NCBI GenBank assembly: GCA_028687435.1
Contig: JAQUAF010000016.1
Location: forward strand, 1-64,000
DNA from: Verrucomicrobiia bacterium
Lineage (GTDB): Bacteria; Verrucomicrobiota; Verrucomicrobiia; JABWAM01
DNA length: 64,000 bases
Direction: 5' to 3'
This document shows positions 1 through 64,000 of this stretch, piece by piece; position 1 is the stretch's first letter, and each line of letters opens with the position of its first letter. A program made the translations under genes and the position numbers. The notes beneath the pieces were generated by a model. The model searched no databases. It was not told the origin of the DNA and was given only the letters and a program-made list of their open reading frames with translations.

Positions 1-299
1 TGTGAGGGGCGTTGAAGTTTTCCTCACACGGTTAGAATACTGAGGCACTCTTCATATCGAAAGAGAAGAGAAACAGACAAATCAAACTTAACCTAAAAGA
101 AGAAAACCATATTATGTCTACTCGACAGAATGGAAATAAATTAAAATATATATATGGAAAAATCAGACTAAAAACAGTAAAAAATCTCATGTGCGCGGCT
201 GAAAAAGCCAATAATCCATATCTCATCGGTGTCGCGACCATGTTGAGCGCATCGACGAGGCCATGGCGGTATTTCGCCGGCGCGCTTCTTTGGGGAGAT

Positions 300-455
300 A
301 GACCGGATTTTGCGTCAAAATCCGAAAAATTCGAATGTCGAAAGTCGAACCCCTGCTCGGCCGCCGAAGGCTTCCCCCGTCATTCCGCAGAGAGTGGGAA
401 GCCTTCGGCAGAGCGTGGGGCGTCATGGCGAAGGCCCGCGTTTCCAGACCGCTGG
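300..455. repeat. Intergenic repeat family copy A, containing two inverted repeats
   Basis: GGATTTTGcgtCAAAATCC at about 304-322 and GCCGAAGGCTTCCC (363-376) / GGGAAGCCTTCGGC (396-409), a perfect 14-bp stem. Related to 9535-9715. Confidence 0.6.
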
Positions 456-557
456 CCAGATGCTTTTAAGTGCAGGGGCAAACCGGAGTTCGGCGCTTCT
501 CAGAAGGAATGAAATCTGAAAAATGATGGGATGAGTGTGAAAATTTTCAAAAAAACT

Positions 558-585
558 TGCATGATTAATAAAACGTGTTATATTA
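558..585 (+). promoter_or_regulatory. Candidate sigma70-type promoter for the LacI gene
   Basis: TTGCAT - 16 bp - TATATT just upstream of the ATG at 600. Confidence 0.35.
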
Positions 586-599
586 AGCCTGTGATTACA

Positions 600-1664
600 A
601 TGGCTGACATTGCGCGCAAGGCCGGGGTTTCCTATCCGACCGTTTCTGTGGTTTTGAACAACCGAAATCACTCCGGCACGGTGCGAATCAGTGAAGCAAC
701 CCAACAACGGGTGCGTCAGGCCGCCAAGGAACTGGGATACTGTCGAAATGAGATTGCCCGAGCGATGGCCGGGGGAAGCATGCGGGTCATTGGTTTTCTG
801 ACCAGCGGGCTGCGGCATGAGTATTTGGGAGAGATGCTGGAAGGGGTGCTCGAGGTGGCTGAGGAAAATGGTTATCTTGTCAAAGTCGTGTTGGTTCAGG
901 AAAAAGAAAACGCTGCCGAGACCATCCAAAAATGCATTGAGCATCGGGTTGCGGGATTGATTTGCACCAACATGATCAACCCCTTGATCCAGCAGGCGCG
1001 GGAGATGGCTGACCGGTACTTGATTCCGCTGGTGATCGTGGACAATACCTTGCAGCATAAACACAAAATTCGAGTTCTTTCCGATGACCGCCAAGGGGTA
1101 TGCGATGCGGTCGATCATTTGATTTCGCTTGGGCACCGGCGCATTGCCTTTCTATCGGGCAGCCCTCAGCAACCTGAGTGTGTCGAACGGGAAGCGGGCT
1201 ATCGTCAACAAATGCAAAAAGCCGGAGTGGAGGTTTCCGAAGATTTTTTGGTTTACGGTCATTGGAAGCGATTTGAGGCGGAACAAGCCGCCGCTTGCCT
1301 TCTGAAGAAACCGGATCGACCGACGGCCATTATTTGCGTGAGCGATTTCATGGCGATGGCGGCGATCCGGGCGGCGCGCAGTTTGGGGATTGGCGTTCCG
1401 GGAGATTTTTCGGTTGTGGGCTTTAGCAATTGCAAGGCATCAGATTTTGCCGATCCACCGTTGACGACGGTGTTTCAGCCCTTTGCCGAAATGGGGCAGA
1501 CAGCGGTTCAACACCTTTTAGGCCAAATTCAGAAGAAGAGAACCGCCTTGCGAAAGGTTGACAACCTATGTCGAATTTCCACGAAATTGGTTGTCCGCGA
1601 ATCAACCGCCCGCGCGCCGGCCACGGTTGTTCCCGCAATGCAAGGGATGCCGGCAACTGGCTGA
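600..1664 (+). CDS. LacI family transcriptional regulator
   Basis: N-terminal MADIARKAGVSYPTVSVVLNNR HTH; periplasmic-binding-like effector domain (HRRIAFLSGSP...DFSVVGFSN). The track ORF starts at 531; start chosen at the HTH. Confidence 0.9.
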   Translation: MADIARKAGVSYPTVSVVLNNRNHSGTVRISEATQQRVRQAAKELGYCRNEIARAMAGGSMRVIGFLTSGLRHEYLGEMLEGVLEVAEENGYLVKVVLVQEKENAAETIQKCIEHRVAGLICTNMINPLIQQAREMADRYLIPLVIVDNTLQHKHKIRVLSDDRQGVCDAVDHLISLGHRRIAFLSGSPQQPECVEREAGYRQQMQKAGVEVSEDFLVYGHWKRFEAEQAAACLLKKPDRPTAIICVSDFMAMAAIRAARSLGIGVPGDFSVVGFSNCKASDFADPPLTTVFQPFAEMGQTAVQHLLGQIQKKRTALRKVDNLCRISTKLVVRESTARAPATVVPAMQGMPATG

Positions 1665-1690
1665 CTTGGGATCATGAAATAAAACGCAAC

Positions 1691-2425
1691 ATGAAAACCG
1701 TTTGCAAAAGTTCATCGAAACATAAGCCATTGCCAAAAACGCGGAGAATGTGTTATATACATGCATTTACATTAATTGAATTGCTTGCTGTTATATGTCT
1801 GATATCCATCCTTTATGCGATTTTCGCCCCAACCTTAAAAGCGGCGAGGGACAAGGCCAAGAGCATCCAATGCATGGTCAATCTCAAAAATATCGGCATG
1901 GCGGTGGCTTCCTATGAAACTGACCATAATGGCTGGCTGCCACATGGGGGATCATCAGCGTGTATTCCAGGAGGGGAGACGAATCCAAGCTGGAAAGAAT
2001 TATTGGCGCCCTACCTTGGAGTGACAACCATAACGAAATTTTGTTTAGAACATGGCATTTATCATTGCCCAAGCCAATCGAAAATAACTTGTGGTGATGT
2101 TGGATACGGTGACAACGGTTTTTATGGAGGCTACGGATGGAACTTTCTGAATCTTGGATCGTATTCTTCCAGCACAGTTCCATGGGTTCATAGCTCGCAA
2201 GTAAACAATCCAGCTGACGTTTTTATGGTGGGAGACACCAGCGACGGCTATGCCAACACAGCAACATCCTATAACTGTTTTTATATCAGAATAGGCACTG
2301 ATCTGACATGCCAAAGCAGCCGCCATAATGGAGGAGGCAACTATTTGTGGGCCGATAAACATGTTAGTTGGCATTCTGCTGAAGAAGTTTACCAGAAACG
2401 CAATGCTTGGTATCCATGCCATTAG
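1691..2425 (+). CDS. Prepilin-type N-terminal cleavage/methylation domain protein (PVC-type pseudopilin)
   Basis: HAFTLIELLAVICLISILYAIFAPTLKAARDKAKSIQCMVNLKNIG motif; C-terminal LWADKHVSWH (H-X9-DG-like) region. Confidence 0.85.
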   Translation: MKTVCKSSSKHKPLPKTRRMCYIHAFTLIELLAVICLISILYAIFAPTLKAARDKAKSIQCMVNLKNIGMAVASYETDHNGWLPHGGSSACIPGGETNPSWKELLAPYLGVTTITKFCLEHGIYHCPSQSKITCGDVGYGDNGFYGGYGWNFLNLGSYSSSTVPWVHSSQVNNPADVFMVGDTSDGYANTATSYNCFYIRIGTDLTCQSSRHNGGGNYLWADKHVSWHSAEEVYQKRNAWYPCH

Positions 2426-2651
2426 TGTTGAAGCCATATATTCCTTCTAGGCTCGACAAAATTGACAACGTTATAGGTGATGCCCTTTCTCAAAGCAGTT
2501 TGAACATTCCACATGCCTGGCTCATTTTATTTGAGGAGCCTCCTTTGACAAGCTTATCCCTCGACACCTTGTTTGAGATGCGTTTCGAGCAAGACGTGCC
2601 AGAGTTTCGAAATCCAGGCCAGGAGAATTTTATGCTCATATGAATGGTCAA

Positions 2652-2706
2652 CGACAATTAAAAGTTTCTATCGCGACAATTATAATTTTACAACTTTTAA
2701 TCGTCG
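2652..2706. promoter_or_regulatory. Inverted repeat / candidate operator or hairpin
   Basis: CGACAATTAAAAGTT (2652-2666) against AACTTTTAATCGTCG (2692-2706), 14/15 complementary, upstream of the first large secreted protein. Confidence 0.45.
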
Positions 2707-2871
2707 CTAGCCACATATGAACTCAGGGCAAGATAAAAAGGGTAAATGCAACTTTTAAAATTAGAACACAAATCTTGGAAAGGAAGACCGATGAAGAAAA
2801 AAACCATTGCGGTGCTTGACAATTTGAAAATCTTTACTCGTTTTTCAATTTTTATAAGAGGATTTCTTACA

Positions 2872-5800
2872 ATGAACAAAACAGTGGTTTACAGAGGGAT
2901 AATGCACTTTTTGACTGGGATATTGATCTCAGTTTCTTGTCTGGGTGAAATGCACGAATGCAAACCGGAGGTTGTGCAATTAAATTTATTGAAGAATGGA
3001 AACTTTGAGAATGGCTTGGAGAACTGGAGTCGACCTAATTGGATTTGTGATCTAATAACCCCCCGCATAGTTCATCAAAATGAAGGTGATGCTATTTTGA
3101 AAATGGAAGGCAGAGAAGGGCAAGATGGATATGTAATGCAATCGGTCAGGATCAACCCTCAAGTAAAGCGGTATAAGTTTATCGGTTGGATAAAAACACA
3201 CGGTTTGGCTGAAGGATCGAGCGCGATTATGGAGGGATCTACATTTCCTTTGGGGGGGCGGAAGGGAATAACCCATTTTACTTGCTCCGTCTCTGAAAGT
3301 CGACCGGGTTGGACGAAGTGCGAAAAAGAGTTCGATGTTCCCAATGGCACACCCATCATTAATATAGCACTCAAGGCAAGAGGTCCTGTCAAAAACTCGA
3401 AAAATAACAAACATAATTTTGGAGAATGCTTGTTTTGCAATATCAGTCTGGAAGAAATGCCTGAACCAACGAATAAGGTGACGATTCAGAATATTGTGCC
3501 ATCTGGCGAATATGGGTTGTTTCTTCCTCACCAGGCGCCCCAGTTTTCCCTTTTTATAACGAATGGATGCAAAGAGGCCAAAGAACTTGCTCTCAGCCTT
3601 CAACTATTCGATTTCTATAATAAACCGATATACAATCGCGAAGAGGTGTTGCAGTTGCAGCAAGGGCCGGCATTTTTTAAACATGTCATTAAGATCCCTC
3701 GACAGGAGGATACAGGATTTTACAGCCTCAAAGTTGCGCTCAAAGAAAAGGATCGGCCTTGCGCTGAAGATCAAAGCGCTTTTTGCATTGTTGTGCCTCC
3801 GGATTCCAACGATCCCTTCTTTGGCCTATCGGAAATAGCTCTATCGACGTCTTTTGCAAAGGCAGCACAGTTGATGGGGATTGGCACGGTGGGAATGGCC
3901 TTCCCGCACAAATGCGAAAGTGAAAAGGGGGTCTACGAGTGGCAGGATACGGATCGCGAAATGGAGGTTTATCTTGCTCATGGCTTCAGAATTGTAGGCT
4001 TTTTCTTTTTGACCCCCATCGAATCACGAGATCCCCTTTGGTTAAGGAAGGAAACTGCAGAAAAGAGAAAGAATGGCAAAAAACCTTTTGATAGCGAATA
4101 TTTCGGTCATTGGCGGGAATTTGTCCGGCATGCAATAAAGCGATACCATAAAGAAATTAAAACATGGTCGCTTGCCGCAGAGATAAACTGGATGACGCAG
4201 GATTGGGAGTTCGATTATTATCAGAAAAAAGTGGAGGCAACTTATCCGATTGCCAAGGAGATAGATCCCCATTGCATCATTGGAGGTGTGGGCGTAAGTG
4301 GAAGTGATTGGCAGCAGGACAACTTTAGGGCGGCAAAAATGATGTGGCCCCGGATCAATGCTTTTTTAGACGGCATGTTTTTTGATCCTTATGTTGGCCC
4401 CTGTGTTTTTGGTCCGGGTTATCAGCCAATCGGGGAGGAAAGGGGGGGATTGGCGGACATGCTTCTTGCGGCAAAGGATATCATAGCTCCCTATGGGAAG
4501 AAGAAACTTGCCATTGATGAAAAAGGTTACCGGATAATACGGACTCTTCCGGTAGACAGCCCCTACGTAAAAGATGCGGCGAGAGTTCTGTCTCGCGGAC
4601 TCATTATAGCCAAAAGCATTCCAGAAGTGGACCGATGGCTTTTCTTTGCCGCGGCAGGCGCGCCAGAAGGCAGCGTTGACTACGGTCTCTGGAAGATAAG
4701 GCCTGACGGCAGGACTCTGGAACCACGGCCCATGGCGGCAGCTTATGCCACGGTTGCAAAACTATTCGCCGGGGCACATGACGCCAAAAGAGTTTCACTC
4801 CATAAGGATATTTACGTTTATCTTTTTGAAAAGGATAAGGAAGTGGTTGGCGCGTTATGGGCTATCACTGAAGAGCCAGTTCCGTTTCAGTTTGAAAACC
4901 CGAATGAGGCGGCTCTTTATGACTGCATGGGCAAGCTGGTGAAAAGACTGTCGAAAGGCAAGAATGAAATTTTTTTATCGAAAGATCCTTTGTTTTTGAC
5001 GAGCAAGGCAGCCCGCCTTCTCATGGCAGAGAAACTGGGCGGAGGAACTTTCTCGCTTCCTTCGATCAAAGGAACGATCCAGATTGTCTCCGCTAACAAT
5101 TTGGCCGTGAATATTGCCAATCAGGTCGAGAGGAAGATGGAAGGTTCAGTGGAGATTTGCCTCCCGGATGAAGGCTTATCGGAGAAACGCGAGTTTGCCC
5201 TTGAAGGACAACAAAATATCCCGCTTATTTTCGATCTCGGAAAAAAGGATATTACTGGCTTCAACAAAAAAGAAATTGTGGCAAAAATCGTTTCAGAAGG
5301 AAAATCCTTGGAGATAAAAAAATATCTTGATATATATAAAATATTTCGTTCAAAAGAAGAGATGAAGATTGATGGCGACCTGTCGAAATACAAAAGAATC
5401 ATGCCTATTTGTATTGAAGGCGTAGATTGCCTTACCCCAGTGGACGCATGGTCACAAAGATTGTGGACGGACAATAACGATTGCAGTTTCAAAGCTTGGT
5501 GGACATACGATAAGGATTATCTTTACTTTTCTGCCACGGTAACCGACGATCGATTTATCCAAGAACAGAAAGGGGGCAATATTTGGATGAACGATGCGTT
5601 TCAAATTGCCTTTGACACCATGGGCGATGCCGTTAAGACTGGCCAGCCGGGATACGACAGCAATGACTACGAATATGGCATTGCCCTAACCGCACAAGGG
5701 CCTCAATGTTATTGTTGGAAGGCAGCTGAAGTGCGGAAAGAATTACAGGGCAAGCTAATGGATTTTCCGCTTGCAATCAAGAGGATCAACGATACCACTA

Positions 5801-5997
5801 CGAATTACGAATTGGCTATTCCATGGAGCGCTCTTGCACCCTTAAGGCCGGAGAATGGAAGGGCTTTTGGAATGGACTTTATCTATATGGACAGCGATCA
5901 AGCAAAAACAACCGCCAATTACTTCATGGGGCTTTCAAAGGGATTTTGCGGTGGAAAAATGCCATTATATTATAAAACATTTTTCCTAATGCCGTGA
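2872..5997 (+). CDS. Large secreted glycoside-hydrolase-like protein (TIM-barrel centre, CBM9-like C-terminus), paralog 1
   Basis: Signal-peptide-like start (LTGILISVSCLG); NLLKNGNFENGLENWS CBM-like N-terminus; central SLAAEINW and LAIDEKGY strands; C-terminal KAWWTYDKDYLYFSATVTDDRF...YELAIPWSAL (CBM9/DOMON-like). The track ORF starts at 2746. Confidence 0.7.
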   Translation: MNKTVVYRGIMHFLTGILISVSCLGEMHECKPEVVQLNLLKNGNFENGLENWSRPNWICDLITPRIVHQNEGDAILKMEGREGQDGYVMQSVRINPQVKRYKFIGWIKTHGLAEGSSAIMEGSTFPLGGRKGITHFTCSVSESRPGWTKCEKEFDVPNGTPIINIALKARGPVKNSKNNKHNFGECLFCNISLEEMPEPTNKVTIQNIVPSGEYGLFLPHQAPQFSLFITNGCKEAKELALSLQLFDFYNKPIYNREEVLQLQQGPAFFKHVIKIPRQEDTGFYSLKVALKEKDRPCAEDQSAFCIVVPPDSNDPFFGLSEIALSTSFAKAAQLMGIGTVGMAFPHKCESEKGVYEWQDTDREMEVYLAHGFRIVGFFFLTPIESRDPLWLRKETAEKRKNGKKPFDSEYFGHWREFVRHAIKRYHKEIKTWSLAAEINWMTQDWEFDYYQKKVEATYPIAKEIDPHCIIGGVGVSGSDWQQDNFRAAKMMWPRINAFLDGMFFDPYVGPCVFGPGYQPIGEERGGLADMLLAAKDIIAPYGKKKLAIDEKGYRIIRTLPVDSPYVKDAARVLSRGLIIAKSIPEVDRWLFFAAAGAPEGSVDYGLWKIRPDGRTLEPRPMAAAYATVAKLFAGAHDAKRVSLHKDIYVYLFEKDKEVVGALWAITEEPVPFQFENPNEAALYDCMGKLVKRLSKGKNEIFLSKDPLFLTSKAARLLMAEKLGGGTFSLPSIKGTIQIVSANNLAVNIANQVERKMEGSVEICLPDEGLSEKREFALEGQQNIPLIFDLGKKDITGFNKKEIVAKIVSEGKSLEIKKYLDIYKIFRSKEEMKIDGDLSKYKRIMPICIEGVDCLTPVDAWSQRLWTDNNDCSFKAWWTYDKDYLYFSATVTDDRFIQEQKGGNIWMNDAFQIAFDTMGDAVKTGQPGYDSNDYEYGIALTAQGPQCYCWKAAEVRKELQGKLMDFPLAIKRINDTTTNYELAIPWSALAPLRPENGRAFGMDFIYMDSDQAKTTANYFMGLSKGFCGGKMPLYYKTFFLMP

Positions 5998-6062
5998 GAA
6001 AACAGTGAAATTTGCTGAAGAGACATAGATTTTATTTGTTGGCCGTCAATGGCGATGCCAAA

Positions 6063-9000
6063 ATGAGAAATTTCATCTATTTTTTGTTCGAAATGCTGCT
6101 GACAATCTCCTGCTTTGGCGGGGCACAGATCGTAAAGCTTGAACCGTCAGGAGAAAATCTGTTGAAGAATGGGGGGTTTGAGGATGGTTTGACCCATTGG
6201 ACCGTGCCTTCAAGGATAAAGAATTCGGCCTTTTCGATCGACAGGGCGAACTTTCATGAAGGAGGTCTTGCCTCCTTGAAAATGGAAGGCAGGGGGGGGG
6301 AAAGTGGATGTGTGATGCAGTCCGTAAAGATCCATTCGAAGACAAAGAAATATAGACTTTCCGGTTGGATTAAAACCTCAAAATTTGTGGATGGTTGGCA
6401 CGCCACCATTGCCGCAGAATGTCTTTTCAGCGAGCAAGGGCGGACGGCAAGCAAGCGCTTTTCTGTGTCTAGCAGCGGAAATCAGATGGAATGGGCGAGA
6501 TATGAAAAAGAGTTTGAAGTGGCGGAGATAACAACCTGGATCAAAGTGACACTGGAGTCTGACTGCTCCTGTGGAAAGCATGAAGCCGAACAGTCTTCCC
6601 TGGGAATTTGTTGGTTCGATAGTATTCGCCTTGAAGAAATCCCTATGGAGACGAAAGATGCAGCCATTCAGAATATTATTCCTGCAGGTGAACATGGAAT
6701 ATTTCTTCCGCATCAGTCTCCCCATTTTTCATTGTATATTTTCAATGGATATAAAGAACCTAAAAAGATGGTGCTCCGCATTAAAATTGAGAATTTTTAT
6801 AACGATTTAGTTTTTCAAAATGAAAAAACCATAGAGATGCTGGATGGACCGGGAATATTTAATGGTGACTTCAGCATTTCATCTCTCGAAAAAACCGGTT
6901 TTTATAGCCTGAAGGTGACTCTCATGGAAAAGGATTGTCACATATCCGAAGATCGGAGCGCGTTTTGTGTCGTTGCTCCCCCGGATTCTGCCGATCCTTT
7001 TTTTGGTTTATCAGGGATCGGGTTAAACGCTTCTTTTTCCAAAGCTGCTCGGTTGATGGGCGTGGGCACAGTGGGGATTATCATTCCGCACAAATGTGCG
7101 ATAGAAAAGGGGATCTATGACTGGCATGGCATAGACTCCCAATTAGAAGGCTATCTTACTTATGGATTTAGAATGATCGGTTTTTTCCTTTTAAGTCCTT
7201 TTGAACGAAGAGATCCCTCGTGGCTGAGAAATAAAAGCGCGGAAAAGAAAAAAAATGGAAGACATCCTTTCGATCAGGAATATTTTGATTGTTGGGGGGA
7301 TTTTGTTCAGCAGGCGGTAAAACGGTACCATAAGGAAATCTCAAATTGGTCGCTAGCGGCAGAGATAAACTGGTTTACGCAGGATTGGGAGTTCGACTAT
7401 TACCAGAAAAAAGTCGAGATGACATATCCAGCCGCCAAGGGGATCGATCCTGATTGTGTTATTGGAGGAGTGGGAGTCACAGGCAGTGATTGGCAACATG
7501 GTAATTTCAAAACGGCCAGAATGATGTGGCCCCGGATACATGCTTTTCTCGATGGCATGTTTTTTGATGCCTATGTTGGCCCTTGTGTTTATGGGCCAGG
7601 CCATCAGCCTATCGGGGAGGAGAAGGGCGGTCTGGAGGATATGCTTCTGGCGGCAAAGGATATTGTGGCTGAGTATGGAAAAAGTAAGCTTGCCATCGAT
7701 GAAAAAGGTTATCGGATCATGCGCAGTCTTCCTGTGGACAGCCCTTGCATAAAGAATGCGGCCAGAGATCTGTCGCGCGGCCTGATTATCGCCAAAAGCG
7801 TTTCTGAAGTGGATCGGTGGCTTTTTTTCGCTGCAGCCGGCGCGCCCGAAGGGAATTTTGATTATGGACTTTGGAAGGTGAGGTCTGACCGCAAGACTCT
7901 GGAGCCACGGCCCATGGCGGCAGCTTATGCCACTGTCGCGAAACTGTTTGCCGGCGCGCGCAATGCCAGAAAAATTCCACTGCACAAAGATATCTATGCC
8001 TATGTTTTTGAAAGGGGCAGTGAAATAATCGGCGCATTATGGAGTGTAACCGAAGAGCCAGTTTCATTTCTATTTGATTCGCCGGAAACGTTGACTCTTT
8101 ACGATCTGATGGGAAACAGAGTTAAAGAGCTGCCAAAAGGGAAAAACGAATTGTTCCTTACAAGCGAACCGATGTTTTTTACGTGCAACGCTTTCGTGTC
8201 TGTCATGGCGAAGCGATTGGCCGCCAGTTCCTACTCTTTTTCGTCGGTTAAGGGGGCGCTTCGCATCGGGTCCTTTCGCACGCTAATCGTCGACGTTAAA
8301 AATCAAACCGATCAAAATTTGGGAGTCAAGACAGAGATCTACCTTTCTGGAACGGGAAAATTGGGCGGACAAAAACTGAATCTCAAAGCCAGGGAATGCC
8401 TTCCGATAATTTTTGACCTCGGTCATCGAGATCTTATTTCATATAACAAAAAAGAATTGGGAGTCAAAATTGCGGAGGCGGGATGCGCAGTCGATGTTAA
8501 AAGATATATCGATATCCATCCCATCTTGCGTGTAGAAGGGAACAGAGTTGATGGCGATGTGTCGAAGTATAAAGGCAATCCTCTTGTATTTGCGGGAGGG
8601 GACTTTCTCGTGCCGATTGATGCCTTGTCGGATGGACGCTGGACAGGCAACGATGATGCTTCCTGCAGGGTGTGGTTGGCCTACGATGATGAGCATTTTT
8701 ACTTTGCAGCTTCGGTGATTGACGATCAATTCATTCATGAGCAGGCGGAAAGCAAAATATGGATGAATGATGGGTTTAAAATTGTATTCGATACAATGAA
8801 CGACGCCGTATTGAATAATTTGAATGGCAAAAAGGGGTATGACCCTAACGACTGCATCTATAGGATTGCCCTGACTCCAAAAGGTCCGCAATGCTGGTGT
8901 GATAGGGCCGCTGAAGAACGAAAAGAATTGCAAGGCATGCAGATGCATTTTTCACTTTCAATCCAAAGGACGGACGCCGCCACGACGACTTATGAAGTGG

Positions 9001-9179
9001 CCATTCCCTGGAGCGCTCTTGGCCGGTTAAAACCGGAGCAGGGGGCTTTTGGAATGAACATTGAATACTGGGACTGCGATGCCTCAAGTACGCGTCCGAA
9101 TTATTCCTTGCGGTTATCCGGCGGTGTATCCGGAGAAACAGATCCATTATATTTCAAGACATTTATTTTTATGCCATAA
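6063..9179 (+). CDS. Large secreted glycoside-hydrolase-like protein, paralog 2 (tandem duplicate)
   Basis: Collinear with the preceding protein from signal peptide to C-terminus (LLKNGGFEDGLTHWT, SLAAEINW, LAIDEKGY, YEVAIPWSAL). Confidence 0.7.
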   Translation: MRNFIYFLFEMLLTISCFGGAQIVKLEPSGENLLKNGGFEDGLTHWTVPSRIKNSAFSIDRANFHEGGLASLKMEGRGGESGCVMQSVKIHSKTKKYRLSGWIKTSKFVDGWHATIAAECLFSEQGRTASKRFSVSSSGNQMEWARYEKEFEVAEITTWIKVTLESDCSCGKHEAEQSSLGICWFDSIRLEEIPMETKDAAIQNIIPAGEHGIFLPHQSPHFSLYIFNGYKEPKKMVLRIKIENFYNDLVFQNEKTIEMLDGPGIFNGDFSISSLEKTGFYSLKVTLMEKDCHISEDRSAFCVVAPPDSADPFFGLSGIGLNASFSKAARLMGVGTVGIIIPHKCAIEKGIYDWHGIDSQLEGYLTYGFRMIGFFLLSPFERRDPSWLRNKSAEKKKNGRHPFDQEYFDCWGDFVQQAVKRYHKEISNWSLAAEINWFTQDWEFDYYQKKVEMTYPAAKGIDPDCVIGGVGVTGSDWQHGNFKTARMMWPRIHAFLDGMFFDAYVGPCVYGPGHQPIGEEKGGLEDMLLAAKDIVAEYGKSKLAIDEKGYRIMRSLPVDSPCIKNAARDLSRGLIIAKSVSEVDRWLFFAAAGAPEGNFDYGLWKVRSDRKTLEPRPMAAAYATVAKLFAGARNARKIPLHKDIYAYVFERGSEIIGALWSVTEEPVSFLFDSPETLTLYDLMGNRVKELPKGKNELFLTSEPMFFTCNAFVSVMAKRLAASSYSFSSVKGALRIGSFRTLIVDVKNQTDQNLGVKTEIYLSGTGKLGGQKLNLKARECLPIIFDLGHRDLISYNKKELGVKIAEAGCAVDVKRYIDIHPILRVEGNRVDGDVSKYKGNPLVFAGGDFLVPIDALSDGRWTGNDDASCRVWLAYDDEHFYFAASVIDDQFIHEQAESKIWMNDGFKIVFDTMNDAVLNNLNGKKGYDPNDCIYRIALTPKGPQCWCDRAAEERKELQGMQMHFSLSIQRTDAATTTYEVAIPWSALGRLKPEQGAFGMNIEYWDCDASSTRPNYSLRLSGGVSGETDPLYFKTFIFMP

Positions 9180-9534
9180 CCGTTTAGTTGCCATCTTTCG
9201 ATGGGCTGAGATCAAATTCAATAAAAGATGTTTCACAGCCATCCCATAATTTTCAGTGATTGCTCTCTCCTTGTCGGAGCTTTTGGCTTAGCGCGGGTCG
9301 GTCCCTTTTTCCCGAACCTCGCAATGCCCCCCTAAAATGTCATTGCGAAACCGGGGAAACAGGGGGTGAAACAATTTTGAAAAATTTTTACTGAAAAAAT
9401 ATTTGTTTGATGATAAAGCGTTATATATTATGCGTATGATCTATGAAATGGATATGGTTTGCAAGGGGAGCCCCAGGTGGCGTCGTTCTGGAAGCGTTCC
9501 AAGTTGCGATGCGGCGGGACGGTGTGTCCTTAAT

Positions 9535-9715
9535 CCAGATTTTGCGTCAAAATCCGGAAGCTTCGAATATCGCAGATCGAAATCGCACTCGGCCACCGTA
9601 GTTTTTCGTCTCGCCCGTTTGTTCCCCAAAGTCCCGCAATGCGGAACGGCGGGGGAAGCCTTTGGCGCAACGCGGGGCGGCGAAGGAGGCAGGAAAGCCC
9701 GAATATTCAATGATC
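9535..9715. repeat. Intergenic repeat family copy B
   Basis: AGATTTTGCGTCAAAATCCGgAAgcTTCGAATaTCGcAgaTCGAA..CTCGGCCaCCG and GGGGAAGCCTTTGGC..CGGGGCGGCGAAGG align with copy A at 300-455. Confidence 0.55.
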
Positions 9716-9844
9716 AGAATTTAAAATGGCGCAGGGGACAAATCGTTTCCGCCCTTGATGCCGGGTGGGAGCATTGTCGGGATAAAATGATTCGGACAAG
9801 GCCAACCGGCGCCGACAGGTTTCATCGCATTCTTTCTGCGTTTT

Positions 9845-11062
9845 ATGTCTAATTCTTTTCAAATCGGCATGGGAGCGGCAACGATTACTCCCGCAATAGG
9901 TTGCAGGATGGGGGGGATGGGCAAGGTGTTGTCCGATAAGATTCATGATGATTTGTACGCTCGAGCCCTTGTTTTTTCCCATGGTGGAAGCCGTTGGGCT
10001 ATTGTCAGCGCCGATTTGGTGGCGCTGGGGCGCGATACGATTGACAGCGCCAAGGATTTGATTTTTCACGAGACAGGAATACCGCCGCAGAATATTTGCA
10101 TCCACGCCTTGCACAATCATTCCGGACCGCTGACTTATCAGTTTTTTGAGGGATACGAGCCTGAGTCGGATTACATGCAGGAGTTGATTTGTAAAGTCGC
10201 GGGGGGAGTCGAACAAGCGATGCGCAACCAGCAGGAGGCCGAGATTGGTTTTGGGAGTGGATATGCGATCCTAAATGTCAACCGACGAGTCAGAATGGCC
10301 AATGGGTCTGTTCAAATGCTTTTTAAACCGCCGACTTTGACGGCTGACCCGGATTTGCCGCCCAATGGGCCGACCGACCACGAACTGGGGATCATGGCAT
10401 TTCGAGGGGGGGATGGCCGGTTGTTGGGAATTCTTGCCAATTACAGCGCGCATGTGATTTGTGCGGCAAAGACTTCTCATTTGGGGACGGTTAGCGCCGA
10501 TTTTCCCGGTGAATTAGTTGGTTTTCTTCAATCTCAAACCGGGGCGTTCGCGATTCATACCAATGGCGCATGCGGCAATGTGCATCCTATCGGGTTTTCG
10601 GAAGGATTTGACCGCGCCAAAAAGACCGGGGAAGAACTTGGACGGACAGTTTTAGGTGTTCTGCCAGGCATTCATTTCGAACGCTGCTCCCGATTGCGTG
10701 CAAGAATGGAGTCTTTGGATTTGCCTTACAACCGGGAATTCATGGAAACGGGCAAAGGCCGGTTAAAACGCCGGGGAGATCGTTCCCTATCCGTGTTGCA
10801 GGTGATGGCCATCAATGACACGGCTTTCGTGAATGTGCCGTGCGAATTGTTTGTCGAGATCGGGTTGGCCATCAAGCGAAAATCCCCCTTTAAACGCACC
10901 TTTATCGTAAGCAACTCGAATGATTACCTCTCCTATGTTCCAACACGAGAGGCGTTTGCCGAGGGGGGGTATGAACCGAATCTCGCCCGTCACATTTCCG
11001 AAGCGGGAGCAATGCTTGAACGCCAGACCTTGAGAATGCTGGCGGAGATCTGGAATGGCTGA
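9845..11062 (+). CDS. Neutral/alkaline non-lysosomal ceramidase-like protein
   Basis: MGAATITPAIGCRMGG...DDLYARALVF..GGSRWAIVSADLVAL...HALHNHSGP, typical of the family N-terminal domain. Confidence 0.75.
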   Translation: MSNSFQIGMGAATITPAIGCRMGGMGKVLSDKIHDDLYARALVFSHGGSRWAIVSADLVALGRDTIDSAKDLIFHETGIPPQNICIHALHNHSGPLTYQFFEGYEPESDYMQELICKVAGGVEQAMRNQQEAEIGFGSGYAILNVNRRVRMANGSVQMLFKPPTLTADPDLPPNGPTDHELGIMAFRGGDGRLLGILANYSAHVICAAKTSHLGTVSADFPGELVGFLQSQTGAFAIHTNGACGNVHPIGFSEGFDRAKKTGEELGRTVLGVLPGIHFERCSRLRARMESLDLPYNREFMETGKGRLKRRGDRSLSVLQVMAINDTAFVNVPCELFVEIGLAIKRKSPFKRTFIVSNSNDYLSYVPTREAFAEGGYEPNLARHISEAGAMLERQTLRMLAEIWNG

Positions 11063-11065
11063 CCG

Positions 11066-12496
11066 ATGAACGCTTCTTTTCCAACTCCCTGTTATCGAGC
11101 GGGTTCGCTTTCCTATTCAAGAGCGGGATTGATGCTGCTGTTTGGATGGCTTTTGTGGGGGGATGTTTGCTACACCATTATGGAGGCCGTTGTTCCCACC
11201 ATTCTCCCGATCAAACTCAAGCAGTTAGGCGCTTCCAATGTCATCCTGAGTGTTATTATGACCATGTTGCCGGGCATCTTGAGTTCCGTGCTTTGCCCTT
11301 GGATCAGTTTCTGGAGCGATCGATATCGAAGCCGGCTTGGACGGCGGATTCCCTTTATTCTCTTTACGGCGCCGTTGTTGGCGCTATCCCTGATTTGTCT
11401 TGGTTATTGCGATGAGATCGGAAACGCTGTGCATTCGTGGGGCTTTTTCCATCTCCCCATTGACGCCGTTCGGATTGCCGTTATCATGGTTTTTATGGTT
11501 AGTTTTACTTTTTTCAATGATTTTGTGGGGTCTGTTTTCTGGTATCTGTTCAACGATGTCGTGCCGGAGATGTTCCTGGCCCGGTTCATGTCCATGTTCC
11601 GGGTTGTTGGAATATTGGCCGCCACTTTTTATCATGTCTATATCTTCAGATATGCGGAGACACATATGACGGCTATTTTTACCGGCGCCGCCTTGTTGTA
11701 TCTGTTTGGATTCGGACTGATGTGTTGGAAGGTGAGGGAAGGCGTCTATGCGCCCCCGCCGCCGACTGGAGAGCCTGGGATGGGAATTTTTCGAGGGGTA
11801 AAAATATTTATCCGCGAATGTTATTCGATTCCCCATTACTGGTTTCTTTTTGCAATGAATATGTTCACGGCCATTTCTCTTGCAACGAGCATTTTTACTA
11901 TATTCTGGCACCAATCCTTAGGGCTGCAGATGGATGAGATTGGAAAGATCAATGGGGTTATGTGCGCGGTTGGCGCTGTGATGATCCTTCTGTCCGGCTG
12001 GATTGCGGACCGCTATCATCCGATTCGTGCGGTTTTGGCGGGCCGGATTTTGTCTCTTGCGGTGGTCACACCTTTTGGTTTGATTTGGTTGTTCGTAACA
12101 CCTTGTCCCTCGGTTGTATTCTGGATTTTTATCGCCGCGACGATTGTTTTCAGCCCGGTTAAAGCTTTGATTGGCATTGGGGATCCTCCGCTTTTGATGA
12201 AAGTGTTTCCGCGAGAGCGATATGGACAGTTTTGCTCGGCAAATGCCCTGTTGACGTGTTTGGGACGGATTTGTGGCGGAGTGGCAGCGGGCGCTTTTTT
12301 TGATTTGATTCGACGCCTTGGCGCGACCGGTGACTTTGTGTATCGGTTTATTCCGGTTTGGACATGGTTTTTCGAGGCATTGACCCTGGTTTGTTTGATT
12401 TGTTTTTATCGGAGTTGGAAAAAACACGGCGGAGATGAGTCCTATCAAGCTCCCATGGTTTCCACTGATTTGATTCACGGGAAACCTGTTCTTTGA
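11066..12496 (+). CDS. MFS transporter (sugar/GPH-like)
   Basis: About 12 hydrophobic segments; LCPWISFWSDRYRSRLGRRIPFILFTAP loop motif. Confidence 0.8.
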   Translation: MNASFPTPCYRAGSLSYSRAGLMLLFGWLLWGDVCYTIMEAVVPTILPIKLKQLGASNVILSVIMTMLPGILSSVLCPWISFWSDRYRSRLGRRIPFILFTAPLLALSLICLGYCDEIGNAVHSWGFFHLPIDAVRIAVIMVFMVSFTFFNDFVGSVFWYLFNDVVPEMFLARFMSMFRVVGILAATFYHVYIFRYAETHMTAIFTGAALLYLFGFGLMCWKVREGVYAPPPPTGEPGMGIFRGVKIFIRECYSIPHYWFLFAMNMFTAISLATSIFTIFWHQSLGLQMDEIGKINGVMCAVGAVMILLSGWIADRYHPIRAVLAGRILSLAVVTPFGLIWLFVTPCPSVVFWIFIAATIVFSPVKALIGIGDPPLLMKVFPRERYGQFCSANALLTCLGRICGGVAAGAFFDLIRRLGATGDFVYRFIPVWTWFFEALTLVCLICFYRSWKKHGGDESYQAPMVSTDLIHGKPVL

Positions 12497-13098
12497 CAGT
12501 CAATCTGAGTTTTTGCATCAACGGCATGAAACAATCGGAAAGCGGTTGTTTTTGAGATGCCAAGTTCCTTGGCGATACGGCTCAAGGAAAACCCTTTCCG
12601 GCGTAATGTCAGAGCTTGGGCGGCCAAGGCGGAATGAACAGGGGGGCGCCCCAACTTTGATCCGCGCTGGCGTGCGCGTTGCAAACCGGCCTTGGTGCGT
12701 TCTCCAATTCGGATGCGCTCTTGTTTGGCCAGGGTGGCCAGAAGGGCAAGGATCGCATCCTTGAAGATTCCAAGGCTGTCCATGTACGGTTTGGTGAAAG
12801 ATCGAAACCCCACCCCCCAAGATTCAAGAAGCTGAAGGTAGTGGAGAGTTCGGGCCACCCCCTCACGGCTGAAGCGGTCAAGGGACCAGAACAACACCAG
12901 GGCAAACCGATGTTGGGCGGCCGCCGCCATCAGTTTTTGAAATTCTTTCCGGTCGGACCGGCTTCCGGATGCGGTGTCCGTAAATGTTTGGGCCACCTTC
13001 CATTTTTGAGATCGGGCAAACCGGATGAGCTGGGCCTGTTGGTTGCCGACGTCCTGGTCGCCGGTGGAAATGCGGGTGTAGAGGGCAACACGGATCAT
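12475..13098 (-). CDS. Serine recombinase / resolvase family protein
   Basis: MIRVALYTRISTGDQDVGNQQAQL...FWSLDRFSREG catalytic domain plus C-terminal HTH (LRRKGFSLSRIAKELGISKTTAFRLF). Confidence 0.9.
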   Translation of the reverse strand: MIRVALYTRISTGDQDVGNQQAQLIRFARSQKWKVAQTFTDTASGSRSDRKEFQKLMAAAAQHRFALVLFWSLDRFSREGVARTLHYLQLLESWGVGFRSFTKPYMDSLGIFKDAILALLATLAKQERIRIGERTKAGLQRARQRGSKLGRPPVHSALAAQALTLRRKGFSLSRIAKELGISKTTAFRLFHAVDAKTQIDCQRTGFP

Positions 13099-13244
13099 GA
13101 TTGAGCGCGCCGGTGGTCAAATGCATGAAAACCGCCGGTTTGGAAATGTTGGTTGAAAAATTCATGTCCCACACATTTGAGCGTGTTTATCCAGGTTGGA
13201 ACAATGAACAAAAGCTTTTTTTGAAGTTTTGAACAATAAAAACA

Positions 13245-13286
13245 GACATTTTGAAACCGCCAAAAAAAGGACATTTTCAGACCGGC
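13245..13286. repeat. Pair of direct 17-bp repeats upstream of the recombinase gene
   Basis: GACATTTTGAAACCGCC (13245-13261) and GACATTTTCAGACCGGC (13270-13286), 14/17 identical, 25-bp period. Confidence 0.5.
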
Positions 13287-13398
13287 GTTTACACTTTCTC
13301 CTCTGAACAAAAATGAAAAATTGGCCGTTTCACGAAATTATGGGATGGCTGTGTTAAAAATCGATGAGCAGGATTCATGGGATGTTTTAACTTTTATG

Positions 13399-13440
13399 GT
13401 CTTGCCCGGAATTGATCCTGTCCATCGCTGTGAATTCATC
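13399..13440. repeat. Dispersed GATCCTGTCCATC repeat, copy 1
   Basis: GGTCTTGCCCGGAATTGATCCTGTCCATCGCTGTGAATT; related copies at 36213 and 37440. Confidence 0.6.
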
Positions 13441-13531
13441 CCGCATTTTTATGTAAAATTCGCCGCAATCGCGCGCTTGACTCCCCCCAATGTTTGCTCA
13501 AACAATCCGCCCGATTCAACCAAGGTATTCC

Positions 13532-15790
13532 ATGCCCCCAAAAAACAGCAAATCCCCATCCCGTTCGTCCAACATTTCCAAAAATCGTCCCGGAGCGACG
13601 ACGCCGGGGGCGGACCTCAAATGGTGGCAGCGTCCGGTGCGGATGATGCGGCGGGATTATGTGGGCGATTTCGAGAGGTTCATGAAATCCGACCTGGCAA
13701 AGCTGGCGCGGGAATCGCGCGACCGGTGGCACATCAATTGCGAATGGGTGATGGCCACGCCGGGATGCGCGCCGGGGTTGGCGCACCAGACATTGTTCAA
13801 TTCGTCCAAGTTCGAGAAATTTCCCAAGCTCGGGAATTTCGACATGTTGCGGGAATACCTGCCCCACGCGAAAAAATACGGCGTTCACCTGGTTCCCTAT
13901 GTCAACATGCACTGGTATTCCTACGATTTTGCCGCCCAGCATCCGGGATGGGAACAACTGCTGGAGGACGGCACGCCTTACGGGCGGAAACATCCGCTCT
14001 ATGGCAATGGCACCACGTTGTGCGTCAACAGCCCCTGGCGCGACTGGGCGTTTGAGATGATCCGCGAAGTCATGCGCACGGGAGTGGACGGTTGTTTTCT
14101 CGACGGTCCGGTGATCTTTCCCTCCTGCTGTTACTGCGAGACCTGCCGCCGGCTTTTTGCGGAAATGGATGGGGGCGGAAAACTGCCGTCCTTCGGGGAT
14201 TGGAGCGATCCGCTGTGGAAACCGTTTTTGCAATTCCGAGCCGAATCCTGGGCGAATTTCATGAAGGGCGCGCAGGAAGCCGCAGTGTCGGTGAATCCGG
14301 AAGCGGTCATCTTCCTCAATGGCGGAGGTTTTCATACTTCCGCGCTCGAAACGGCGCGCGATCCGTCGCGGATGGAAAAATTCCAGAATTTTTCGGGGGC
14401 GGAGGAGTTCTTCCATTGTTCCACCGAGTACAAATCGCCGTTCTGTTCGCTCAATCTGGCGCGTTTCCTGGCCGCGGGCGAAAAACCGGCGGTGGTGTTC
14501 ACGCACCATGCCTTGTCCACCTGGCATTACAACCCATTGCCGCCCGCGGAAATGAGCAACGCCCTGGCCCAGACCGCGGCGGGCGGGGCCAACACCTGGT
14601 TTGCCATCTTCATGGACGCCATGGATACGCGGGCCGGGGAGGCGTTTGAAGGCATGTCCGTGGCAAAATTCCTGGCGGAAAATGATCCCCTTTACACCGC
14701 CACCTCATCAGCGGCGGAAACCGCCATCATTCACTCCAACCGCACGCTCTATTATTACCTCACCCGTCACAAGGCGCTTGTGGCGGAGGCTGGCGGGGGC
14801 AGGGAAAAGGATCTGGTTTTCGAGGCCGCCCAAAAACCGGCAAGGGAAGATCTGAGCGCGTGCCGGACTGTGTCCGCAAAAATCCTGAACAACGAAATTT
14901 CCGGTTCTTTTGACGCGTTCAATTTTGCCCATATCCCCGTGAAAGTGTTGTGGGACGAGCATCTGGTTCCGGAAAAGCTTCAGGGTGTGAAGACGCTGGT
15001 GTTGCCCAACATGGCCTGTCTTTCCGACAGGCAGCTTGCCGCCATCCGCGCGTTTGTCGAGGCGGGCGGCGGTCTGGTGGCGACCTTTGAATCCGGGTGT
15101 TATGACGAATGGGGCGAACCGGCCCGGCGCCCGGAATGGCTCAAATTCCTTGGGATCGAAAAAATCGAGGGTGTTTTCGCCCCCTCCCGCGTCGAGGAAT
15201 ACATGACGGTCAAGGGACGCGCCCTGCGCGGATTTGCCGACGGTTATGTCATGCCCCGGACGGTCAACGCGCTGAAGGTCAAAGCGGCGAAGGATGCCCA
15301 GGCGCTGGTTTATTTCAATCATCCCATCGGTTTGGCTTACGCGAAGATGCAAGGCGCATCCGAATGGCCCGCGGTTTTGCTAAGCAAACGGGGCAAAGGC
15401 CGGGTTGTTTACGCGGCTGCGCCGTTGTTTGAAAGCTTCAATCTTCATCATCTGGCGGATCACAAGGAATTGACCCGCGCCATGACGCGCCTGGCGGCTG
15501 GAACGGCGGGACTCCAGGTCGAAACCTGCGCCCCGGGCAGTGTGGCGATCGAAACCCGCGCCCAGAAGGGACGGCTGCTGGTTCACTTGGTCAACACCAC
15601 CAGCGAGATGAAACGGCCCATGGAACGCATCATCCCCCTGCGCGACATCAAACTCTCCATTCGCGCCAAAGGCATCCGCCGCATCAAAGCCTGCCGGTTG
15701 AACAAAACGCTTTCCTTCACCGCCGCCAAGGGGCGCGTCGCCGTCCGCCTGCCCGCGATCAACGATTACGAACTGCTGGTTTTGGAATAG
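13532..15790 (+). CDS. Glycoside-hydrolase-like protein (TIM barrel plus beta-galactosidase trimerisation-like/GATase-like domain)
   Basis: YGVHLVPYVNMHWYSYDFAAQHPGWEQ...VNSPWRDWAFEMIREVMRTGVDGCFLDGP; later VKTLVLPNMACLSDRQLAAIRAFVEAGGGLVATFESG. Track ORF starts at 13490. Confidence 0.65.
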   Translation: MPPKNSKSPSRSSNISKNRPGATTPGADLKWWQRPVRMMRRDYVGDFERFMKSDLAKLARESRDRWHINCEWVMATPGCAPGLAHQTLFNSSKFEKFPKLGNFDMLREYLPHAKKYGVHLVPYVNMHWYSYDFAAQHPGWEQLLEDGTPYGRKHPLYGNGTTLCVNSPWRDWAFEMIREVMRTGVDGCFLDGPVIFPSCCYCETCRRLFAEMDGGGKLPSFGDWSDPLWKPFLQFRAESWANFMKGAQEAAVSVNPEAVIFLNGGGFHTSALETARDPSRMEKFQNFSGAEEFFHCSTEYKSPFCSLNLARFLAAGEKPAVVFTHHALSTWHYNPLPPAEMSNALAQTAAGGANTWFAIFMDAMDTRAGEAFEGMSVAKFLAENDPLYTATSSAAETAIIHSNRTLYYYLTRHKALVAEAGGGREKDLVFEAAQKPAREDLSACRTVSAKILNNEISGSFDAFNFAHIPVKVLWDEHLVPEKLQGVKTLVLPNMACLSDRQLAAIRAFVEAGGGLVATFESGCYDEWGEPARRPEWLKFLGIEKIEGVFAPSRVEEYMTVKGRALRGFADGYVMPRTVNALKVKAAKDAQALVYFNHPIGLAYAKMQGASEWPAVLLSKRGKGRVVYAAAPLFESFNLHHLADHKELTRAMTRLAAGTAGLQVETCAPGSVAIETRAQKGRLLVHLVNTTSEMKRPMERIIPLRDIKLSIRAKGIRRIKACRLNKTLSFTAAKGRVAVRLPAINDYELLVLE

Positions 15791-15890
15791 CTTTTTGTTT
15801 GGAACGGCGGTGCGGGCGACCATAGTCGCTTGGAAATAAAGTTCCGCTCAAAATGCGCAGAAGTTGGCGTGCGTCTATGTCGCCGCTGTT

Positions 15891-15935
15891 GTCATTGCGA
15901 GGAGTTCGCTCCAGCGAACGACGAAGCAATCTCCG
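15891..15935. repeat. Palindromic GTCATTGCGAGGAG...GAAGCAATCTC intergenic repeat
   Basis: GTCATTGCGAGGAGTTCGCTccAGCGAACGACGAAGCAATCTC with nested inverted repeat GTTCGCT/AGCGAAC. Confidence 0.6.
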
Positions 15936-16021
15936 TTGCGCGATTTTGTTTCAACCAGGGCATTTCACTTAAAACTGCAGCCATTTTTTGCCACAAAAGG
16001 CACAAAAAGCTCAAAATAAGA

Positions 16022-16245
16022 TGGTTGCTCAATGAGGTGAGCAAATTCGATGGATGTAATGTTCTGGTCACCGATCTTGCCCCCCAAAGCGCAAGCAAAG
16101 AAACGGTTCATCAGCGGTACAAGGATCTGGCCGAAGTGGAACAAATTTTTCGCAGTTCAAAAACGGTCAACCTGGAAATGCGTCCCGTCCATGTTCGCAA
16201 TGAGATCAGCACACGGGCGCATGTCATGGTCGAAAGGAAGGAGGA
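16022..16245 (+). pseudogene. IS1634/IS4-type transposase C-terminal remnant
   Basis: Translation LNEVSKFDGCNVLVTDLAPQSASKETVHQRYKDLAEVEQIFRSSKTVNLEMRPVHVRNEISTRAHVMV matches the conserved C-terminal region of these transposases; the rest of the gene is absent. Confidence 0.75.
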
Positions 16246-16247
16246 AT

Positions 16248-17623
16248 TCATTTTTCAGGGGATTTGGCATCGCGCTCCGGCGCGGCTTGATTCAGCAACT
16301 CCCCGATTTCGGCGGTGATTTGCCGGTCGGTGAAATGGTTGCCGGTGATGGATGCGGATGGGCAGGCGGCCACACAGGTTCCGCAGCCGCGGCACAGGGC
16401 GGCATGGACTCTGGCCACCCCCTTGGCGGCGTCGAACGAAATGGCTTTGTAGGGGCAGACCGGCAGACAGGAACGGCAGCCCGAGCATTTTTCCTCATCC
16501 ACTTGGGCGACGATGGGCTCGATCTCCAGCTTTTTTCCGGATGTGAGATCGGAAAGGATGAATCCGGCAGCTTGCCGTAACCCAGGCCGGGTAATTGACT
16601 GCAGTCATAGAGGTCCGCCCCCACCGCGACCAAAACGGCGCCCACCTTGCGTTCCACCAGCCGGTTTTCCTGTTCGTAAAGGATGGTTTTTTCCACAGGG
16701 CAGGCTTCCAGGCATTTCCGGCAATCATTTTTCCGGGTCCATCTGGCGCAGGATGACTCGTCGAGAAATGGCGTGTTGGGAAGACCTCCAAAGAAAGCCA
16801 GGTCGATGGCTTTGCGTTGATTGAAGTTGCAATTGAATTCATTGGTCGCGGATGCCGGGCAGGCGTTGACACATTCCATGCAAGAGATGCAGGAACCGGT
16901 GTTGATGTGACGGGGCGCCTGCCGGATTTTGGCGGTAAAATTTCCGAAAAAGCCGGTCAATTCCGCCAGGTCCGATTGCAACAACAATTCGATGTTGGCG
17001 GCGTGGGGACCGTGCAGGATTTCGGATTCCACGGGCTCCAGCATGCAGGGGCCGCATTCCATGTCGGGAAAGAGTTCGTCGTACATGGCGGCCATTCCGC
17101 CGATGACCGGACGGCGTTCCACAACGGTGACTTTGCGTCCGGCCTCAGCCAGGGTCAGGGCGGATTTCAATCCGGCAGCGCCCGCGCCGAGGATCAACAC
17201 ATCCGGGCAGGCATTCACGATGATTTTTTCCAGGGGGACATGGTGTTGAACCCTCCGGATGGCGGCCCGGATCTGGATGCATGCCTTTGCCGTGGCCTGT
17301 TCCCTGCCGGGAGCGACCCAGGCAATGAGTTCCCGGATATTGACCATCTGCATGAGATAAGGGTTCATGCCCGCCCTGACCATGACGCTGCGAAAAGTTT
17401 CCTCGTGTTTGCGCGGGGAGCAGGCGGCGATGACCACCCGGTCGGGCGGATTTTCCCTCAAATCCTTTTCGATGAAGACGCTCCCTGCCTCGCCGCAGGG
17501 CAAGGAAATGATCTTGAATGAAATTTTCCCGCCGCAATCCTCAATGACGGATCGGATTTTTTCAGCGTCGATTTGTTCGCTGATGCGGTTGCCACAGGTG
17601 CAGAAATAGACGGCAATTTTCAT
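16248..17623 (-). pseudogene. hdrA: Heterodisulfide reductase subunit A-like protein, internally deleted and frameshifted
   Basis: MKIAVYFCTCGNRISEQID...ISLPCGEAGSVFIEKDL...VLILGAGAAGLKSALTLAEAGRKVTVVE...VAVGADLYDCSQLPGLGYGKLP in one frame; C-terminal KKLEIEPIVAQVDEEKCSGCRSCLPVCPYKAI...CRGCGTCVAACPS in another (ORF 16248-16502). Confidence 0.8.
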
Positions 17624-17819
17624 TGTTGCGCGCTTTCCGGGTGTGGAGGTTTGGCGAAGAAGAGAAGAGGGATTCACCCGGCGAATGTCAAAAGCTAAAA
17701 TCTTGGATTACCATGGCATGATTTGACGGAAATTTCATGTTTAGACGTCATGATAACCTGTTCGGCCCCAAAGCTTTTTGCTTGTCATAAGACCTTTTGC
17801 CGTCCTAGACTGGCCGCGC

Positions 17820-19115
17820 ATGCCGAAGTTCACCTACACCGCCATGGACTCGAAGGGCACCGAGAAAAAGGGCTCGATCGACGCTGACAATCAGGGCAGC
17901 GCGATCAACCGGCTCCGCGAAATGGGGCTTTTCCCCACGAATCTGGCAGAGGAAGGCACTGGCAAAAGGGTTGAAGCCAGCGCCTCGTCTGCCAAAGGGC
18001 AGCCTGCCAGGGGGGGCGGGATAAATCTGAACATCGACATTGGGAAATTTTTGGGCGGCGGCGGTGTCAAACCCAAGATTCTCTGCCTGTTTACGCGCCA
18101 GCTTGCCACACTGGTGGATGCCGGTCTTCCTTTGCTCAAAGGGTTGAATGTGCTGCAACGGCAGGAAAGAAACGCCACGCTGAAGGCTGCGCTTGGGGAT
18201 CTGGCCCAGTCGCTTGAGAGCGGCAGCACTTTTTCGGAGGCGCTCTACAAACATCCGAAGCTTTTCAACAAGCTTTATATCAACATGGTGAAGGCGGGCG
18301 AGGTCGGCGGCGTGCTGGAAGTCGTGCTGAACCGTCTGGCCCAGTTCATGGAAAAGGCGGAGAAAATCAAGGGCAAGGTCAAGTCCGCCATGTTTTATCC
18401 CGTGGCTGTGTTGATCATCGCGGTGGTCATTCTGGGTTTTTTGCTGGTTAAGATTGTTCCGAAGTTCGAGGAGATTTTCAAAGACCTGTTGGCGGGTCAG
18501 GAACTGCCGGACTTCACCCGGTTTGTGCTGGGAATCAGCCGGCAGACCAAGGATCATTTTCTGGTGGTGATTGGTTCCATTGTGGGTCTTTTTATTGTCA
18601 TCAAACTTCTGACCAGGACAGAGAAGGGCGGGATTGTGGTGGATCAACTGAAACTTCACATGCCGGTTTTTGGCGACTTGATACGGATGACTGCCATTTC
18701 CCGGTTTGCCCGTACTTTGGGCACGTTGCTCTCATCGGGTGTTCCGATTCTTCAGGCCCTTCAAATTGTCAAGGATACCAGCGGCAATCGAATCATTGCC
18801 GATGCGGTTTCAAAGGTTCACGATAGCGTCAAGGAAGGCGAAAGCATCGTCCAGCCATTGGAAGCCTCCAAGGTGTTTCCACCCATGGTTGTCAGCATGA
18901 TTGACGTGGGTGAGACGACTGGCGCCCTGCCCGACATGCTGACCAAGATTGCCGACATTTATGAGGATGAGGTGGACAATGCCATCACCGCCGCCACCTC
19001 ACTATTGGAACCCGTAATGATTGTGTTTTTGGCCGTGGTGGTCGGAAGCATTGTCATTGCCCTCTTCCTGCCTTTGATCAAAATCATTACCACTCTCGGT
19101 CAGCAAACCGGCTAA
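17820..19115 (+). CDS. Type II secretion / type IV pilus inner-membrane protein, GspF/PilC family
   Basis: MPKFTYTAMDSKGTEKKGSIDADNQGSAINRLREMGLFPTNL; LCLFTRQLATLVDAGLPLLKGLNVLQRQ; C-terminal IFLAVVVGSIVIALFLPLIKI. Confidence 0.93.
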   Translation: MPKFTYTAMDSKGTEKKGSIDADNQGSAINRLREMGLFPTNLAEEGTGKRVEASASSAKGQPARGGGINLNIDIGKFLGGGGVKPKILCLFTRQLATLVDAGLPLLKGLNVLQRQERNATLKAALGDLAQSLESGSTFSEALYKHPKLFNKLYINMVKAGEVGGVLEVVLNRLAQFMEKAEKIKGKVKSAMFYPVAVLIIAVVILGFLLVKIVPKFEEIFKDLLAGQELPDFTRFVLGISRQTKDHFLVVIGSIVGLFIVIKLLTRTEKGGIVVDQLKLHMPVFGDLIRMTAISRFARTLGTLLSSGVPILQALQIVKDTSGNRIIADAVSKVHDSVKEGESIVQPLEASKVFPPMVVSMIDVGETTGALPDMLTKIADIYEDEVDNAITAATSLLEPVMIVFLAVVVGSIVIALFLPLIKIITTLGQQTG

Positions 19116-19343
19116 GGAGCCGCGCAAAAATTTCTTCGGCAGCGCGTACGACCGGCGTTTTGCATCTGGTTTGAATGTCAATGGGAACTTTCCGTGTCTT
19201 TTCACGTCCGGCTTGTCTTTTGTCCCGTGACGTTGTAGGATGCCTGTTCATTTCATTTCTTCACCCCTGAATATTTCATGTTTCGCATGAAGCATTTGAC
19301 GGGTTAAGGCAACACAATCTTCCGTAAACCACCAACCACGATT

Positions 19344-20171
19344 ATGATCAAATCCATCAATCTCTGGTCATTCCCGGCCAAACTTGACTTGGAGGGATGT
19401 TTTAAAATGGCAAAGCAAATGGGTTTTCCCGCTGTGGAAATGACCTGCGATTTGAAGGGACGTTTTAACATTGGAGCAAGCGAGGAGGATTGCCAGAACG
19501 TCCGCCGCATGGCTCACCAGATGGGGGTTCAGCTGACTTCATTGGCGAGCGGCATTGCATGGACTTACTGTCCCACTTCCGAACAGGCCGCCCATCGCGA
19601 AAAGGCTGTGGAGTCCTACCGGCGGATGATTCAAATTTCGCGCTGGCTGGGGGTCGATTCGATTCTGGTGGTGCCTGGCGCCGTCCAGATCCCGTGGGAT
19701 CCGAAGTTCAAGCCTGTCCGTTATGACACGGCCTACGAACGGGCTGCGGACTTCATCGAGAAACTCCTGCCTTTTGCGGAGAAGTACCAGATTCGTGTTT
19801 GCATTGAAAATGTCTGGAACCACTTCCTGATGTCGCCTCTTGAACTTTGTGATTTCGTGGATTCCTTCGATCATCCCAGTGTGCGGGTTTATTTCGATGT
19901 GGGCAATGTGCTGCGTTTTGGCGTTCCCCAGCATTGGATTGAGATCCTTGGCAAACGCATCCATCGCGTACATGTGAAGGATTACAAGCTTTCGGGCAAT
20001 TGGTTGCAGGGATTCTGTCCATTGTTTGAGGGCGATGTGCCGTTCAAGGAGGTGATCTCCGCGCTCAAAAAAGCCGGTTATGATCGCAGCCTGACCGCGG
20101 AAGTCAATCCGCCGACGGAAGCCACGCTCAAGGCCGCTTCCAAGGCGCTCGACAAGATCGTCAAAATGTAG
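19344..20171 (+). CDS. Sugar phosphate isomerase/epimerase (xylose isomerase-like TIM barrel)
   Basis: CIENVWNHFLMSPLELCDFVDSFDHPSVRVYFDVGNVLRFG...IHRVHVKDYK metal-site pattern. Confidence 0.85.
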   Translation: MIKSINLWSFPAKLDLEGCFKMAKQMGFPAVEMTCDLKGRFNIGASEEDCQNVRRMAHQMGVQLTSLASGIAWTYCPTSEQAAHREKAVESYRRMIQISRWLGVDSILVVPGAVQIPWDPKFKPVRYDTAYERAADFIEKLLPFAEKYQIRVCIENVWNHFLMSPLELCDFVDSFDHPSVRVYFDVGNVLRFGVPQHWIEILGKRIHRVHVKDYKLSGNWLQGFCPLFEGDVPFKEVISALKKAGYDRSLTAEVNPPTEATLKAASKALDKIVKM

Positions 20172-20196
20172 TTCACCGGAAGCGGACCCCGCTGGC

Positions 20197-20766
20197 ATGC
20201 GCCGATTCACTGGAGCTGTTTGGTTTGGTCTGTTGCTTGGGCTGTTCATTCTTGGTGTGCCGCTTTGGCGGATGCGCCAGTCGTCCTTGCGCGAAAGCCG
20301 CTTTGATGCGCTTATCCTGTGGGCTGCGGCGGAGAACGGGGTTGATCCGGCCCTTGTCAAAGCCGTGGCATGGCGCGAAAGCAAATTTGATCCCGCCGTG
20401 CGCGGGCGCAACGGGGAGATCGGCCTCATGCAGGTGATGCCCACACCGGCCAATGAATGGGCGGCGGCTCATGGCGGCAGGGAGATGGATCCTTCCAGAC
20501 TCTTTGATCCATTGACCAATTTGCGTGTTGGCTCCTGGCATCTGACCCGCGCGCTTCAAAATTGGGCTCACGCGGCCGATCCGGTTCCTCTGGCCCTTGC
20601 CCAATACAATGCCGGACGCGGCAACCTTCTCAAATGGGTCGATGCCGCCTCGATGGGCGATGGCGAGTATTTTGTTTGCGAACGGATTCAGTTTGCCTCC
20701 ACCAGGAGCTATGTTCGCGACATTCTCCGCCAATGCCGGACCTATCGCCAGCGCGGCGAGTTTTGA
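20197..20766 (+). CDS. Lytic transglycosylase (SLT domain) protein
   Basis: N-terminal TM, ALVKAVAWRESKFDPAVRGRNGEIGLMQVMP, LALAQYNAGRGNLLKW. Confidence 0.88.
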   Translation: MRRFTGAVWFGLLLGLFILGVPLWRMRQSSLRESRFDALILWAAAENGVDPALVKAVAWRESKFDPAVRGRNGEIGLMQVMPTPANEWAAAHGGREMDPSRLFDPLTNLRVGSWHLTRALQNWAHAADPVPLALAQYNAGRGNLLKWVDAASMGDGEYFVCERIQFASTRSYVRDILRQCRTYRQRGEF

Positions 20767-20827
20767 TTGGCCAATCCCTGAAAAGGCCGCCCGGGGTGGT
20801 TGCAGCCTTGGAACGTCCGCCTTCCAC

Positions 20828-23455
20828 TTACGCTGCGTCTTCCTCTTGTTCGGTGACAACCTTGGCGATGGCCTGGAGGCGGTCTCCCTCCTCGAGGTTC
20901 AACAGTTTGACGCCCTGTGTGTTGCGCCCGGTCTGGCGGATATCCTTCACCGCGGTGCGCACCATCTGGCCCTTGGCGGTGATGAGCATGATTTCGTCGG
21001 TTTCCAGCACGGTCAGGGCGCCCGCCACGCCACCGGTCTTTTCGGTGGTCTTCATGGTGATGATGCCCTTGCCGCCGCGCGACTGGCGCCGGTATTCTTC
21101 AAAAGATGTGCGTTTGCCGATGGCGTTTTCCCCGGCCACCAACAGGGTGGCGTTCGAGTCAACCACGGCGAGAGCCACCACGGCGTCGCCTTTCTCAAGG
21201 CTGATGCCCCGGACGCCGTAAGTTGCCCGTCCCATGGGCCGCGAATCCTCCTCGTGGAAGCGGATGCTCATGCCGCCGTGCGTGATGAGAACCACCTCGT
21301 CGTTGCCGCGGGTGAGTTTGGCGTCGATGAGGTAATCCCCCTGGTCGATGTTGATGGCAATGATGCCGCCTTTGCGGATGTTGGCGAACTCGCTGAGGGC
21401 CGTCTTTTTGATCGTGCCGTTGCGGGTGGCCATGAGGAGAAATTCGGTTTCGCTCCAGGTCTGGTCCTCGTCATTGGAGCCCTTGCGCGAAGTGATCCGG
21501 ATCAACTCGGCGATTTTCTCGTCGGGCTTGAGTTCCAGCAGGTTGGCGATGCTGCGTCCCTTGGCGGCGCGTCCCATGTCGGGAATCTCATGGACCCGTT
21601 CCACATAGCACCGGCCGGTGTTGGTGAAGAACATCAGGTAATCGTGGGTGGAGGCTGTGAAGAGATGCTCGATGAAATCGCTGTCTTCCCCCTCGGTCTG
21701 GCCTTCGCGGGTGGTCATGCCGATGACGCCCTTGCCGCCCCGGCGCTGCGACCGGTAGGAGCTGACATTGGTGCGCTTGATGAGTCCGGCGTGGGTGATG
21801 GTGATGATGACGCCTTCGTTGGCGATGAGGTCTTCGATGGCGATTTCGCCCTCGTCGGGCACCAGGTCGGTTTTGCGCGGCGTGGCGTGTTTTTCCTTCA
21901 CCTCGCGCAATTCCTCCTTGATGATGGCCAGCACGCGGGATTCCTTGGCGAGGATGTCCATGAGGTCCTTGATCCTGCCCATCAACTCGTTGTATTCGGC
22001 GCGCACCTTGTCCACTTCGAGGCCGGTCAACTGGTAAAGGCGCAATTCAAGGATGGCGTCGGCCTGTTTTTCGCTGAACACATACCGGTCGTCCACCAAT
22101 CGGGCGGGGCTGCGGATGAGAATGCCGAATTTTTCCACCTGTTTGCGGGTGAATTCAAAGGCCAGCAATTTGACGCGGGCCTCGTCGCGGTTGGAGGATT
22201 CCCGGATCAGGCGGATGAACTGGTCGAGATTGGCCAGGGCGATGAGATAGCCTTCCAGCACCTCGGCGCGGGCCTCGGCTTCCTGCAGTTGAAAACGGGT
22301 GCGCCGCAAAATCACGTCGCGCCGGTGTTCGATGTAGCAGGCCAGGATTTCCTTGAGGGAAAGGGTCTTGGGCCGGCCATGGTCGATGGCCAGCATGTTG
22401 ATCGAAAAGGTCGTCTCGAGCTGGGTGTGTTTGTAGAGATTATTGATGACCACCTTGGCCACCGCGTCGCGCTTGAGTTCGATGACCACCCTCGTGTTTT
22501 CGTCGGACTCGTCGCGGACGCCGCTGATGTCCATGATCTGCTTGTTGTTGACCAGATCGGCGATCTTTTCCACCAGCACCGCGCGATTGACGTTGAAGGG
22601 GATTTCCGTGACGACGATCTGTTCGCGTCCGCCCTTGAGCTGTTCCACGCCCACCCTGCCGCGCACCTTGACGCTGCCGCGTCCGGTTTCGAAATAGGTT
22701 TTGATCGGGTCCACGCCGCAAATCATGCAACCGGTCGGGAAATCCGGCCCCTTGATATGCTTCATCAATTTGGCGAGGGTGATTTCCGGATCGTCGATCT
22801 GGGCGCAAATGCCATCGACCACCTCGCCGAGGTTGTGTGGGGGGATGTTGGTGGCCATGCCCACCGCGATGCCGGTGCCGCCGTTGACCAGGAGATTGGG
22901 AAAGGCTGCCGGAAAAACCGTGGGTTCGGTGCGCGTCTCGTCGTAGTTGGGGACAAAATCGACGGTGTCCTGCTCCATGTCCTTCATCAGGATGGCGCCC
23001 AGGTGCGTCATGCGCGCTTCCGTATAACGCATGGCGGCGGGGGGATCGCCTTCCACGGAGCCGAAATTTCCCTGTCCGTCCACCAACATTTCGCGCATGG
23101 CCCAAGGCTGGGCCATGTGGACCAGGGTGGGATAGATCACCGCCTCGCCGTGCGGATGGTAGTTACCGGAGGTGTCGCCGCAGATTTTGGCGCACTTACG
23201 ATGCTGGCGGTTGGGATAAAGCGACAAATCCCGCATGGCGAAAAGAATGCGGCGCTGCGAGGGCTTGAGGCCGTCGCGCACGTCCGGCAGCGCGCGCGAA
23301 ATGATGACCGACATGGAGTAGTCGAGGAACGAGTTCTTGATTTCATCCGCAACGTTGATTTTGCTCAGGCGCTCGTTCTGGGCGTAGAGCGAAGCGGCCG
23401 CGGGCGCCGGGGTTTCCGGAGGTGTCGGGGACGGGGTGTTGTTTTGTTCTGCCAT
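20828..23455 (-). CDS. gyrA: DNA gyrase subunit A
   Basis: EIKNSFLDYSMSVIISRALPDVRDGLKPSQRRILFAM; KCAKICGDTSGNYHPHGEAVIYPTLVHMAQPWAMRE; GyrA-box-like QSRGGKGI. Confidence 0.97.
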   Translation of the reverse strand: MAEQNNTPSPTPPETPAPAAASLYAQNERLSKINVADEIKNSFLDYSMSVIISRALPDVRDGLKPSQRRILFAMRDLSLYPNRQHRKCAKICGDTSGNYHPHGEAVIYPTLVHMAQPWAMREMLVDGQGNFGSVEGDPPAAMRYTEARMTHLGAILMKDMEQDTVDFVPNYDETRTEPTVFPAAFPNLLVNGGTGIAVGMATNIPPHNLGEVVDGICAQIDDPEITLAKLMKHIKGPDFPTGCMICGVDPIKTYFETGRGSVKVRGRVGVEQLKGGREQIVVTEIPFNVNRAVLVEKIADLVNNKQIMDISGVRDESDENTRVVIELKRDAVAKVVINNLYKHTQLETTFSINMLAIDHGRPKTLSLKEILACYIEHRRDVILRRTRFQLQEAEARAEVLEGYLIALANLDQFIRLIRESSNRDEARVKLLAFEFTRKQVEKFGILIRSPARLVDDRYVFSEKQADAILELRLYQLTGLEVDKVRAEYNELMGRIKDLMDILAKESRVLAIIKEELREVKEKHATPRKTDLVPDEGEIAIEDLIANEGVIITITHAGLIKRTNVSSYRSQRRGGKGVIGMTTREGQTEGEDSDFIEHLFTASTHDYLMFFTNTGRCYVERVHEIPDMGRAAKGRSIANLLELKPDEKIAELIRITSRKGSNDEDQTWSETEFLLMATRNGTIKKTALSEFANIRKGGIIAINIDQGDYLIDAKLTRGNDEVVLITHGGMSIRFHEEDSRPMGRATYGVRGISLEKGDAVVALAVVDSNATLLVAGENAIGKRTSFEEYRRQSRGGKGIITMKTTEKTGGVAGALTVLETDEIMLITAKGQMVRTAVKDIRQTGRNTQGVKLLNLEEGDRLQAIAKVVTEQEEDAA

Positions 23456-23486
23456 GGGAATATTTGAAAAAAGGATGGGGAAAGGA

Positions 23487-26075
<2,589 letters not shown>

Positions 26076-26164
26076 TTAAAAGGCATCTATTTTAGTGGTA
26101 AACCCCAATGGATGCAATGATTTTTTAAAAAAAAGCCCAAGGGAATTGGTGTGCTATTCAGACC

Positions 26165-26192
26165 AACCACAACAGGTTGTGGTTTTTGTTTT
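26165..26192 (+). terminator. Candidate Rho-independent terminator-like hairpin
   Basis: AACCACAA cagg TTGTGGTT followed by TTTGTTTT, in the gyrB upstream intergenic region. Confidence 0.4.
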
Positions 26193-26346
26193 GTCAATTG
26201 GTTAATGTGTTTTGATCTCAGATGGGTTGAAAAAATGTGATACAGATGGACTTTTTCATGTGGAATTGAGATGGGATTTATTCTGGCTATCTTGTTTTTG
26301 GAACCCCGCAAAAAGGGGTATCCAGTCGGGTCTTTTTCAAGAATCG

Positions 26347-26360
26347 CGCCTTATAAGGCG
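26347..26360. promoter_or_regulatory. Perfect 14-bp palindrome CGCCTTATAAGGCG upstream of the 26423 gene
   Basis: Direct reading of sequence; a TTGACA box follows at about 26383. Confidence 0.35.
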
Positions 26361-26422
26361 ATATTAAGCGGTGCGTGTCTTGACAAATGGTTTTTAGGAT
26401 GCGATTTTTCCGCAAGTTGATC

Positions 26423-26746
26423 ATGGAAAAATCAAAAAAATGCGTCGGACAGCATGGCAATGGATGGCTTGATCCCGAGGGAAGGTTTTATGCCTTTTCG
26501 GAGTCCAATCATCATTGCATTTGGTGCGAGAAGAATTTTGACCAAAGTTGCCGGGCGGCTCACCGGGGAACCCGGGCATGCGGAATGGACGTCTCGGGCT
26601 GGTTCAAGTTGACGGAAGGACGGTGGATCATTGCCCATCCGATGAAGATGAAACAGGCCCAATACGATTTCATCATGGAGTGGCACAACCGGACCGGCAG
26701 GGTGCTGGATGAGTTCATGCAGCTGGTCAAGGAACGATGGGAGTGA
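26423..26746 (+). CDS. Hypothetical Cys-rich small protein
   Basis: CVGQHGNGWLDPEGRFYAFSESNHHCIWCEKNFDQSCRAAHRGTRACGMDVSGWFK; three closely spaced Cys, no family recognised. Confidence 0.6.
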   Translation: MEKSKKCVGQHGNGWLDPEGRFYAFSESNHHCIWCEKNFDQSCRAAHRGTRACGMDVSGWFKLTEGRWIIAHPMKMKQAQYDFIMEWHNRTGRVLDEFMQLVKERWE

Positions 26747-26826
26747 TTTTAGGCGGCGGCGGGGCTTGTCATTTTTTGAGTCTTTGACTAAGTTTTGTTC
26801 ATGTCATTGAAAATGATTGGGGGAGG

Positions 26827-28038
26827 ATGTTGACCATGGAACCGGAAGACATCGGGCGCCCCAAGGTATTGCTGGTCGATGATGAGAGGATCGTGCTTGA
26901 GGCATGCCTGCGGCTGTTGCGAAAGGAACCGTTTGATTTGTCCGTTACCACATCGCCCGGGGAGGCCCTGGAGTGGATTGGAAGGGAGACCTATGCGGTG
27001 GTGCTGGCCGATCATCGAATGGCCGGGATGACGGGAACCCGTTTGCTGGAGGAAGCAAAGGCCGTTTCCCCCGACACCATCCGGCTTATGTTGACCGGTC
27101 ATGCCGAGGCGTCCATCGCCATTGAAGCCATCAACCGCGGAGCCGTTCATCGTTTTTTGGTCAAACCATGGGACAATGAGGAACTTCGTTCCGTCATCAG
27201 ACAGTCCGTGGAACAGTTTCAACTGGTTCGCGATCATCGGCGCCTTCAGGAATTGACGCTCCGGCAGAATCGCGAGTTGCAGGATCTGAATCAGGTTTTG
27301 GAAAATAAAAACGCCGAACTGGAAAAACTCAACGACCTGAAAAATCAATTCCTCGGCATGGCCGCCCATGATTTGAGAAATCCCCTCTCCATCGTTCGGG
27401 GATACAGCGATCTGTTGTCCAGGGATGCCGCCGGCGCCCTGAGCGAGTCTCAGCGGATGTTTATTGATGAAATCAAAAACGCCAGCAAACTGATGGGCGA
27501 TTTGATTGGCAACCTGCTTGACACCTCGGCCATTGAGGCGGGAGAGCTGAGATTGTTCCCTCGACAGGTCCGGATCGAAGAGATCATCCGCCATAATGTG
27601 GAGTTGAACAATTTTTTGGCGGAGAGAAAACAGATCAAGGTGCGGTTTGTTTCGCGTTCAATTCCCCCGCCTCTGTCCGCGGACCCTGGAAAGATTGAGC
27701 AGGTGCTCAACAATCTCATCGGCAATGCCATCAAGTTTTCCCCCGCCGGTTCCCAGGTGGTGGTGGAGTTGAATGTCCAGGGCGGTTCAGCGGTTGTCAG
27801 TGTGAAGGATTACGGGCAGGGCATCCCCGGGCAGGAATTGGACAAGCTGTTCAAGCCTTTTGGGGTGACAAGCGCCAGGGCCACTGGCGGCGAAAAGAGC
27901 ACGGGGTTGGGGCTGGCCATCGTTCGCAAAATTGTCGAGGGACACGGCGGAAAGGTGGGCGTGAAAAGCCAGGTGGGCATGGGAACTGTTTTTTTCTTTT
28001 CCCTGCCTCTTTCAAACCAGAACCCGGCCCTGAAGTGA
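26827..28038 (+). CDS. Hybrid response regulator / sensor histidine kinase
   Basis: REC domain (KVLLVDDERIVLEACLRLL...VVLADHRMAGMTG), HisKA (FLGMAAHDLRNPLSIVRGYSDLL), HATPase (NNLIGNAIKFSPAGS...GLGLAIVRKIVEGHGGKVGV). Confidence 0.95.
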   Translation: MLTMEPEDIGRPKVLLVDDERIVLEACLRLLRKEPFDLSVTTSPGEALEWIGRETYAVVLADHRMAGMTGTRLLEEAKAVSPDTIRLMLTGHAEASIAIEAINRGAVHRFLVKPWDNEELRSVIRQSVEQFQLVRDHRRLQELTLRQNRELQDLNQVLENKNAELEKLNDLKNQFLGMAAHDLRNPLSIVRGYSDLLSRDAAGALSESQRMFIDEIKNASKLMGDLIGNLLDTSAIEAGELRLFPRQVRIEEIIRHNVELNNFLAERKQIKVRFVSRSIPPPLSADPGKIEQVLNNLIGNAIKFSPAGSQVVVELNVQGGSAVVSVKDYGQGIPGQELDKLFKPFGVTSARATGGEKSTGLGLAIVRKIVEGHGGKVGVKSQVGMGTVFFFSLPLSNQNPALK

Positions 28039-28088
28039 TTCGGGACGGCTGGCTTTGGCCATGCAGTCCGGAGTTCCCGCACCGCCTT

Positions 28089-28448
28089 TCAGTCAGCGGA
28101 ATCCGGTGGTTGAATGGCGGACTGCTTCTTGATTTTTACCCAGGTGTCGCGCAGTTCCTGCAACGTCCGGATGGGTTCCTCGAAATCCCCGGCTTGGATC
28201 TGTTGACGGCAGCGGGCGTAAACTTCCGACAGGGCGCGGGCCAGTTCAGGGCCGGCTTCAGGCCGGAGCGAGTCCTGCAGCATGTCGAGGGCGTTTGCAA
28301 CGCGGTTGGGATCCTTTTCGATGCATCCTCGCAAGGCCGCATCATAGGTCATGACAATCAAATCGGCGGCTGAAGCTGAAGCAGCCGCGGCTTGCAGATA
28401 GGTTCTGGTTGCCGCGCCAGCGGGGGGATTGTTGGAGAACCTGGTCAC
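28089..28448 (-). CDS. FliS-like flagellar export chaperone (putative)
   Basis: RTYLQAAAASASAADLIVMTYDAALRGCIE resembles the FliS N-terminal helix pair; short helical protein beside a flagellin-like gene. Confidence 0.6.
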   Translation of the reverse strand: MTRFSNNPPAGAATRTYLQAAAASASAADLIVMTYDAALRGCIEKDPNRVANALDMLQDSLRPEAGPELARALSEVYARCRQQIQAGDFEEPIRTLQELRDTWVKIKKQSAIQPPDSAD

Positions 28449-28493
28449 AACGGGCGGGACGGTAAAGGGGGATGAGGAAAATGAATCCCTGGT

Positions 28494-29483
28494 TCAGGCA
28501 AACAGACTGACAAGATTTTTCTGATTAATGTTGCCTTGCACCGCAAGGGCCACGCTGCTTTGGGCCAGAAGTTGATGGCTGAGAAACTGGCTGTTCTGAG
28601 CCGTCTCAACGGAATCTTTGGTGGTGGTGGCGGCGCTTTTTGATGAAGGGGTTGGATTGGTGGCTGAACCGGCGGCGGTTCCCCTGGCGGGAACGTTGGG
28701 AGTTTGGGGGGTGAGCGTGGCAGCCTGTTGATCGACCACTTTCTCTTCCTTGACGATTTGTTCGCGGTCTGGCGCCGCCGCGCTTGTGGTGCTGTCGATG
28801 GTCTTGAATGCCCGGATTTGCCCTTCTTCGGTGGTCAGATCCAGATTATTGTTGACGGAGAAAACACCCGCTCCCATCCCCGATGTTTCGGTCTGGGCGC
28901 TGGCCTCGGCTTCGACCTTGTTGGAAAAGGATTGATTGTCCTGCCGGACGAGGATGGATTCTTTGGCTTTTTGATCAGCCTTTTTTTCAGCGGCGATGGC
29001 AGCATTGGAGTCCAAAGCCAAGGTTTCGGCGCCCCGGGTTTGTCCGGTGTTCTCCTGGGAATCGCGAAGAGAATACTGTGTGTATTTTGAACTGTTAAGT
29101 CTGCCGTTGATTTGATCCCGCAAATTCCACGCCTGGTTCTGGAGATCCGACCGGGTTTCATCCGCAAGTGAACCGGTCCCGTTTTTCATGACAAGCTCGG
29201 CCATCTCCTTGAGATTCCCCTTGATGTTGCCTTCGACTTCGGCAGCCCCTTCTCCGGTCAGGGCATACCTGTTCTGATTCTGGCCAGCCGTGCGCATGGC
29301 AATGCGAAGATCACTGGTTCCTTCGGATGAACCCGCTTGGGTGGATGTCCCGGTGATGGTGAAACCTGCCTCGGTGTTCCCGGTCCCCTTCCGCTTGATC
29401 GCTTCGGAAGTCTGTTGAACCTCCTGGTACCCCATGAGCCTGGAGGTTGAAGCAGCTATTTGAGTGATCGTTGCCATAGCCAT
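28494..29483 (-). CDS. Divergent flagellin-like protein (putative)
   Basis: MAELVMKNGTGSLADETRSDLQNQAWNLRDQINGRLNSSKYTQYSL resembles the N-terminal flagellin D1 motif; C-terminal FLSHQLLAQSSVALAVQGNINQKNLVSLFA resembles the flagellin D0 C-terminal helix. Confidence 0.55.
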   Translation of the reverse strand: MAMATITQIAASTSRLMGYQEVQQTSEAIKRKGTGNTEAGFTITGTSTQAGSSEGTSDLRIAMRTAGQNQNRYALTGEGAAEVEGNIKGNLKEMAELVMKNGTGSLADETRSDLQNQAWNLRDQINGRLNSSKYTQYSLRDSQENTGQTRGAETLALDSNAAIAAEKKADQKAKESILVRQDNQSFSNKVEAEASAQTETSGMGAGVFSVNNNLDLTTEEGQIRAFKTIDSTTSAAAPDREQIVKEEKVVDQQAATLTPQTPNVPARGTAAGSATNPTPSSKSAATTTKDSVETAQNSQFLSHQLLAQSSVALAVQGNINQKNLVSLFA

Positions 29484-29756
29484 AGAGCTTTTTTAAATGA
29501 AAAGAGATGGTGTTAGAATGACAATCAACCATCTAAAATTAATCACTTTTTGAGGAGAAGTCAATTGATTTGCAAAGATTTTTTGCTTTACATTCATTCT
29601 TTAGGAATTTTTTTAACTTTTTTGGACCCGAGTGAAAGCGAAAAATTGTCGTTTTGGGGTTGCAAACGAAAGTTGCTTTGAAAGCGGTTGTTGTTATAAA
29701 GTCCGCCTTTCTCCCGATCCCATCGGCTGAATTGCGCAATGGACAGTTTTTGAACC

Positions 29757-31712
29757 ATGCCGAATTCGATTTTTGATCTTTCCGCTTCCAAGCCGTCCGG
29801 CCTTTCCTGGCGGTGGATCCTTCTTTGTTGGGGCGCCGCGTTGTTTTTGAATCTGGGGTTTCTGGTCAACAGCCTGGTTTGGAACAAGGGGGTGGCGCAG
29901 GCATATCCGGTGGCTTCCGACTCGTTGATTCATCCTGTTTACATTCAAAAGGCGGCGGCTGGTTTTGTTCATGGCGATCCTTTCCTGTGGGAACATCGGG
30001 CTGATTCCGCAGCCATTGTTTCCTTTTTCAACATTTGGTTTCGAATTTATGGATGGTTTTACCAATGGGGTGGTGATTGGAGCATGGTTTGTCTGAGAAC
30101 CCTTTTTTCAGGGCTGTGGTTTTATTCCCTGTTCCGTTTTTGTTGCATGCTGGGATTTCCCGCTCCCGGGGCTTTTCTCACCGCCGGGGTGCAGGCCTTT
30201 TTCGTGGTGAATTTTGCCTATCAGTTGATCGGGTTCAAAACCCATTTCTCCGCCTACAATCTGGAAGTCAGCGAGCATGTCCGTCTTTTCCCGACGGTGA
30301 CCGCCATGGCTGTTTACAATCTGGCGGTCTGGCTGGTGGCGCGGGCGTTGGAATCTCCCGCGCAGCGGCGATTCTGCGGCTGGATGTGTCCGGCGGCCGG
30401 GGCCGCAGTGGCGCTGACAGCTTACGGACGCCCCTTTGACTGGATGGCGGTGACGGGGGCGGTGGGGGTCTTGACCTTGTTTTATCTTTTCCGGCGGAAT
30501 CGGGAACTGGCCGGATTGAGTCTCGAAATTGCCGTCTGGACCGCCGTTTTCAGCGCATATTTTGTTTTCCGGTATTTTCAATACAATCACGATCATCAAC
30601 AGGCTTTTTCCGATCAGATTACACGGGGCATTCTTCAGGTGAAAAATATCTGGCATTATGTGAAATACGGAGTGGTGGCCGGGGTTTTGATTGCATGGAT
30701 GGGACTGGCGCGGCGCCGGGAGTTGATTGGCGCAGATGCGGGACGGACGGGAGCGTCATCGGTGGTGTGGTTGTGCGCCCTGGCGGTTTCATCGTTGCTG
30801 GTTCATTATAAAACCGCCCTGGATGGCGGAAAAACGCTGGTCGGACCGGGTTATCTGATGGTTTTCAGCATTTTTCCATGGTTTTTTTTGTTGTCAGCCT
30901 GTGATTTTTTGCGCCGGGGCTGGTTCAAGGGAAGGTCTCGTTGGTGTGTGGCGTGGTTGTTTCTTTTGCTTGCCTGGCAGCAGTATCGCGTGGCCGCCGC
31001 ATGGTCGGCAAACGGATCGGCCATGTCGGTTTCAAATGAGCGCCACCGGATTTATGAGCGCATCAAAACGCTGTCATCCGGACGGCAGCCGGTGGTTTTG
31101 ACCCTGGGGGGCGGTGTGGAGGCGGCGAAACTCACGGATTGCTGGCTTTTTTTCACCGATCCCTGCGTGATTTCCTATGTCGCGGCGGCGCCCACCACCG
31201 AATTGCTGGAACGGTTTTTAACCGCCAAATTATTGACGACCGGCACGGTTGCCGATCTTGCCCCGGTTTTTTCCCCGGATGGATTGTCCTGTTTTGAGCA
31301 ATGGGAGGCCGGACGCCCCCCGGATCAACGCTTCTGGCTGCATTTGCTGACCCAGGCGGTCGGGCGGAACACGTTTGTGATTCATCCCCTGAAAAATCGT
31401 GGCGAACTGAGGGTGCGGAAGATGGAACTCCCGCCGGGATTGAGGGACCAGGCTGAATTTGCCGCATGGACAACCCCGGAACTGCGGGCGGTTTTTGAGC
31501 GGTGTCTGAATTGGGAGACTGAAATGAGGGGCGGACGTTTGCCGGGAGAATGGAGATCGAAGTATCGTCTGGATTTCCTTTATGTTCCCGGGGCGGCTCT
31601 GCCATTTGTGCGGCCCGAATGCATCCAAAAAAATCTGAATGCCCGGGAAATTCCCTTTTCCGAAAAAGTGGACGGAAAATTGTGGGAGATGGCCGCCTCA
31701 CCGCAAGGCTGA
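29757..31712 (+). CDS. Multi-pass membrane protein (possible glycosyltransferase-like)
   Basis: Multiple hydrophobic segments; no specific signature motif recognised. Confidence 0.6.
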   Translation: MPNSIFDLSASKPSGLSWRWILLCWGAALFLNLGFLVNSLVWNKGVAQAYPVASDSLIHPVYIQKAAAGFVHGDPFLWEHRADSAAIVSFFNIWFRIYGWFYQWGGDWSMVCLRTLFSGLWFYSLFRFCCMLGFPAPGAFLTAGVQAFFVVNFAYQLIGFKTHFSAYNLEVSEHVRLFPTVTAMAVYNLAVWLVARALESPAQRRFCGWMCPAAGAAVALTAYGRPFDWMAVTGAVGVLTLFYLFRRNRELAGLSLEIAVWTAVFSAYFVFRYFQYNHDHQQAFSDQITRGILQVKNIWHYVKYGVVAGVLIAWMGLARRRELIGADAGRTGASSVVWLCALAVSSLLVHYKTALDGGKTLVGPGYLMVFSIFPWFFLLSACDFLRRGWFKGRSRWCVAWLFLLLAWQQYRVAAAWSANGSAMSVSNERHRIYERIKTLSSGRQPVVLTLGGGVEAAKLTDCWLFFTDPCVISYVAAAPTTELLERFLTAKLLTTGTVADLAPVFSPDGLSCFEQWEAGRPPDQRFWLHLLTQAVGRNTFVIHPLKNRGELRVRKMELPPGLRDQAEFAAWTTPELRAVFERCLNWETEMRGGRLPGEWRSKYRLDFLYVPGAALPFVRPECIQKNLNAREIPFSEKVDGKLWEMAASPQG

Positions 31713-31736
31713 CGGGCCCCGGGGAGATGGATCAAA

Positions 31737-33089
31737 TTAGAAGCTGTATTTGATGCCCATCGTCGCCAGATGACGCGTCAAATCGCGTCCCACCGGCTGG
31801 GTTGCGCCGGGAATATAAGCGCTGCCGCCGCGATCCAGGGAATATCCCAAGTCAAGAGTGATGTGCTTGTTGAACTGATAAACCAGGGTCAACCCATAGG
31901 TTTCAACATTGTCGTCGCGGTTGAGAGGGGTGTCGTAATTGTAATCGCCGTATTGGGCAAAAACTTCGGAGGAAAACTCCTTGGTCCATTGGCGTTTGTA
32001 ACCGATCCGGTAGGTTTCATCCTCCAGAGGCGTGACGCTGGTGGTGGAGAGCCATTGCCATTGTTTGATCAGGAGGGAGATGGTGTCGTCTTTGGTCACG
32101 AGGAAATTGATCCTGGAGTCGCTGTAGATGCGGTTGAAATTCCGGTCCTGGTTTGACGGAATGTCGTTCCCGTAATGGCGAAAATCGGGGCCGGCGCTGA
32201 CATTCAATTGGAGCCACGACCAGGGTTTGCCCTCGAGGCCCGCCAGGGCGCGCATGTAATTGTTGTTGTCGCTGGTGGCCGAGGCGCCGGCGTTGCCGCC
32301 GTCAAACATGCTCTGGCCCTGATGGCCCGCGCGAAAACCGAGGGCGACCGCGAATTCCTTGGTGACGTTGTAGCCGATATCCGGTCCCACGTTGACATCG
32401 TAACGGTCGATGAAGTTCAAATAACCGGGCACCGTGCTCATCATGCGGACGCCAAAATCCTGGTAGACGGTTTGGGCGACGGTGCGCACAAACCAATCCG
32501 AATTCAGATCGTAGCGGAGGGTCAACTTGCCGATTTCAGCGATCTGCGCCCGGCGGTTGCGGATGACCGGGGCGGGGGCATAGGCATTGAAGCCATTGGG
32601 ATAGGCCAGGGAGGTGTCGTTGCCGTCCACGACCATGAAGAGGCTGTTCAGGTCGTAAGAAAAATCCTCCACCCTGCCCTTGATCTGGTTGCCGATGTTG
32701 TGAGCGGTGTGATTTTCGCTTGTCTCGGCGTGATAGTAATTGATGACCGGGCTGTAAGCGAGAGTCAGTTTTTCAAAGCCATCGTCCTTGATGCCCAGGA
32801 GCGGGACAAAGTTGATGCCAAACTTGGGGTTGATCGTGGAGATCATCGAATCCTGATTGCCCAAGGGGGGGACATTGCAATAATAAACGTTGCTGTCGTA
32901 GGATTCGCGGAAGGTCAGCGAGACTTCCGTGAGCCAGTCCGGCTTTTTCCATTCGCCCGGGGATTCGGCGGCAATGGGAACGGCTTGTTTTTTTGGTGCC
33001 GCGATTTTGGAGCCGTCGTCCGCCGGCAATGACAAAGAAGTTAACACAAAAAGACCCGCCATCGACAAAAACCATGATTTCATGTCCAT
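31737..33089 (-). CDS. Outer-membrane beta-barrel protein
   Basis: Signal peptide (MDMKSWFLSMAGLFVLTSLSLPADD), alternating amphipathic strands, C-terminal aromatic residue (ATMGIKYSF). Confidence 0.75.
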   Translation of the reverse strand: MDMKSWFLSMAGLFVLTSLSLPADDGSKIAAPKKQAVPIAAESPGEWKKPDWLTEVSLTFRESYDSNVYYCNVPPLGNQDSMISTINPKFGINFVPLLGIKDDGFEKLTLAYSPVINYYHAETSENHTAHNIGNQIKGRVEDFSYDLNSLFMVVDGNDTSLAYPNGFNAYAPAPVIRNRRAQIAEIGKLTLRYDLNSDWFVRTVAQTVYQDFGVRMMSTVPGYLNFIDRYDVNVGPDIGYNVTKEFAVALGFRAGHQGQSMFDGGNAGASATSDNNNYMRALAGLEGKPWSWLQLNVSAGPDFRHYGNDIPSNQDRNFNRIYSDSRINFLVTKDDTISLLIKQWQWLSTTSVTPLEDETYRIGYKRQWTKEFSSEVFAQYGDYNYDTPLNRDDNVETYGLTLVYQFNKHITLDLGYSLDRGGSAYIPGATQPVGRDLTRHLATMGIKYSF

Positions 33090-33212
33090 CGTGTGAAAAT
33101 GTCATCAAAGCATGGCGATGTCGAGGAAGAATTCATTGTGGCCATATTGTCATCCCACGGCATTTGTGTGTCGTGCCGGGAGACAATTGCCGGGGCATGG
33201 GCCCGGCCTAAT

Positions 33213-33935
33213 TTAGAACCTTCGGCCCGGTCCCGGCGCATGACGCATGTATTTTTTTCGTTTGGCTTTTGGGAATCTTTCTATCGCATAGCGCAGCATG
33301 GTGCGCGGCATCTTTTGGCTGTGGATCTTGAGAAATTTTTCTTCCGCTGCCAGGTTGCGCTTGCCGGTTTCGCGCAACATCCATCCAACGGCCTTGTGGA
33401 TCAGGTCGTGTGGGTCGTGCAGGAGTTTTTTGGCGATCGCGAAGGTTTCATTGAACCGTCCCTGCCGGAGAAAGGCGAAGGTGGCGAGGATGGCGATCCT
33501 TCGGGACCAGAGATGTTTTGAAGAGGCCAGTTTGAAGAGGAGGGTTTTGTCTCGATCCAGGAGCCAGCCTCCGACGATTTGGGGCGCCGAGAGATCCACC
33601 AGATCCCAGTTGTTGATCCAGCGCAGATGGCGGCAGTAGAAGCGGAAAACCGCCCCTTGTTCGCCTTCACCGCCTTTTTGGAACTTTATGACGAGGATCA
33701 ACAAGGCCAGCAGACGTTCCTCGTGGATGGGGGAGCGGAGGAGCAACCGGACCTGCTCCATGGGCAAATCCCTCCCTTGCGCCGCCAGTTTCCGCAGGGT
33801 GGGAACCACCACGCCGATGAACACATCGCCCTCGCCATACTCGCCCGGCCCGGTCTTGAAGAACCTCTGGAGAATGGCGGCCTTGGCGGGATTGGCAAAA
33901 GAATGAAGTTGTTTCCGGATGGACGGGGATTTCAT
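33213..33935 (-). CDS. DNA alkylation repair (AlkD-like) HEAT-repeat protein
   Basis: GVVVPTLRKLAAQGRDLP...LLRSPIHEERLLALLILV...NNWDLVDLSAPQIVGGWLLDRDK...HDLIHKAVGWMLRETGKR. Confidence 0.85.
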   Translation of the reverse strand: MKSPSIRKQLHSFANPAKAAILQRFFKTGPGEYGEGDVFIGVVVPTLRKLAAQGRDLPMEQVRLLLRSPIHEERLLALLILVIKFQKGGEGEQGAVFRFYCRHLRWINNWDLVDLSAPQIVGGWLLDRDKTLLFKLASSKHLWSRRIAILATFAFLRQGRFNETFAIAKKLLHDPHDLIHKAVGWMLRETGKRNLAAEEKFLKIHSQKMPRTMLRYAIERFPKAKRKKYMRHAPGPGRRF

Positions 33936-33955
33936 GTTTTTTGATGAAGGCTTTC

Positions 33956-34732
33956 TCACCATGTCACAATCGTGCCATCCTTTTCGCTGGCGCCCCTGAG
34001 GCCGTATCCGGTCAGCATTGCCTTGTCGCATACCTCAACATGACCGTCGGCAAAAACCGCGTTGGCCATCCCTTGATGCCGGAGGTGAATGCATTTTGCT
34101 GCGTCAGTATCTTCGATGAGGCAATATTGGGTGTCCTTGCCGCTGGCAATGGGGTTTCCGTCCTCAAGGTTGTTGATGCTGTCGATCAACAGGACATAAC
34201 TCGCCGGCCGGGACAAGTTGAACAGATTCAAATAGAAAAATTTGCCGCCCTCATCCGATCTTTTTATGTTGATCAACTGGCCATCGGCCATGCTGTAACC
34301 GATATCCTTGATGATGGCATAGGTCCGGTATTTGTCGTTGGTGGTGCGCCACCTGGTTGGTGTATAAGAGGGGCAATAGCCAACATCCCGATTTTTCAAG
34401 TAATCAGGATATAGCCGTTCGATCCATCTGCTCCAATCAAGCGCTGGAAGTCCTGTTGTGCAGATGGCGGCCTTGCCCTCCCATTCGTTGGCGTACATGA
34501 CAAAGGCGGCCTGGCATTGGCGCAAATTGCTCATGCATACGATGGCCCGGCTCTTTTCCCTGGCCATTTTAAGGGCGGGAAGAAGCAATGCCGAAAGAAT
34601 GCTCAAGAGAGTTATGACCATCAGGAGTTCCACAAGCGTGAAGCCCGGCTGATTTTTTAAAAACTCCAACGGGACTTTCCCCGAAAAGCTGTTTAAACGG
34701 CGAACCGGACAAAGGGAAAAAAACGGAGACAT
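33956..34732 (-). CDS. Prepilin-type N-terminal cleavage/methylation domain protein
   Basis: FTLVELLMVITLLSILSALLLPALKMAREKSRAIVCMSNLRQCQAAFVMYANE ... NAVFADGHVEVCD. Track ORF starts at 34855. Confidence 0.85.
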   Translation of the reverse strand: MSPFFSLCPVRRLNSFSGKVPLEFLKNQPGFTLVELLMVITLLSILSALLLPALKMAREKSRAIVCMSNLRQCQAAFVMYANEWEGKAAICTTGLPALDWSRWIERLYPDYLKNRDVGYCPSYTPTRWRTTNDKYRTYAIIKDIGYSMADGQLINIKRSDEGGKFFYLNLFNLSRPASYVLLIDSINNLEDGNPIASGKDTQYCLIEDTDAAKCIHLRHQGMANAVFADGHVEVCDKAMLTGYGLRGASEKDGTIVTW

Positions 34733-34851
34733 GCCATCGGGAGTCTTTCTTGAGGAAGAGTGAAAAGCAAGTTGAAAAGGGAGATTCTTTCCATCTCCGT
34801 TGAACAGGCCTTGCCCGACAGAATGGTGTTCAAAGCAAGGCGGATTGACGA

Positions 34852-35649
34852 TCATGCGGCGAGTTTTTTAAGGCCGCGCTTTTGTTGAAACTCGCGGCAG
34901 GTTTGGATGGCCGCGCTGCCTGCCATTTCCATGAATACGTTGTCCAGGCCAAGGGCCACCAATGAGTATTTTTGCCCAAGGGCCGTCGCAATCGCGGGTT
35001 GGGTGGGGCGCACCACGTGGAAGCCGGCGGCTTTGCCGTGGCGTTGGCAGGCGTCGCGAAAAGCGCACATGGCCTCTTGCATCCGCGGGTGGTCAAGCTG
35101 TCCGGTGATTCCCATCGAACCGCTCAGGTCCAGCGGTCCAATGAACAATCCATCGACCCCATCCACGGAAAGAATGTCGTCCAGCGCATCAATGGCGCGG
35201 TGATGCTCGATTTGCATGATCATGGCAATTTCGTCGTTGGCTTCGCCAATGCTCTCTTTGAATGCCATGCCGTGGCGATTGGCCCGGCTGTAGCCGTAAC
35301 CGCGGACCCCCCGGGGCGGATATTTGGCCTGCTTCACCGCCGCCTCCGCTTCCTCCGCGCTGTTGACCATGGGAATGATGAGGCCTCGGGCGCCGGCATC
35401 CAGCACGCGGTGGATCCACACGGGATCATTGGCGGGCAACCGGGCCACGGGAACGCAGTCAAACGCATCAATGGCGCGAAAAATGTTGGCGGTGGTTTCC
35501 AGGTCGATGGCGCCATGTTCCAGATCCACGCAAAGCCAATCAAAGCCGGCGCCCGCCAGAACCTCGGCGCAGGCCGGGTGGCCGATTTGAATCCAGCCGC
35601 CGATGGTCAGGCGCCGGTCGAGAAGGTTGACACGAAGGGGATTTTTCAT
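34852..35649 (-). CDS. HpcH/HpaI aldolase family protein (2-dehydro-3-deoxy-sugar-acid aldolase-like)
   Basis: GGWIQIGHPACAEVLAGAGFDWLCVDLEHGAIDL...ARGLIIPMVNSAEEAEAAVKQAKYPPRGVRGYG...LFIGPLDLSGSMGI. Confidence 0.93.
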   Translation of the reverse strand: MKNPLRVNLLDRRLTIGGWIQIGHPACAEVLAGAGFDWLCVDLEHGAIDLETTANIFRAIDAFDCVPVARLPANDPVWIHRVLDAGARGLIIPMVNSAEEAEAAVKQAKYPPRGVRGYGYSRANRHGMAFKESIGEANDEIAMIMQIEHHRAIDALDDILSVDGVDGLFIGPLDLSGSMGITGQLDHPRMQEAMCAFRDACQRHGKAAGFHVVRPTQPAIATALGQKYSLVALGLDNVFMEMAGSAAIQTCREFQQKRGLKKLAA

Positions 35650-35844
35650 CTGTCATGAACCTAGTTGTTTTGGCCCCATGTCCCAAACGGCTTCCTGCTC
35701 GCAAAACGGACAAAAATGACGCAATTCGGACATGGGTCGGAGATGCGCGGGATGATGCGGGTTTTTCCCTCCTTCATTTCCCCAAAAGCGCATACGTGAC
35801 AACCTGAGGCATCTGGCCGGATTTATTGAACATCGATGAATAGG

Positions 35845-36189
35845 GAGGCTCTTGCAAAACTACAATGTGTGGCGCGATAAGTTCCTTTGGCCGAATCCCA
35901 GGCGGCGAGGCAGGAAAATCCCCCAAGCGGGCTTTGATCCGCCTTCCCCGAGCGCTTCGGCGAGACAAGCTGCCGACTTGTTCCGAGCGAAGTCGAGGAG
36001 GTCAACGCCGGAGTCGGCCAAAGGAACTGTCGCCCAACGGGTTGCGCGGCTTTTTTCCAGCGACGGTCCCGCTTTGCGGGATCGACTGTGCCGCACAGCG
36101 GCACCACTATGGGGATTGGCCAGTCGCCAAGCCTTGTCGCTGAAAAAAATACGCTGCAACGCCACATATCGTAGTTTTGCAAGAGCCTC
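35845..36189. mobile_element. 345-bp MITE-like non-coding element
   Basis: TIRs of 30 bp: GAGGCTCTTGCAAAACTACAATGTGTGGCG (35845-35874) and the reverse complement of 36160-36189, 28/30 identical; flanking TAGG direct repeat (35841-35844 and 36190-36193). Confidence 0.75.
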
Positions 36190-36212
36190 TAGGATATTTT
36201 AAATTCTGAAAG

Positions 36213-36263
36213 GTCGGTTTGAATTTGATCCTGTCCATCCTGTTTATCGATGTGAATTTCACT
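36213..36263. repeat. Dispersed GATCCTGTCCATC repeat, copy 2
   Basis: GAATTTGATCCTGTCCATCCTGTTTATCGATGTGAATTTCAC. Confidence 0.6.
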
Positions 36264-36370
36264 CATCACTCAATCCTTGCTTCATGTTTTTTCCATCTAA
36301 TGACGCTATGCGCAAAAACGGGAATCCAGCTCTTGATTGCGCTTGATGAGCGCTGTGTTACACTGGTGGC

Positions 36371-37315
36371 ATGTTGATTAAAAAAACATCGGGGGATTTG
36401 CGCCGGGTTTTGAACTCGCCGGGAACTCTGGAGTTGGCAAACAGCCGTTTGCTGGCGGCGTTGGAACAATCACCGGCGTTGGAGCTCGATGGGGTAACCT
36501 TCAACTGGCGGCATCTGCATCTTGGGCCGGGTGTTTATGCCAAGGGTTTTGAGGCGGTCATCCATCGGCATGACGAATTGCAGATCGAGTATGCGGCGGA
36601 CGGCAGAGTTTGCTTCATTGCCGGCGGCGACAAACAGATGATTCTTCCGGGACAGGGCTGCATGATCATGCCCGGGGTTTATCATCGATGGATGGCTGTT
36701 GACGCGCTGCTGATGGCCGGCGCCTTGATCAATGTGGGGGGGCATGCGGGTTCGTCTTTTCTGGCGGCCTTGAATGAAGCGTCCAAAAAAGGGATGCGGG
36801 TTTTCGGAGGAAAAGATTTGGTTGCCTGGATGGAGCAGATTCTGGCCATGGCGGTGTCATCCGGTCCGGACGCCTGGCGGATCGAGATCATGGGAAGCCT
36901 GCTCCGGGCCTGGCTGGCGCGCTGTTTTGAGGCGGTTTTTGATCTGAAACCCTGGAAATGTCCGGTGCCGTCCGCAAAACGTGAAATGAACCGCCGCCAG
37001 GTTTTATGCGACACCGCTGTTGCGTTTTTGCGCGCCAATTATGGCCGGCCCCTGCAAGTGGCGGATGTGGCGGCGCAAGTGGGGGTCAGCCCCCGCCACC
37101 TCAACCGTTTGTTTTGTGAGAATCTCAAGGATAGCGTGGCCGGCATTCTTTCGGAGATCCGGCTTCAGAAAGCGAAGGCTTTGCTGGCGGGCAATCCTTC
37201 CCTGTCCGTCAAAGAGATCTCTTATGCCTCGGGCTTTTCCAGTCCGGGCCATTTCACCCAGAAATTCAAAAAACGTTTTGGCGTGGTTCCGGGCCGGGTG
37301 AACAACCGCGCCTGA
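36371..37315 (+). CDS. AraC family transcriptional regulator
   Basis: Cupin-like N-terminus; C-terminal VADVAAQVGVSPRHLNRLFCENLKDSVAGILSEIRLQKAKALL...VKEISYASGFSSPGHFTQKFKKRFGVVPGR. Confidence 0.95.
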   Translation: MLIKKTSGDLRRVLNSPGTLELANSRLLAALEQSPALELDGVTFNWRHLHLGPGVYAKGFEAVIHRHDELQIEYAADGRVCFIAGGDKQMILPGQGCMIMPGVYHRWMAVDALLMAGALINVGGHAGSSFLAALNEASKKGMRVFGGKDLVAWMEQILAMAVSSGPDAWRIEIMGSLLRAWLARCFEAVFDLKPWKCPVPSAKREMNRRQVLCDTAVAFLRANYGRPLQVADVAAQVGVSPRHLNRLFCENLKDSVAGILSEIRLQKAKALLAGNPSLSVKEISYASGFSSPGHFTQKFKKRFGVVPGRVNNRA

Positions 37316-37439
37316 TTTTTCCCCGTTATTTCCGCGAAAGCGCATTCGCTTAAGCAGCCATGGAGGCCTCACGATGAAGCTTGGAACCGATGGATTGAGC
37401 ATCGAGGAACAGGATTTACGGGACGGTTTGACTGGCCAC

Positions 37440-37493
37440 GGTCTTGTCCGGGATTGATCCTGCTTATCCTGTCCATCGATGTGAATTTTACTG
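37440..37493. repeat. Dispersed GATCCTGTCCATC repeat, copy 3
   Basis: GGTCTTGTCCGGGATTGATCCTGCTTATCCTGTCCATCGATGTGAATTTTAC. Confidence 0.6.
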
Positions 37494-37595
37494 TCTTTCG
37501 ATCCATGCCGTTTCGGCTGCCATGTCCCGATTCCGACAAGTTTGGCCGGAATTGGATGGTGCTGTCTTTTGCGCATCGCCATCGACGGGGCTAAA

Positions 37596-38900
37596 ATGAT
37601 GGGCAAGGAGACAAAAATCGTGACAACACCCGTTGATTTTGAGCGTGAGATTGGAATGACAAAGCCGGACCATGTGGTTTACCGCCCCAGAGGCGGTGAT
37701 TCCGGCGACACCGGCAACGAACATTTCCTGGTTTTTGACGGGCCGGATGGTTCCCTGATGACGGTCTGGACCCAGAGCACGGCGGAAGGCAGGAGCGACC
37801 AGCATATTGTCTTTTCGCGCAGCGATGACGAGGGACAGACATGGACAAAGCCCCGCAAGCTTGCGGGCGCCGATCCCAAAACCGGCAAGGGGATGGCCAG
37901 TTGGGGTTTTCCATTGGTTTCCAAGTCGGGACGAATCTATGTTCTTTACAGCCGGCATATTGGAATGAACGACATTTTCACCCATACCACCGGCTGGCTG
38001 GGCGCGATTTGCAGCGACGATGCCGGAAAAACGTGGTCGGAGGAGGAACTTGTCCCCATGCGGCGCACGATTTATGACAATCCCGATTCAACGATTCCCC
38101 CCAATATTATTGTCTGGCAAAAACCGATCCGGCTTTCCTGCAATGGCAAATATTACACGGGGCTTACCCGCTGGGTCAGTCCCAGCCGCGGATATCCGCC
38201 GCCCACAAAAAGCTGGACGTCGCACGCGTCGGTGGTCGAGTTCATCAGGTTTGAAAATTTGGATGAGAACCCCAGACCCCGCGACTTGCGCCTGACTTTT
38301 TTTGCCCAGGATGATCAGGCCATCAAGGTGGGGATGAAAGAACATCCTCATCAACCTGTTGTCCAGGAACCCAGTCTTGTGAATCTTCCCAATGGGTGGC
38401 TGTTTTGCGCCATGCGCACGATGAGCGGCCATCCTTATTACACCGTTTCGGAGGATGGGGGGGAGACCTGGCGGAAGCCCGAACCCATGCGGCGTTTTGA
38501 CAACGGGCCGCTGCTCCTGCATCCCCTGAGCCCGTGTCCGATTTATCAAACGCATGAGGGGGATTATTTTTTCCTGTTTCACAACCACGACGGTCATTGG
38601 GGAAAGTGGGGTCCCGAGGATACAAGCCAGCACCGGCGCCCCATCTGCATTGCCCGCGGAGAATTCAGGAAGGGGGCGCATCAACCCGTGTGGTTCAGCG
38701 AACCCAAGGTGTTGATGGATCATGATGGCGTTGGTTTGGGGCCGCCGCCCCCCGGAACGACCCGCACAGACCTTGCCATGTATGCCAGTTGCACCTGCGG
38801 ACGGGGAAAAACCACGCTATGGTATCCGGACCGGAAATTCTTTCTGCTTGGCAAAAAAATCGGACGTGTTCTTATGGATGCGTTGCCGGTAAAACAATGA
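37596..38900 (+). CDS. Sialidase/BNR-repeat family protein
   Basis: Asp-box-like repeats: FSRSDDEGQTWTKPR, CSDDAGKTWSEEE, VSEDGGETWRKPE. Confidence 0.88.
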   Translation: MMGKETKIVTTPVDFEREIGMTKPDHVVYRPRGGDSGDTGNEHFLVFDGPDGSLMTVWTQSTAEGRSDQHIVFSRSDDEGQTWTKPRKLAGADPKTGKGMASWGFPLVSKSGRIYVLYSRHIGMNDIFTHTTGWLGAICSDDAGKTWSEEELVPMRRTIYDNPDSTIPPNIIVWQKPIRLSCNGKYYTGLTRWVSPSRGYPPPTKSWTSHASVVEFIRFENLDENPRPRDLRLTFFAQDDQAIKVGMKEHPHQPVVQEPSLVNLPNGWLFCAMRTMSGHPYYTVSEDGGETWRKPEPMRRFDNGPLLLHPLSPCPIYQTHEGDYFFLFHNHDGHWGKWGPEDTSQHRRPICIARGEFRKGAHQPVWFSEPKVLMDHDGVGLGPPPPGTTRTDLAMYASCTCGRGKTTLWYPDRKFFLLGKKIGRVLMDALPVKQ

Positions 38901-38951
38901 AAAACCACGGCTTTCATCAGGAAAACCATCGACCCTCAATTTTGATCCACC

Positions 38952-41693
38952 ATGAAAATTGTCTCATCGACCCGCAGGATTTGCATTGAAACAGGAAAGA
39001 CGGCAAGGGGCCTGCTGGCCGCGTTGATGTTGCTTGCCGCATTCCCGGCGGCGTGGGCCGGTCTGGTCAGCGAATGGAAATTTGCCGGGGATTTCAAGGA
39101 CAGCGCCGGCAGGAGCAATGGCGGCTTGAAAAATGAAGAGGCTCAATGGGCGCCGGACCGGTTCGACAATCCTGATCATGCCATTTTGCTTTCCGGCAAG
39201 GGGGGGTACATTGATTGCGGCAATGCCGAGGGTTTGAGTTTTGGCAATGGAAAAAAGGATCGCCCGTTTACGATCGAGGCCTGGGTTAAGATGAAGGACC
39301 GGGCGGGTTTTGTGATTGCGGGAAAGAAGGGCGAATACGCGCTGACGAACAATAATAATTTGAGATTGTATTTTTGGAACGGAAACACCGGGGCGCGGGT
39401 GTCAAGATCGGCGGTGGATTTGGCGGGTTATGAAAACAACTGGGTGCATATCATCGTTGCTTACAATGGAAGCGGGGATCCTGATGGCGTTGTTTTTTAT
39501 CTGAATGGCGGGAAAACAGATGGGAAAAAGGAGGGGGATTGGGAGAAATATGAGGCGATGAAAGAGGGGGGGGCCTCTTTTTGCATTGGCGGTCCGGCGG
39601 ATCAGGATGAGGATTTCGAAAAAGTTACAGCCAATGGAAGCGTGGGGGAAGTTCGTGTTTACAATCATGCATTGACCGCGAATGAGGCCAGGGACCGATA
39701 TGAACAGACCTTTCCTTGCCGGATCAAAAGCATGCGCCCGTTGGTTGATCTGATTGAAAGTGATGAGCGGGAATTGCGGCGGTTGTCGAAAGTTCATCCC
39801 CATGGAAAAGCTTATGCCCAATCCGTGGGCGCTGATTTGGCCGATTTGAAGGCGAAAGCTGAAAAATGCGGGGATGGAGAACAGTCCCTGTCCTATTCCG
39901 GGTTTGCAGCCATGAAGGAGGAAAGGGATATGATCGAGAAAAGGCTGGGCAATCATATCGATGAGCTTAAAAAAACATTGAAAGCTGTGGAAAATGGAGT
40001 GGTGGCAAAGGAGGCGCCCTTCATATGTCATAGGATTGATCCCATGAGCCGGGACGTCCGGCAGATATTGCCGTTTTGGGGAGGGGCGATTCCGGGTGAA
40101 ATTTCCAACGAGATCAAGATCGCGGCGTGCGCCGGCGAATACGAACCGGCCAGTTTTGTGATTGTCGCGCTTGCGGATTTGAACTCGCTCCAGGTCAGGA
40201 CAAGTGACTTGAAACTCATGGGAGCCAAATCACAAACAGAAATTATTCCGGCTTCGGCGTTGGATGTGAAACTGGTCAAATGCTGGTACCAATCGGGCAG
40301 CGCCGGGTGGGGGTTCAAACAGAATAAATTGACGAGGAAACTTATTCCCGAGCTGCTTGTGAATGACGATTCCCTGGTGAAGGTTGATTTTAAAAAGGGG
40401 GAAAATTATCTGAGGCTTGGTTTCCCAAAAGGAAATGAATACATCTGGATCAGCGATCCTGCATGGGATGCCGCAAAGGAAAAAGAATGGAAACCGGAGG
40501 CGGTCAGCATTGACAAATTTCCCGTCAAGGACAGCCCTGTTTTGCTGCCGGTGAATATTCCAGCCGGCAGGAATCAGCAGTTTTGGCTGACAGTCAGGGC
40601 GCCGGCGGACGCAAAACCCGGTCTGTATGAAGGCAAAATCAGCTTGATGACTCCGGGAAGGGAAGTCGGATCTCTTTCGCTGAAATTACAGGTGCTTCCT
40701 TTTGAGCTTTCAGCGCCCTATTACACCTTTTCCATCGATTATCACGCAAAGTTGTCGGAGATTGGAACCGTTTCATCGGTTTATAAGAACCGAAGTCAAT
40801 TCAAGAGAGAATTGGAGAATATGGTTGCGCATGGCCTGTCCAATTGCCAGCACTACGGAATAAAAAAGGGCATGTTGGGGGAGGTTCTGAAAATACGAAA
40901 GGAAGCGGGGATGGACAATGGAACGCTGTATTTGAAGGGAACCATTCCAATTGGGAATCCCACGGAACCGAAAGCGTTGGAGCAGGTGGGAAAAAATGTG
41001 CGCGCGATTTTGGAATTTGTGCGGCCCTTTGGCGTCCAAACGGTTTATTTTTATGGCATCGATGAGGCAAGAGGATCCCGGTTGAAATCCCAACGGCAGG
41101 CGTGGGAAACCGCGCGCGCGGCGGGTGGCAGGATCTTTGTGGCCGGCGGTGAGGATAACATCAAGTTCATGGGCGACATTCAGGATATGCATGTCCGCGC
41201 CGGTCCTCCCTCCGCAAAGGAGGTCGCGCAATGGCATTCGCGCGGGCATAAAATATTTTGTTACAACAATCCGCAATGCGGAGTGGAGGATCCGGAAATT
41301 TATCGCCGAAATTTCGGGCTTCTTTTGTGGAAAAATGATTATGACGGCGCGGCGGATAACGCCTACCAACATTCCTTTGGCTTTACCTGGAATGATTTTG
41401 GGCATCCATTTTACCGATCCCCTAACCAGACCTATGCGACGGCCGAAGGTCCCATCGACACCATCCAATGGGAGGGGTATCGCGAGGCGGTGGATGATGT
41501 CCGGTATGTCACCACCCTTCAGAAAACGATTGAGACGGCAAGGAAATCCGGGGATGAAAAACTCCTGCAACGTGCAGATGTGGCCGAGGATTATCTGAAA
41601 AAACTTAAGAGTGGGGATGCCATAGACAAGGGGAATCTGGGTGTCATCCGGTCGGAAATCATCTCGCAGATCCTTGGATTGCAGGGAAAATGA
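38952..41693 (+). CDS. LamG-domain plus DUF4091-like glycoside-hydrolase-like secreted protein
   Basis: Signal peptide; LamG-like LVSEWKFAGDFKDSAGRSNGG...FTIEAWVKMKDR...VRVYNHALTANE; C-terminal QWEGYREAVDDVRYVTTLQKTI. Confidence 0.8.
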   Translation: MKIVSSTRRICIETGKTARGLLAALMLLAAFPAAWAGLVSEWKFAGDFKDSAGRSNGGLKNEEAQWAPDRFDNPDHAILLSGKGGYIDCGNAEGLSFGNGKKDRPFTIEAWVKMKDRAGFVIAGKKGEYALTNNNNLRLYFWNGNTGARVSRSAVDLAGYENNWVHIIVAYNGSGDPDGVVFYLNGGKTDGKKEGDWEKYEAMKEGGASFCIGGPADQDEDFEKVTANGSVGEVRVYNHALTANEARDRYEQTFPCRIKSMRPLVDLIESDERELRRLSKVHPHGKAYAQSVGADLADLKAKAEKCGDGEQSLSYSGFAAMKEERDMIEKRLGNHIDELKKTLKAVENGVVAKEAPFICHRIDPMSRDVRQILPFWGGAIPGEISNEIKIAACAGEYEPASFVIVALADLNSLQVRTSDLKLMGAKSQTEIIPASALDVKLVKCWYQSGSAGWGFKQNKLTRKLIPELLVNDDSLVKVDFKKGENYLRLGFPKGNEYIWISDPAWDAAKEKEWKPEAVSIDKFPVKDSPVLLPVNIPAGRNQQFWLTVRAPADAKPGLYEGKISLMTPGREVGSLSLKLQVLPFELSAPYYTFSIDYHAKLSEIGTVSSVYKNRSQFKRELENMVAHGLSNCQHYGIKKGMLGEVLKIRKEAGMDNGTLYLKGTIPIGNPTEPKALEQVGKNVRAILEFVRPFGVQTVYFYGIDEARGSRLKSQRQAWETARAAGGRIFVAGGEDNIKFMGDIQDMHVRAGPPSAKEVAQWHSRGHKIFCYNNPQCGVEDPEIYRRNFGLLLWKNDYDGAADNAYQHSFGFTWNDFGHPFYRSPNQTYATAEGPIDTIQWEGYREAVDDVRYVTTLQKTIETARKSGDEKLLQRADVAEDYLKKLKSGDAIDKGNLGVIRSEIISQILGLQGK

Positions 41694-41774
41694 CAGTGTG
41701 GAATTTCCGCGTTTTTTTCTTGGAATAGGAAAAATTGCGTCCGTATTTGTCCTTTTGTTTCAGCTGTTTTCAGC

Positions 41775-41815
41775 TTGACTGTTTTGGGCGGTTATTTACT
41801 AATTGATCAGTTAAT
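41775..41815 (+). promoter_or_regulatory. Candidate promoter/operator of the TetR gene
   Basis: TTGACT (41775-41780) -17 bp- ACTAAT overlapping the imperfect palindrome ACTAATTGATCAGTTAAT (41798-41815). Confidence 0.4.
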
Positions 41816-41840
41816 AAAATTTTCAACCAGCGGAATCTCC

Positions 41841-42443
41841 ATGCCATCCAAACGACGAAAACGCAACGCCCCCCTGACCCGCAAGGCCATTCTTGGCGCG
41901 GCGGAGAAATTGTTCGCGCAAAACGGGTTCAACGGGGTTTCCATGCGGGACCTTTCCCGGTTGTCCGGGATTTCCCAGCCTCTCATTCATCATCACTTCG
42001 GAACCAAGGAGGCCCTTTATCAGGCCGTCAAACAGCGGGCCATGGATCAGTTCAAGACGGTCTGGCCTTCGACAGGGGCGGGGCGGGACATTCTTGGGCG
42101 TCTCCAGACGGCCGCCCGCAACATCTTCACGAAACTGGTGGATGACCGCAAGCTTCTGCGCCTTTCCTCCTGGACCCGTCTGGAGGATGGGAATGAGCTG
42201 TGGCCCGGCGAGGACCGGATGATGGAGCAGCTTCGCGGGGAATTGGTGGCGGCGCAAAAGGCGGGCGAACTTCGCCGGGATGTTGATCCGCTTTTGATGG
42301 CCATCATGCTGGAGGCGCTCATCTGCTTTTGGTGCGAGGAACGGCTGCGGCTGAAGGCGTTGTTCAAGGATTGGGTGGGGGTGGACGAGCGGTATTTGAG
42401 GGAAATGTGGAAGGTGCTGGAGAGGGGCATGAAAGTTCGTTGA
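41841..42443 (+). CDS. TetR/AcrR family transcriptional regulator
   Basis: TRKAILGAAEKLFAQNGFNGVSMRDLSRLSGISQPLIHHHFGTKEALYQAV. Confidence 0.95.
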   Translation: MPSKRRKRNAPLTRKAILGAAEKLFAQNGFNGVSMRDLSRLSGISQPLIHHHFGTKEALYQAVKQRAMDQFKTVWPSTGAGRDILGRLQTAARNIFTKLVDDRKLLRLSSWTRLEDGNELWPGEDRMMEQLRGELVAAQKAGELRRDVDPLLMAIMLEALICFWCEERLRLKALFKDWVGVDERYLREMWKVLERGMKVR

Positions 42444-42458
42444 AAAACCGGTTTTTCC

Positions 42459-44555
42459 ATGAAAACACTGACTGAAACCTTGTTGAGTGGACGAAGCGCG
42501 GAAAACTTTTCGCTGACGATTGCGGAGAAGTCCGGGGAACTGCAGGCGCCCCGTCCGGGGTTGGAGGAGGGGTTGGGGCGGGCATTGGACTGGCTTTATC
42601 GCAAACAGGAGGACGACGGTTTCTGGGTGGGCATGCTGGAATCCAATTCCTGCATGGAAGCCGAATGGATCCTGGCGATGCATTTTCTTGGGCTTCGCGA
42701 CGAAAAACGATGCGAAAAAATCGCGCGCAGCATTCTCAACGAGCAGCGACCGGATGGTTCCTGGGAGGTTTACCACCACGCGCCCAGCGGCGACATCAAT
42801 ACCACTGTGGAATGCTACGCGGCTTTGCGGGCCATGGGGCATGACCGGGACAGCGAACCCATTCGCAAGGCGCGGGAATGGATTTTTGCCCATGGAGGGC
42901 TCAAAGGGATTCGCAATTTCACCAAGTACTGGCTGGCCTTGATCGGCGAATGGCCGTGGGACGGCACACCCACCATGCCGCCCGAGCTGATCTATCTGCC
43001 CATGTGGATGCCTTTCAACATCTACCGGTTTGCGTCATGGGTCAGGGGCACCCTCGTTCCCTTGTGCATCCTTTCGGCGCGTTGCCCCTCCCGTCCGCTG
43101 CCCGCCCGGGCGCGGCTGGACGAGTTGTTTCCCGGGGGACGGGATCGTTTCGATTACCGGCTGCCGCGAAAGGGAAGCTGGGCTTCGTGGGAGGGGATTT
43201 TCCACATGGCCGACCGGGTGTTGCGCCGTTATTTTCCGTTCCGCGGACGGCGCACCCGCGAAATCGCCATCAAGATTTGCATCGAATGGATCATCCGCCA
43301 CCAGGAGGCCGACGGGGTTTGGAGCGGAATCCAGCCGCCCTGGGTTTATTCCCTGATGGCCTTGAATGTGGAAGGGTACGGTCTGGAACATCCGGTGTTG
43401 AAGAGCGGCTTGGACGCCCTGGACCGGCATTGGTCCTACGAAAAGGACGGCGGCATTTATGTGCAGGCCAGCGAATCCCCGGTGTGGGACACGGTGTTGT
43501 CCATGCTGGCCTTGCTGGACAGCGGACAGACGCCGGCCACCTGCCCGTCCCTGACGTCCTCCTTGCGCTGGCTGCTCAAGCAGCAGATCCGCGCATGGGG
43601 GGACTGGAGCACCTACATTCGCGATGTTCGCGGAGGAGGCTGGGCTTTTCAACGCGCCAACCAATGTTATCCCGACGTGGACGACACGTCCGTGGCGTTG
43701 ATTGTGCTGGCCCGCCTGCGTCCGTTACTTTCGGATCCGACCGAGGTGGATCATGCGATCGAGCTTGCGACGGAGTGGATGTTGGGCATGCAATGTTCCA
43801 ACGGCGGGTGGGCCGCGTATGACCGGGATAACGACACGCGGCTGCTCACCAAGATTCCCTTTTGCGACTTTGGCGAATTGCTCGATCCGCCGAGCGTGGA
43901 TGTGACCGCGCATGTGGCGGAGGCGCTGGCCTGTCTTGGCCGCGGCATGGGCGATCTCGCAGTGGCGCGCGCGGTGCGGTTCATCCGCCAGGAACAGGAA
44001 TCGGACGGAAGCTGGTTTGGCCGCTGGGGCGTCAACCATATTTACGGCACCGGCGCGGTTTTGCCCGCGTTGCGGGCGGTGGGGGAGGACATGAGCTCCC
44101 GTTACGTCCGCCGGGCGGCCGACTGGGTGGCGCACCATCAGAATCACGACGGCGGCTGGGGGGAAACCCCGGCGTCCTACATGGATGACTCCATGCGCGG
44201 CGTGGGCGAAAGCACCGCTTCCCAGACCGCCTGGGCCTTGATGGCGCTGATGGCCGTGGAACACCCGTGCTACGACGAGGCGATCATTCAGGGCGTGGAG
44301 TATCTCCTGAGCTCCCAGCAGGCGGGAACCTGGAGCGAACCCCAGTACACCGGCACCGGATTTCCCGGGTACAGCGTGGGCGGGCGCGTGAACCTCAAGG
44401 AAAAAGCCGCCTCCATCGACCAGGGACACGAACTCCAACGCGGTTTCATGATCAATTACAACCTCTACCGCCACTATTTTCCCGTCATGGCCCTTGGCCG
44501 CGCCCGGAGATATTTTCAAAGGAAATGGGACGCGGCAAAGGCGAAAAAGTTGTAG
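42459..44555 (+). CDS. shc: Squalene-hopene cyclase
   Basis: CYPDVDDTSVALIVL (DXDDT catalytic motif), multiple QW motifs (RKQEDDGFWVG, QEADGVWSG, QCSNGGWAAYD, QNHDGGWGET), GTGFPGYSVGGRVNLK-like C-terminus. Confidence 0.93.
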   Translation: MKTLTETLLSGRSAENFSLTIAEKSGELQAPRPGLEEGLGRALDWLYRKQEDDGFWVGMLESNSCMEAEWILAMHFLGLRDEKRCEKIARSILNEQRPDGSWEVYHHAPSGDINTTVECYAALRAMGHDRDSEPIRKAREWIFAHGGLKGIRNFTKYWLALIGEWPWDGTPTMPPELIYLPMWMPFNIYRFASWVRGTLVPLCILSARCPSRPLPARARLDELFPGGRDRFDYRLPRKGSWASWEGIFHMADRVLRRYFPFRGRRTREIAIKICIEWIIRHQEADGVWSGIQPPWVYSLMALNVEGYGLEHPVLKSGLDALDRHWSYEKDGGIYVQASESPVWDTVLSMLALLDSGQTPATCPSLTSSLRWLLKQQIRAWGDWSTYIRDVRGGGWAFQRANQCYPDVDDTSVALIVLARLRPLLSDPTEVDHAIELATEWMLGMQCSNGGWAAYDRDNDTRLLTKIPFCDFGELLDPPSVDVTAHVAEALACLGRGMGDLAVARAVRFIRQEQESDGSWFGRWGVNHIYGTGAVLPALRAVGEDMSSRYVRRAADWVAHHQNHDGGWGETPASYMDDSMRGVGESTASQTAWALMALMAVEHPCYDEAIIQGVEYLLSSQQAGTWSEPQYTGTGFPGYSVGGRVNLKEKAASIDQGHELQRGFMINYNLYRHYFPVMALGRARRYFQRKWDAAKAKKL

Positions 44556-44849
44556 CCTTCGCTCTTTTTTAGAGGAAAAAAATGCGAGGGTAAGGTCACA
44601 AATTGTGACCATGCCTTTGCGCTTCGTCAGCCGTGAGCTGAAACATAAACTGAGTTGGCAAGCCCAAAGCGGTCATGATTTCCGGCTTCTTCAAAGAATG
44701 GTGCCCGATTGGAAGGCTCGAAAAGCGCGTTTGGAAAGGGTTGCCAACAACTGAAAGATGAACACGGTATGGGAAGGCAATTCGTGGGGCGCTGTCGGTC
44801 TGGATCATGCGGCTCGACTTTGAGCCTGGTGGTGGCATGATTTGGCCGG

Positions 44850-44883
44850 CATGGAAACGCCCCCGCGCTTCTTGCTGAAAACC
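44850..44883 (+). repeat. Upstream direct repeat, copy 1 (promoter-like)
   Basis: CATGGAAACGCCCCCGCGCTTCTTGCTGAAAACC; TTGCTG-17-TAACTT. Confidence 0.55.
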
Positions 44884-44900
44884 AGTCCTTCTGCTAACTT

Positions 44901-45548
44901 ATGAATGATGAAACTTCGCTTCGATCTGGTCGAGAAGATCACGCCGGAAATGCTGATGGAGAGCGTGCTGGCCAACAATCACCGTTACAAGGCCGAGCCG
45001 CTTTTCTCAAAAACTGGGACTGGCAGCTTGTCGTCAGCCTCAACCGAGGATCGTGCGAAAGAGGAAAAGCTCAGCATGGAAGCAACACGGAAACTCATGA
45101 ACGAGTCCGGCAAGAATGGGAACGACGGCGACAAGCCGAGTTGAGCCTGGGTGAGTTGCTGAAATTTCTTTTGGAATGTCATCGGTCCGCTCCCTTTTTA
45201 TTTTTTAACGGCAATACCTTTGGTGAAATCGCCCGGCGTGTCGTTGATGCCGTATTTATTGAGTTTCCCATGGTCCGCCGCCGCGAAGCCGCTTCTTTAA
45301 CGGCACATTATGTGGCGGGGGTGCTGGACTGGCCGGCAATGGAAGACGGGTTGCGGGTGTTGTCTGAATTAACCCGTTTCAGTCCCGGCGATCGCGTCAG
45401 GACGTTGCGTGGATCGGCCTCGGGAGTGATCATCCGGCTTTTGGATGACGGCCGCGTGGTCTGGCGTCCGGATGGCGCCACGATGGATATTTTTTCATTG
45501 CCGGAAAGTCTGGTTCCCGTTTCCGAGAAGAAAAATTTCTCTTCTTGA
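44901..45548 (+). CDS. Hypothetical protein; the first ~100 codons are in an ambiguous frame
   Basis: LSLGELLKFLLECHRSAPFLFFNGNTFGEIARRVVDAVF...FSPGDRVRTLRGSASGVIIRLLDDGRVVWRPDGATMDIFSLPESL. Overlapping 79-aa frame at 44905-45144 (MKLRFDLVEKITPEMLMESVLANN). Confidence 0.6.
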   Translation: MNDETSLRSGREDHAGNADGERAGQQSPLQGRAAFLKNWDWQLVVSLNRGSCERGKAQHGSNTETHERVRQEWERRRQAELSLGELLKFLLECHRSAPFLFFNGNTFGEIARRVVDAVFIEFPMVRRREAASLTAHYVAGVLDWPAMEDGLRVLSELTRFSPGDRVRTLRGSASGVIIRLLDDGRVVWRPDGATMDIFSLPESLVPVSEKKNFSS

Positions 45549-45588
45549 TCTCCATTCCCAATTTATCCGGGGATGGGTGATGGTTGTG

Positions 45589-45622
45589 CATGGAAATACC
45601 CCCGCGCTTCTTGCTGAAAGCC
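45589..45622 (+). repeat. Upstream direct repeat, copy 2 (promoter-like)
   Basis: CATGGAAATACCCCCGCGCTTCTTGCTGAAAGCC; TTGCTG-17-TATTGA; 31/34 identical to 44850-44883. Confidence 0.55.
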
Positions 45623-45646
45623 CGGGCAACTGTTATTGAATGAGGG

Positions 45647-46435
45647 ATGAAACCCACTCTCGACGGAATCTTTGCGGATCCAAAACGGAAGGTCATTACC
45701 GCTCACAGGGGATTGTCCGGGCGGCACCCGGAGAACACGTTGTCGGCTTTCCTGGCGGCTATTGAGTCGGGAGCGGATATTGTGGAGTTCGATGTGCGCG
45801 ACACGCAGGATGAGGTGCCGGTGATTTTGCATGACGACTCATTGGATCGAACCACCAACGGAGCCGGTCTTCTCAGGGAATCGCCCTGGAAGGTTGTGCG
45901 GACGCTCGAGGCAAGTTACTGGAGCGGCACGCATGACGCGGGGCGGCGTCTCCCGGCGCCCGCCGAGCCGGGCGTCCGCATTCCAAGTCTCGAAGAGGTG
46001 TTTGAAACCTTGGGCGGCAGAACGTGCATGAACATCCAAGTCTATGTCAGTTCCGAGGCCATTCTGCGCCGCATTTGCGACATGGTGCGCCAATTCGATC
46101 TGTATTCATCCATTTTCCTCATGGTCCAGGATTTCGCGACCGCCGCCTGCGTGCGCGGGGCGGACCGTGAAATTCAGCTCTGCATTGGCGTTGACCGGGA
46201 TCAACCAGGGCGGCATTTTGAGGCGGGCGCCCGTTATCTTCAGCCCTGGCGCGGCATCCTGACGCCGGCTTTTCGCGACGAGGTCGCCAGGCTTGGCCTG
46301 CGCACGAGCGTGTTCTTTGCGAATACGCCGGAGGATATGGCCGCGATTTGGGACATGGGATTCCAAGGCATCCTGACCGATTGCTGCGATGTCGCGGTTC
46401 AGGTGCGCAAAGAACGATTCAAGGTCGGATTCTAA
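45647..46435 (+). CDS. Glycerophosphodiester phosphodiesterase family protein
   Basis: ITAHRGLSGRHPENTLSAFLAAIESGADIVEFDVRDTQDEVPVILHDDSLDRTTNG. Confidence 0.93.
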   Translation: MKPTLDGIFADPKRKVITAHRGLSGRHPENTLSAFLAAIESGADIVEFDVRDTQDEVPVILHDDSLDRTTNGAGLLRESPWKVVRTLEASYWSGTHDAGRRLPAPAEPGVRIPSLEEVFETLGGRTCMNIQVYVSSEAILRRICDMVRQFDLYSSIFLMVQDFATAACVRGADREIQLCIGVDRDQPGRHFEAGARYLQPWRGILTPAFRDEVARLGLRTSVFFANTPEDMAAIWDMGFQGILTDCCDVAVQVRKERFKVGF

Positions 46436-46686
46436 CCGATCAAGCGATCATATTCCTTGTGATGACCAATCCAAAACCAATGGATGCAGTCTTCCTTGAT
46501 CAATCCCAAAGCCCGGTAGTCTCGCCCGATTCGCACTGACCAATAACCGTGCACTTTTTTAAAGTGAAGGGATGGATGCCGGGGATTTATCATCCAGAGA
46601 ACATACGCCTTGGCCGCTGTTTCCCGGACTTCAAGAGGCAATTTAAGAAAAAGCTCCCGAAAACTATGGGTTACGGAGGAATTCAT
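46432..46686 (-). CDS. RelE/ParE-type toxin-like protein
   Basis: LHFKKVHGYWSVRIGRDYRALGLIKEDCIHWFWIGHHKEYDRLI, a RelE-like fold pattern. Confidence 0.75.
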   Translation of the reverse strand: MNSSVTHSFRELFLKLPLEVRETAAKAYVLWMINPRHPSLHFKKVHGYWSVRIGRDYRALGLIKEDCIHWFWIGHHKEYDRLIG

Positions 46687-46888
46687 CGAGAGGAATCGTT
46701 TTGCCGGAAGTAATTTCCTTCACAGCCTGCTGCGCCAGTTTGTCCAATGGTTCGCCGGGTTTTGCGTCGGCCTCAATTTCATGGTCCCACACGCCGTTCC
46801 GGTGTTTTTCGAACCATTCCGCCAATTTCCAAAAGTCTTTTTTGGGAAGTTTGACGATGGCTTGCTCGATTTCCTCAACCGTGCTCAT
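46664..46888 (-). CDS. Antitoxin component of the TA pair
   Basis: MSTVEEIEQAIVKLPKKDFWKLAEWFEKHRNGVWDHEIEADAKPGEPLDKLAQQAVKEITSGKTIPLDEFL; overlaps the toxin start. Track ORF extends to 46948. Confidence 0.7.
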   Translation of the reverse strand: MSTVEEIEQAIVKLPKKDFWKLAEWFEKHRNGVWDHEIEADAKPGEPLDKLAQQAVKEITSGKTIPLDEFLRNP

Positions 46889-46944
46889 GCCAACAATGTA
46901 GCGATTGCGAGCTTCAAAATCAACTGTGCAGGGTTTTATGAAAA

Positions 46945-47787
46945 TCATGATTTTTCTCCGGTTTTGTCCGGGCAGGCTCCCAGCAAGGGGCGCAGTTTGA
47001 GTCCCAGGTAGGACGGTTTGTCAATTCGGGATTGGTCTGCGGGGCGGGGGGCGATGGCGCGGACGTAATATTCGCCAAGGGTCAGGGATGTCGCGCCCGC
47101 GGCGGCGAGTCGCAGAAGATCCCGGGCCACCCGGATCAGTTCCGGAGTGGAGGGCGGCCGGCGCACTTCGGGATGTTCGCGCAGCATCCAGGCGGGACCG
47201 ATCAATGCCTCGCACGCGGCAACCGTCAATTTCGGGATCTGCTGTTGGAGGATGCGCGTTTCCACCTCGGGCGAGGGCCAGCGCATCATGACCATGCGGC
47301 AACGCCGCGCCAGGGGACCGGTGACATCGCGGTGGTCATTCTTGGTGATGACCACCAGCAACTGGTCGCTCCTGGCCTTGAACAATCCCACCTGGGGAAC
47401 CAGCAGATGTCCTTCTTGCAACAGGGCCAGCAAAAAGGCGTCCACGCTTTCCTCCGCCTTGTCCAGTTCGTCCAGGAGCAGCACCACCTTGCGTTCCTGC
47501 GAAAGACGCATCGCCTTGGGAAGAATGCCCAGTTCGCGTTCGCCGGTCCGCCCCGGCAGGGTGTCGAGCAGCAATTCCTCGCGTCCCGCGCCCCGCATAC
47601 ATGTGAAATGCATCAATTCCGCCCCCAGCCGCCATGCCGCGTGCTTGCCCAGAAATGTTTTTCCGCATCCCGGCGGACCGTCCAGCAGAATGGCGCTGAT
47701 GCCCGGCGCGAGTCCCATGTCCGCCAGCGCCTGTTCCAGCATCGCCATCGCCACCTCGTCGGTGACGATATATTCGGGAATGTTCAT
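46945..47787 (-). CDS. MoxR-like AAA+ ATPase
   Basis: Walker A LLDGPPGCGKTFLGKHAAW, Walker B KVVLLLDELDKAE, VVITKNDHRDVTGPLARRC. Confidence 0.88.
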   Translation of the reverse strand: MNIPEYIVTDEVAMAMLEQALADMGLAPGISAILLDGPPGCGKTFLGKHAAWRLGAELMHFTCMRGAGREELLLDTLPGRTGERELGILPKAMRLSQERKVVLLLDELDKAEESVDAFLLALLQEGHLLVPQVGLFKARSDQLLVVITKNDHRDVTGPLARRCRMVMMRWPSPEVETRILQQQIPKLTVAACEALIGPAWMLREHPEVRRPPSTPELIRVARDLLRLAAAGATSLTLGEYYVRAIAPRPADQSRIDKPSYLGLKLRPLLGACPDKTGEKS

Positions 47788-47841
47788 TTTGGGGAAAGAT
47801 TGAAGGTTGTCAGGCTGAAGGCATGAAGCGCTTTACCGGCA

Positions 47842-48012
47842 TCAGGGAAACAGCAAAAAATTTTTGCGGGGCGGTTTGGGGGCGCGGCTGGAAAACTCGC
47901 GCCGGATTCCCTCCAGATGCATTCCCATCCGCCTCGGCATGCGGCAGGCCAGGCACAAGTGCAGCGCCACCCGTCCCCAACGATAATCGGCAAGAAACAA
48001 TCCAATGTTCAT
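47842..48012 (-). CDS. Small 56-aa ORF, not in the supplied ORF track
   Basis: MNIGLFLADYRWGRVALHLCLACRMPRRMGMHLEGIRREFSSRAPKPPRKNFLLFP; near-consensus Shine-Dalgarno AGGAGG 5 nt upstream of the ATG. Confidence 0.55.
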   Translation of the reverse strand: MNIGLFLADYRWGRVALHLCLACRMPRRMGMHLEGIRREFSSRAPKPPRKNFLLFP

Positions 48013-48030
48013 GGCAACCTCCTTGAGATT

Positions 48031-48269
48031 CCCATGGGATGATATGCATCGGGCGTCAAGCCGCCTGGCGGTGTCCCTCCCAATGCCGCTAACTTTTCGT
48101 CTGAAGCTAAGCGGTGCGGGAACCCCGCCCTCCTATGTCTGCACGGAAAAAATGGAGGGCGGGGCTCCCGCACCGCCGCCGAGCAGAGCGGAATCCAGCC
48201 GCATTTTTGAGGGGGATGATAAAAAAATGATCCCGGCCGCTTGACGCCGCATGCACGTCGTCCCATGGG
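48031..48269. repeat. Inverted-repeat-bounded intergenic element with internal 23-bp-stem hairpin
   Basis: Outer IR CCCATGGGATGATATGCATCGGGCGTCAAGC (48031-48061) against 48239-48269, about 26/31 complementary. Internal GCGGTGCGGGAACCCCGCCCTCC (48111-48133) / GGAGGGCGGGGCTCCCGCACCGC (48154-48176), 22/23 complementary. Confidence 0.65.
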
Positions 48270-48274
48270 ATGGT

Positions 48275-48643
48275 ATGAAAACATTATTTTCCCCATTTCC
48301 GGCGGCCCCCGCTTTCTGGCGCGGGATTTTCAGGCGGCAGGCCAGGCTTTTCCTTGCCATTCTGTTTTTTGCGGGGCTTTCGCCGTCCGGCGCGTGGCTG
48401 GCGGTTCCGGCGGCGGCGCAGACGGTCATTCCCGCCAGTTCGCAGGGCGAAACGCAGTTTGCGGCGCTTCATTTCGCCTTCAAGCGTTATGTGTGGCTTT
48501 TTATCGCCATCGCCGGCCTGATTGCCGCCGTTTTGTCCTCCTTTGGCAAGCACGGGTGGCTGATCAACGTGGTGATCGGCGCAGTAGCCGCCGGCTTTCT
48601 GGTTTACATCATCGCCCTGGCCCACGACACCGGCAACGTCTGA
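48275..48643 (+). CDS. VirB2/TrbC-like pilin-like membrane protein (putative)
   Basis: Signal-peptide-like N-terminus then two TM segments (YVWLFIAIAGLIAAVLSSFG, WLINVVIGAVAAGFLVYIIAL); followed by a second similar protein, then VirB3- and VirB4-like genes. Confidence 0.55.
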   Translation: MKTLFSPFPAAPAFWRGIFRRQARLFLAILFFAGLSPSGAWLAVPAAAQTVIPASSQGETQFAALHFAFKRYVWLFIAIAGLIAAVLSSFGKHGWLINVVIGAVAAGFLVYIIALAHDTGNV

Positions 48644-48652
48644 GGAACAGCC

Positions 48653-48961
48653 ATGCGCATTCGATGCATCCTGCTCGCCTGCTTGTTTTTCTGTGCGACT
48701 GCCGCACCGGCCGCGGACGCCGCAGCATCCCCGGCGCCCCTTGCGGTTGCCGGCGTTGTGCGGGAGCTTTTCGATGAAATACAGGTTTTGATGGCAAAGA
48801 TGTCGATGGTGGTGGCGGCGTTCATCGGGCTTTTTTTATCCCTTGGCATCGCATTCGGGCTCACCAGCCGCGAAGCCGCGCTCGGCCCCTATATCCTCGG
48901 CGTCATCGTCATCTGCTTCGCCCACCTGATCGCCGCCACCTTTCACATGGTTTTCGAATGA
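48653..48961 (+). CDS. VirB2/TrbC-like pilin-like membrane protein 2 (putative)
   Basis: Signal peptide (MRIRCILLACLFFCATAAPAADA) plus two TM segments; size and position. Confidence 0.5.
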   Translation: MRIRCILLACLFFCATAAPAADAAASPAPLAVAGVVRELFDEIQVLMAKMSMVVAAFIGLFLSLGIAFGLTSREAALGPYILGVIVICFAHLIAATFHMVFE

Positions 48962-49012
48962 ACGCACGATGGCGGCGCAAATCCAAAATCTAAAATCTAA
49001 AATTCCCCAAAC

Positions 49013-49369
49013 ATGAACTCCGATCAAACCGATCTGCCTGTGATCCGCTCCAGCATGGCCACGGAAGACCCGGGAACCTTTCTCGGCCTGGAGGGAATGG
49101 GCGTTTTGTATGTGTTGATTCTTTTCGCCGTGACCATGGCGCTGGCCGACAACCTGCCGTTGGCCGTTGTCCTTGCCGGCGGTTTGTATTTCGCCCTGAA
49201 ACTCTATCTGCGCGGCAAACCCCCGCGGTTTCTATTGCATCTGTGCGTGTTTCAAATCCGGACCTGGACGGGCGCCACGACGTTCACCCACCACGTTTCG
49301 GAACGCGATGCCCCCTTTGCACGCCAAGGGGACGGGTTGTTTGAACTGAAGACTGAAGGAAAAACCTGA
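49013..49369 (+). CDS. VirB3/TrbD-like membrane protein (putative)
   Basis: MGVLYVLILFAVTMALADNLPLAVVLAGGLYFALKLYLRGKPPRFLLHL; immediately upstream of the VirB4-like ATPase. Confidence 0.6.
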   Translation: MNSDQTDLPVIRSSMATEDPGTFLGLEGMGVLYVLILFAVTMALADNLPLAVVLAGGLYFALKLYLRGKPPRFLLHLCVFQIRTWTGATTFTHHVSERDAPFARQGDGLFELKTEGKT

Positions 49370-49370
49370 C

Positions 49371-52049
49371 ATGACTTCTTTCTTTCAAAAATTTTTCGCG
49401 AATCCGCTGCAAAGATGGCTCCGGCTTGGTCCGGATCGGACCCCGATCCATCACGATCTGGCGGACGAATTGCCTTACATCGACCTCTGGCAACGCCACC
49501 TGATCGACAAATACGGCTGTGTTCACGGCTTTTACGAGGTGGATTCCCCTCCCGCCGATGTCGCTTCCACCGATCGGCTTGTCCGGTTGCAGGATCAACT
49601 GGTCCAGATCATGGACAAGATGCCGGATCGCATCGTGCAGCAGCAATTTCATTACACCACCAACGGGGATTACCGTCCGCTGCTTTTGGAGCACGCCCGT
49701 CATGAATGCCGCGATCCCCTGGCCGCCCATTTGCGCCAGCTCCGAACCCGGCGTCTTCTGAAGGAATGCGCCGCCCGGCGGCTGGTGAGGGCCTCCACCA
49801 TGATGGTTCTTTCCTGCGCCCCCCAGACGGCGACCGATGCCGCCTCCCCGTTGACTCGCGAATTCCGCCGCTTGGGGGATGCCCAGACCGCCCTGCAACC
49901 CCGAATTCTTCGCGAGGTCGAGTTCGATCAGGCCCTTGGCGCGCTGCATTCCGCCGAAAATGTCATCCGCGACGCCTTTGAACCCCTCGGCATCCGGTTC
50001 AGGCCTCTGGCCTCGGAGGAGATCGCCTCTTACTTTCATCGTTTGTTCAATCCGGATCTCGCCATCGAACAAGGTTTGCCGCTCCCCTACGATTACGACA
50101 CCACCCCTTTTCTGGACGCCTGGTTGATCAACGAAATCCGTCTTCATCCCGACTCCATGCAATGGGGCGGTTATCATCATGCCGTTGTTTCCCTTTTCCA
50201 AAAGCCCCATTCCTGCACGGCGCGAACCCGTCTCATCGACCGTCTTACCCGCGCGCTTCCATTTCATGATCTCCGTGTCAGCCTTTCCATCAGGCGATTG
50301 GACAAGGATGCCGTCCTTGACCAACTGAAACGCAAACGCGCCCAGACACACGGACGCCGTCTGGAGGGCATCAATCCCCTGTTGGACCGCATTGATCCCC
50401 TGTCGAACAAGGACAGGACGGGGCAGGGACAGCAGATGGATATTGAAGCCAATGATGAGATTGAGGAGATCAACAACATTCTCTCCGATCTCAGGGCTGG
50501 CAGGGATCTGTTTGTTCAAGCCCAACTGACCGTTCACTTGTGGCATCGCGATCCGGAAGTTTTGAACCGCCGGCGCGAAATCCTGCTGGCGCGGATGGCC
50601 GACATGAACAAGGCCCGCGCCTACTGGGACCGCAGCAGCACGCTGCCGGTGATGGTCAGTTCGCTGCCCGGCGTTTACCGTCCCATGGAACGCCCGTTGA
50701 AGATGTTCGGACGCATGGCCGCCAGCCTGATTCCCTTGCATCGCGGGTTTGAAGGCGGCCAGCCTCCCGTCTGCATCCTGCGCAACAGCACGGGCGGCCT
50801 GGCGGCGCTCGACCTTTTTTCCACGCGCAACACCGATGCGCCCCTGGCCATCATTTCCGGCGCCATGGGCAGCGGCAAATCCACCCTTGCCAATCAGTTG
50901 TTGCTGCAACACCTCGTCAATGACCCGCTGCTGATCATTTTGGATGTCGGAGGCAGTTACGATCCCCTGGTGCAACTGTTGCGGGGGCGCACCCTTCGTT
51001 TCGACGAAAAGGAACCTTGCGCATTCAATCCGTTGCAGCTTTACGCCACCATCCGCCAGGGAGTCCTGGCCGAACCCGACGCGCTGGCCCGCCAGCGTTT
51101 GATGGCCAATCTTGAAGCCATGCTGTCCAAGCCGGACGATCCCGGCGGCAGCCTGAGCGATTCCCAGCGCAACAGTCTCAGCACCGCCATTGTGAAAACC
51201 TTTGCGGAGGTTGCCCGCCGGAAACTGCCCGCGGCCCGGCTGACGCACCTGCTCGAGTCTCTTGTGAAACTGGCCGATCCGGCTTCGCTCAATCTGGCGG
51301 ACCGGCTCAGGCTTTACGTCCAGGGCGGCGAGTATGGAGCGTGGTTTGACGCTCCGACGCAGCTTGGCGTCCGCGGCGATGATCGTGTGCTTTATTTCGA
51401 CCTGAAAGGCATTCGCCAGCATCCCGCATTGTTGCGCGCCCTGATTCCGCTGGTGGTGAATCTCATTTACGATTTGTTGATGGCCGACCGGAGCCGCCGC
51501 AAGATTCTGCTGGCGGATGAAATGTGGCAGCATATCGCCAATCCCCGGCTCATGGATTTCATTGTCGAGATCGGCAAAACCATTCGCAAGGAGAACGCCG
51601 CCTTTATTGGTTCCACCCAGAGCCTGGCGGACATCACGGCGATTCCCGCGGTTGCCAACGCCCTTGTTCAAAACACCGAGACATGGTTTTTGTTCGATCA
51701 GGGAACCCTGTCTTTCCAGAAACAAGCCGCCGAATTGCTTTCCCTGACTGACGGCGAAACCGGCATTTTGCAATCCCTGCAACGCCGGCAAACGGCGGAT
51801 GACGTCGGAAATCCCGAAACGTGGCGCGAATGCCTGATGGTTCAGGGACGCGGCAAATCGCGCAATTCCGGACGCGTGCGGGTGCAACTGATGCCCGAGG
51901 AATACTGGCTCTCCACAACCAAACCGGACGAATACACCCTGCGCCGGCAGGTGGTGGACCAGTTCAAAGGTGATGTCCTGCGCGCCCTCGATCATCTCGC
52001 CCAACAACACCCGTCCGGTCTCCGGGATCAAAACAAGGCGGTTTCATGA
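49371..52049 (+). CDS. VirB4/TraC-family conjugative-type ATPase
   Basis: Walker A APLAIISGAMGSGKSTLANQLLLQHL, Walker B RKILLADEMWQHIANPRLMDFIVEIGKTIRKENAAFIGSTQSLADI. Confidence 0.87.
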   Translation: MTSFFQKFFANPLQRWLRLGPDRTPIHHDLADELPYIDLWQRHLIDKYGCVHGFYEVDSPPADVASTDRLVRLQDQLVQIMDKMPDRIVQQQFHYTTNGDYRPLLLEHARHECRDPLAAHLRQLRTRRLLKECAARRLVRASTMMVLSCAPQTATDAASPLTREFRRLGDAQTALQPRILREVEFDQALGALHSAENVIRDAFEPLGIRFRPLASEEIASYFHRLFNPDLAIEQGLPLPYDYDTTPFLDAWLINEIRLHPDSMQWGGYHHAVVSLFQKPHSCTARTRLIDRLTRALPFHDLRVSLSIRRLDKDAVLDQLKRKRAQTHGRRLEGINPLLDRIDPLSNKDRTGQGQQMDIEANDEIEEINNILSDLRAGRDLFVQAQLTVHLWHRDPEVLNRRREILLARMADMNKARAYWDRSSTLPVMVSSLPGVYRPMERPLKMFGRMAASLIPLHRGFEGGQPPVCILRNSTGGLAALDLFSTRNTDAPLAIISGAMGSGKSTLANQLLLQHLVNDPLLIILDVGGSYDPLVQLLRGRTLRFDEKEPCAFNPLQLYATIRQGVLAEPDALARQRLMANLEAMLSKPDDPGGSLSDSQRNSLSTAIVKTFAEVARRKLPAARLTHLLESLVKLADPASLNLADRLRLYVQGGEYGAWFDAPTQLGVRGDDRVLYFDLKGIRQHPALLRALIPLVVNLIYDLLMADRSRRKILLADEMWQHIANPRLMDFIVEIGKTIRKENAAFIGSTQSLADITAIPAVANALVQNTETWFLFDQGTLSFQKQAAELLSLTDGETGILQSLQRRQTADDVGNPETWRECLMVQGRGKSRNSGRVRVQLMPEEYWLSTTKPDEYTLRRQVVDQFKGDVLRALDHLAQQHPSGLRDQNKAVS

Positions 52050-54637
52050 AAACAATTTTCTTGTTGGCCATTCATTTGTTCGTCTCCTCCCTTTATTCCC
52101 AACCGCCAACGGTCACTGCGAAGCAATTGGATGAATTGGACCGGGCGCCCAGTCTGACCCATGCCCTTGGATATGACCGCATCCTCAAATGGCTTTTTCT
52201 TGCCGGTCAGCCGGGCAACGGACGCCTGAGGATCGAATTATTGGATCAAGCCATTCGCAAGGGAATTGCGGATCGTTCCGCCCTGCCCTTGATCCGCGCC
52301 GATTTGCTGCGCGGGGATGACGAACTGCGGGATGCGATCATCCGGTTGCTTCTTCATGCCAATCATTCCCCAGCCGATGCCCGGACTTTTCTGGATGCAT
52401 GCGCAACCGGCCGGGGGGAAACCCTGTTGAGACCTTTTCTTGACCTTGCCGCCGGCGATCCTTCCGCGATGAATATTTTGAGGGGTTTTTTCCTCAAGAC
52501 ACCCGAAGAATGGCCCGATCTTGTCGCCGGGTTGGATGCGGCGTTGGCGGGCGGAACAAATCTTTCCGCGTCCATCTGGCGGCAGACCCTTGCCCGCGCA
52601 TCGGGGTTGGATGAGAAAGAGTCCGTTGATTTGTGGAACAGAGCTGTTCAAGGCGGTGCGGAGGCGCGCGGACGCATGCTCCAGGCTTTCCGGATGCACT
52701 GGATGGATTATTATCCGCTGGCCCGTCTTTTGCGCGAAACGACTGTGTCAGAGCCCGGCTGGCACCGGCGGGTTTGGCGCGATTTGATGAAGAAGGTGGC
52801 TGACGATCCGGAACTGCTTTGCGAATACGGAACGAGATTGCAACAGGCGGCGCCTTTGCACGGGGAAATCCGATCCCTGCTGGAGGAAACCGTGCGCCGG
52901 GCCGGGGCGGAAATTGCCGCCGGTTGCGAGGCGGGCGCTGTCATTCCGGACAGCCGTCATGCCTGGCTTTGCCGCCAGATCAATCCTTTCCGTGAACGTT
53001 ACGCATCGGCGGAACGCCGCCGGGAACAGTTCCGAACGGCGTTGACGCGTCTGGTTCATGAATCCACTGACTGGGCCGATGCCATTCTCTGGCATCTGAC
53101 ACGCCCGGCTGAGGCGGCGGCGGCCGCCACCCGGCAGGCCATCCGGTCCGGTCTGGCGGACGATATTGCCGCCGCGCGGCTGGCCGCCGGTGAATATCCC
53201 CTGTTCAGCGCCGAATTTCAGGAAAAACTTGAAGCTCTTGGCCCCTATGATCCGGGAATCACCGCCGGGGCTTTTCGCAAGGCGTGGAACAACGGTTCAT
53301 TGGAAAGAAGATCCATTTTGAAATATGCCTCCGCCGCCGGACATTTGTTGGCCAGCCAGGATGAAGCGTGGAGCGAGGCTTTCAAATCGCAAACCGAAGA
53401 CGCCGAGCGATTGTTGCGCTCGCTGGCGGCCATTGCGATAAAAGGCGATCCGGACGCCGCCGCTGCATGGCTGCAAACCATGCTGGCCAACAATTCCCTG
53501 TTGCGGGACAACTTTTGTCTTTGGATGGATAAGAATCGGGGCTGTCAGGCCGGCGGATTGACCTCCTTGCATTGGCTTCGCCGATTGGATGCGCAACTTC
53601 AACAGGGTTTGTGGATCAATCAGTCCGGCGTATCGCAGTTTAAAACGCATTTTGCCGCCTATGCGCAAACAGAAGAGGGATGGAAATGGGTCCGGCTTCA
53701 TCTGGCCATCGAATCGTTTGCCTTTCCAAACATCCTGCGCCGCCAATTGGTTCAAACGCTGGCCGGCGATCCGAAAAGGCTTTGGAGAATTTACGACATA
53801 ACGGTTTCCATGCCGGCAACTGCGGGAACAGCTTGGACGCCGTCTTTTTGCCGGCTGGCTCTGGCCCATCAGCTTCCCTTGTGGTTGTTGCGCGAAGTCA
53901 GCCGCCGGAATCCCGCTGCTGCGCATGCGGCAGGCCTTTTATGGGATGCCTTGCTTGAACCCGGTTCATCCGTGCTGGAAACACTTCGCCAAAGCGTCAT
54001 TCTCCATGCGGCGCCCAGCGATCTGCGGCATCTTCATGCGCTGGCCCTGGATTTTGCCTGCCATGCCCCAGCCGGGTGGAACATCTGGAAACCGCTCGCG
54101 CAGCAGGCGTTTCCCGATTGGAAACAAAAAACCGATGAACAGTTGAGGATGCTGTCCTCCTCGCTGATTGAAAAGGGAGGTCTGACAGGCGATCTTTTGC
54201 AAAAAGTTCTTCAGGACCAAACCCTCGCCGAATCCTGGCGGCGGGGAATTTTGCGCGCGGTCAAGTTTCAGGACAATGCCTATGTCCTGGCCGACATCCT
54301 TTTGCGGCGCGCCGATTTGAGGGCGGAGTGGGCAAAGATCGCGCAACAGACGCTGGATCGGGAGCCCTGCCTGATGCGGCAGATGGTTGAATCCCTGGCC
54401 AGACAACGCGCCGGCGAATCAGGCGCCAGGGCGGCTGTCGAACGCCTGCGCTGCGGCATGGCCGGGCAAATCGTCCATGACCGGATTTTTTTCGAACAAA
54501 TTCTCGCCGACCGGCAGGCCGGCTTCAGGCAGGAAGCCGCACGGCAGGCGGAACTCATCCTCGGCAAAAGGGTTGTTGCCGGCTGGGTGAACTCACAATC
54601 CAACCCTCAACAAACAAAGAAAAAGGAATCATCATGA
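52046..54637 (+). CDS. Large exported alpha-helical protein of unknown function
   Basis: Signal peptide MKTIFLLAIHLFVSSLYSQ; predominantly helical composition; ATGA overlaps with both neighbours. Confidence 0.75.
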   Translation: MKTIFLLAIHLFVSSLYSQPPTVTAKQLDELDRAPSLTHALGYDRILKWLFLAGQPGNGRLRIELLDQAIRKGIADRSALPLIRADLLRGDDELRDAIIRLLLHANHSPADARTFLDACATGRGETLLRPFLDLAAGDPSAMNILRGFFLKTPEEWPDLVAGLDAALAGGTNLSASIWRQTLARASGLDEKESVDLWNRAVQGGAEARGRMLQAFRMHWMDYYPLARLLRETTVSEPGWHRRVWRDLMKKVADDPELLCEYGTRLQQAAPLHGEIRSLLEETVRRAGAEIAAGCEAGAVIPDSRHAWLCRQINPFRERYASAERRREQFRTALTRLVHESTDWADAILWHLTRPAEAAAAATRQAIRSGLADDIAAARLAAGEYPLFSAEFQEKLEALGPYDPGITAGAFRKAWNNGSLERRSILKYASAAGHLLASQDEAWSEAFKSQTEDAERLLRSLAAIAIKGDPDAAAAWLQTMLANNSLLRDNFCLWMDKNRGCQAGGLTSLHWLRRLDAQLQQGLWINQSGVSQFKTHFAAYAQTEEGWKWVRLHLAIESFAFPNILRRQLVQTLAGDPKRLWRIYDITVSMPATAGTAWTPSFCRLALAHQLPLWLLREVSRRNPAAAHAAGLLWDALLEPGSSVLETLRQSVILHAAPSDLRHLHALALDFACHAPAGWNIWKPLAQQAFPDWKQKTDEQLRMLSSSLIEKGGLTGDLLQKVLQDQTLAESWRRGILRAVKFQDNAYVLADILLRRADLRAEWAKIAQQTLDREPCLMRQMVESLARQRAGESGARAAVERLRCGMAGQIVHDRIFFEQILADRQAGFRQEAARQAELILGKRVVAGWVNSQSNPQQTKKKESS

Positions 54638-55263
54638 ACACCAGACAAATCCTCATCACCATGCTCGGCGCCACGCTCAGCCTCGGCTCGCTTTGCGCCA
54701 AGGACATCACCCTGCGCGCGACCGTCATCGAACGGGAACTCGCTAGGCCGGAGGAGGCGGAGAAATTGAAGGCCGATGGCGGCGCGTTGTCCTCGTCAAA
54801 GGCGCAGCAACTGATCGAAGCGGGCAAAAGCCTGCAAGCGGTGGTGAAGCAGAAGAACGTCCAGCTTGATTACGGCAAATCCGTCAGCGTTGCCGGAGCC
54901 AAGACCACCCGGTGCGAGTACACAAGCCAGGTGGATGACAAGACCCTGCAACCGAAAAAGAAGGGGAAAAAGGCGCTCGGTTTTTCCGCGCGAATCACCC
55001 CACGCGCCTGCGGTGACGGCGTCTGGCTGTCCGCGGATGCCAGGGATACCCGGATTTCCGGTTTCAAGAACCTGAAAACGGGCGACGGAAAACAAGTGGA
55101 AATCCCGACGTTTGTCCAGCAGTCGGCCACCGGCGCCGGAGCGGTTCTTCCTGCGGACGGATCAAGCAGTTATGTCCTTCCCATGCTGAGTTCCTTCTGC
55201 GATCCCGAATCGAAGAAGATCAAGTATGTGCAGACCATCCTGGTGCTGGACATCATGAAATGA
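54634..55263 (+). CDS. Exported protein of unknown function
   Basis: Signal peptide MNTRQILITMLGATLSLGSLCAKD; ATGA overlap with upstream gene. Confidence 0.75.
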   Translation: MNTRQILITMLGATLSLGSLCAKDITLRATVIERELARPEEAEKLKADGGALSSSKAQQLIEAGKSLQAVVKQKNVQLDYGKSVSVAGAKTTRCEYTSQVDDKTLQPKKKGKKALGFSARITPRACGDGVWLSADARDTRISGFKNLKTGDGKQVEIPTFVQQSATGAGAVLPADGSSSYVLPMLSSFCDPESKKIKYVQTILVLDIMK

Positions 55264-55324
55264 CAAGGAATCCCCACGATGGCGCGGGCGGATCACCGCC
55301 CGCGCCATCAACATCCGGTTTCCC

Positions 55325-55828
55325 ATGAAAATTTTTAACCCCATGTTTTTCCAACGGTTCGCCGCAGCCCTTTTATGCGGGGTGGCATTTCTTTTTTCCT
55401 CCTGCGCCCAGTCTTCGAAAACAGCCGCGTCCGACCATCCCACCCGGCAATTGGTCGACAACGCCGTGCGTTACGGCGCCATTGGAACAGCAGGAACGGC
55501 CGGATTTTTTGCCGGCAAGGAACTTGGCGGCGACAATGCCGCGGGCGCCGTTGGCGCGGCGGTGGGCGCGGGCGGCCTGTATGCGCTGGAGAAATTCACC
55601 GATCGCAAACAGCGGGATGAGTACGAACGGGGAATTGCCGCCGGCGCGGCCCAGGCCCGCGCGGAACAGCTTGAGGAACGGTGGACCAGGGAAGCCAGAT
55701 ACGGGCTGCCGCCCGATGGCGCATCCGCCCCGCCCCAGTTCAAATACCGGCGGGTGTACGTTCCCTCCCGTGTCATCAATGGTGTGAAGATGGAGGGGCA
55801 ATATCAAACCGTCGTCGTTTCGCCATGA
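55325..55828 (+). CDS. Glycine-rich (glycine-zipper-like) lipoprotein
   Basis: Lipobox FLFSSC; AVRYGAIGTAGTAGFFAGKELGGDNAAGAVGAAVGAGGLYAL segment. Confidence 0.75.
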   Translation: MKIFNPMFFQRFAAALLCGVAFLFSSCAQSSKTAASDHPTRQLVDNAVRYGAIGTAGTAGFFAGKELGGDNAAGAVGAAVGAGGLYALEKFTDRKQRDEYERGIAAGAAQARAEQLEERWTREARYGLPPDGASAPPQFKYRRVYVPSRVINGVKMEGQYQTVVVSP

Positions 55829-55854
55829 CAGGACTCGCTCTGAGCCGCGCAAAA

Positions 55855-56030
55855 TTAAATTAGGCCGCGCCCAAGGCCTGGCGGCTTGATGCTCGATCCG
55901 CCTTCGCTCTGCGAGCTTGCGTCTTCGCCAAAGCTTCGGCGGCACAAGCTGGCGGGACAAGTGCTCGACGCAGAAAACCAGCAAGGCGGCGCGGGTTGGG
56001 GAGCGTTGTTTTGCCTGATTTTGCGACTTT
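55855..56030. repeat. Intergenic repeat-like GC-rich segment
   Basis: GATCCGCCTTCGC..GCTTCGGCGGCACAAGCTGGCGGGACAAGT resembles the interior of the MITE-like element (GATCCGCCTTCCC..GCTTCGGCGAGACAAGCTGCCGACTTGT at about 35936-35982). Confidence 0.35.
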
Positions 56031-56163
56031 GAAATATTGAAACGAAGGGATTCGTTTCAGGCGGACTGGAGAAAGAGCTTGAATAAAATAGCGCAACAAA
56101 AGAAGGTTTGCCGATGCGCGAAAATAAAACAACTGCCACATTGAAGGGGGGTGGCTTTGGGGA

Positions 56164-57213
56164 GTGGAAACGATGAAAGGGAAGTATTCTTTGGCTGTTT
56201 CTGTGGGGTCGTTTTTGTTTTGCTGGGGATTGTTTTTGATGTGGGGGATGCATCAGGCGCGGGAACGCGCCCAAGGACATTACCTGCGATGTCAAGCAGG
56301 GGTGAGGGATCCCCATTTTTATCCCGGCTGGCTGTTGGCGCATGCGCGCCAGGAACGGCCGAACGTGCCCAAAATCGTGTTTTTGGGCGATTCAACGGTC
56401 TATGGCACTTCATCCTCGGCGGCCGGCAAAACGGTGACCGGCGCTTTTGGCAAGAGGTTTGCCCCGGCGCAAGCGCAGATTTTTTCTTTTTCGATCATCA
56501 ACATTGGACCCAAGGCTTTTGACCGGATCATCAACAACTACGTGACGCCTCGGGATTATGTGATCATTCAACTTTTGCCCACCGACAGCTCGCTGCAGGT
56601 CGATTCTCACCTGCAATCAATCAAATCCCGAAACATGGCGCAAGGCTGGATGATTCCTTTTTGGGTGTGTCGCGATGAAATCAACACCCTGTATGGACGG
56701 CCTGTTTCCTTGTTCATTTTTGATGTTTTTGAACGCGTCAAACAGATGTTGCGGCAAAAAACCTTTTTTCCCTTGCCGGACAATGAGCAGTGGAGGCCTT
56801 TCACCGTCGGAAAACTGGCGCATGATGAGGCATATCTGAGGGGATGGGCCCAAAAGATCAGCACCCCCCTGGAAAAGAAATCGCTGCAAATTGTCAGGGA
56901 ATTATTGTCCAATCCCCATCTTGATCCAAAAAAAACAATGGTTTATTTTACTCCCATTAATCCGGCTTTATGGCGGCCGGAAGATCTTCAGCCGGAAGGC
57001 GGTTTCTATCGGAGTTTGACGGCGTTGGAGCGGGTTGTCCGGGAGGCGGGCGTCGTCTGTTTTGATTACAATCGTCTCCCCCCGCCATTCACCGTCGATC
57101 TGTTTCACGACTATTCCCATCTCACCGACGATGGCAGCATAATGCTGGGTGAGCGTTTAGGCATGGATTGGCAGCATGCCTTTCAATCGTCCATCGCAAA
57201 AGTCACTCCCTGA
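56164..57213 (+). CDS. SGNH/GDSL-like membrane-anchored protein (MBOAT partner)
   Basis: N-terminal TM; KIVFLGDSTVYGTSSSAAGKT; C-terminal DLFHDYSHLTDDGS (Asp/His block). Confidence 0.7.
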   Translation: METMKGKYSLAVSVGSFLFCWGLFLMWGMHQARERAQGHYLRCQAGVRDPHFYPGWLLAHARQERPNVPKIVFLGDSTVYGTSSSAAGKTVTGAFGKRFAPAQAQIFSFSIINIGPKAFDRIINNYVTPRDYVIIQLLPTDSSLQVDSHLQSIKSRNMAQGWMIPFWVCRDEINTLYGRPVSLFIFDVFERVKQMLRQKTFFPLPDNEQWRPFTVGKLAHDEAYLRGWAQKISTPLEKKSLQIVRELLSNPHLDPKKTMVYFTPINPALWRPEDLQPEGGFYRSLTALERVVREAGVVCFDYNRLPPPFTVDLFHDYSHLTDDGSIMLGERLGMDWQHAFQSSIAKVTP

Positions 57214-57216
57214 CCC

Positions 57217-58386
57217 ATGCTTTTTGCCAGTTTCAGTTTTGTTCTTATTCTTGCCGTTGCGGTGCCGCTGTTCTATTGGATCCGGCCCGAGCGGCGGTAT
57301 GCGGTGATTATTGTCTCCGGCGTGTTTTTTTATGCGTGGAACGCCACTTGGTGGGTGCTCCTGTTTTTTTCCGAATTGCTGATCAGCCGTTTTTATTGCC
57401 GGGGGGCGCGCGCCTGTTGGATCGGCATCGTGCAGGCCATGCTCGTGCTGGGGATTTTCAAATACGGCAGTTTTGTTGAGAATAATGTGAGAGCCGTCCT
57501 GGGCCTTGATCCCGGCCGCACGCTGCCGGTGTTGGCCGTGTTGCCCCTGGCCGTTTCCTTTTTCACCTTTGAATTCGTCCATTTTGCCAGCGACTTTTAC
57601 CGGGAAAAAATAACCGAGCGCAATTTCACCAAATATGCCGCTTTTATTTTCTTCTTTCCAACCTTGGTTGCAGGCCCAATCAAACGCTACCAGGATTTTA
57701 TTCCCAAAGTGGAGGCGGCTGTCCTTGATTGGGAAGGCATCTCTTGCGGCATCACGCGCATTTTCTGGGGATTCTTTAAAAAATTTGCAATTGCGGATGC
57801 CATGGTGGAATGGACCAAATTTCTCGTGCCGGAACATATTCCCTCCCTTACCGGGATTTGGCTGTGGCAGGGGGTGTTTGCCTACGGATTGCGCATATAC
57901 TTTGATTTCAGCGGCTATGCCGACATTGCCATTGGAGCTTCATTGCTCTTTGGCATCACGGTGCCGGAAAATTTTAGCAATCCCTATTTTGCCTCCAATA
58001 TTTCCGATTTCTGGAAACGGTGGCATATTTCCCTTTATCGGTGGCTCGTGGATTACATTTTCATCCCTTTGGGCGGCAGCCGTTGCGGCCGATGGAGGGT
58101 GTGCCTGAACATCATGGCCGTCACGGGTTTCAGCGGATTTTGGCACGGCGCTTCGTGGAATTTTTTAATATGGGGATGGTTCCATGGCATTATGCTGTGC
58201 ATTTTCCATTGGTACAGCCATTGGCGGGGAGAACAGACGGAAGAGCCGCCGTCCTGGTGGTCCTATTCAAAACGCATCGGCGCAATTCTTTTTACCTACA
58301 TTCTGGTGAATTTTGGCTGGACGTTTTTCATCATGGACTTTCATTCCCTGGGCATCGCCTTGCCCAAGATGTTTTTTCTCAAATGA
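57217..58386 (+). CDS. MBOAT family O-acyltransferase (AlgI-like)
   Basis: FFFPTLVAGPIKRYQDF; SGYADIAIGASLLFGITVPENFSNPYFASNISDFWKRWHISLYRWLVDYIFIPLGGSR; TGFSGFWHGASWNFLIWGWFHG. Confidence 0.95.
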   Translation: MLFASFSFVLILAVAVPLFYWIRPERRYAVIIVSGVFFYAWNATWWVLLFFSELLISRFYCRGARACWIGIVQAMLVLGIFKYGSFVENNVRAVLGLDPGRTLPVLAVLPLAVSFFTFEFVHFASDFYREKITERNFTKYAAFIFFFPTLVAGPIKRYQDFIPKVEAAVLDWEGISCGITRIFWGFFKKFAIADAMVEWTKFLVPEHIPSLTGIWLWQGVFAYGLRIYFDFSGYADIAIGASLLFGITVPENFSNPYFASNISDFWKRWHISLYRWLVDYIFIPLGGSRCGRWRVCLNIMAVTGFSGFWHGASWNFLIWGWFHGIMLCIFHWYSHWRGEQTEEPPSWWSYSKRIGAILFTYILVNFGWTFFIMDFHSLGIALPKMFFLK

Positions 58387-58499
58387 ATGCCTCGCCTCTT
58401 CTCAAAGCCATCGGCATCGGTGTGCTCTGGTTTTTTCTCAGCGCCACGGCCTGGATCTGCTGCAACAGCGACTTGGAGTTTATTTATATCAATTTTTGA
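58383..58499 (+). CDS. Small 38-aa membrane protein downstream of MBOAT
   Basis: MNASPLLKAIGIGVLWFFLSATAWICCNSDLEFIYINF; ATGA overlap with the MBOAT stop; one TM. Confidence 0.5.
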   Translation: MNASPLLKAIGIGVLWFFLSATAWICCNSDLEFIYINF

Positions 58500-58624
58500 G
58501 GCGTTTGCAAAGCCACAAGGCGTTGCGTTTCAGTGAAAAACAGACGCGCAACCCCCTGGCGGCGATTGCTTCGGCCAAAGTTATTCATTGCGGCGCATGG
58601 GATGGTTTTGCGGGCGCCCTTTGA

Positions 58625-59335
58625 TCAAGATTTAATCATGCCGTCGTGCAGTTCGTTGGCCCGCTGATAGCTTGCCGGCGAACCGATATCCACCAGCAAA
58701 TCCGCGCTTTCCCATCCCAACAGGCGCGGAAGCAGGCGGGGGATGAAGTCGCGGGCGATGTCGGCGGGGGCGGCGGGCGGCAAGAGAGCCAGCGATTCCC
58801 GCGAAAAAACATAAATGCCGGAATTGGCCAGGTTGGAAACCGGGGCGGCGGGTTTTTCCTCAAAAGCCGTCACCCAGCCGCGGGCATCCAGGGTGGCGAT
58901 GCCGCATTCCTTGGGGCGGGCGGTGCGATGGAGAAGCATGGTCCCCAAAGGATGTTCGCCATGGTGTTGTTCATGACAGCGGATCAGTTCGGCGGCATTG
59001 AACAGGGTCCAGTTGTCCGCATAACACACCAGGAAGGATTCATCGTTTTCCACGAATGAACGGTTTGCCCGCAACGTTCCGGCGCTGCCCAGCAACACCG
59101 GCTCGTAAGCGGTGTGGACGCGCATGTTTCCCCGCCAGCTTTTCACAAAGGCATCAACCTGCTGGCTCAGATAATGGGTGTTCAAAAGAACATCTTTCAC
59201 CCCGGCCCGTTGCAGGGAGTCAAACCAGTGCCCCAAAAGCGGTTTCCCGCCAATGGGCAGCAGACACTTTGGAGTGTCCAAGGTCAAAGGACGGAGCCGG
59301 ACTCCCAGCCCCGCCGCCAGAAGGAAGGCTTTCAT
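58625..59335 (-). CDS. Sugar nucleotidyltransferase (HddC/mannose-1-P guanylyltransferase-like)
   Basis: MKAFLLAAGLGVRLRPLTLDTPKCLLPIGGKPLLGHWFDSL. Track ORF starts at 59473. Confidence 0.9.
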   Translation of the reverse strand: MKAFLLAAGLGVRLRPLTLDTPKCLLPIGGKPLLGHWFDSLQRAGVKDVLLNTHYLSQQVDAFVKSWRGNMRVHTAYEPVLLGSAGTLRANRSFVENDESFLVCYADNWTLFNAAELIRCHEQHHGEHPLGTMLLHRTARPKECGIATLDARGWVTAFEEKPAAPVSNLANSGIYVFSRESLALLPPAAPADIARDFIPRLLPRLLGWESADLLVDIGSPASYQRANELHDGMIKS

Positions 59336-59475
59336 GATGGATGCGGCAGGTTGAATGTCCCTGCGGAGGATGTCAAGCCATGGGCAACCGGCAGGTTTTT
59401 CTTGTTTCACCCCAAAGGAAATGCATCTAATAAACGGCTCGCTTGGACAAGAGGCTTGATCCGGCGCGCCCATCC

Positions 59476-60468
59476 ATGATTATCACTCAAACCCCCCTTC
59501 GTGTCAGCCTTGCGGGCGGAGGCACGGATATTCCCCAATACTACACCCGGCATGGCGGTGAGGTGCTTGGCCTTGGCATCGACAAGTACCTTTTTGTCTG
59601 GATCAAGGAACGGTTTGACCGCCAGATCATTGTCAATTGGACGCGCAAGGAGGTGGTTTCCCAGCTTGATGAAATCCAGCATGAATTGGTGCGGGAAGCG
59701 GCGCGAATGGCGGACCTGGCTCATGGATTCGAGGTCACCACCCTGGCGGATATTCCCTCGGAGGGTTCCGGTTTGGGATCGTCGAGCGCCTTGACGGTCT
59801 GCCTGTTGAACGCCTTTTTTCAGCATCAGGGGATGCAGCTTTCAAATGCCGAGCTGGCCCAGCGGGCCTGCGATATTGAATTGCGCGTTCTCGGCAAACC
59901 CATGGGCAAGCAGGATCAGTACCTGGCGGCTTTCGGCGGCTTGCAGCATCTTTTTTTTCATCCGGACGAAACGGTCACCCGCGAGACCGTCAAAACCACT
60001 CCTGACGCCCTGCGGCAGCTCAATCACAACCTGCTGTTGTATTATACCGGCATCACCCGGAAAGCCTCCGCGCCGCTTAAGGTCCAGATCGATGGAATGG
60101 AGAAGCTGTTTCCGCTTTATCATCAGATCAAACAAATGGCGGGGCGAATGCGCAAGGTGATCGAGGCGGGCCAGATGGATGAAGTGGGGGTGTTATTGCA
60201 CGAGGCATGGGAGATCAAACGTCAATTTGCCGCGGTGACGATGCCGGAGATTGATCGCATGTATGAGACGGCCCGGCAGAATGGCGCCTCGGGCGGAAAA
60301 TTGTGCGGCGCGGGAGGAGGCGGTTTTCTTCTGGTTTATTGCCCCCTGCATGAGCAGGAACGCTTGCGCCGGGCCATGAGCGCCTATCCGGAAATGCCTT
60401 TTGAAATCGATCGGATCGGCACGCGGGCCATCCTTAATGTTCAACGCCGCATGTGGAAGATTCGCTGA
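59476..60468 (+). CDS. GHMP kinase (D-glycero-D-manno-heptose 7-phosphate kinase HddA-like)
   Basis: MIITQTPLRVSLAGGGTDIPQYYTRHGGEVLGLGIDKYLFV; SEGSGLGSSSALTVCLLNAF; GASGGKLCGAGGGGFLLVY. Confidence 0.92.
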   Translation: MIITQTPLRVSLAGGGTDIPQYYTRHGGEVLGLGIDKYLFVWIKERFDRQIIVNWTRKEVVSQLDEIQHELVREAARMADLAHGFEVTTLADIPSEGSGLGSSSALTVCLLNAFFQHQGMQLSNAELAQRACDIELRVLGKPMGKQDQYLAAFGGLQHLFFHPDETVTRETVKTTPDALRQLNHNLLLYYTGITRKASAPLKVQIDGMEKLFPLYHQIKQMAGRMRKVIEAGQMDEVGVLLHEAWEIKRQFAAVTMPEIDRMYETARQNGASGGKLCGAGGGGFLLVYCPLHEQERLRRAMSAYPEMPFEIDRIGTRAILNVQRRMWKIR

Positions 60469-61601
60469 TGACCGGAAAAGAAAAAGTATTGGTGACAGGC
60501 GGCGCGGGATTCATTGGTTCGCATACGGTCCGCCAGCTTCTGGCCGCCGGTTATGCCGTCAGAGCGCTGGATAATTTGTCGCCCCCTGTGCATGAGGGCA
60601 ATCATGAATGGCCTTCCTGGCTGCCGGACGAAGTCGAGCGGTTGGAGGGGGATGTCCGCCGTCCGGAGGATTGGGCGGCCGCGCTTGAAGGGGTGGATTT
60701 TGTCATCCATCTTGCCGCGTATCAGGATCTGCTGCCTGATTTCTCCAAGTTTTTCAGCGTCAATGCCACGGGCACCGCCCTGCTTTATGAGACAATTGTG
60801 GCGCGCAAGCTGCCTGTGCGCAAGGTGTTGATTGCCAGCTCCCAATTCGTCTATGGCGAAGGCCAGGGACTCTGCGCCGCTCACGGGGAAGTGTCTTTGC
60901 CGGGAAGGAATCCCGATGCCCTTGAAAAGGGGCTTTGGGAACCGGTTTGTCCGCTTTGCGGCGGACCGGTTGAAACGCAGCCTTTGAGGGAAAACCATGC
61001 CGCGCCAAACAACCAATACGCCATTTCCAAATATTCACAGGAACTGACAGCCATCGCCATCGGACGCAATTACGGCATTCCCAGCGTGGCCCTGCGTTAT
61101 TCGATTGTTCAAGGGCCGCACCAATCCTTTCGCAACGCTTATTCCGGAGTGATGCGCGTTTTCACGCTTCAATTGTTGAACGGCCAGCGTCCCACGGTTT
61201 TTGAGGACGGCAGCCAGAAGCGGGACTTCGTGAATGTCACGGATGTGGCCGGAGCCAATCTTTTGGTGTTGAAAAATCCGGAGGCCGATTACCAGGTATT
61301 CAATGTCGGAGGGGGCAAGGCATGGACGGTGGTTGATTTTGCGCGTTTGGCGGCGGAAGTGACGGGAAGGAAGATTGAGCCCCGGATTACCGGTGAATAC
61401 CGGGTGGGGGATACCCGGCACAGTTTTTCGGACATCTCGAAAATTCAGCGCCTCGGTTGGCAGCCTTCCAAAACCGTGCGCGAAAGCATTGAAGAGTATT
61501 CCTCCTGGATCACCAGTCAGCGTTTGGAAATTGATTATGTCGGCGAAGCCTTGCGCAACCTCAGAACCTCGGGCATTCTCAAACGCCCTTCCCCTGTATG
61601 A
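60468..61601 (+). CDS. NAD-dependent epimerase/dehydratase (extended SDR)
   Basis: VLVTGGAGFIGSHTVRQLLAAGYAVRALDNLS; YAISKYSQE; VNVTDVAGANLLVLKNP. Confidence 0.93.
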   Translation: MTGKEKVLVTGGAGFIGSHTVRQLLAAGYAVRALDNLSPPVHEGNHEWPSWLPDEVERLEGDVRRPEDWAAALEGVDFVIHLAAYQDLLPDFSKFFSVNATGTALLYETIVARKLPVRKVLIASSQFVYGEGQGLCAAHGEVSLPGRNPDALEKGLWEPVCPLCGGPVETQPLRENHAAPNNQYAISKYSQELTAIAIGRNYGIPSVALRYSIVQGPHQSFRNAYSGVMRVFTLQLLNGQRPTVFEDGSQKRDFVNVTDVAGANLLVLKNPEADYQVFNVGGGKAWTVVDFARLAAEVTGRKIEPRITGEYRVGDTRHSFSDISKIQRLGWQPSKTVRESIEEYSSWITSQRLEIDYVGEALRNLRTSGILKRPSPV

Positions 61602-61707
61602 GCGATGAATTGTTTCCGGGCATGATTCTCTTTGGTTGCGGTCTGCAACAGCCGCAACCACCACCGGATCGGCGGAAAAAAGGGAGGCATTATCCATTGG
61701 CTGGCTG

Positions 61708-63141
61708 ATGGCAACGGAAAAGGACCCTTTTATCATGCGTTTTCAATCGCTCGCCTCAAAAGTTTTTTGGTGGCAACAGGCCGCCAATGTGCTGACTTTT
61801 GGCCGGTCCATTCTGTTGATGTGCCTGATCAGCGCCGAAGGTTATGGAACCTTTGCGCTGGCCAGCGTGTTGCTTTCGTATTTTTCAATTTTGCGCAGCT
61901 TTGATTTTCGCGCCCCGGTTGTGACGGCGCCGGAGGCGCATCAGCGGTTGTTGCGAACGCAATACGCGGTGGAGACGGGCCTTTGCCTTGTCAACATTGT
62001 CTTGTTTGCGATCGCGACGCCGCTTCTGGCGCGATGGTATCAGAATTCCCTGCTTCTGGTGACGGGAGCCTTGCTTTTGGCGGACGGGGTGGATGGCTGC
62101 GCCGGCACGCCCCTGTATCTCACGGAACGGGCGTTGGAGTTTCCATACCTCACACGGCTCAAAGCGATGATCGGTTATTTTTCCTTTGCGATCTGCCTGG
62201 TCTTGGCGTGGTTTGGTTGGGGCGCATGGGCCCTGGCGGTGGATCGGATGGTGGTTTCCTCCCTGGTGGCCCTCTGCATTTGGCGGCGCAAAGTCTGGTC
62301 GCCGGGCTTTGCTTTTGATCGGGAAAGTTTTCGTTATCTTTTGAATTTTGGCGGCGCCTTGTTTTTTGCCGGTTTGTGGGGGAAAATCCTGTTTGGATTC
62401 GATATTTTTCTTGTGGGCACCCTGCTGGGTGAAACGTCCGCGGGTTTCTATTCCCGCGCCCAGGTTTTCGCGCGCCTGCCGATGGATCTTGGCACGGGTT
62501 TTCTCGGATTGATGGCTCTTGCCCTTTACGCAGCCGCCCGGAGGGAATCCAACGAACAGACTTATCAGCGCTATGAAATGATGAGCGCCAACATCGCCCG
62601 CATCAGCATGTGGATGGCGGGTGGAATCGCCCTGGCGCTGGATCAAGCCCTGCCGTTTCTTTTGAAAAAAAAGGGTCAGGAGTGGTTGCCCATGGTCCCG
62701 ATTTTTTGGGCCCTGTTGCCCTATGCGGTGGGACGGCCGCTGTTCCAAAACGCGGCCCAATGCATCACCTCTTTGCATGAACAGAGGTTTTTTCTATTGG
62801 TCGTGTCAGTCTTGAGCGTGATTTACGGGGCCCTTCTGATTTGGTTGGTAAAGGTGAGTATTTTGTGGACTGCCGCAGCCAGCGGACTGGTATTGATCAT
62901 CGGGTTCTTCTGGCTGGAACACCGGCTTCACCGGCGATTGGGGGGCACGAGTTGGCGGACCGCGTTGATGCCTCTGCTATTGCTGGCCGCGGCATTGGCT
63001 TTGCGGCTCGGATTGGACCGGCTTTCCCTGGACGCGGCGTGGAAAATGACCGCGATCGTCATCCTGGGCCTGGTTTATACCGCCGCCGCCTATGGCGAAT
63101 GGCGCTTCCACTGCCATAAAAAGATCGGCCTGGAGACGTAA
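61708..63141 (+). CDS. Polysaccharide flippase (Wzx/MATE-like membrane protein)
   Basis: About 12 TM segments; KVFWWQQAANVLTFGRSILLMCLISAEGYGTFALASVLLSYFSIL, ETSAGFYSRAQVFARLP. Track ORF starts at 61636. Confidence 0.85.
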   Translation: MATEKDPFIMRFQSLASKVFWWQQAANVLTFGRSILLMCLISAEGYGTFALASVLLSYFSILRSFDFRAPVVTAPEAHQRLLRTQYAVETGLCLVNIVLFAIATPLLARWYQNSLLLVTGALLLADGVDGCAGTPLYLTERALEFPYLTRLKAMIGYFSFAICLVLAWFGWGAWALAVDRMVVSSLVALCIWRRKVWSPGFAFDRESFRYLLNFGGALFFAGLWGKILFGFDIFLVGTLLGETSAGFYSRAQVFARLPMDLGTGFLGLMALALYAAARRESNEQTYQRYEMMSANIARISMWMAGGIALALDQALPFLLKKKGQEWLPMVPIFWALLPYAVGRPLFQNAAQCITSLHEQRFFLLVVSVLSVIYGALLIWLVKVSILWTAAASGLVLIIGFFWLEHRLHRRLGGTSWRTALMPLLLLAAALALRLGLDRLSLDAAWKMTAIVILGLVYTAAAYGEWRFHCHKKIGLET

Positions 63142-63148
63142 AGGCAAT

Positions 63149-63691
63149 TCACATAAAAAGCGGATGGGCCGATTGGGAAAATTGAATTTCCGTTTCACGG
63201 CGATGTCCCACAACCCGGGCCGGATTGCCGGCCACCACCTCCCACGGCGCAACCGATTTTACCACCACCGCGCCGGCGGCCACCACCGCGCCCTTGCCAA
63301 TGGTGACTCCCTTCAAAATGATGGCATGCGAGGCAATCCAAGCCCCATCTTCAATGCGGATGGGCGCGGTGCGCATGCGAAAATCGGGAGAGTTAATATC
63401 GTGATCGGCAGTATGGAGGCTCACGCGGTGGGCTAAAACGACATGCCTGCCGATTTCAATGGCATCGGAAGCGTTGAGCAGGCAATCGGGATTGACGGCG
63501 CTCATTTCGCCAATATGGATACGGTTGATGCAATTGCCCATGAGAACAAGCCCCGCAAAAAGATGCGCACCGTTGTCGATCCTCATTTTTAGCGCCGTCC
63601 GGTACCAGAGGAGGCGAAACGCATGCCACGGCACGCGATTCACGACATGGTTGGTTAAATAGTAAATCAAGTAAAAACAAAAGGTTTTCAT
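63149..63691 (-). CDS. Hexapeptide-repeat (LbH) acyltransferase
   Basis: IRIEDGAWIASHAIILKGVTIGKGAVVAAGAVVVKSVAPWEVVAGNPARVVG. Confidence 0.92.
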   Translation of the reverse strand: MKTFCFYLIYYLTNHVVNRVPWHAFRLLWYRTALKMRIDNGAHLFAGLVLMGNCINRIHIGEMSAVNPDCLLNASDAIEIGRHVVLAHRVSLHTADHDINSPDFRMRTAPIRIEDGAWIASHAIILKGVTIGKGAVVAAGAVVVKSVAPWEVVAGNPARVVGHRRETEIQFSQSAHPLFM

Positions 63692-63699
63692 GATGGATT

Positions 63700-64000
63700 T
63701 TACTGCGGTTTGCGAAGGCATCCGCGAAAACGGAGGCCAAACCAAAAAGCCAGAAGGGAATTTTCGAGCCATGGCAAACGATCAACCAAACGATTGGGAA
63801 AAGTGCAAAAGCGGGTGTAGGGGCGCACCTTTCCATCGAAGCCAACCTTGCGAAAAATCCGATTGATCGAAAAGGGGGAAGGCTTGTTGACGTGACAGGG
63901 AGCATGATCAATTTTGAACCATGGACGGTTGGTCCATTTGAGCGCGCGCAATAGAGCGAGCAAGGGATTCAAAAGGAGGCAAAACCATTCAGCCACAATA
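63700..64000 (-). CDS. Possible methyltransferase C-terminus, truncated at the window edge (family weakly supported)
   Basis: FSINRIFRKVGFDGKVRPYTRFCTFPNRLVDRLPWLENSLLAFWFGLRFRG; runs off the window end. Confidence 0.35.
   Translation of the reverse strand, partial: IVAEWFCLLLNPLLALLRALKWTNRPWFKIDHAPCHVNKPSPFSINRIFRKVGFDGKVRPYTRFCTFPNRLVDRLPWLENSLLAFWFGLRFRGCLRKPQ

Follow-up and report, generated by a model that had tools for sequence, protein, structure and literature searches.

As a rule, type IV secretion systems (T4SSs) are detected and classified one locus at a time. Eight VirB4-based classes of T4SS are recognized (PMC12102498), and protein secretion has been reported only in classes I and T (PMC4793230). 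The system described here is encoded in part in the first 64,000 bp of one contig of a draft Verrucomicrobiia genome, a stretch that we refer to as the window. It shares with MPF_T (VirB/D4 and Trw of R388) the VirB2-VirB3-VirB4 gene order (VirB2 tentatively), a VirB8-VirB9-VirB10 operon, VirB6, VirD4, and the VirB8 fold, but it differs in having a VirB4 of a separate clade, a GspE-like rather than a VirB11 ATPase, genes spread over four loci, and none of the relaxases searched for; an 863-aa solenoid protein, a further exported protein encoded on contig C9, and an AAA+ ATPase are additional to the MPF_T set.

The window very likely carries one operon of a complete but dispersed T4SS, with the remaining operons at three unlinked sites in the genome. 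VirB4, VirB3, VirB6, VirB8, VirB9, VirB10, VirD4, and a GspE-family ATPase are identified by sequence or by predicted fold, and the system belongs to a distinct verrucomicrobial lineage and is probably non-conjugative. Among openly licensed PMC papers we found none describing this T4SS or its accessory parts, and the genome paper for Methylacidiphilum kamchatkense Kam1 mentions neither secretion nor VirB (PMC6688271).

Organization of the window operon

The operon (48251 to 55828, + strand) codes for two VirB2-like proteins, a VirB3-like protein, VirB4, exported proteins of 863 and 209 aa, and a lipoprotein; an AAA+ (MoxR-like) gene lies in the divergent (− strand) arm. All of the open reading frames (ORFs) listed in the original prediction are present with the lengths and order given there, and the 4-nt ATGA overlaps that it described are found between virB4 and the 863-aa gene (at 52046) and between the 863-aa and 209-aa genes (at 54634); the first of these recurs in most relatives and thus does not reflect chance. 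The first VirB2-like gene stands, although it starts at 48251 and not at 48275, as its entry among the proteins proposed for checking had it. A small ORF of 79 aa (47810 to 48049, − strand) is indeed an open frame, but it lacks a codon-phase signal and is unlikely to be a gene. By codon-phase GC content the 130-, 102-, and 209-aa genes look coding, and a 915-aa antisense frame over virB4 (49284 to 52031, − strand) is read as a shadow ORF.

The two genes at the start of the operon (48251 to 48643 and 48653 to 48961, both + strand) code for small exported proteins, each with a signal peptide and two membrane helices and with the position of a VirB2, as was predicted; their matches to TrbC are below threshold. 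The first has the position and topology of the VirB2a slot in relatives, a gene-like GC codon phase, and a marginal profile match (E = 0.08), and the second matches the TrbC/VirB2 Pfam family at E = 0.013, under the cut-off, with 3e-4 reached, also below threshold, in one relative. Profiles compared with the VirB2 proteins of MPF_T, Bacteroidota, and Myxococcus gave no matches. A tandem pair is also present in the Methylacidiphilaceae and in genome G106, and the two window genes may perhaps code for VirB2 pilins. The next gene (49013 to 49369, + strand) codes for a VirB3-like inner-membrane protein, for which the prediction holds: it belongs to an 11-member family (profile E = 2e-38) that hhalign matches (probability 84, E = 7e-6) to the proteins at the VirB3 position of the genome's own conjugation-type loci. 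Profile comparison with the VirB3 of MPF_T gave no match, and profiles of the VirB2, VirB3, lipoprotein, and upstream exported (A4) families found nothing credible among PDB sequences.

The 863-aa exported protein (52046 to 54637, + strand) is a hallmark of the system. It is an alpha-helical repeat protein with a 14-row family and an all-alpha AlphaFold2 model (pLDDT 76.8) that matches no fold in the PDB; among 385 genomes of the class 19 have it, with one additional marginal match, and in a sample of 390 genomes from the phylum it is confined to this class. The 209-aa exported protein (54634 to 55263, + strand) has a signal peptide recognized by eye, begins with an ATGA overlap, and has a GC codon phase of 0.56/0.45/0.75; family searches gave no match, and it is found only here. 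The operon closes with a glycine-rich T4SS lipoprotein (55325 to 55828, + strand), 36 to 48% identical to the operon-closing lipoprotein of relatives, and related lipoproteins lie immediately 3' of VirB4 in other T4SS loci. The lipoprotein gene is tandemly duplicated in genus g38 of the Methylacidiphilaceae (L032, L035, L036, and L040).

The MoxR-like AAA+ ATPase of the divergent arm (46945 to 47787, − strand; AAA_5, E = 5e-13) shares 44% identity, over 268 residues, with the product of a gene in a Methylacidiphilum T4SS locus. Of the 19 genomes bearing the 863-aa protein, 14 have a member of its subfamily (at E = 1e-15), against 0 of 13 selected genomes that lack the 863-aa protein (Fisher P = 3e-5, such values overstating independence in that the positives are mostly from one family); the bearers without the subfamily are G011, G212, and three genomes of family f45. 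This arm is part of the T4SS. Also on the − strand is a toxin-antitoxin pair (46432 to 46948) with a ParE-like toxin (ParE_like, above cut-off), considered as a machine component and set aside: it is AT-richer, no tie to the system was found, and it resembles a bystander. Genome G125 has a homologue of the toxin (44% identity; L031:2277-2516) at ~7 kb from VirB4.

Relationships of the VirB4 ATPase

The 892-aa ATPase (49371 to 52049, + strand) is VirB4 with certainty by sequence, as originally called, since PF19044 (E = 9e-36), the TraC-F model (TIGR02746, E = 1e-49), and the sequence of the solved TrwK/VirB4 structure (E = 4e-15) all match. TraC-F is the best NCBIfam model, yet the match is under the model cut-off. 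This is the likeness to MPF_F, whose hallmarks (TraU, TraW, and others) are not seen in the gene maps and whose TraC clade does not include the window VirB4. The match of VirB4 to mad8 reflects the shared ATPase fold, and with no convincing PADLOC match a defence system was rejected.

Close homologues of VirB4 (38 to 44% identity) are present in four more families, five with the window's own, among 141 relatives searched; the single window VirB4 used as a query against genome contigs found no relatives. In a maximum likelihood tree of 28 proteins, the nine VirB4s of this system, from five families, form one clade (clade V, support 100/100) that excludes the F, T, and B references, that of a Myxococcus plasmid, and the conjugation-type VirB4s of the same and related genomes; VirB4 is thus separate from the MPF_T, MPF_F, and MPF_B clades. 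Support for the nearest neighbor of clade V is 63/44, in a tree with one MPF_G-like reference and with classes I, C, FA, and FATA outside its reference set.

Components encoded elsewhere in the genome

T4SS family profiles add no gene to the window, in agreement with the earlier statement that no VirB6, VirB8, VirB9, VirB10, VirB11, coupling protein, or relaxase was recognized there, nor do they match in the remainder of its contig (C123), so that a complete canonical T4SS just beyond the window is absent. The genome search finds three further unlinked operons, which favors the proposal that the window genes rely on components elsewhere. That on contig C149 codes for VirB8, VirB9, VirB10, and a lipoprotein, ordered as in the Methylacidiphilaceae; that on C9 for a 522-aa exported protein, VirB6, and a GspE-like ATPase, with a divergent FliA-like sigma factor gene; and that on C97 for a VirD4-like coupling protein and two small partner proteins. 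Linkage is judged from contigs because the genome is a draft (154 contigs, 3.7% contamination), but unrelated genes adjoin each of the four operons on either side, and therefore the split is not simply a matter of cutting at contig ends.

VirB10 matches TrbI/VirB10 (PF03743) with 39.7 bits (cut-off, 35), and VirD4 matches the VirD4 of relatives at E = 4e-165 and PF10412 with 66 bits (cut-off, 20.5). VirB6 matches TrbL with 28.4 bits in the genome search, over the cut-off of 25.9, but reaches 19.4 bits, under it, when the called ORF is run through hmmscan, and the VirB6 proteins of relatives have many transmembrane segments. The C149 VirB8 has no match in Pfam; in a Foldseek search with its AlphaFold2 model (from seven sequences, pLDDT 72), the first 26 PDB matches are all VirB8-family domains (TrwG, VirB8, TraE, CagV, TraH, and TraM), from Agrobacterium, Brucella, Bartonella, Rickettsia, R388, pKM101, Helicobacter (CagV), pIP501, and a TraM fragment, and the modeled fold confirms the protein as VirB8. 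VirB9 also has no match in Pfam, and it clusters by BLASTP with the CagX-matching VirB9s of the genome's own conjugation-type loci.

The ATPase on C9 is closer to GspE (317 bits) than to VirB11 (46 bits) and matches T2SSE at E = 3e-91; no VirB11-family ATPase as in MPF_T was identified, the linked ATPase being GspE-like. It shares a C-terminal ATPase domain with the GspE and PilB proteins of type II secretion and type IV pili, but it has a conserved N-terminal region of ~290 aa and is linked to VirB6 or other T4SS operons in four families. Between families it is 32 to 43% identical over ~500 to 670 aa, with the N-terminal region included; a PilB-like ATPase adjoining a pilC-type gene aligns with it mainly in the ATPase domain.

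The same genome (G000) has three more T4SS loci, mutually similar and of conjugation type, on contigs C10, C17, and C65 (L044, L046, and L045). They share with the dispersed system related VirB9, VirB10, and VirB3 proteins and the lipoprotein following VirB4, but they are single compact loci, their VirB4s are ~25% identical to that of the window and belong to another clade, and the 863-aa and AAA+ profiles have no match there.

Distribution and synteny

The order VirB2-VirB2-VirB3-VirB4-863aa-lipoprotein recurs in relatives. In the Methylacidiphilaceae, one of the families with VirB4 homologues, homologues of the four operons lie in one chromosomal locus of 30 to 40 kb, where VirB10 (PF03743) shares the strand of VirB4 and is ~8 kb upstream of it. 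A ParB gene and a sigma factor gene are located between the VirB10 and VirB6 operons of this family (L085 and L033). Genome G125, from another family, has the same split as the window's genome, into VirB4-863aa-lipoprotein, VirB8-9-10, and exported protein-VirB6-GspE. No VirB2 or VirB3 was found immediately upstream of VirB4 in family f45, and by eye a peptidoglycan-binding/L,D-transpeptidase-like gene is in their place (L031:12513-18026). In G212 the 863-aa protein and lipoprotein are present, with no adjoining VirB4 detected.

The 863-aa protein, the AAA+ ATPase, and the 522-aa protein of C9 track the VirB4 clade, in keeping with the suggestion of a highly divergent machine with lineage-specific components, where the co-occurrence profiles include some of the counted genomes and most positives are from one family. 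The C9 protein is strongly matched in 18 of the 19 bearers of the 863-aa protein, with a profile built partly from bearer genomes, whose matches are by construction. Partial relatives of it adjoin genes for MotB-like proteins and for a FliA-like sigma factor, a setting resembling flagellar loci of other families (L105:9441-11201, L106:9689-12427, and L110:9411-11102). None of the weaker matches in families f18, f41, and f49 was counted; several of the loci fetched there have MotB-like genes along with one for a FliA-like sigma factor.

Proposed function of the dispersed system

By analogy with known T4SSs, VirB3 and VirB4 would draw the VirB2-like pilins from the membrane; VirB6, VirB8, VirB9, and VirB10 would form a channel through both membranes, with the lipoproteins at the outer membrane; the GspE-like ATPase would stand in for VirB11; and VirD4 would dock and deliver a cytoplasmic substrate. 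A scaffolding role in the periplasm may fall to the 863-aa exported solenoid and the 522-aa protein, while the AAA+ ATPase may remodel the machine or its cargo. We give roughly even chances to protein export from the cytoplasm as the job of this machine. It is favored over conjugation because the system is single-copy, chromosomal, and conserved throughout a family and the tested relaxases are absent, and it is the best guess because VirD4 is retained; conjugation and then DNA uptake or release follow in our ordering.

No relaxase of the three classes searched for, MOBP, MOBF, and MOBQ (PF03432, PF08751, and PF03389), was found in the window's genome, and the positive control, G121, which has another T4SS, is MOBF-positive. 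Relaxases of these classes were found in only two of the other bearers searched, G073 (one MOBQ, ~100 kb from the T4SS) and G088 (seven MOBF, all off its VirB4 contig, in a genome that carries other T4SS loci too). These absences, together with the one conserved chromosomal place in the Methylacidiphilaceae and the unlinked operons in other families, make it unlikely that the system is a conjugation apparatus, domesticated or active, moving DNA by means of a relaxase encoded elsewhere or of another type, even though a VirD4-like coupling protein is retained, the genome's own conjugation-type elements have a similar VirB9, VirB10, and lipoprotein, and ParB is encoded in the Methylacidiphilaceae locus. 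The lack of the tested relaxases and the chromosomal location are also consistent with a ComB-like or gonococcal-like system, there being general precedent for T4SS use in DNA uptake or release. ComB is not known to include a VirD4, however, and VirD4 is kept here; competence or DNA-release genes are not seen beside any of the operons, and we regard this role as less probable still. That the window operon is a self-sufficient minimal VirB2-3-4 machine and the other operons are unrelated fits a contig with no other T4SS gene, but it is very improbable: homologues of all of the parts are together in the Methylacidiphilaceae, co-occurrence is tight, and VirB6, VirB8, VirB9, VirB10, a GspE-type ATPase, and VirD4 of the same system are encoded in the genome, contrary to the minimal reading of the original prediction.

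Protein export thus remains the preferred function, and we tentatively suggest, at a little under even confidence, that this is a ninth mating-pair-formation-like T4SS class, native to the Verrucomicrobiota and now exporting proteins from dispersed chromosomal loci, with VirB11 replaced by a GspE-type motor and with a dedicated AAA+ remodeler and an exported solenoid scaffold. Finders that look for single loci would overlook a complete T4SS spread over four, or take it for a minimal one, as in the present case. The methane-oxidizing Methylacidiphilaceae and their relatives, some of which are in culture, gain a secretion machine with new components.
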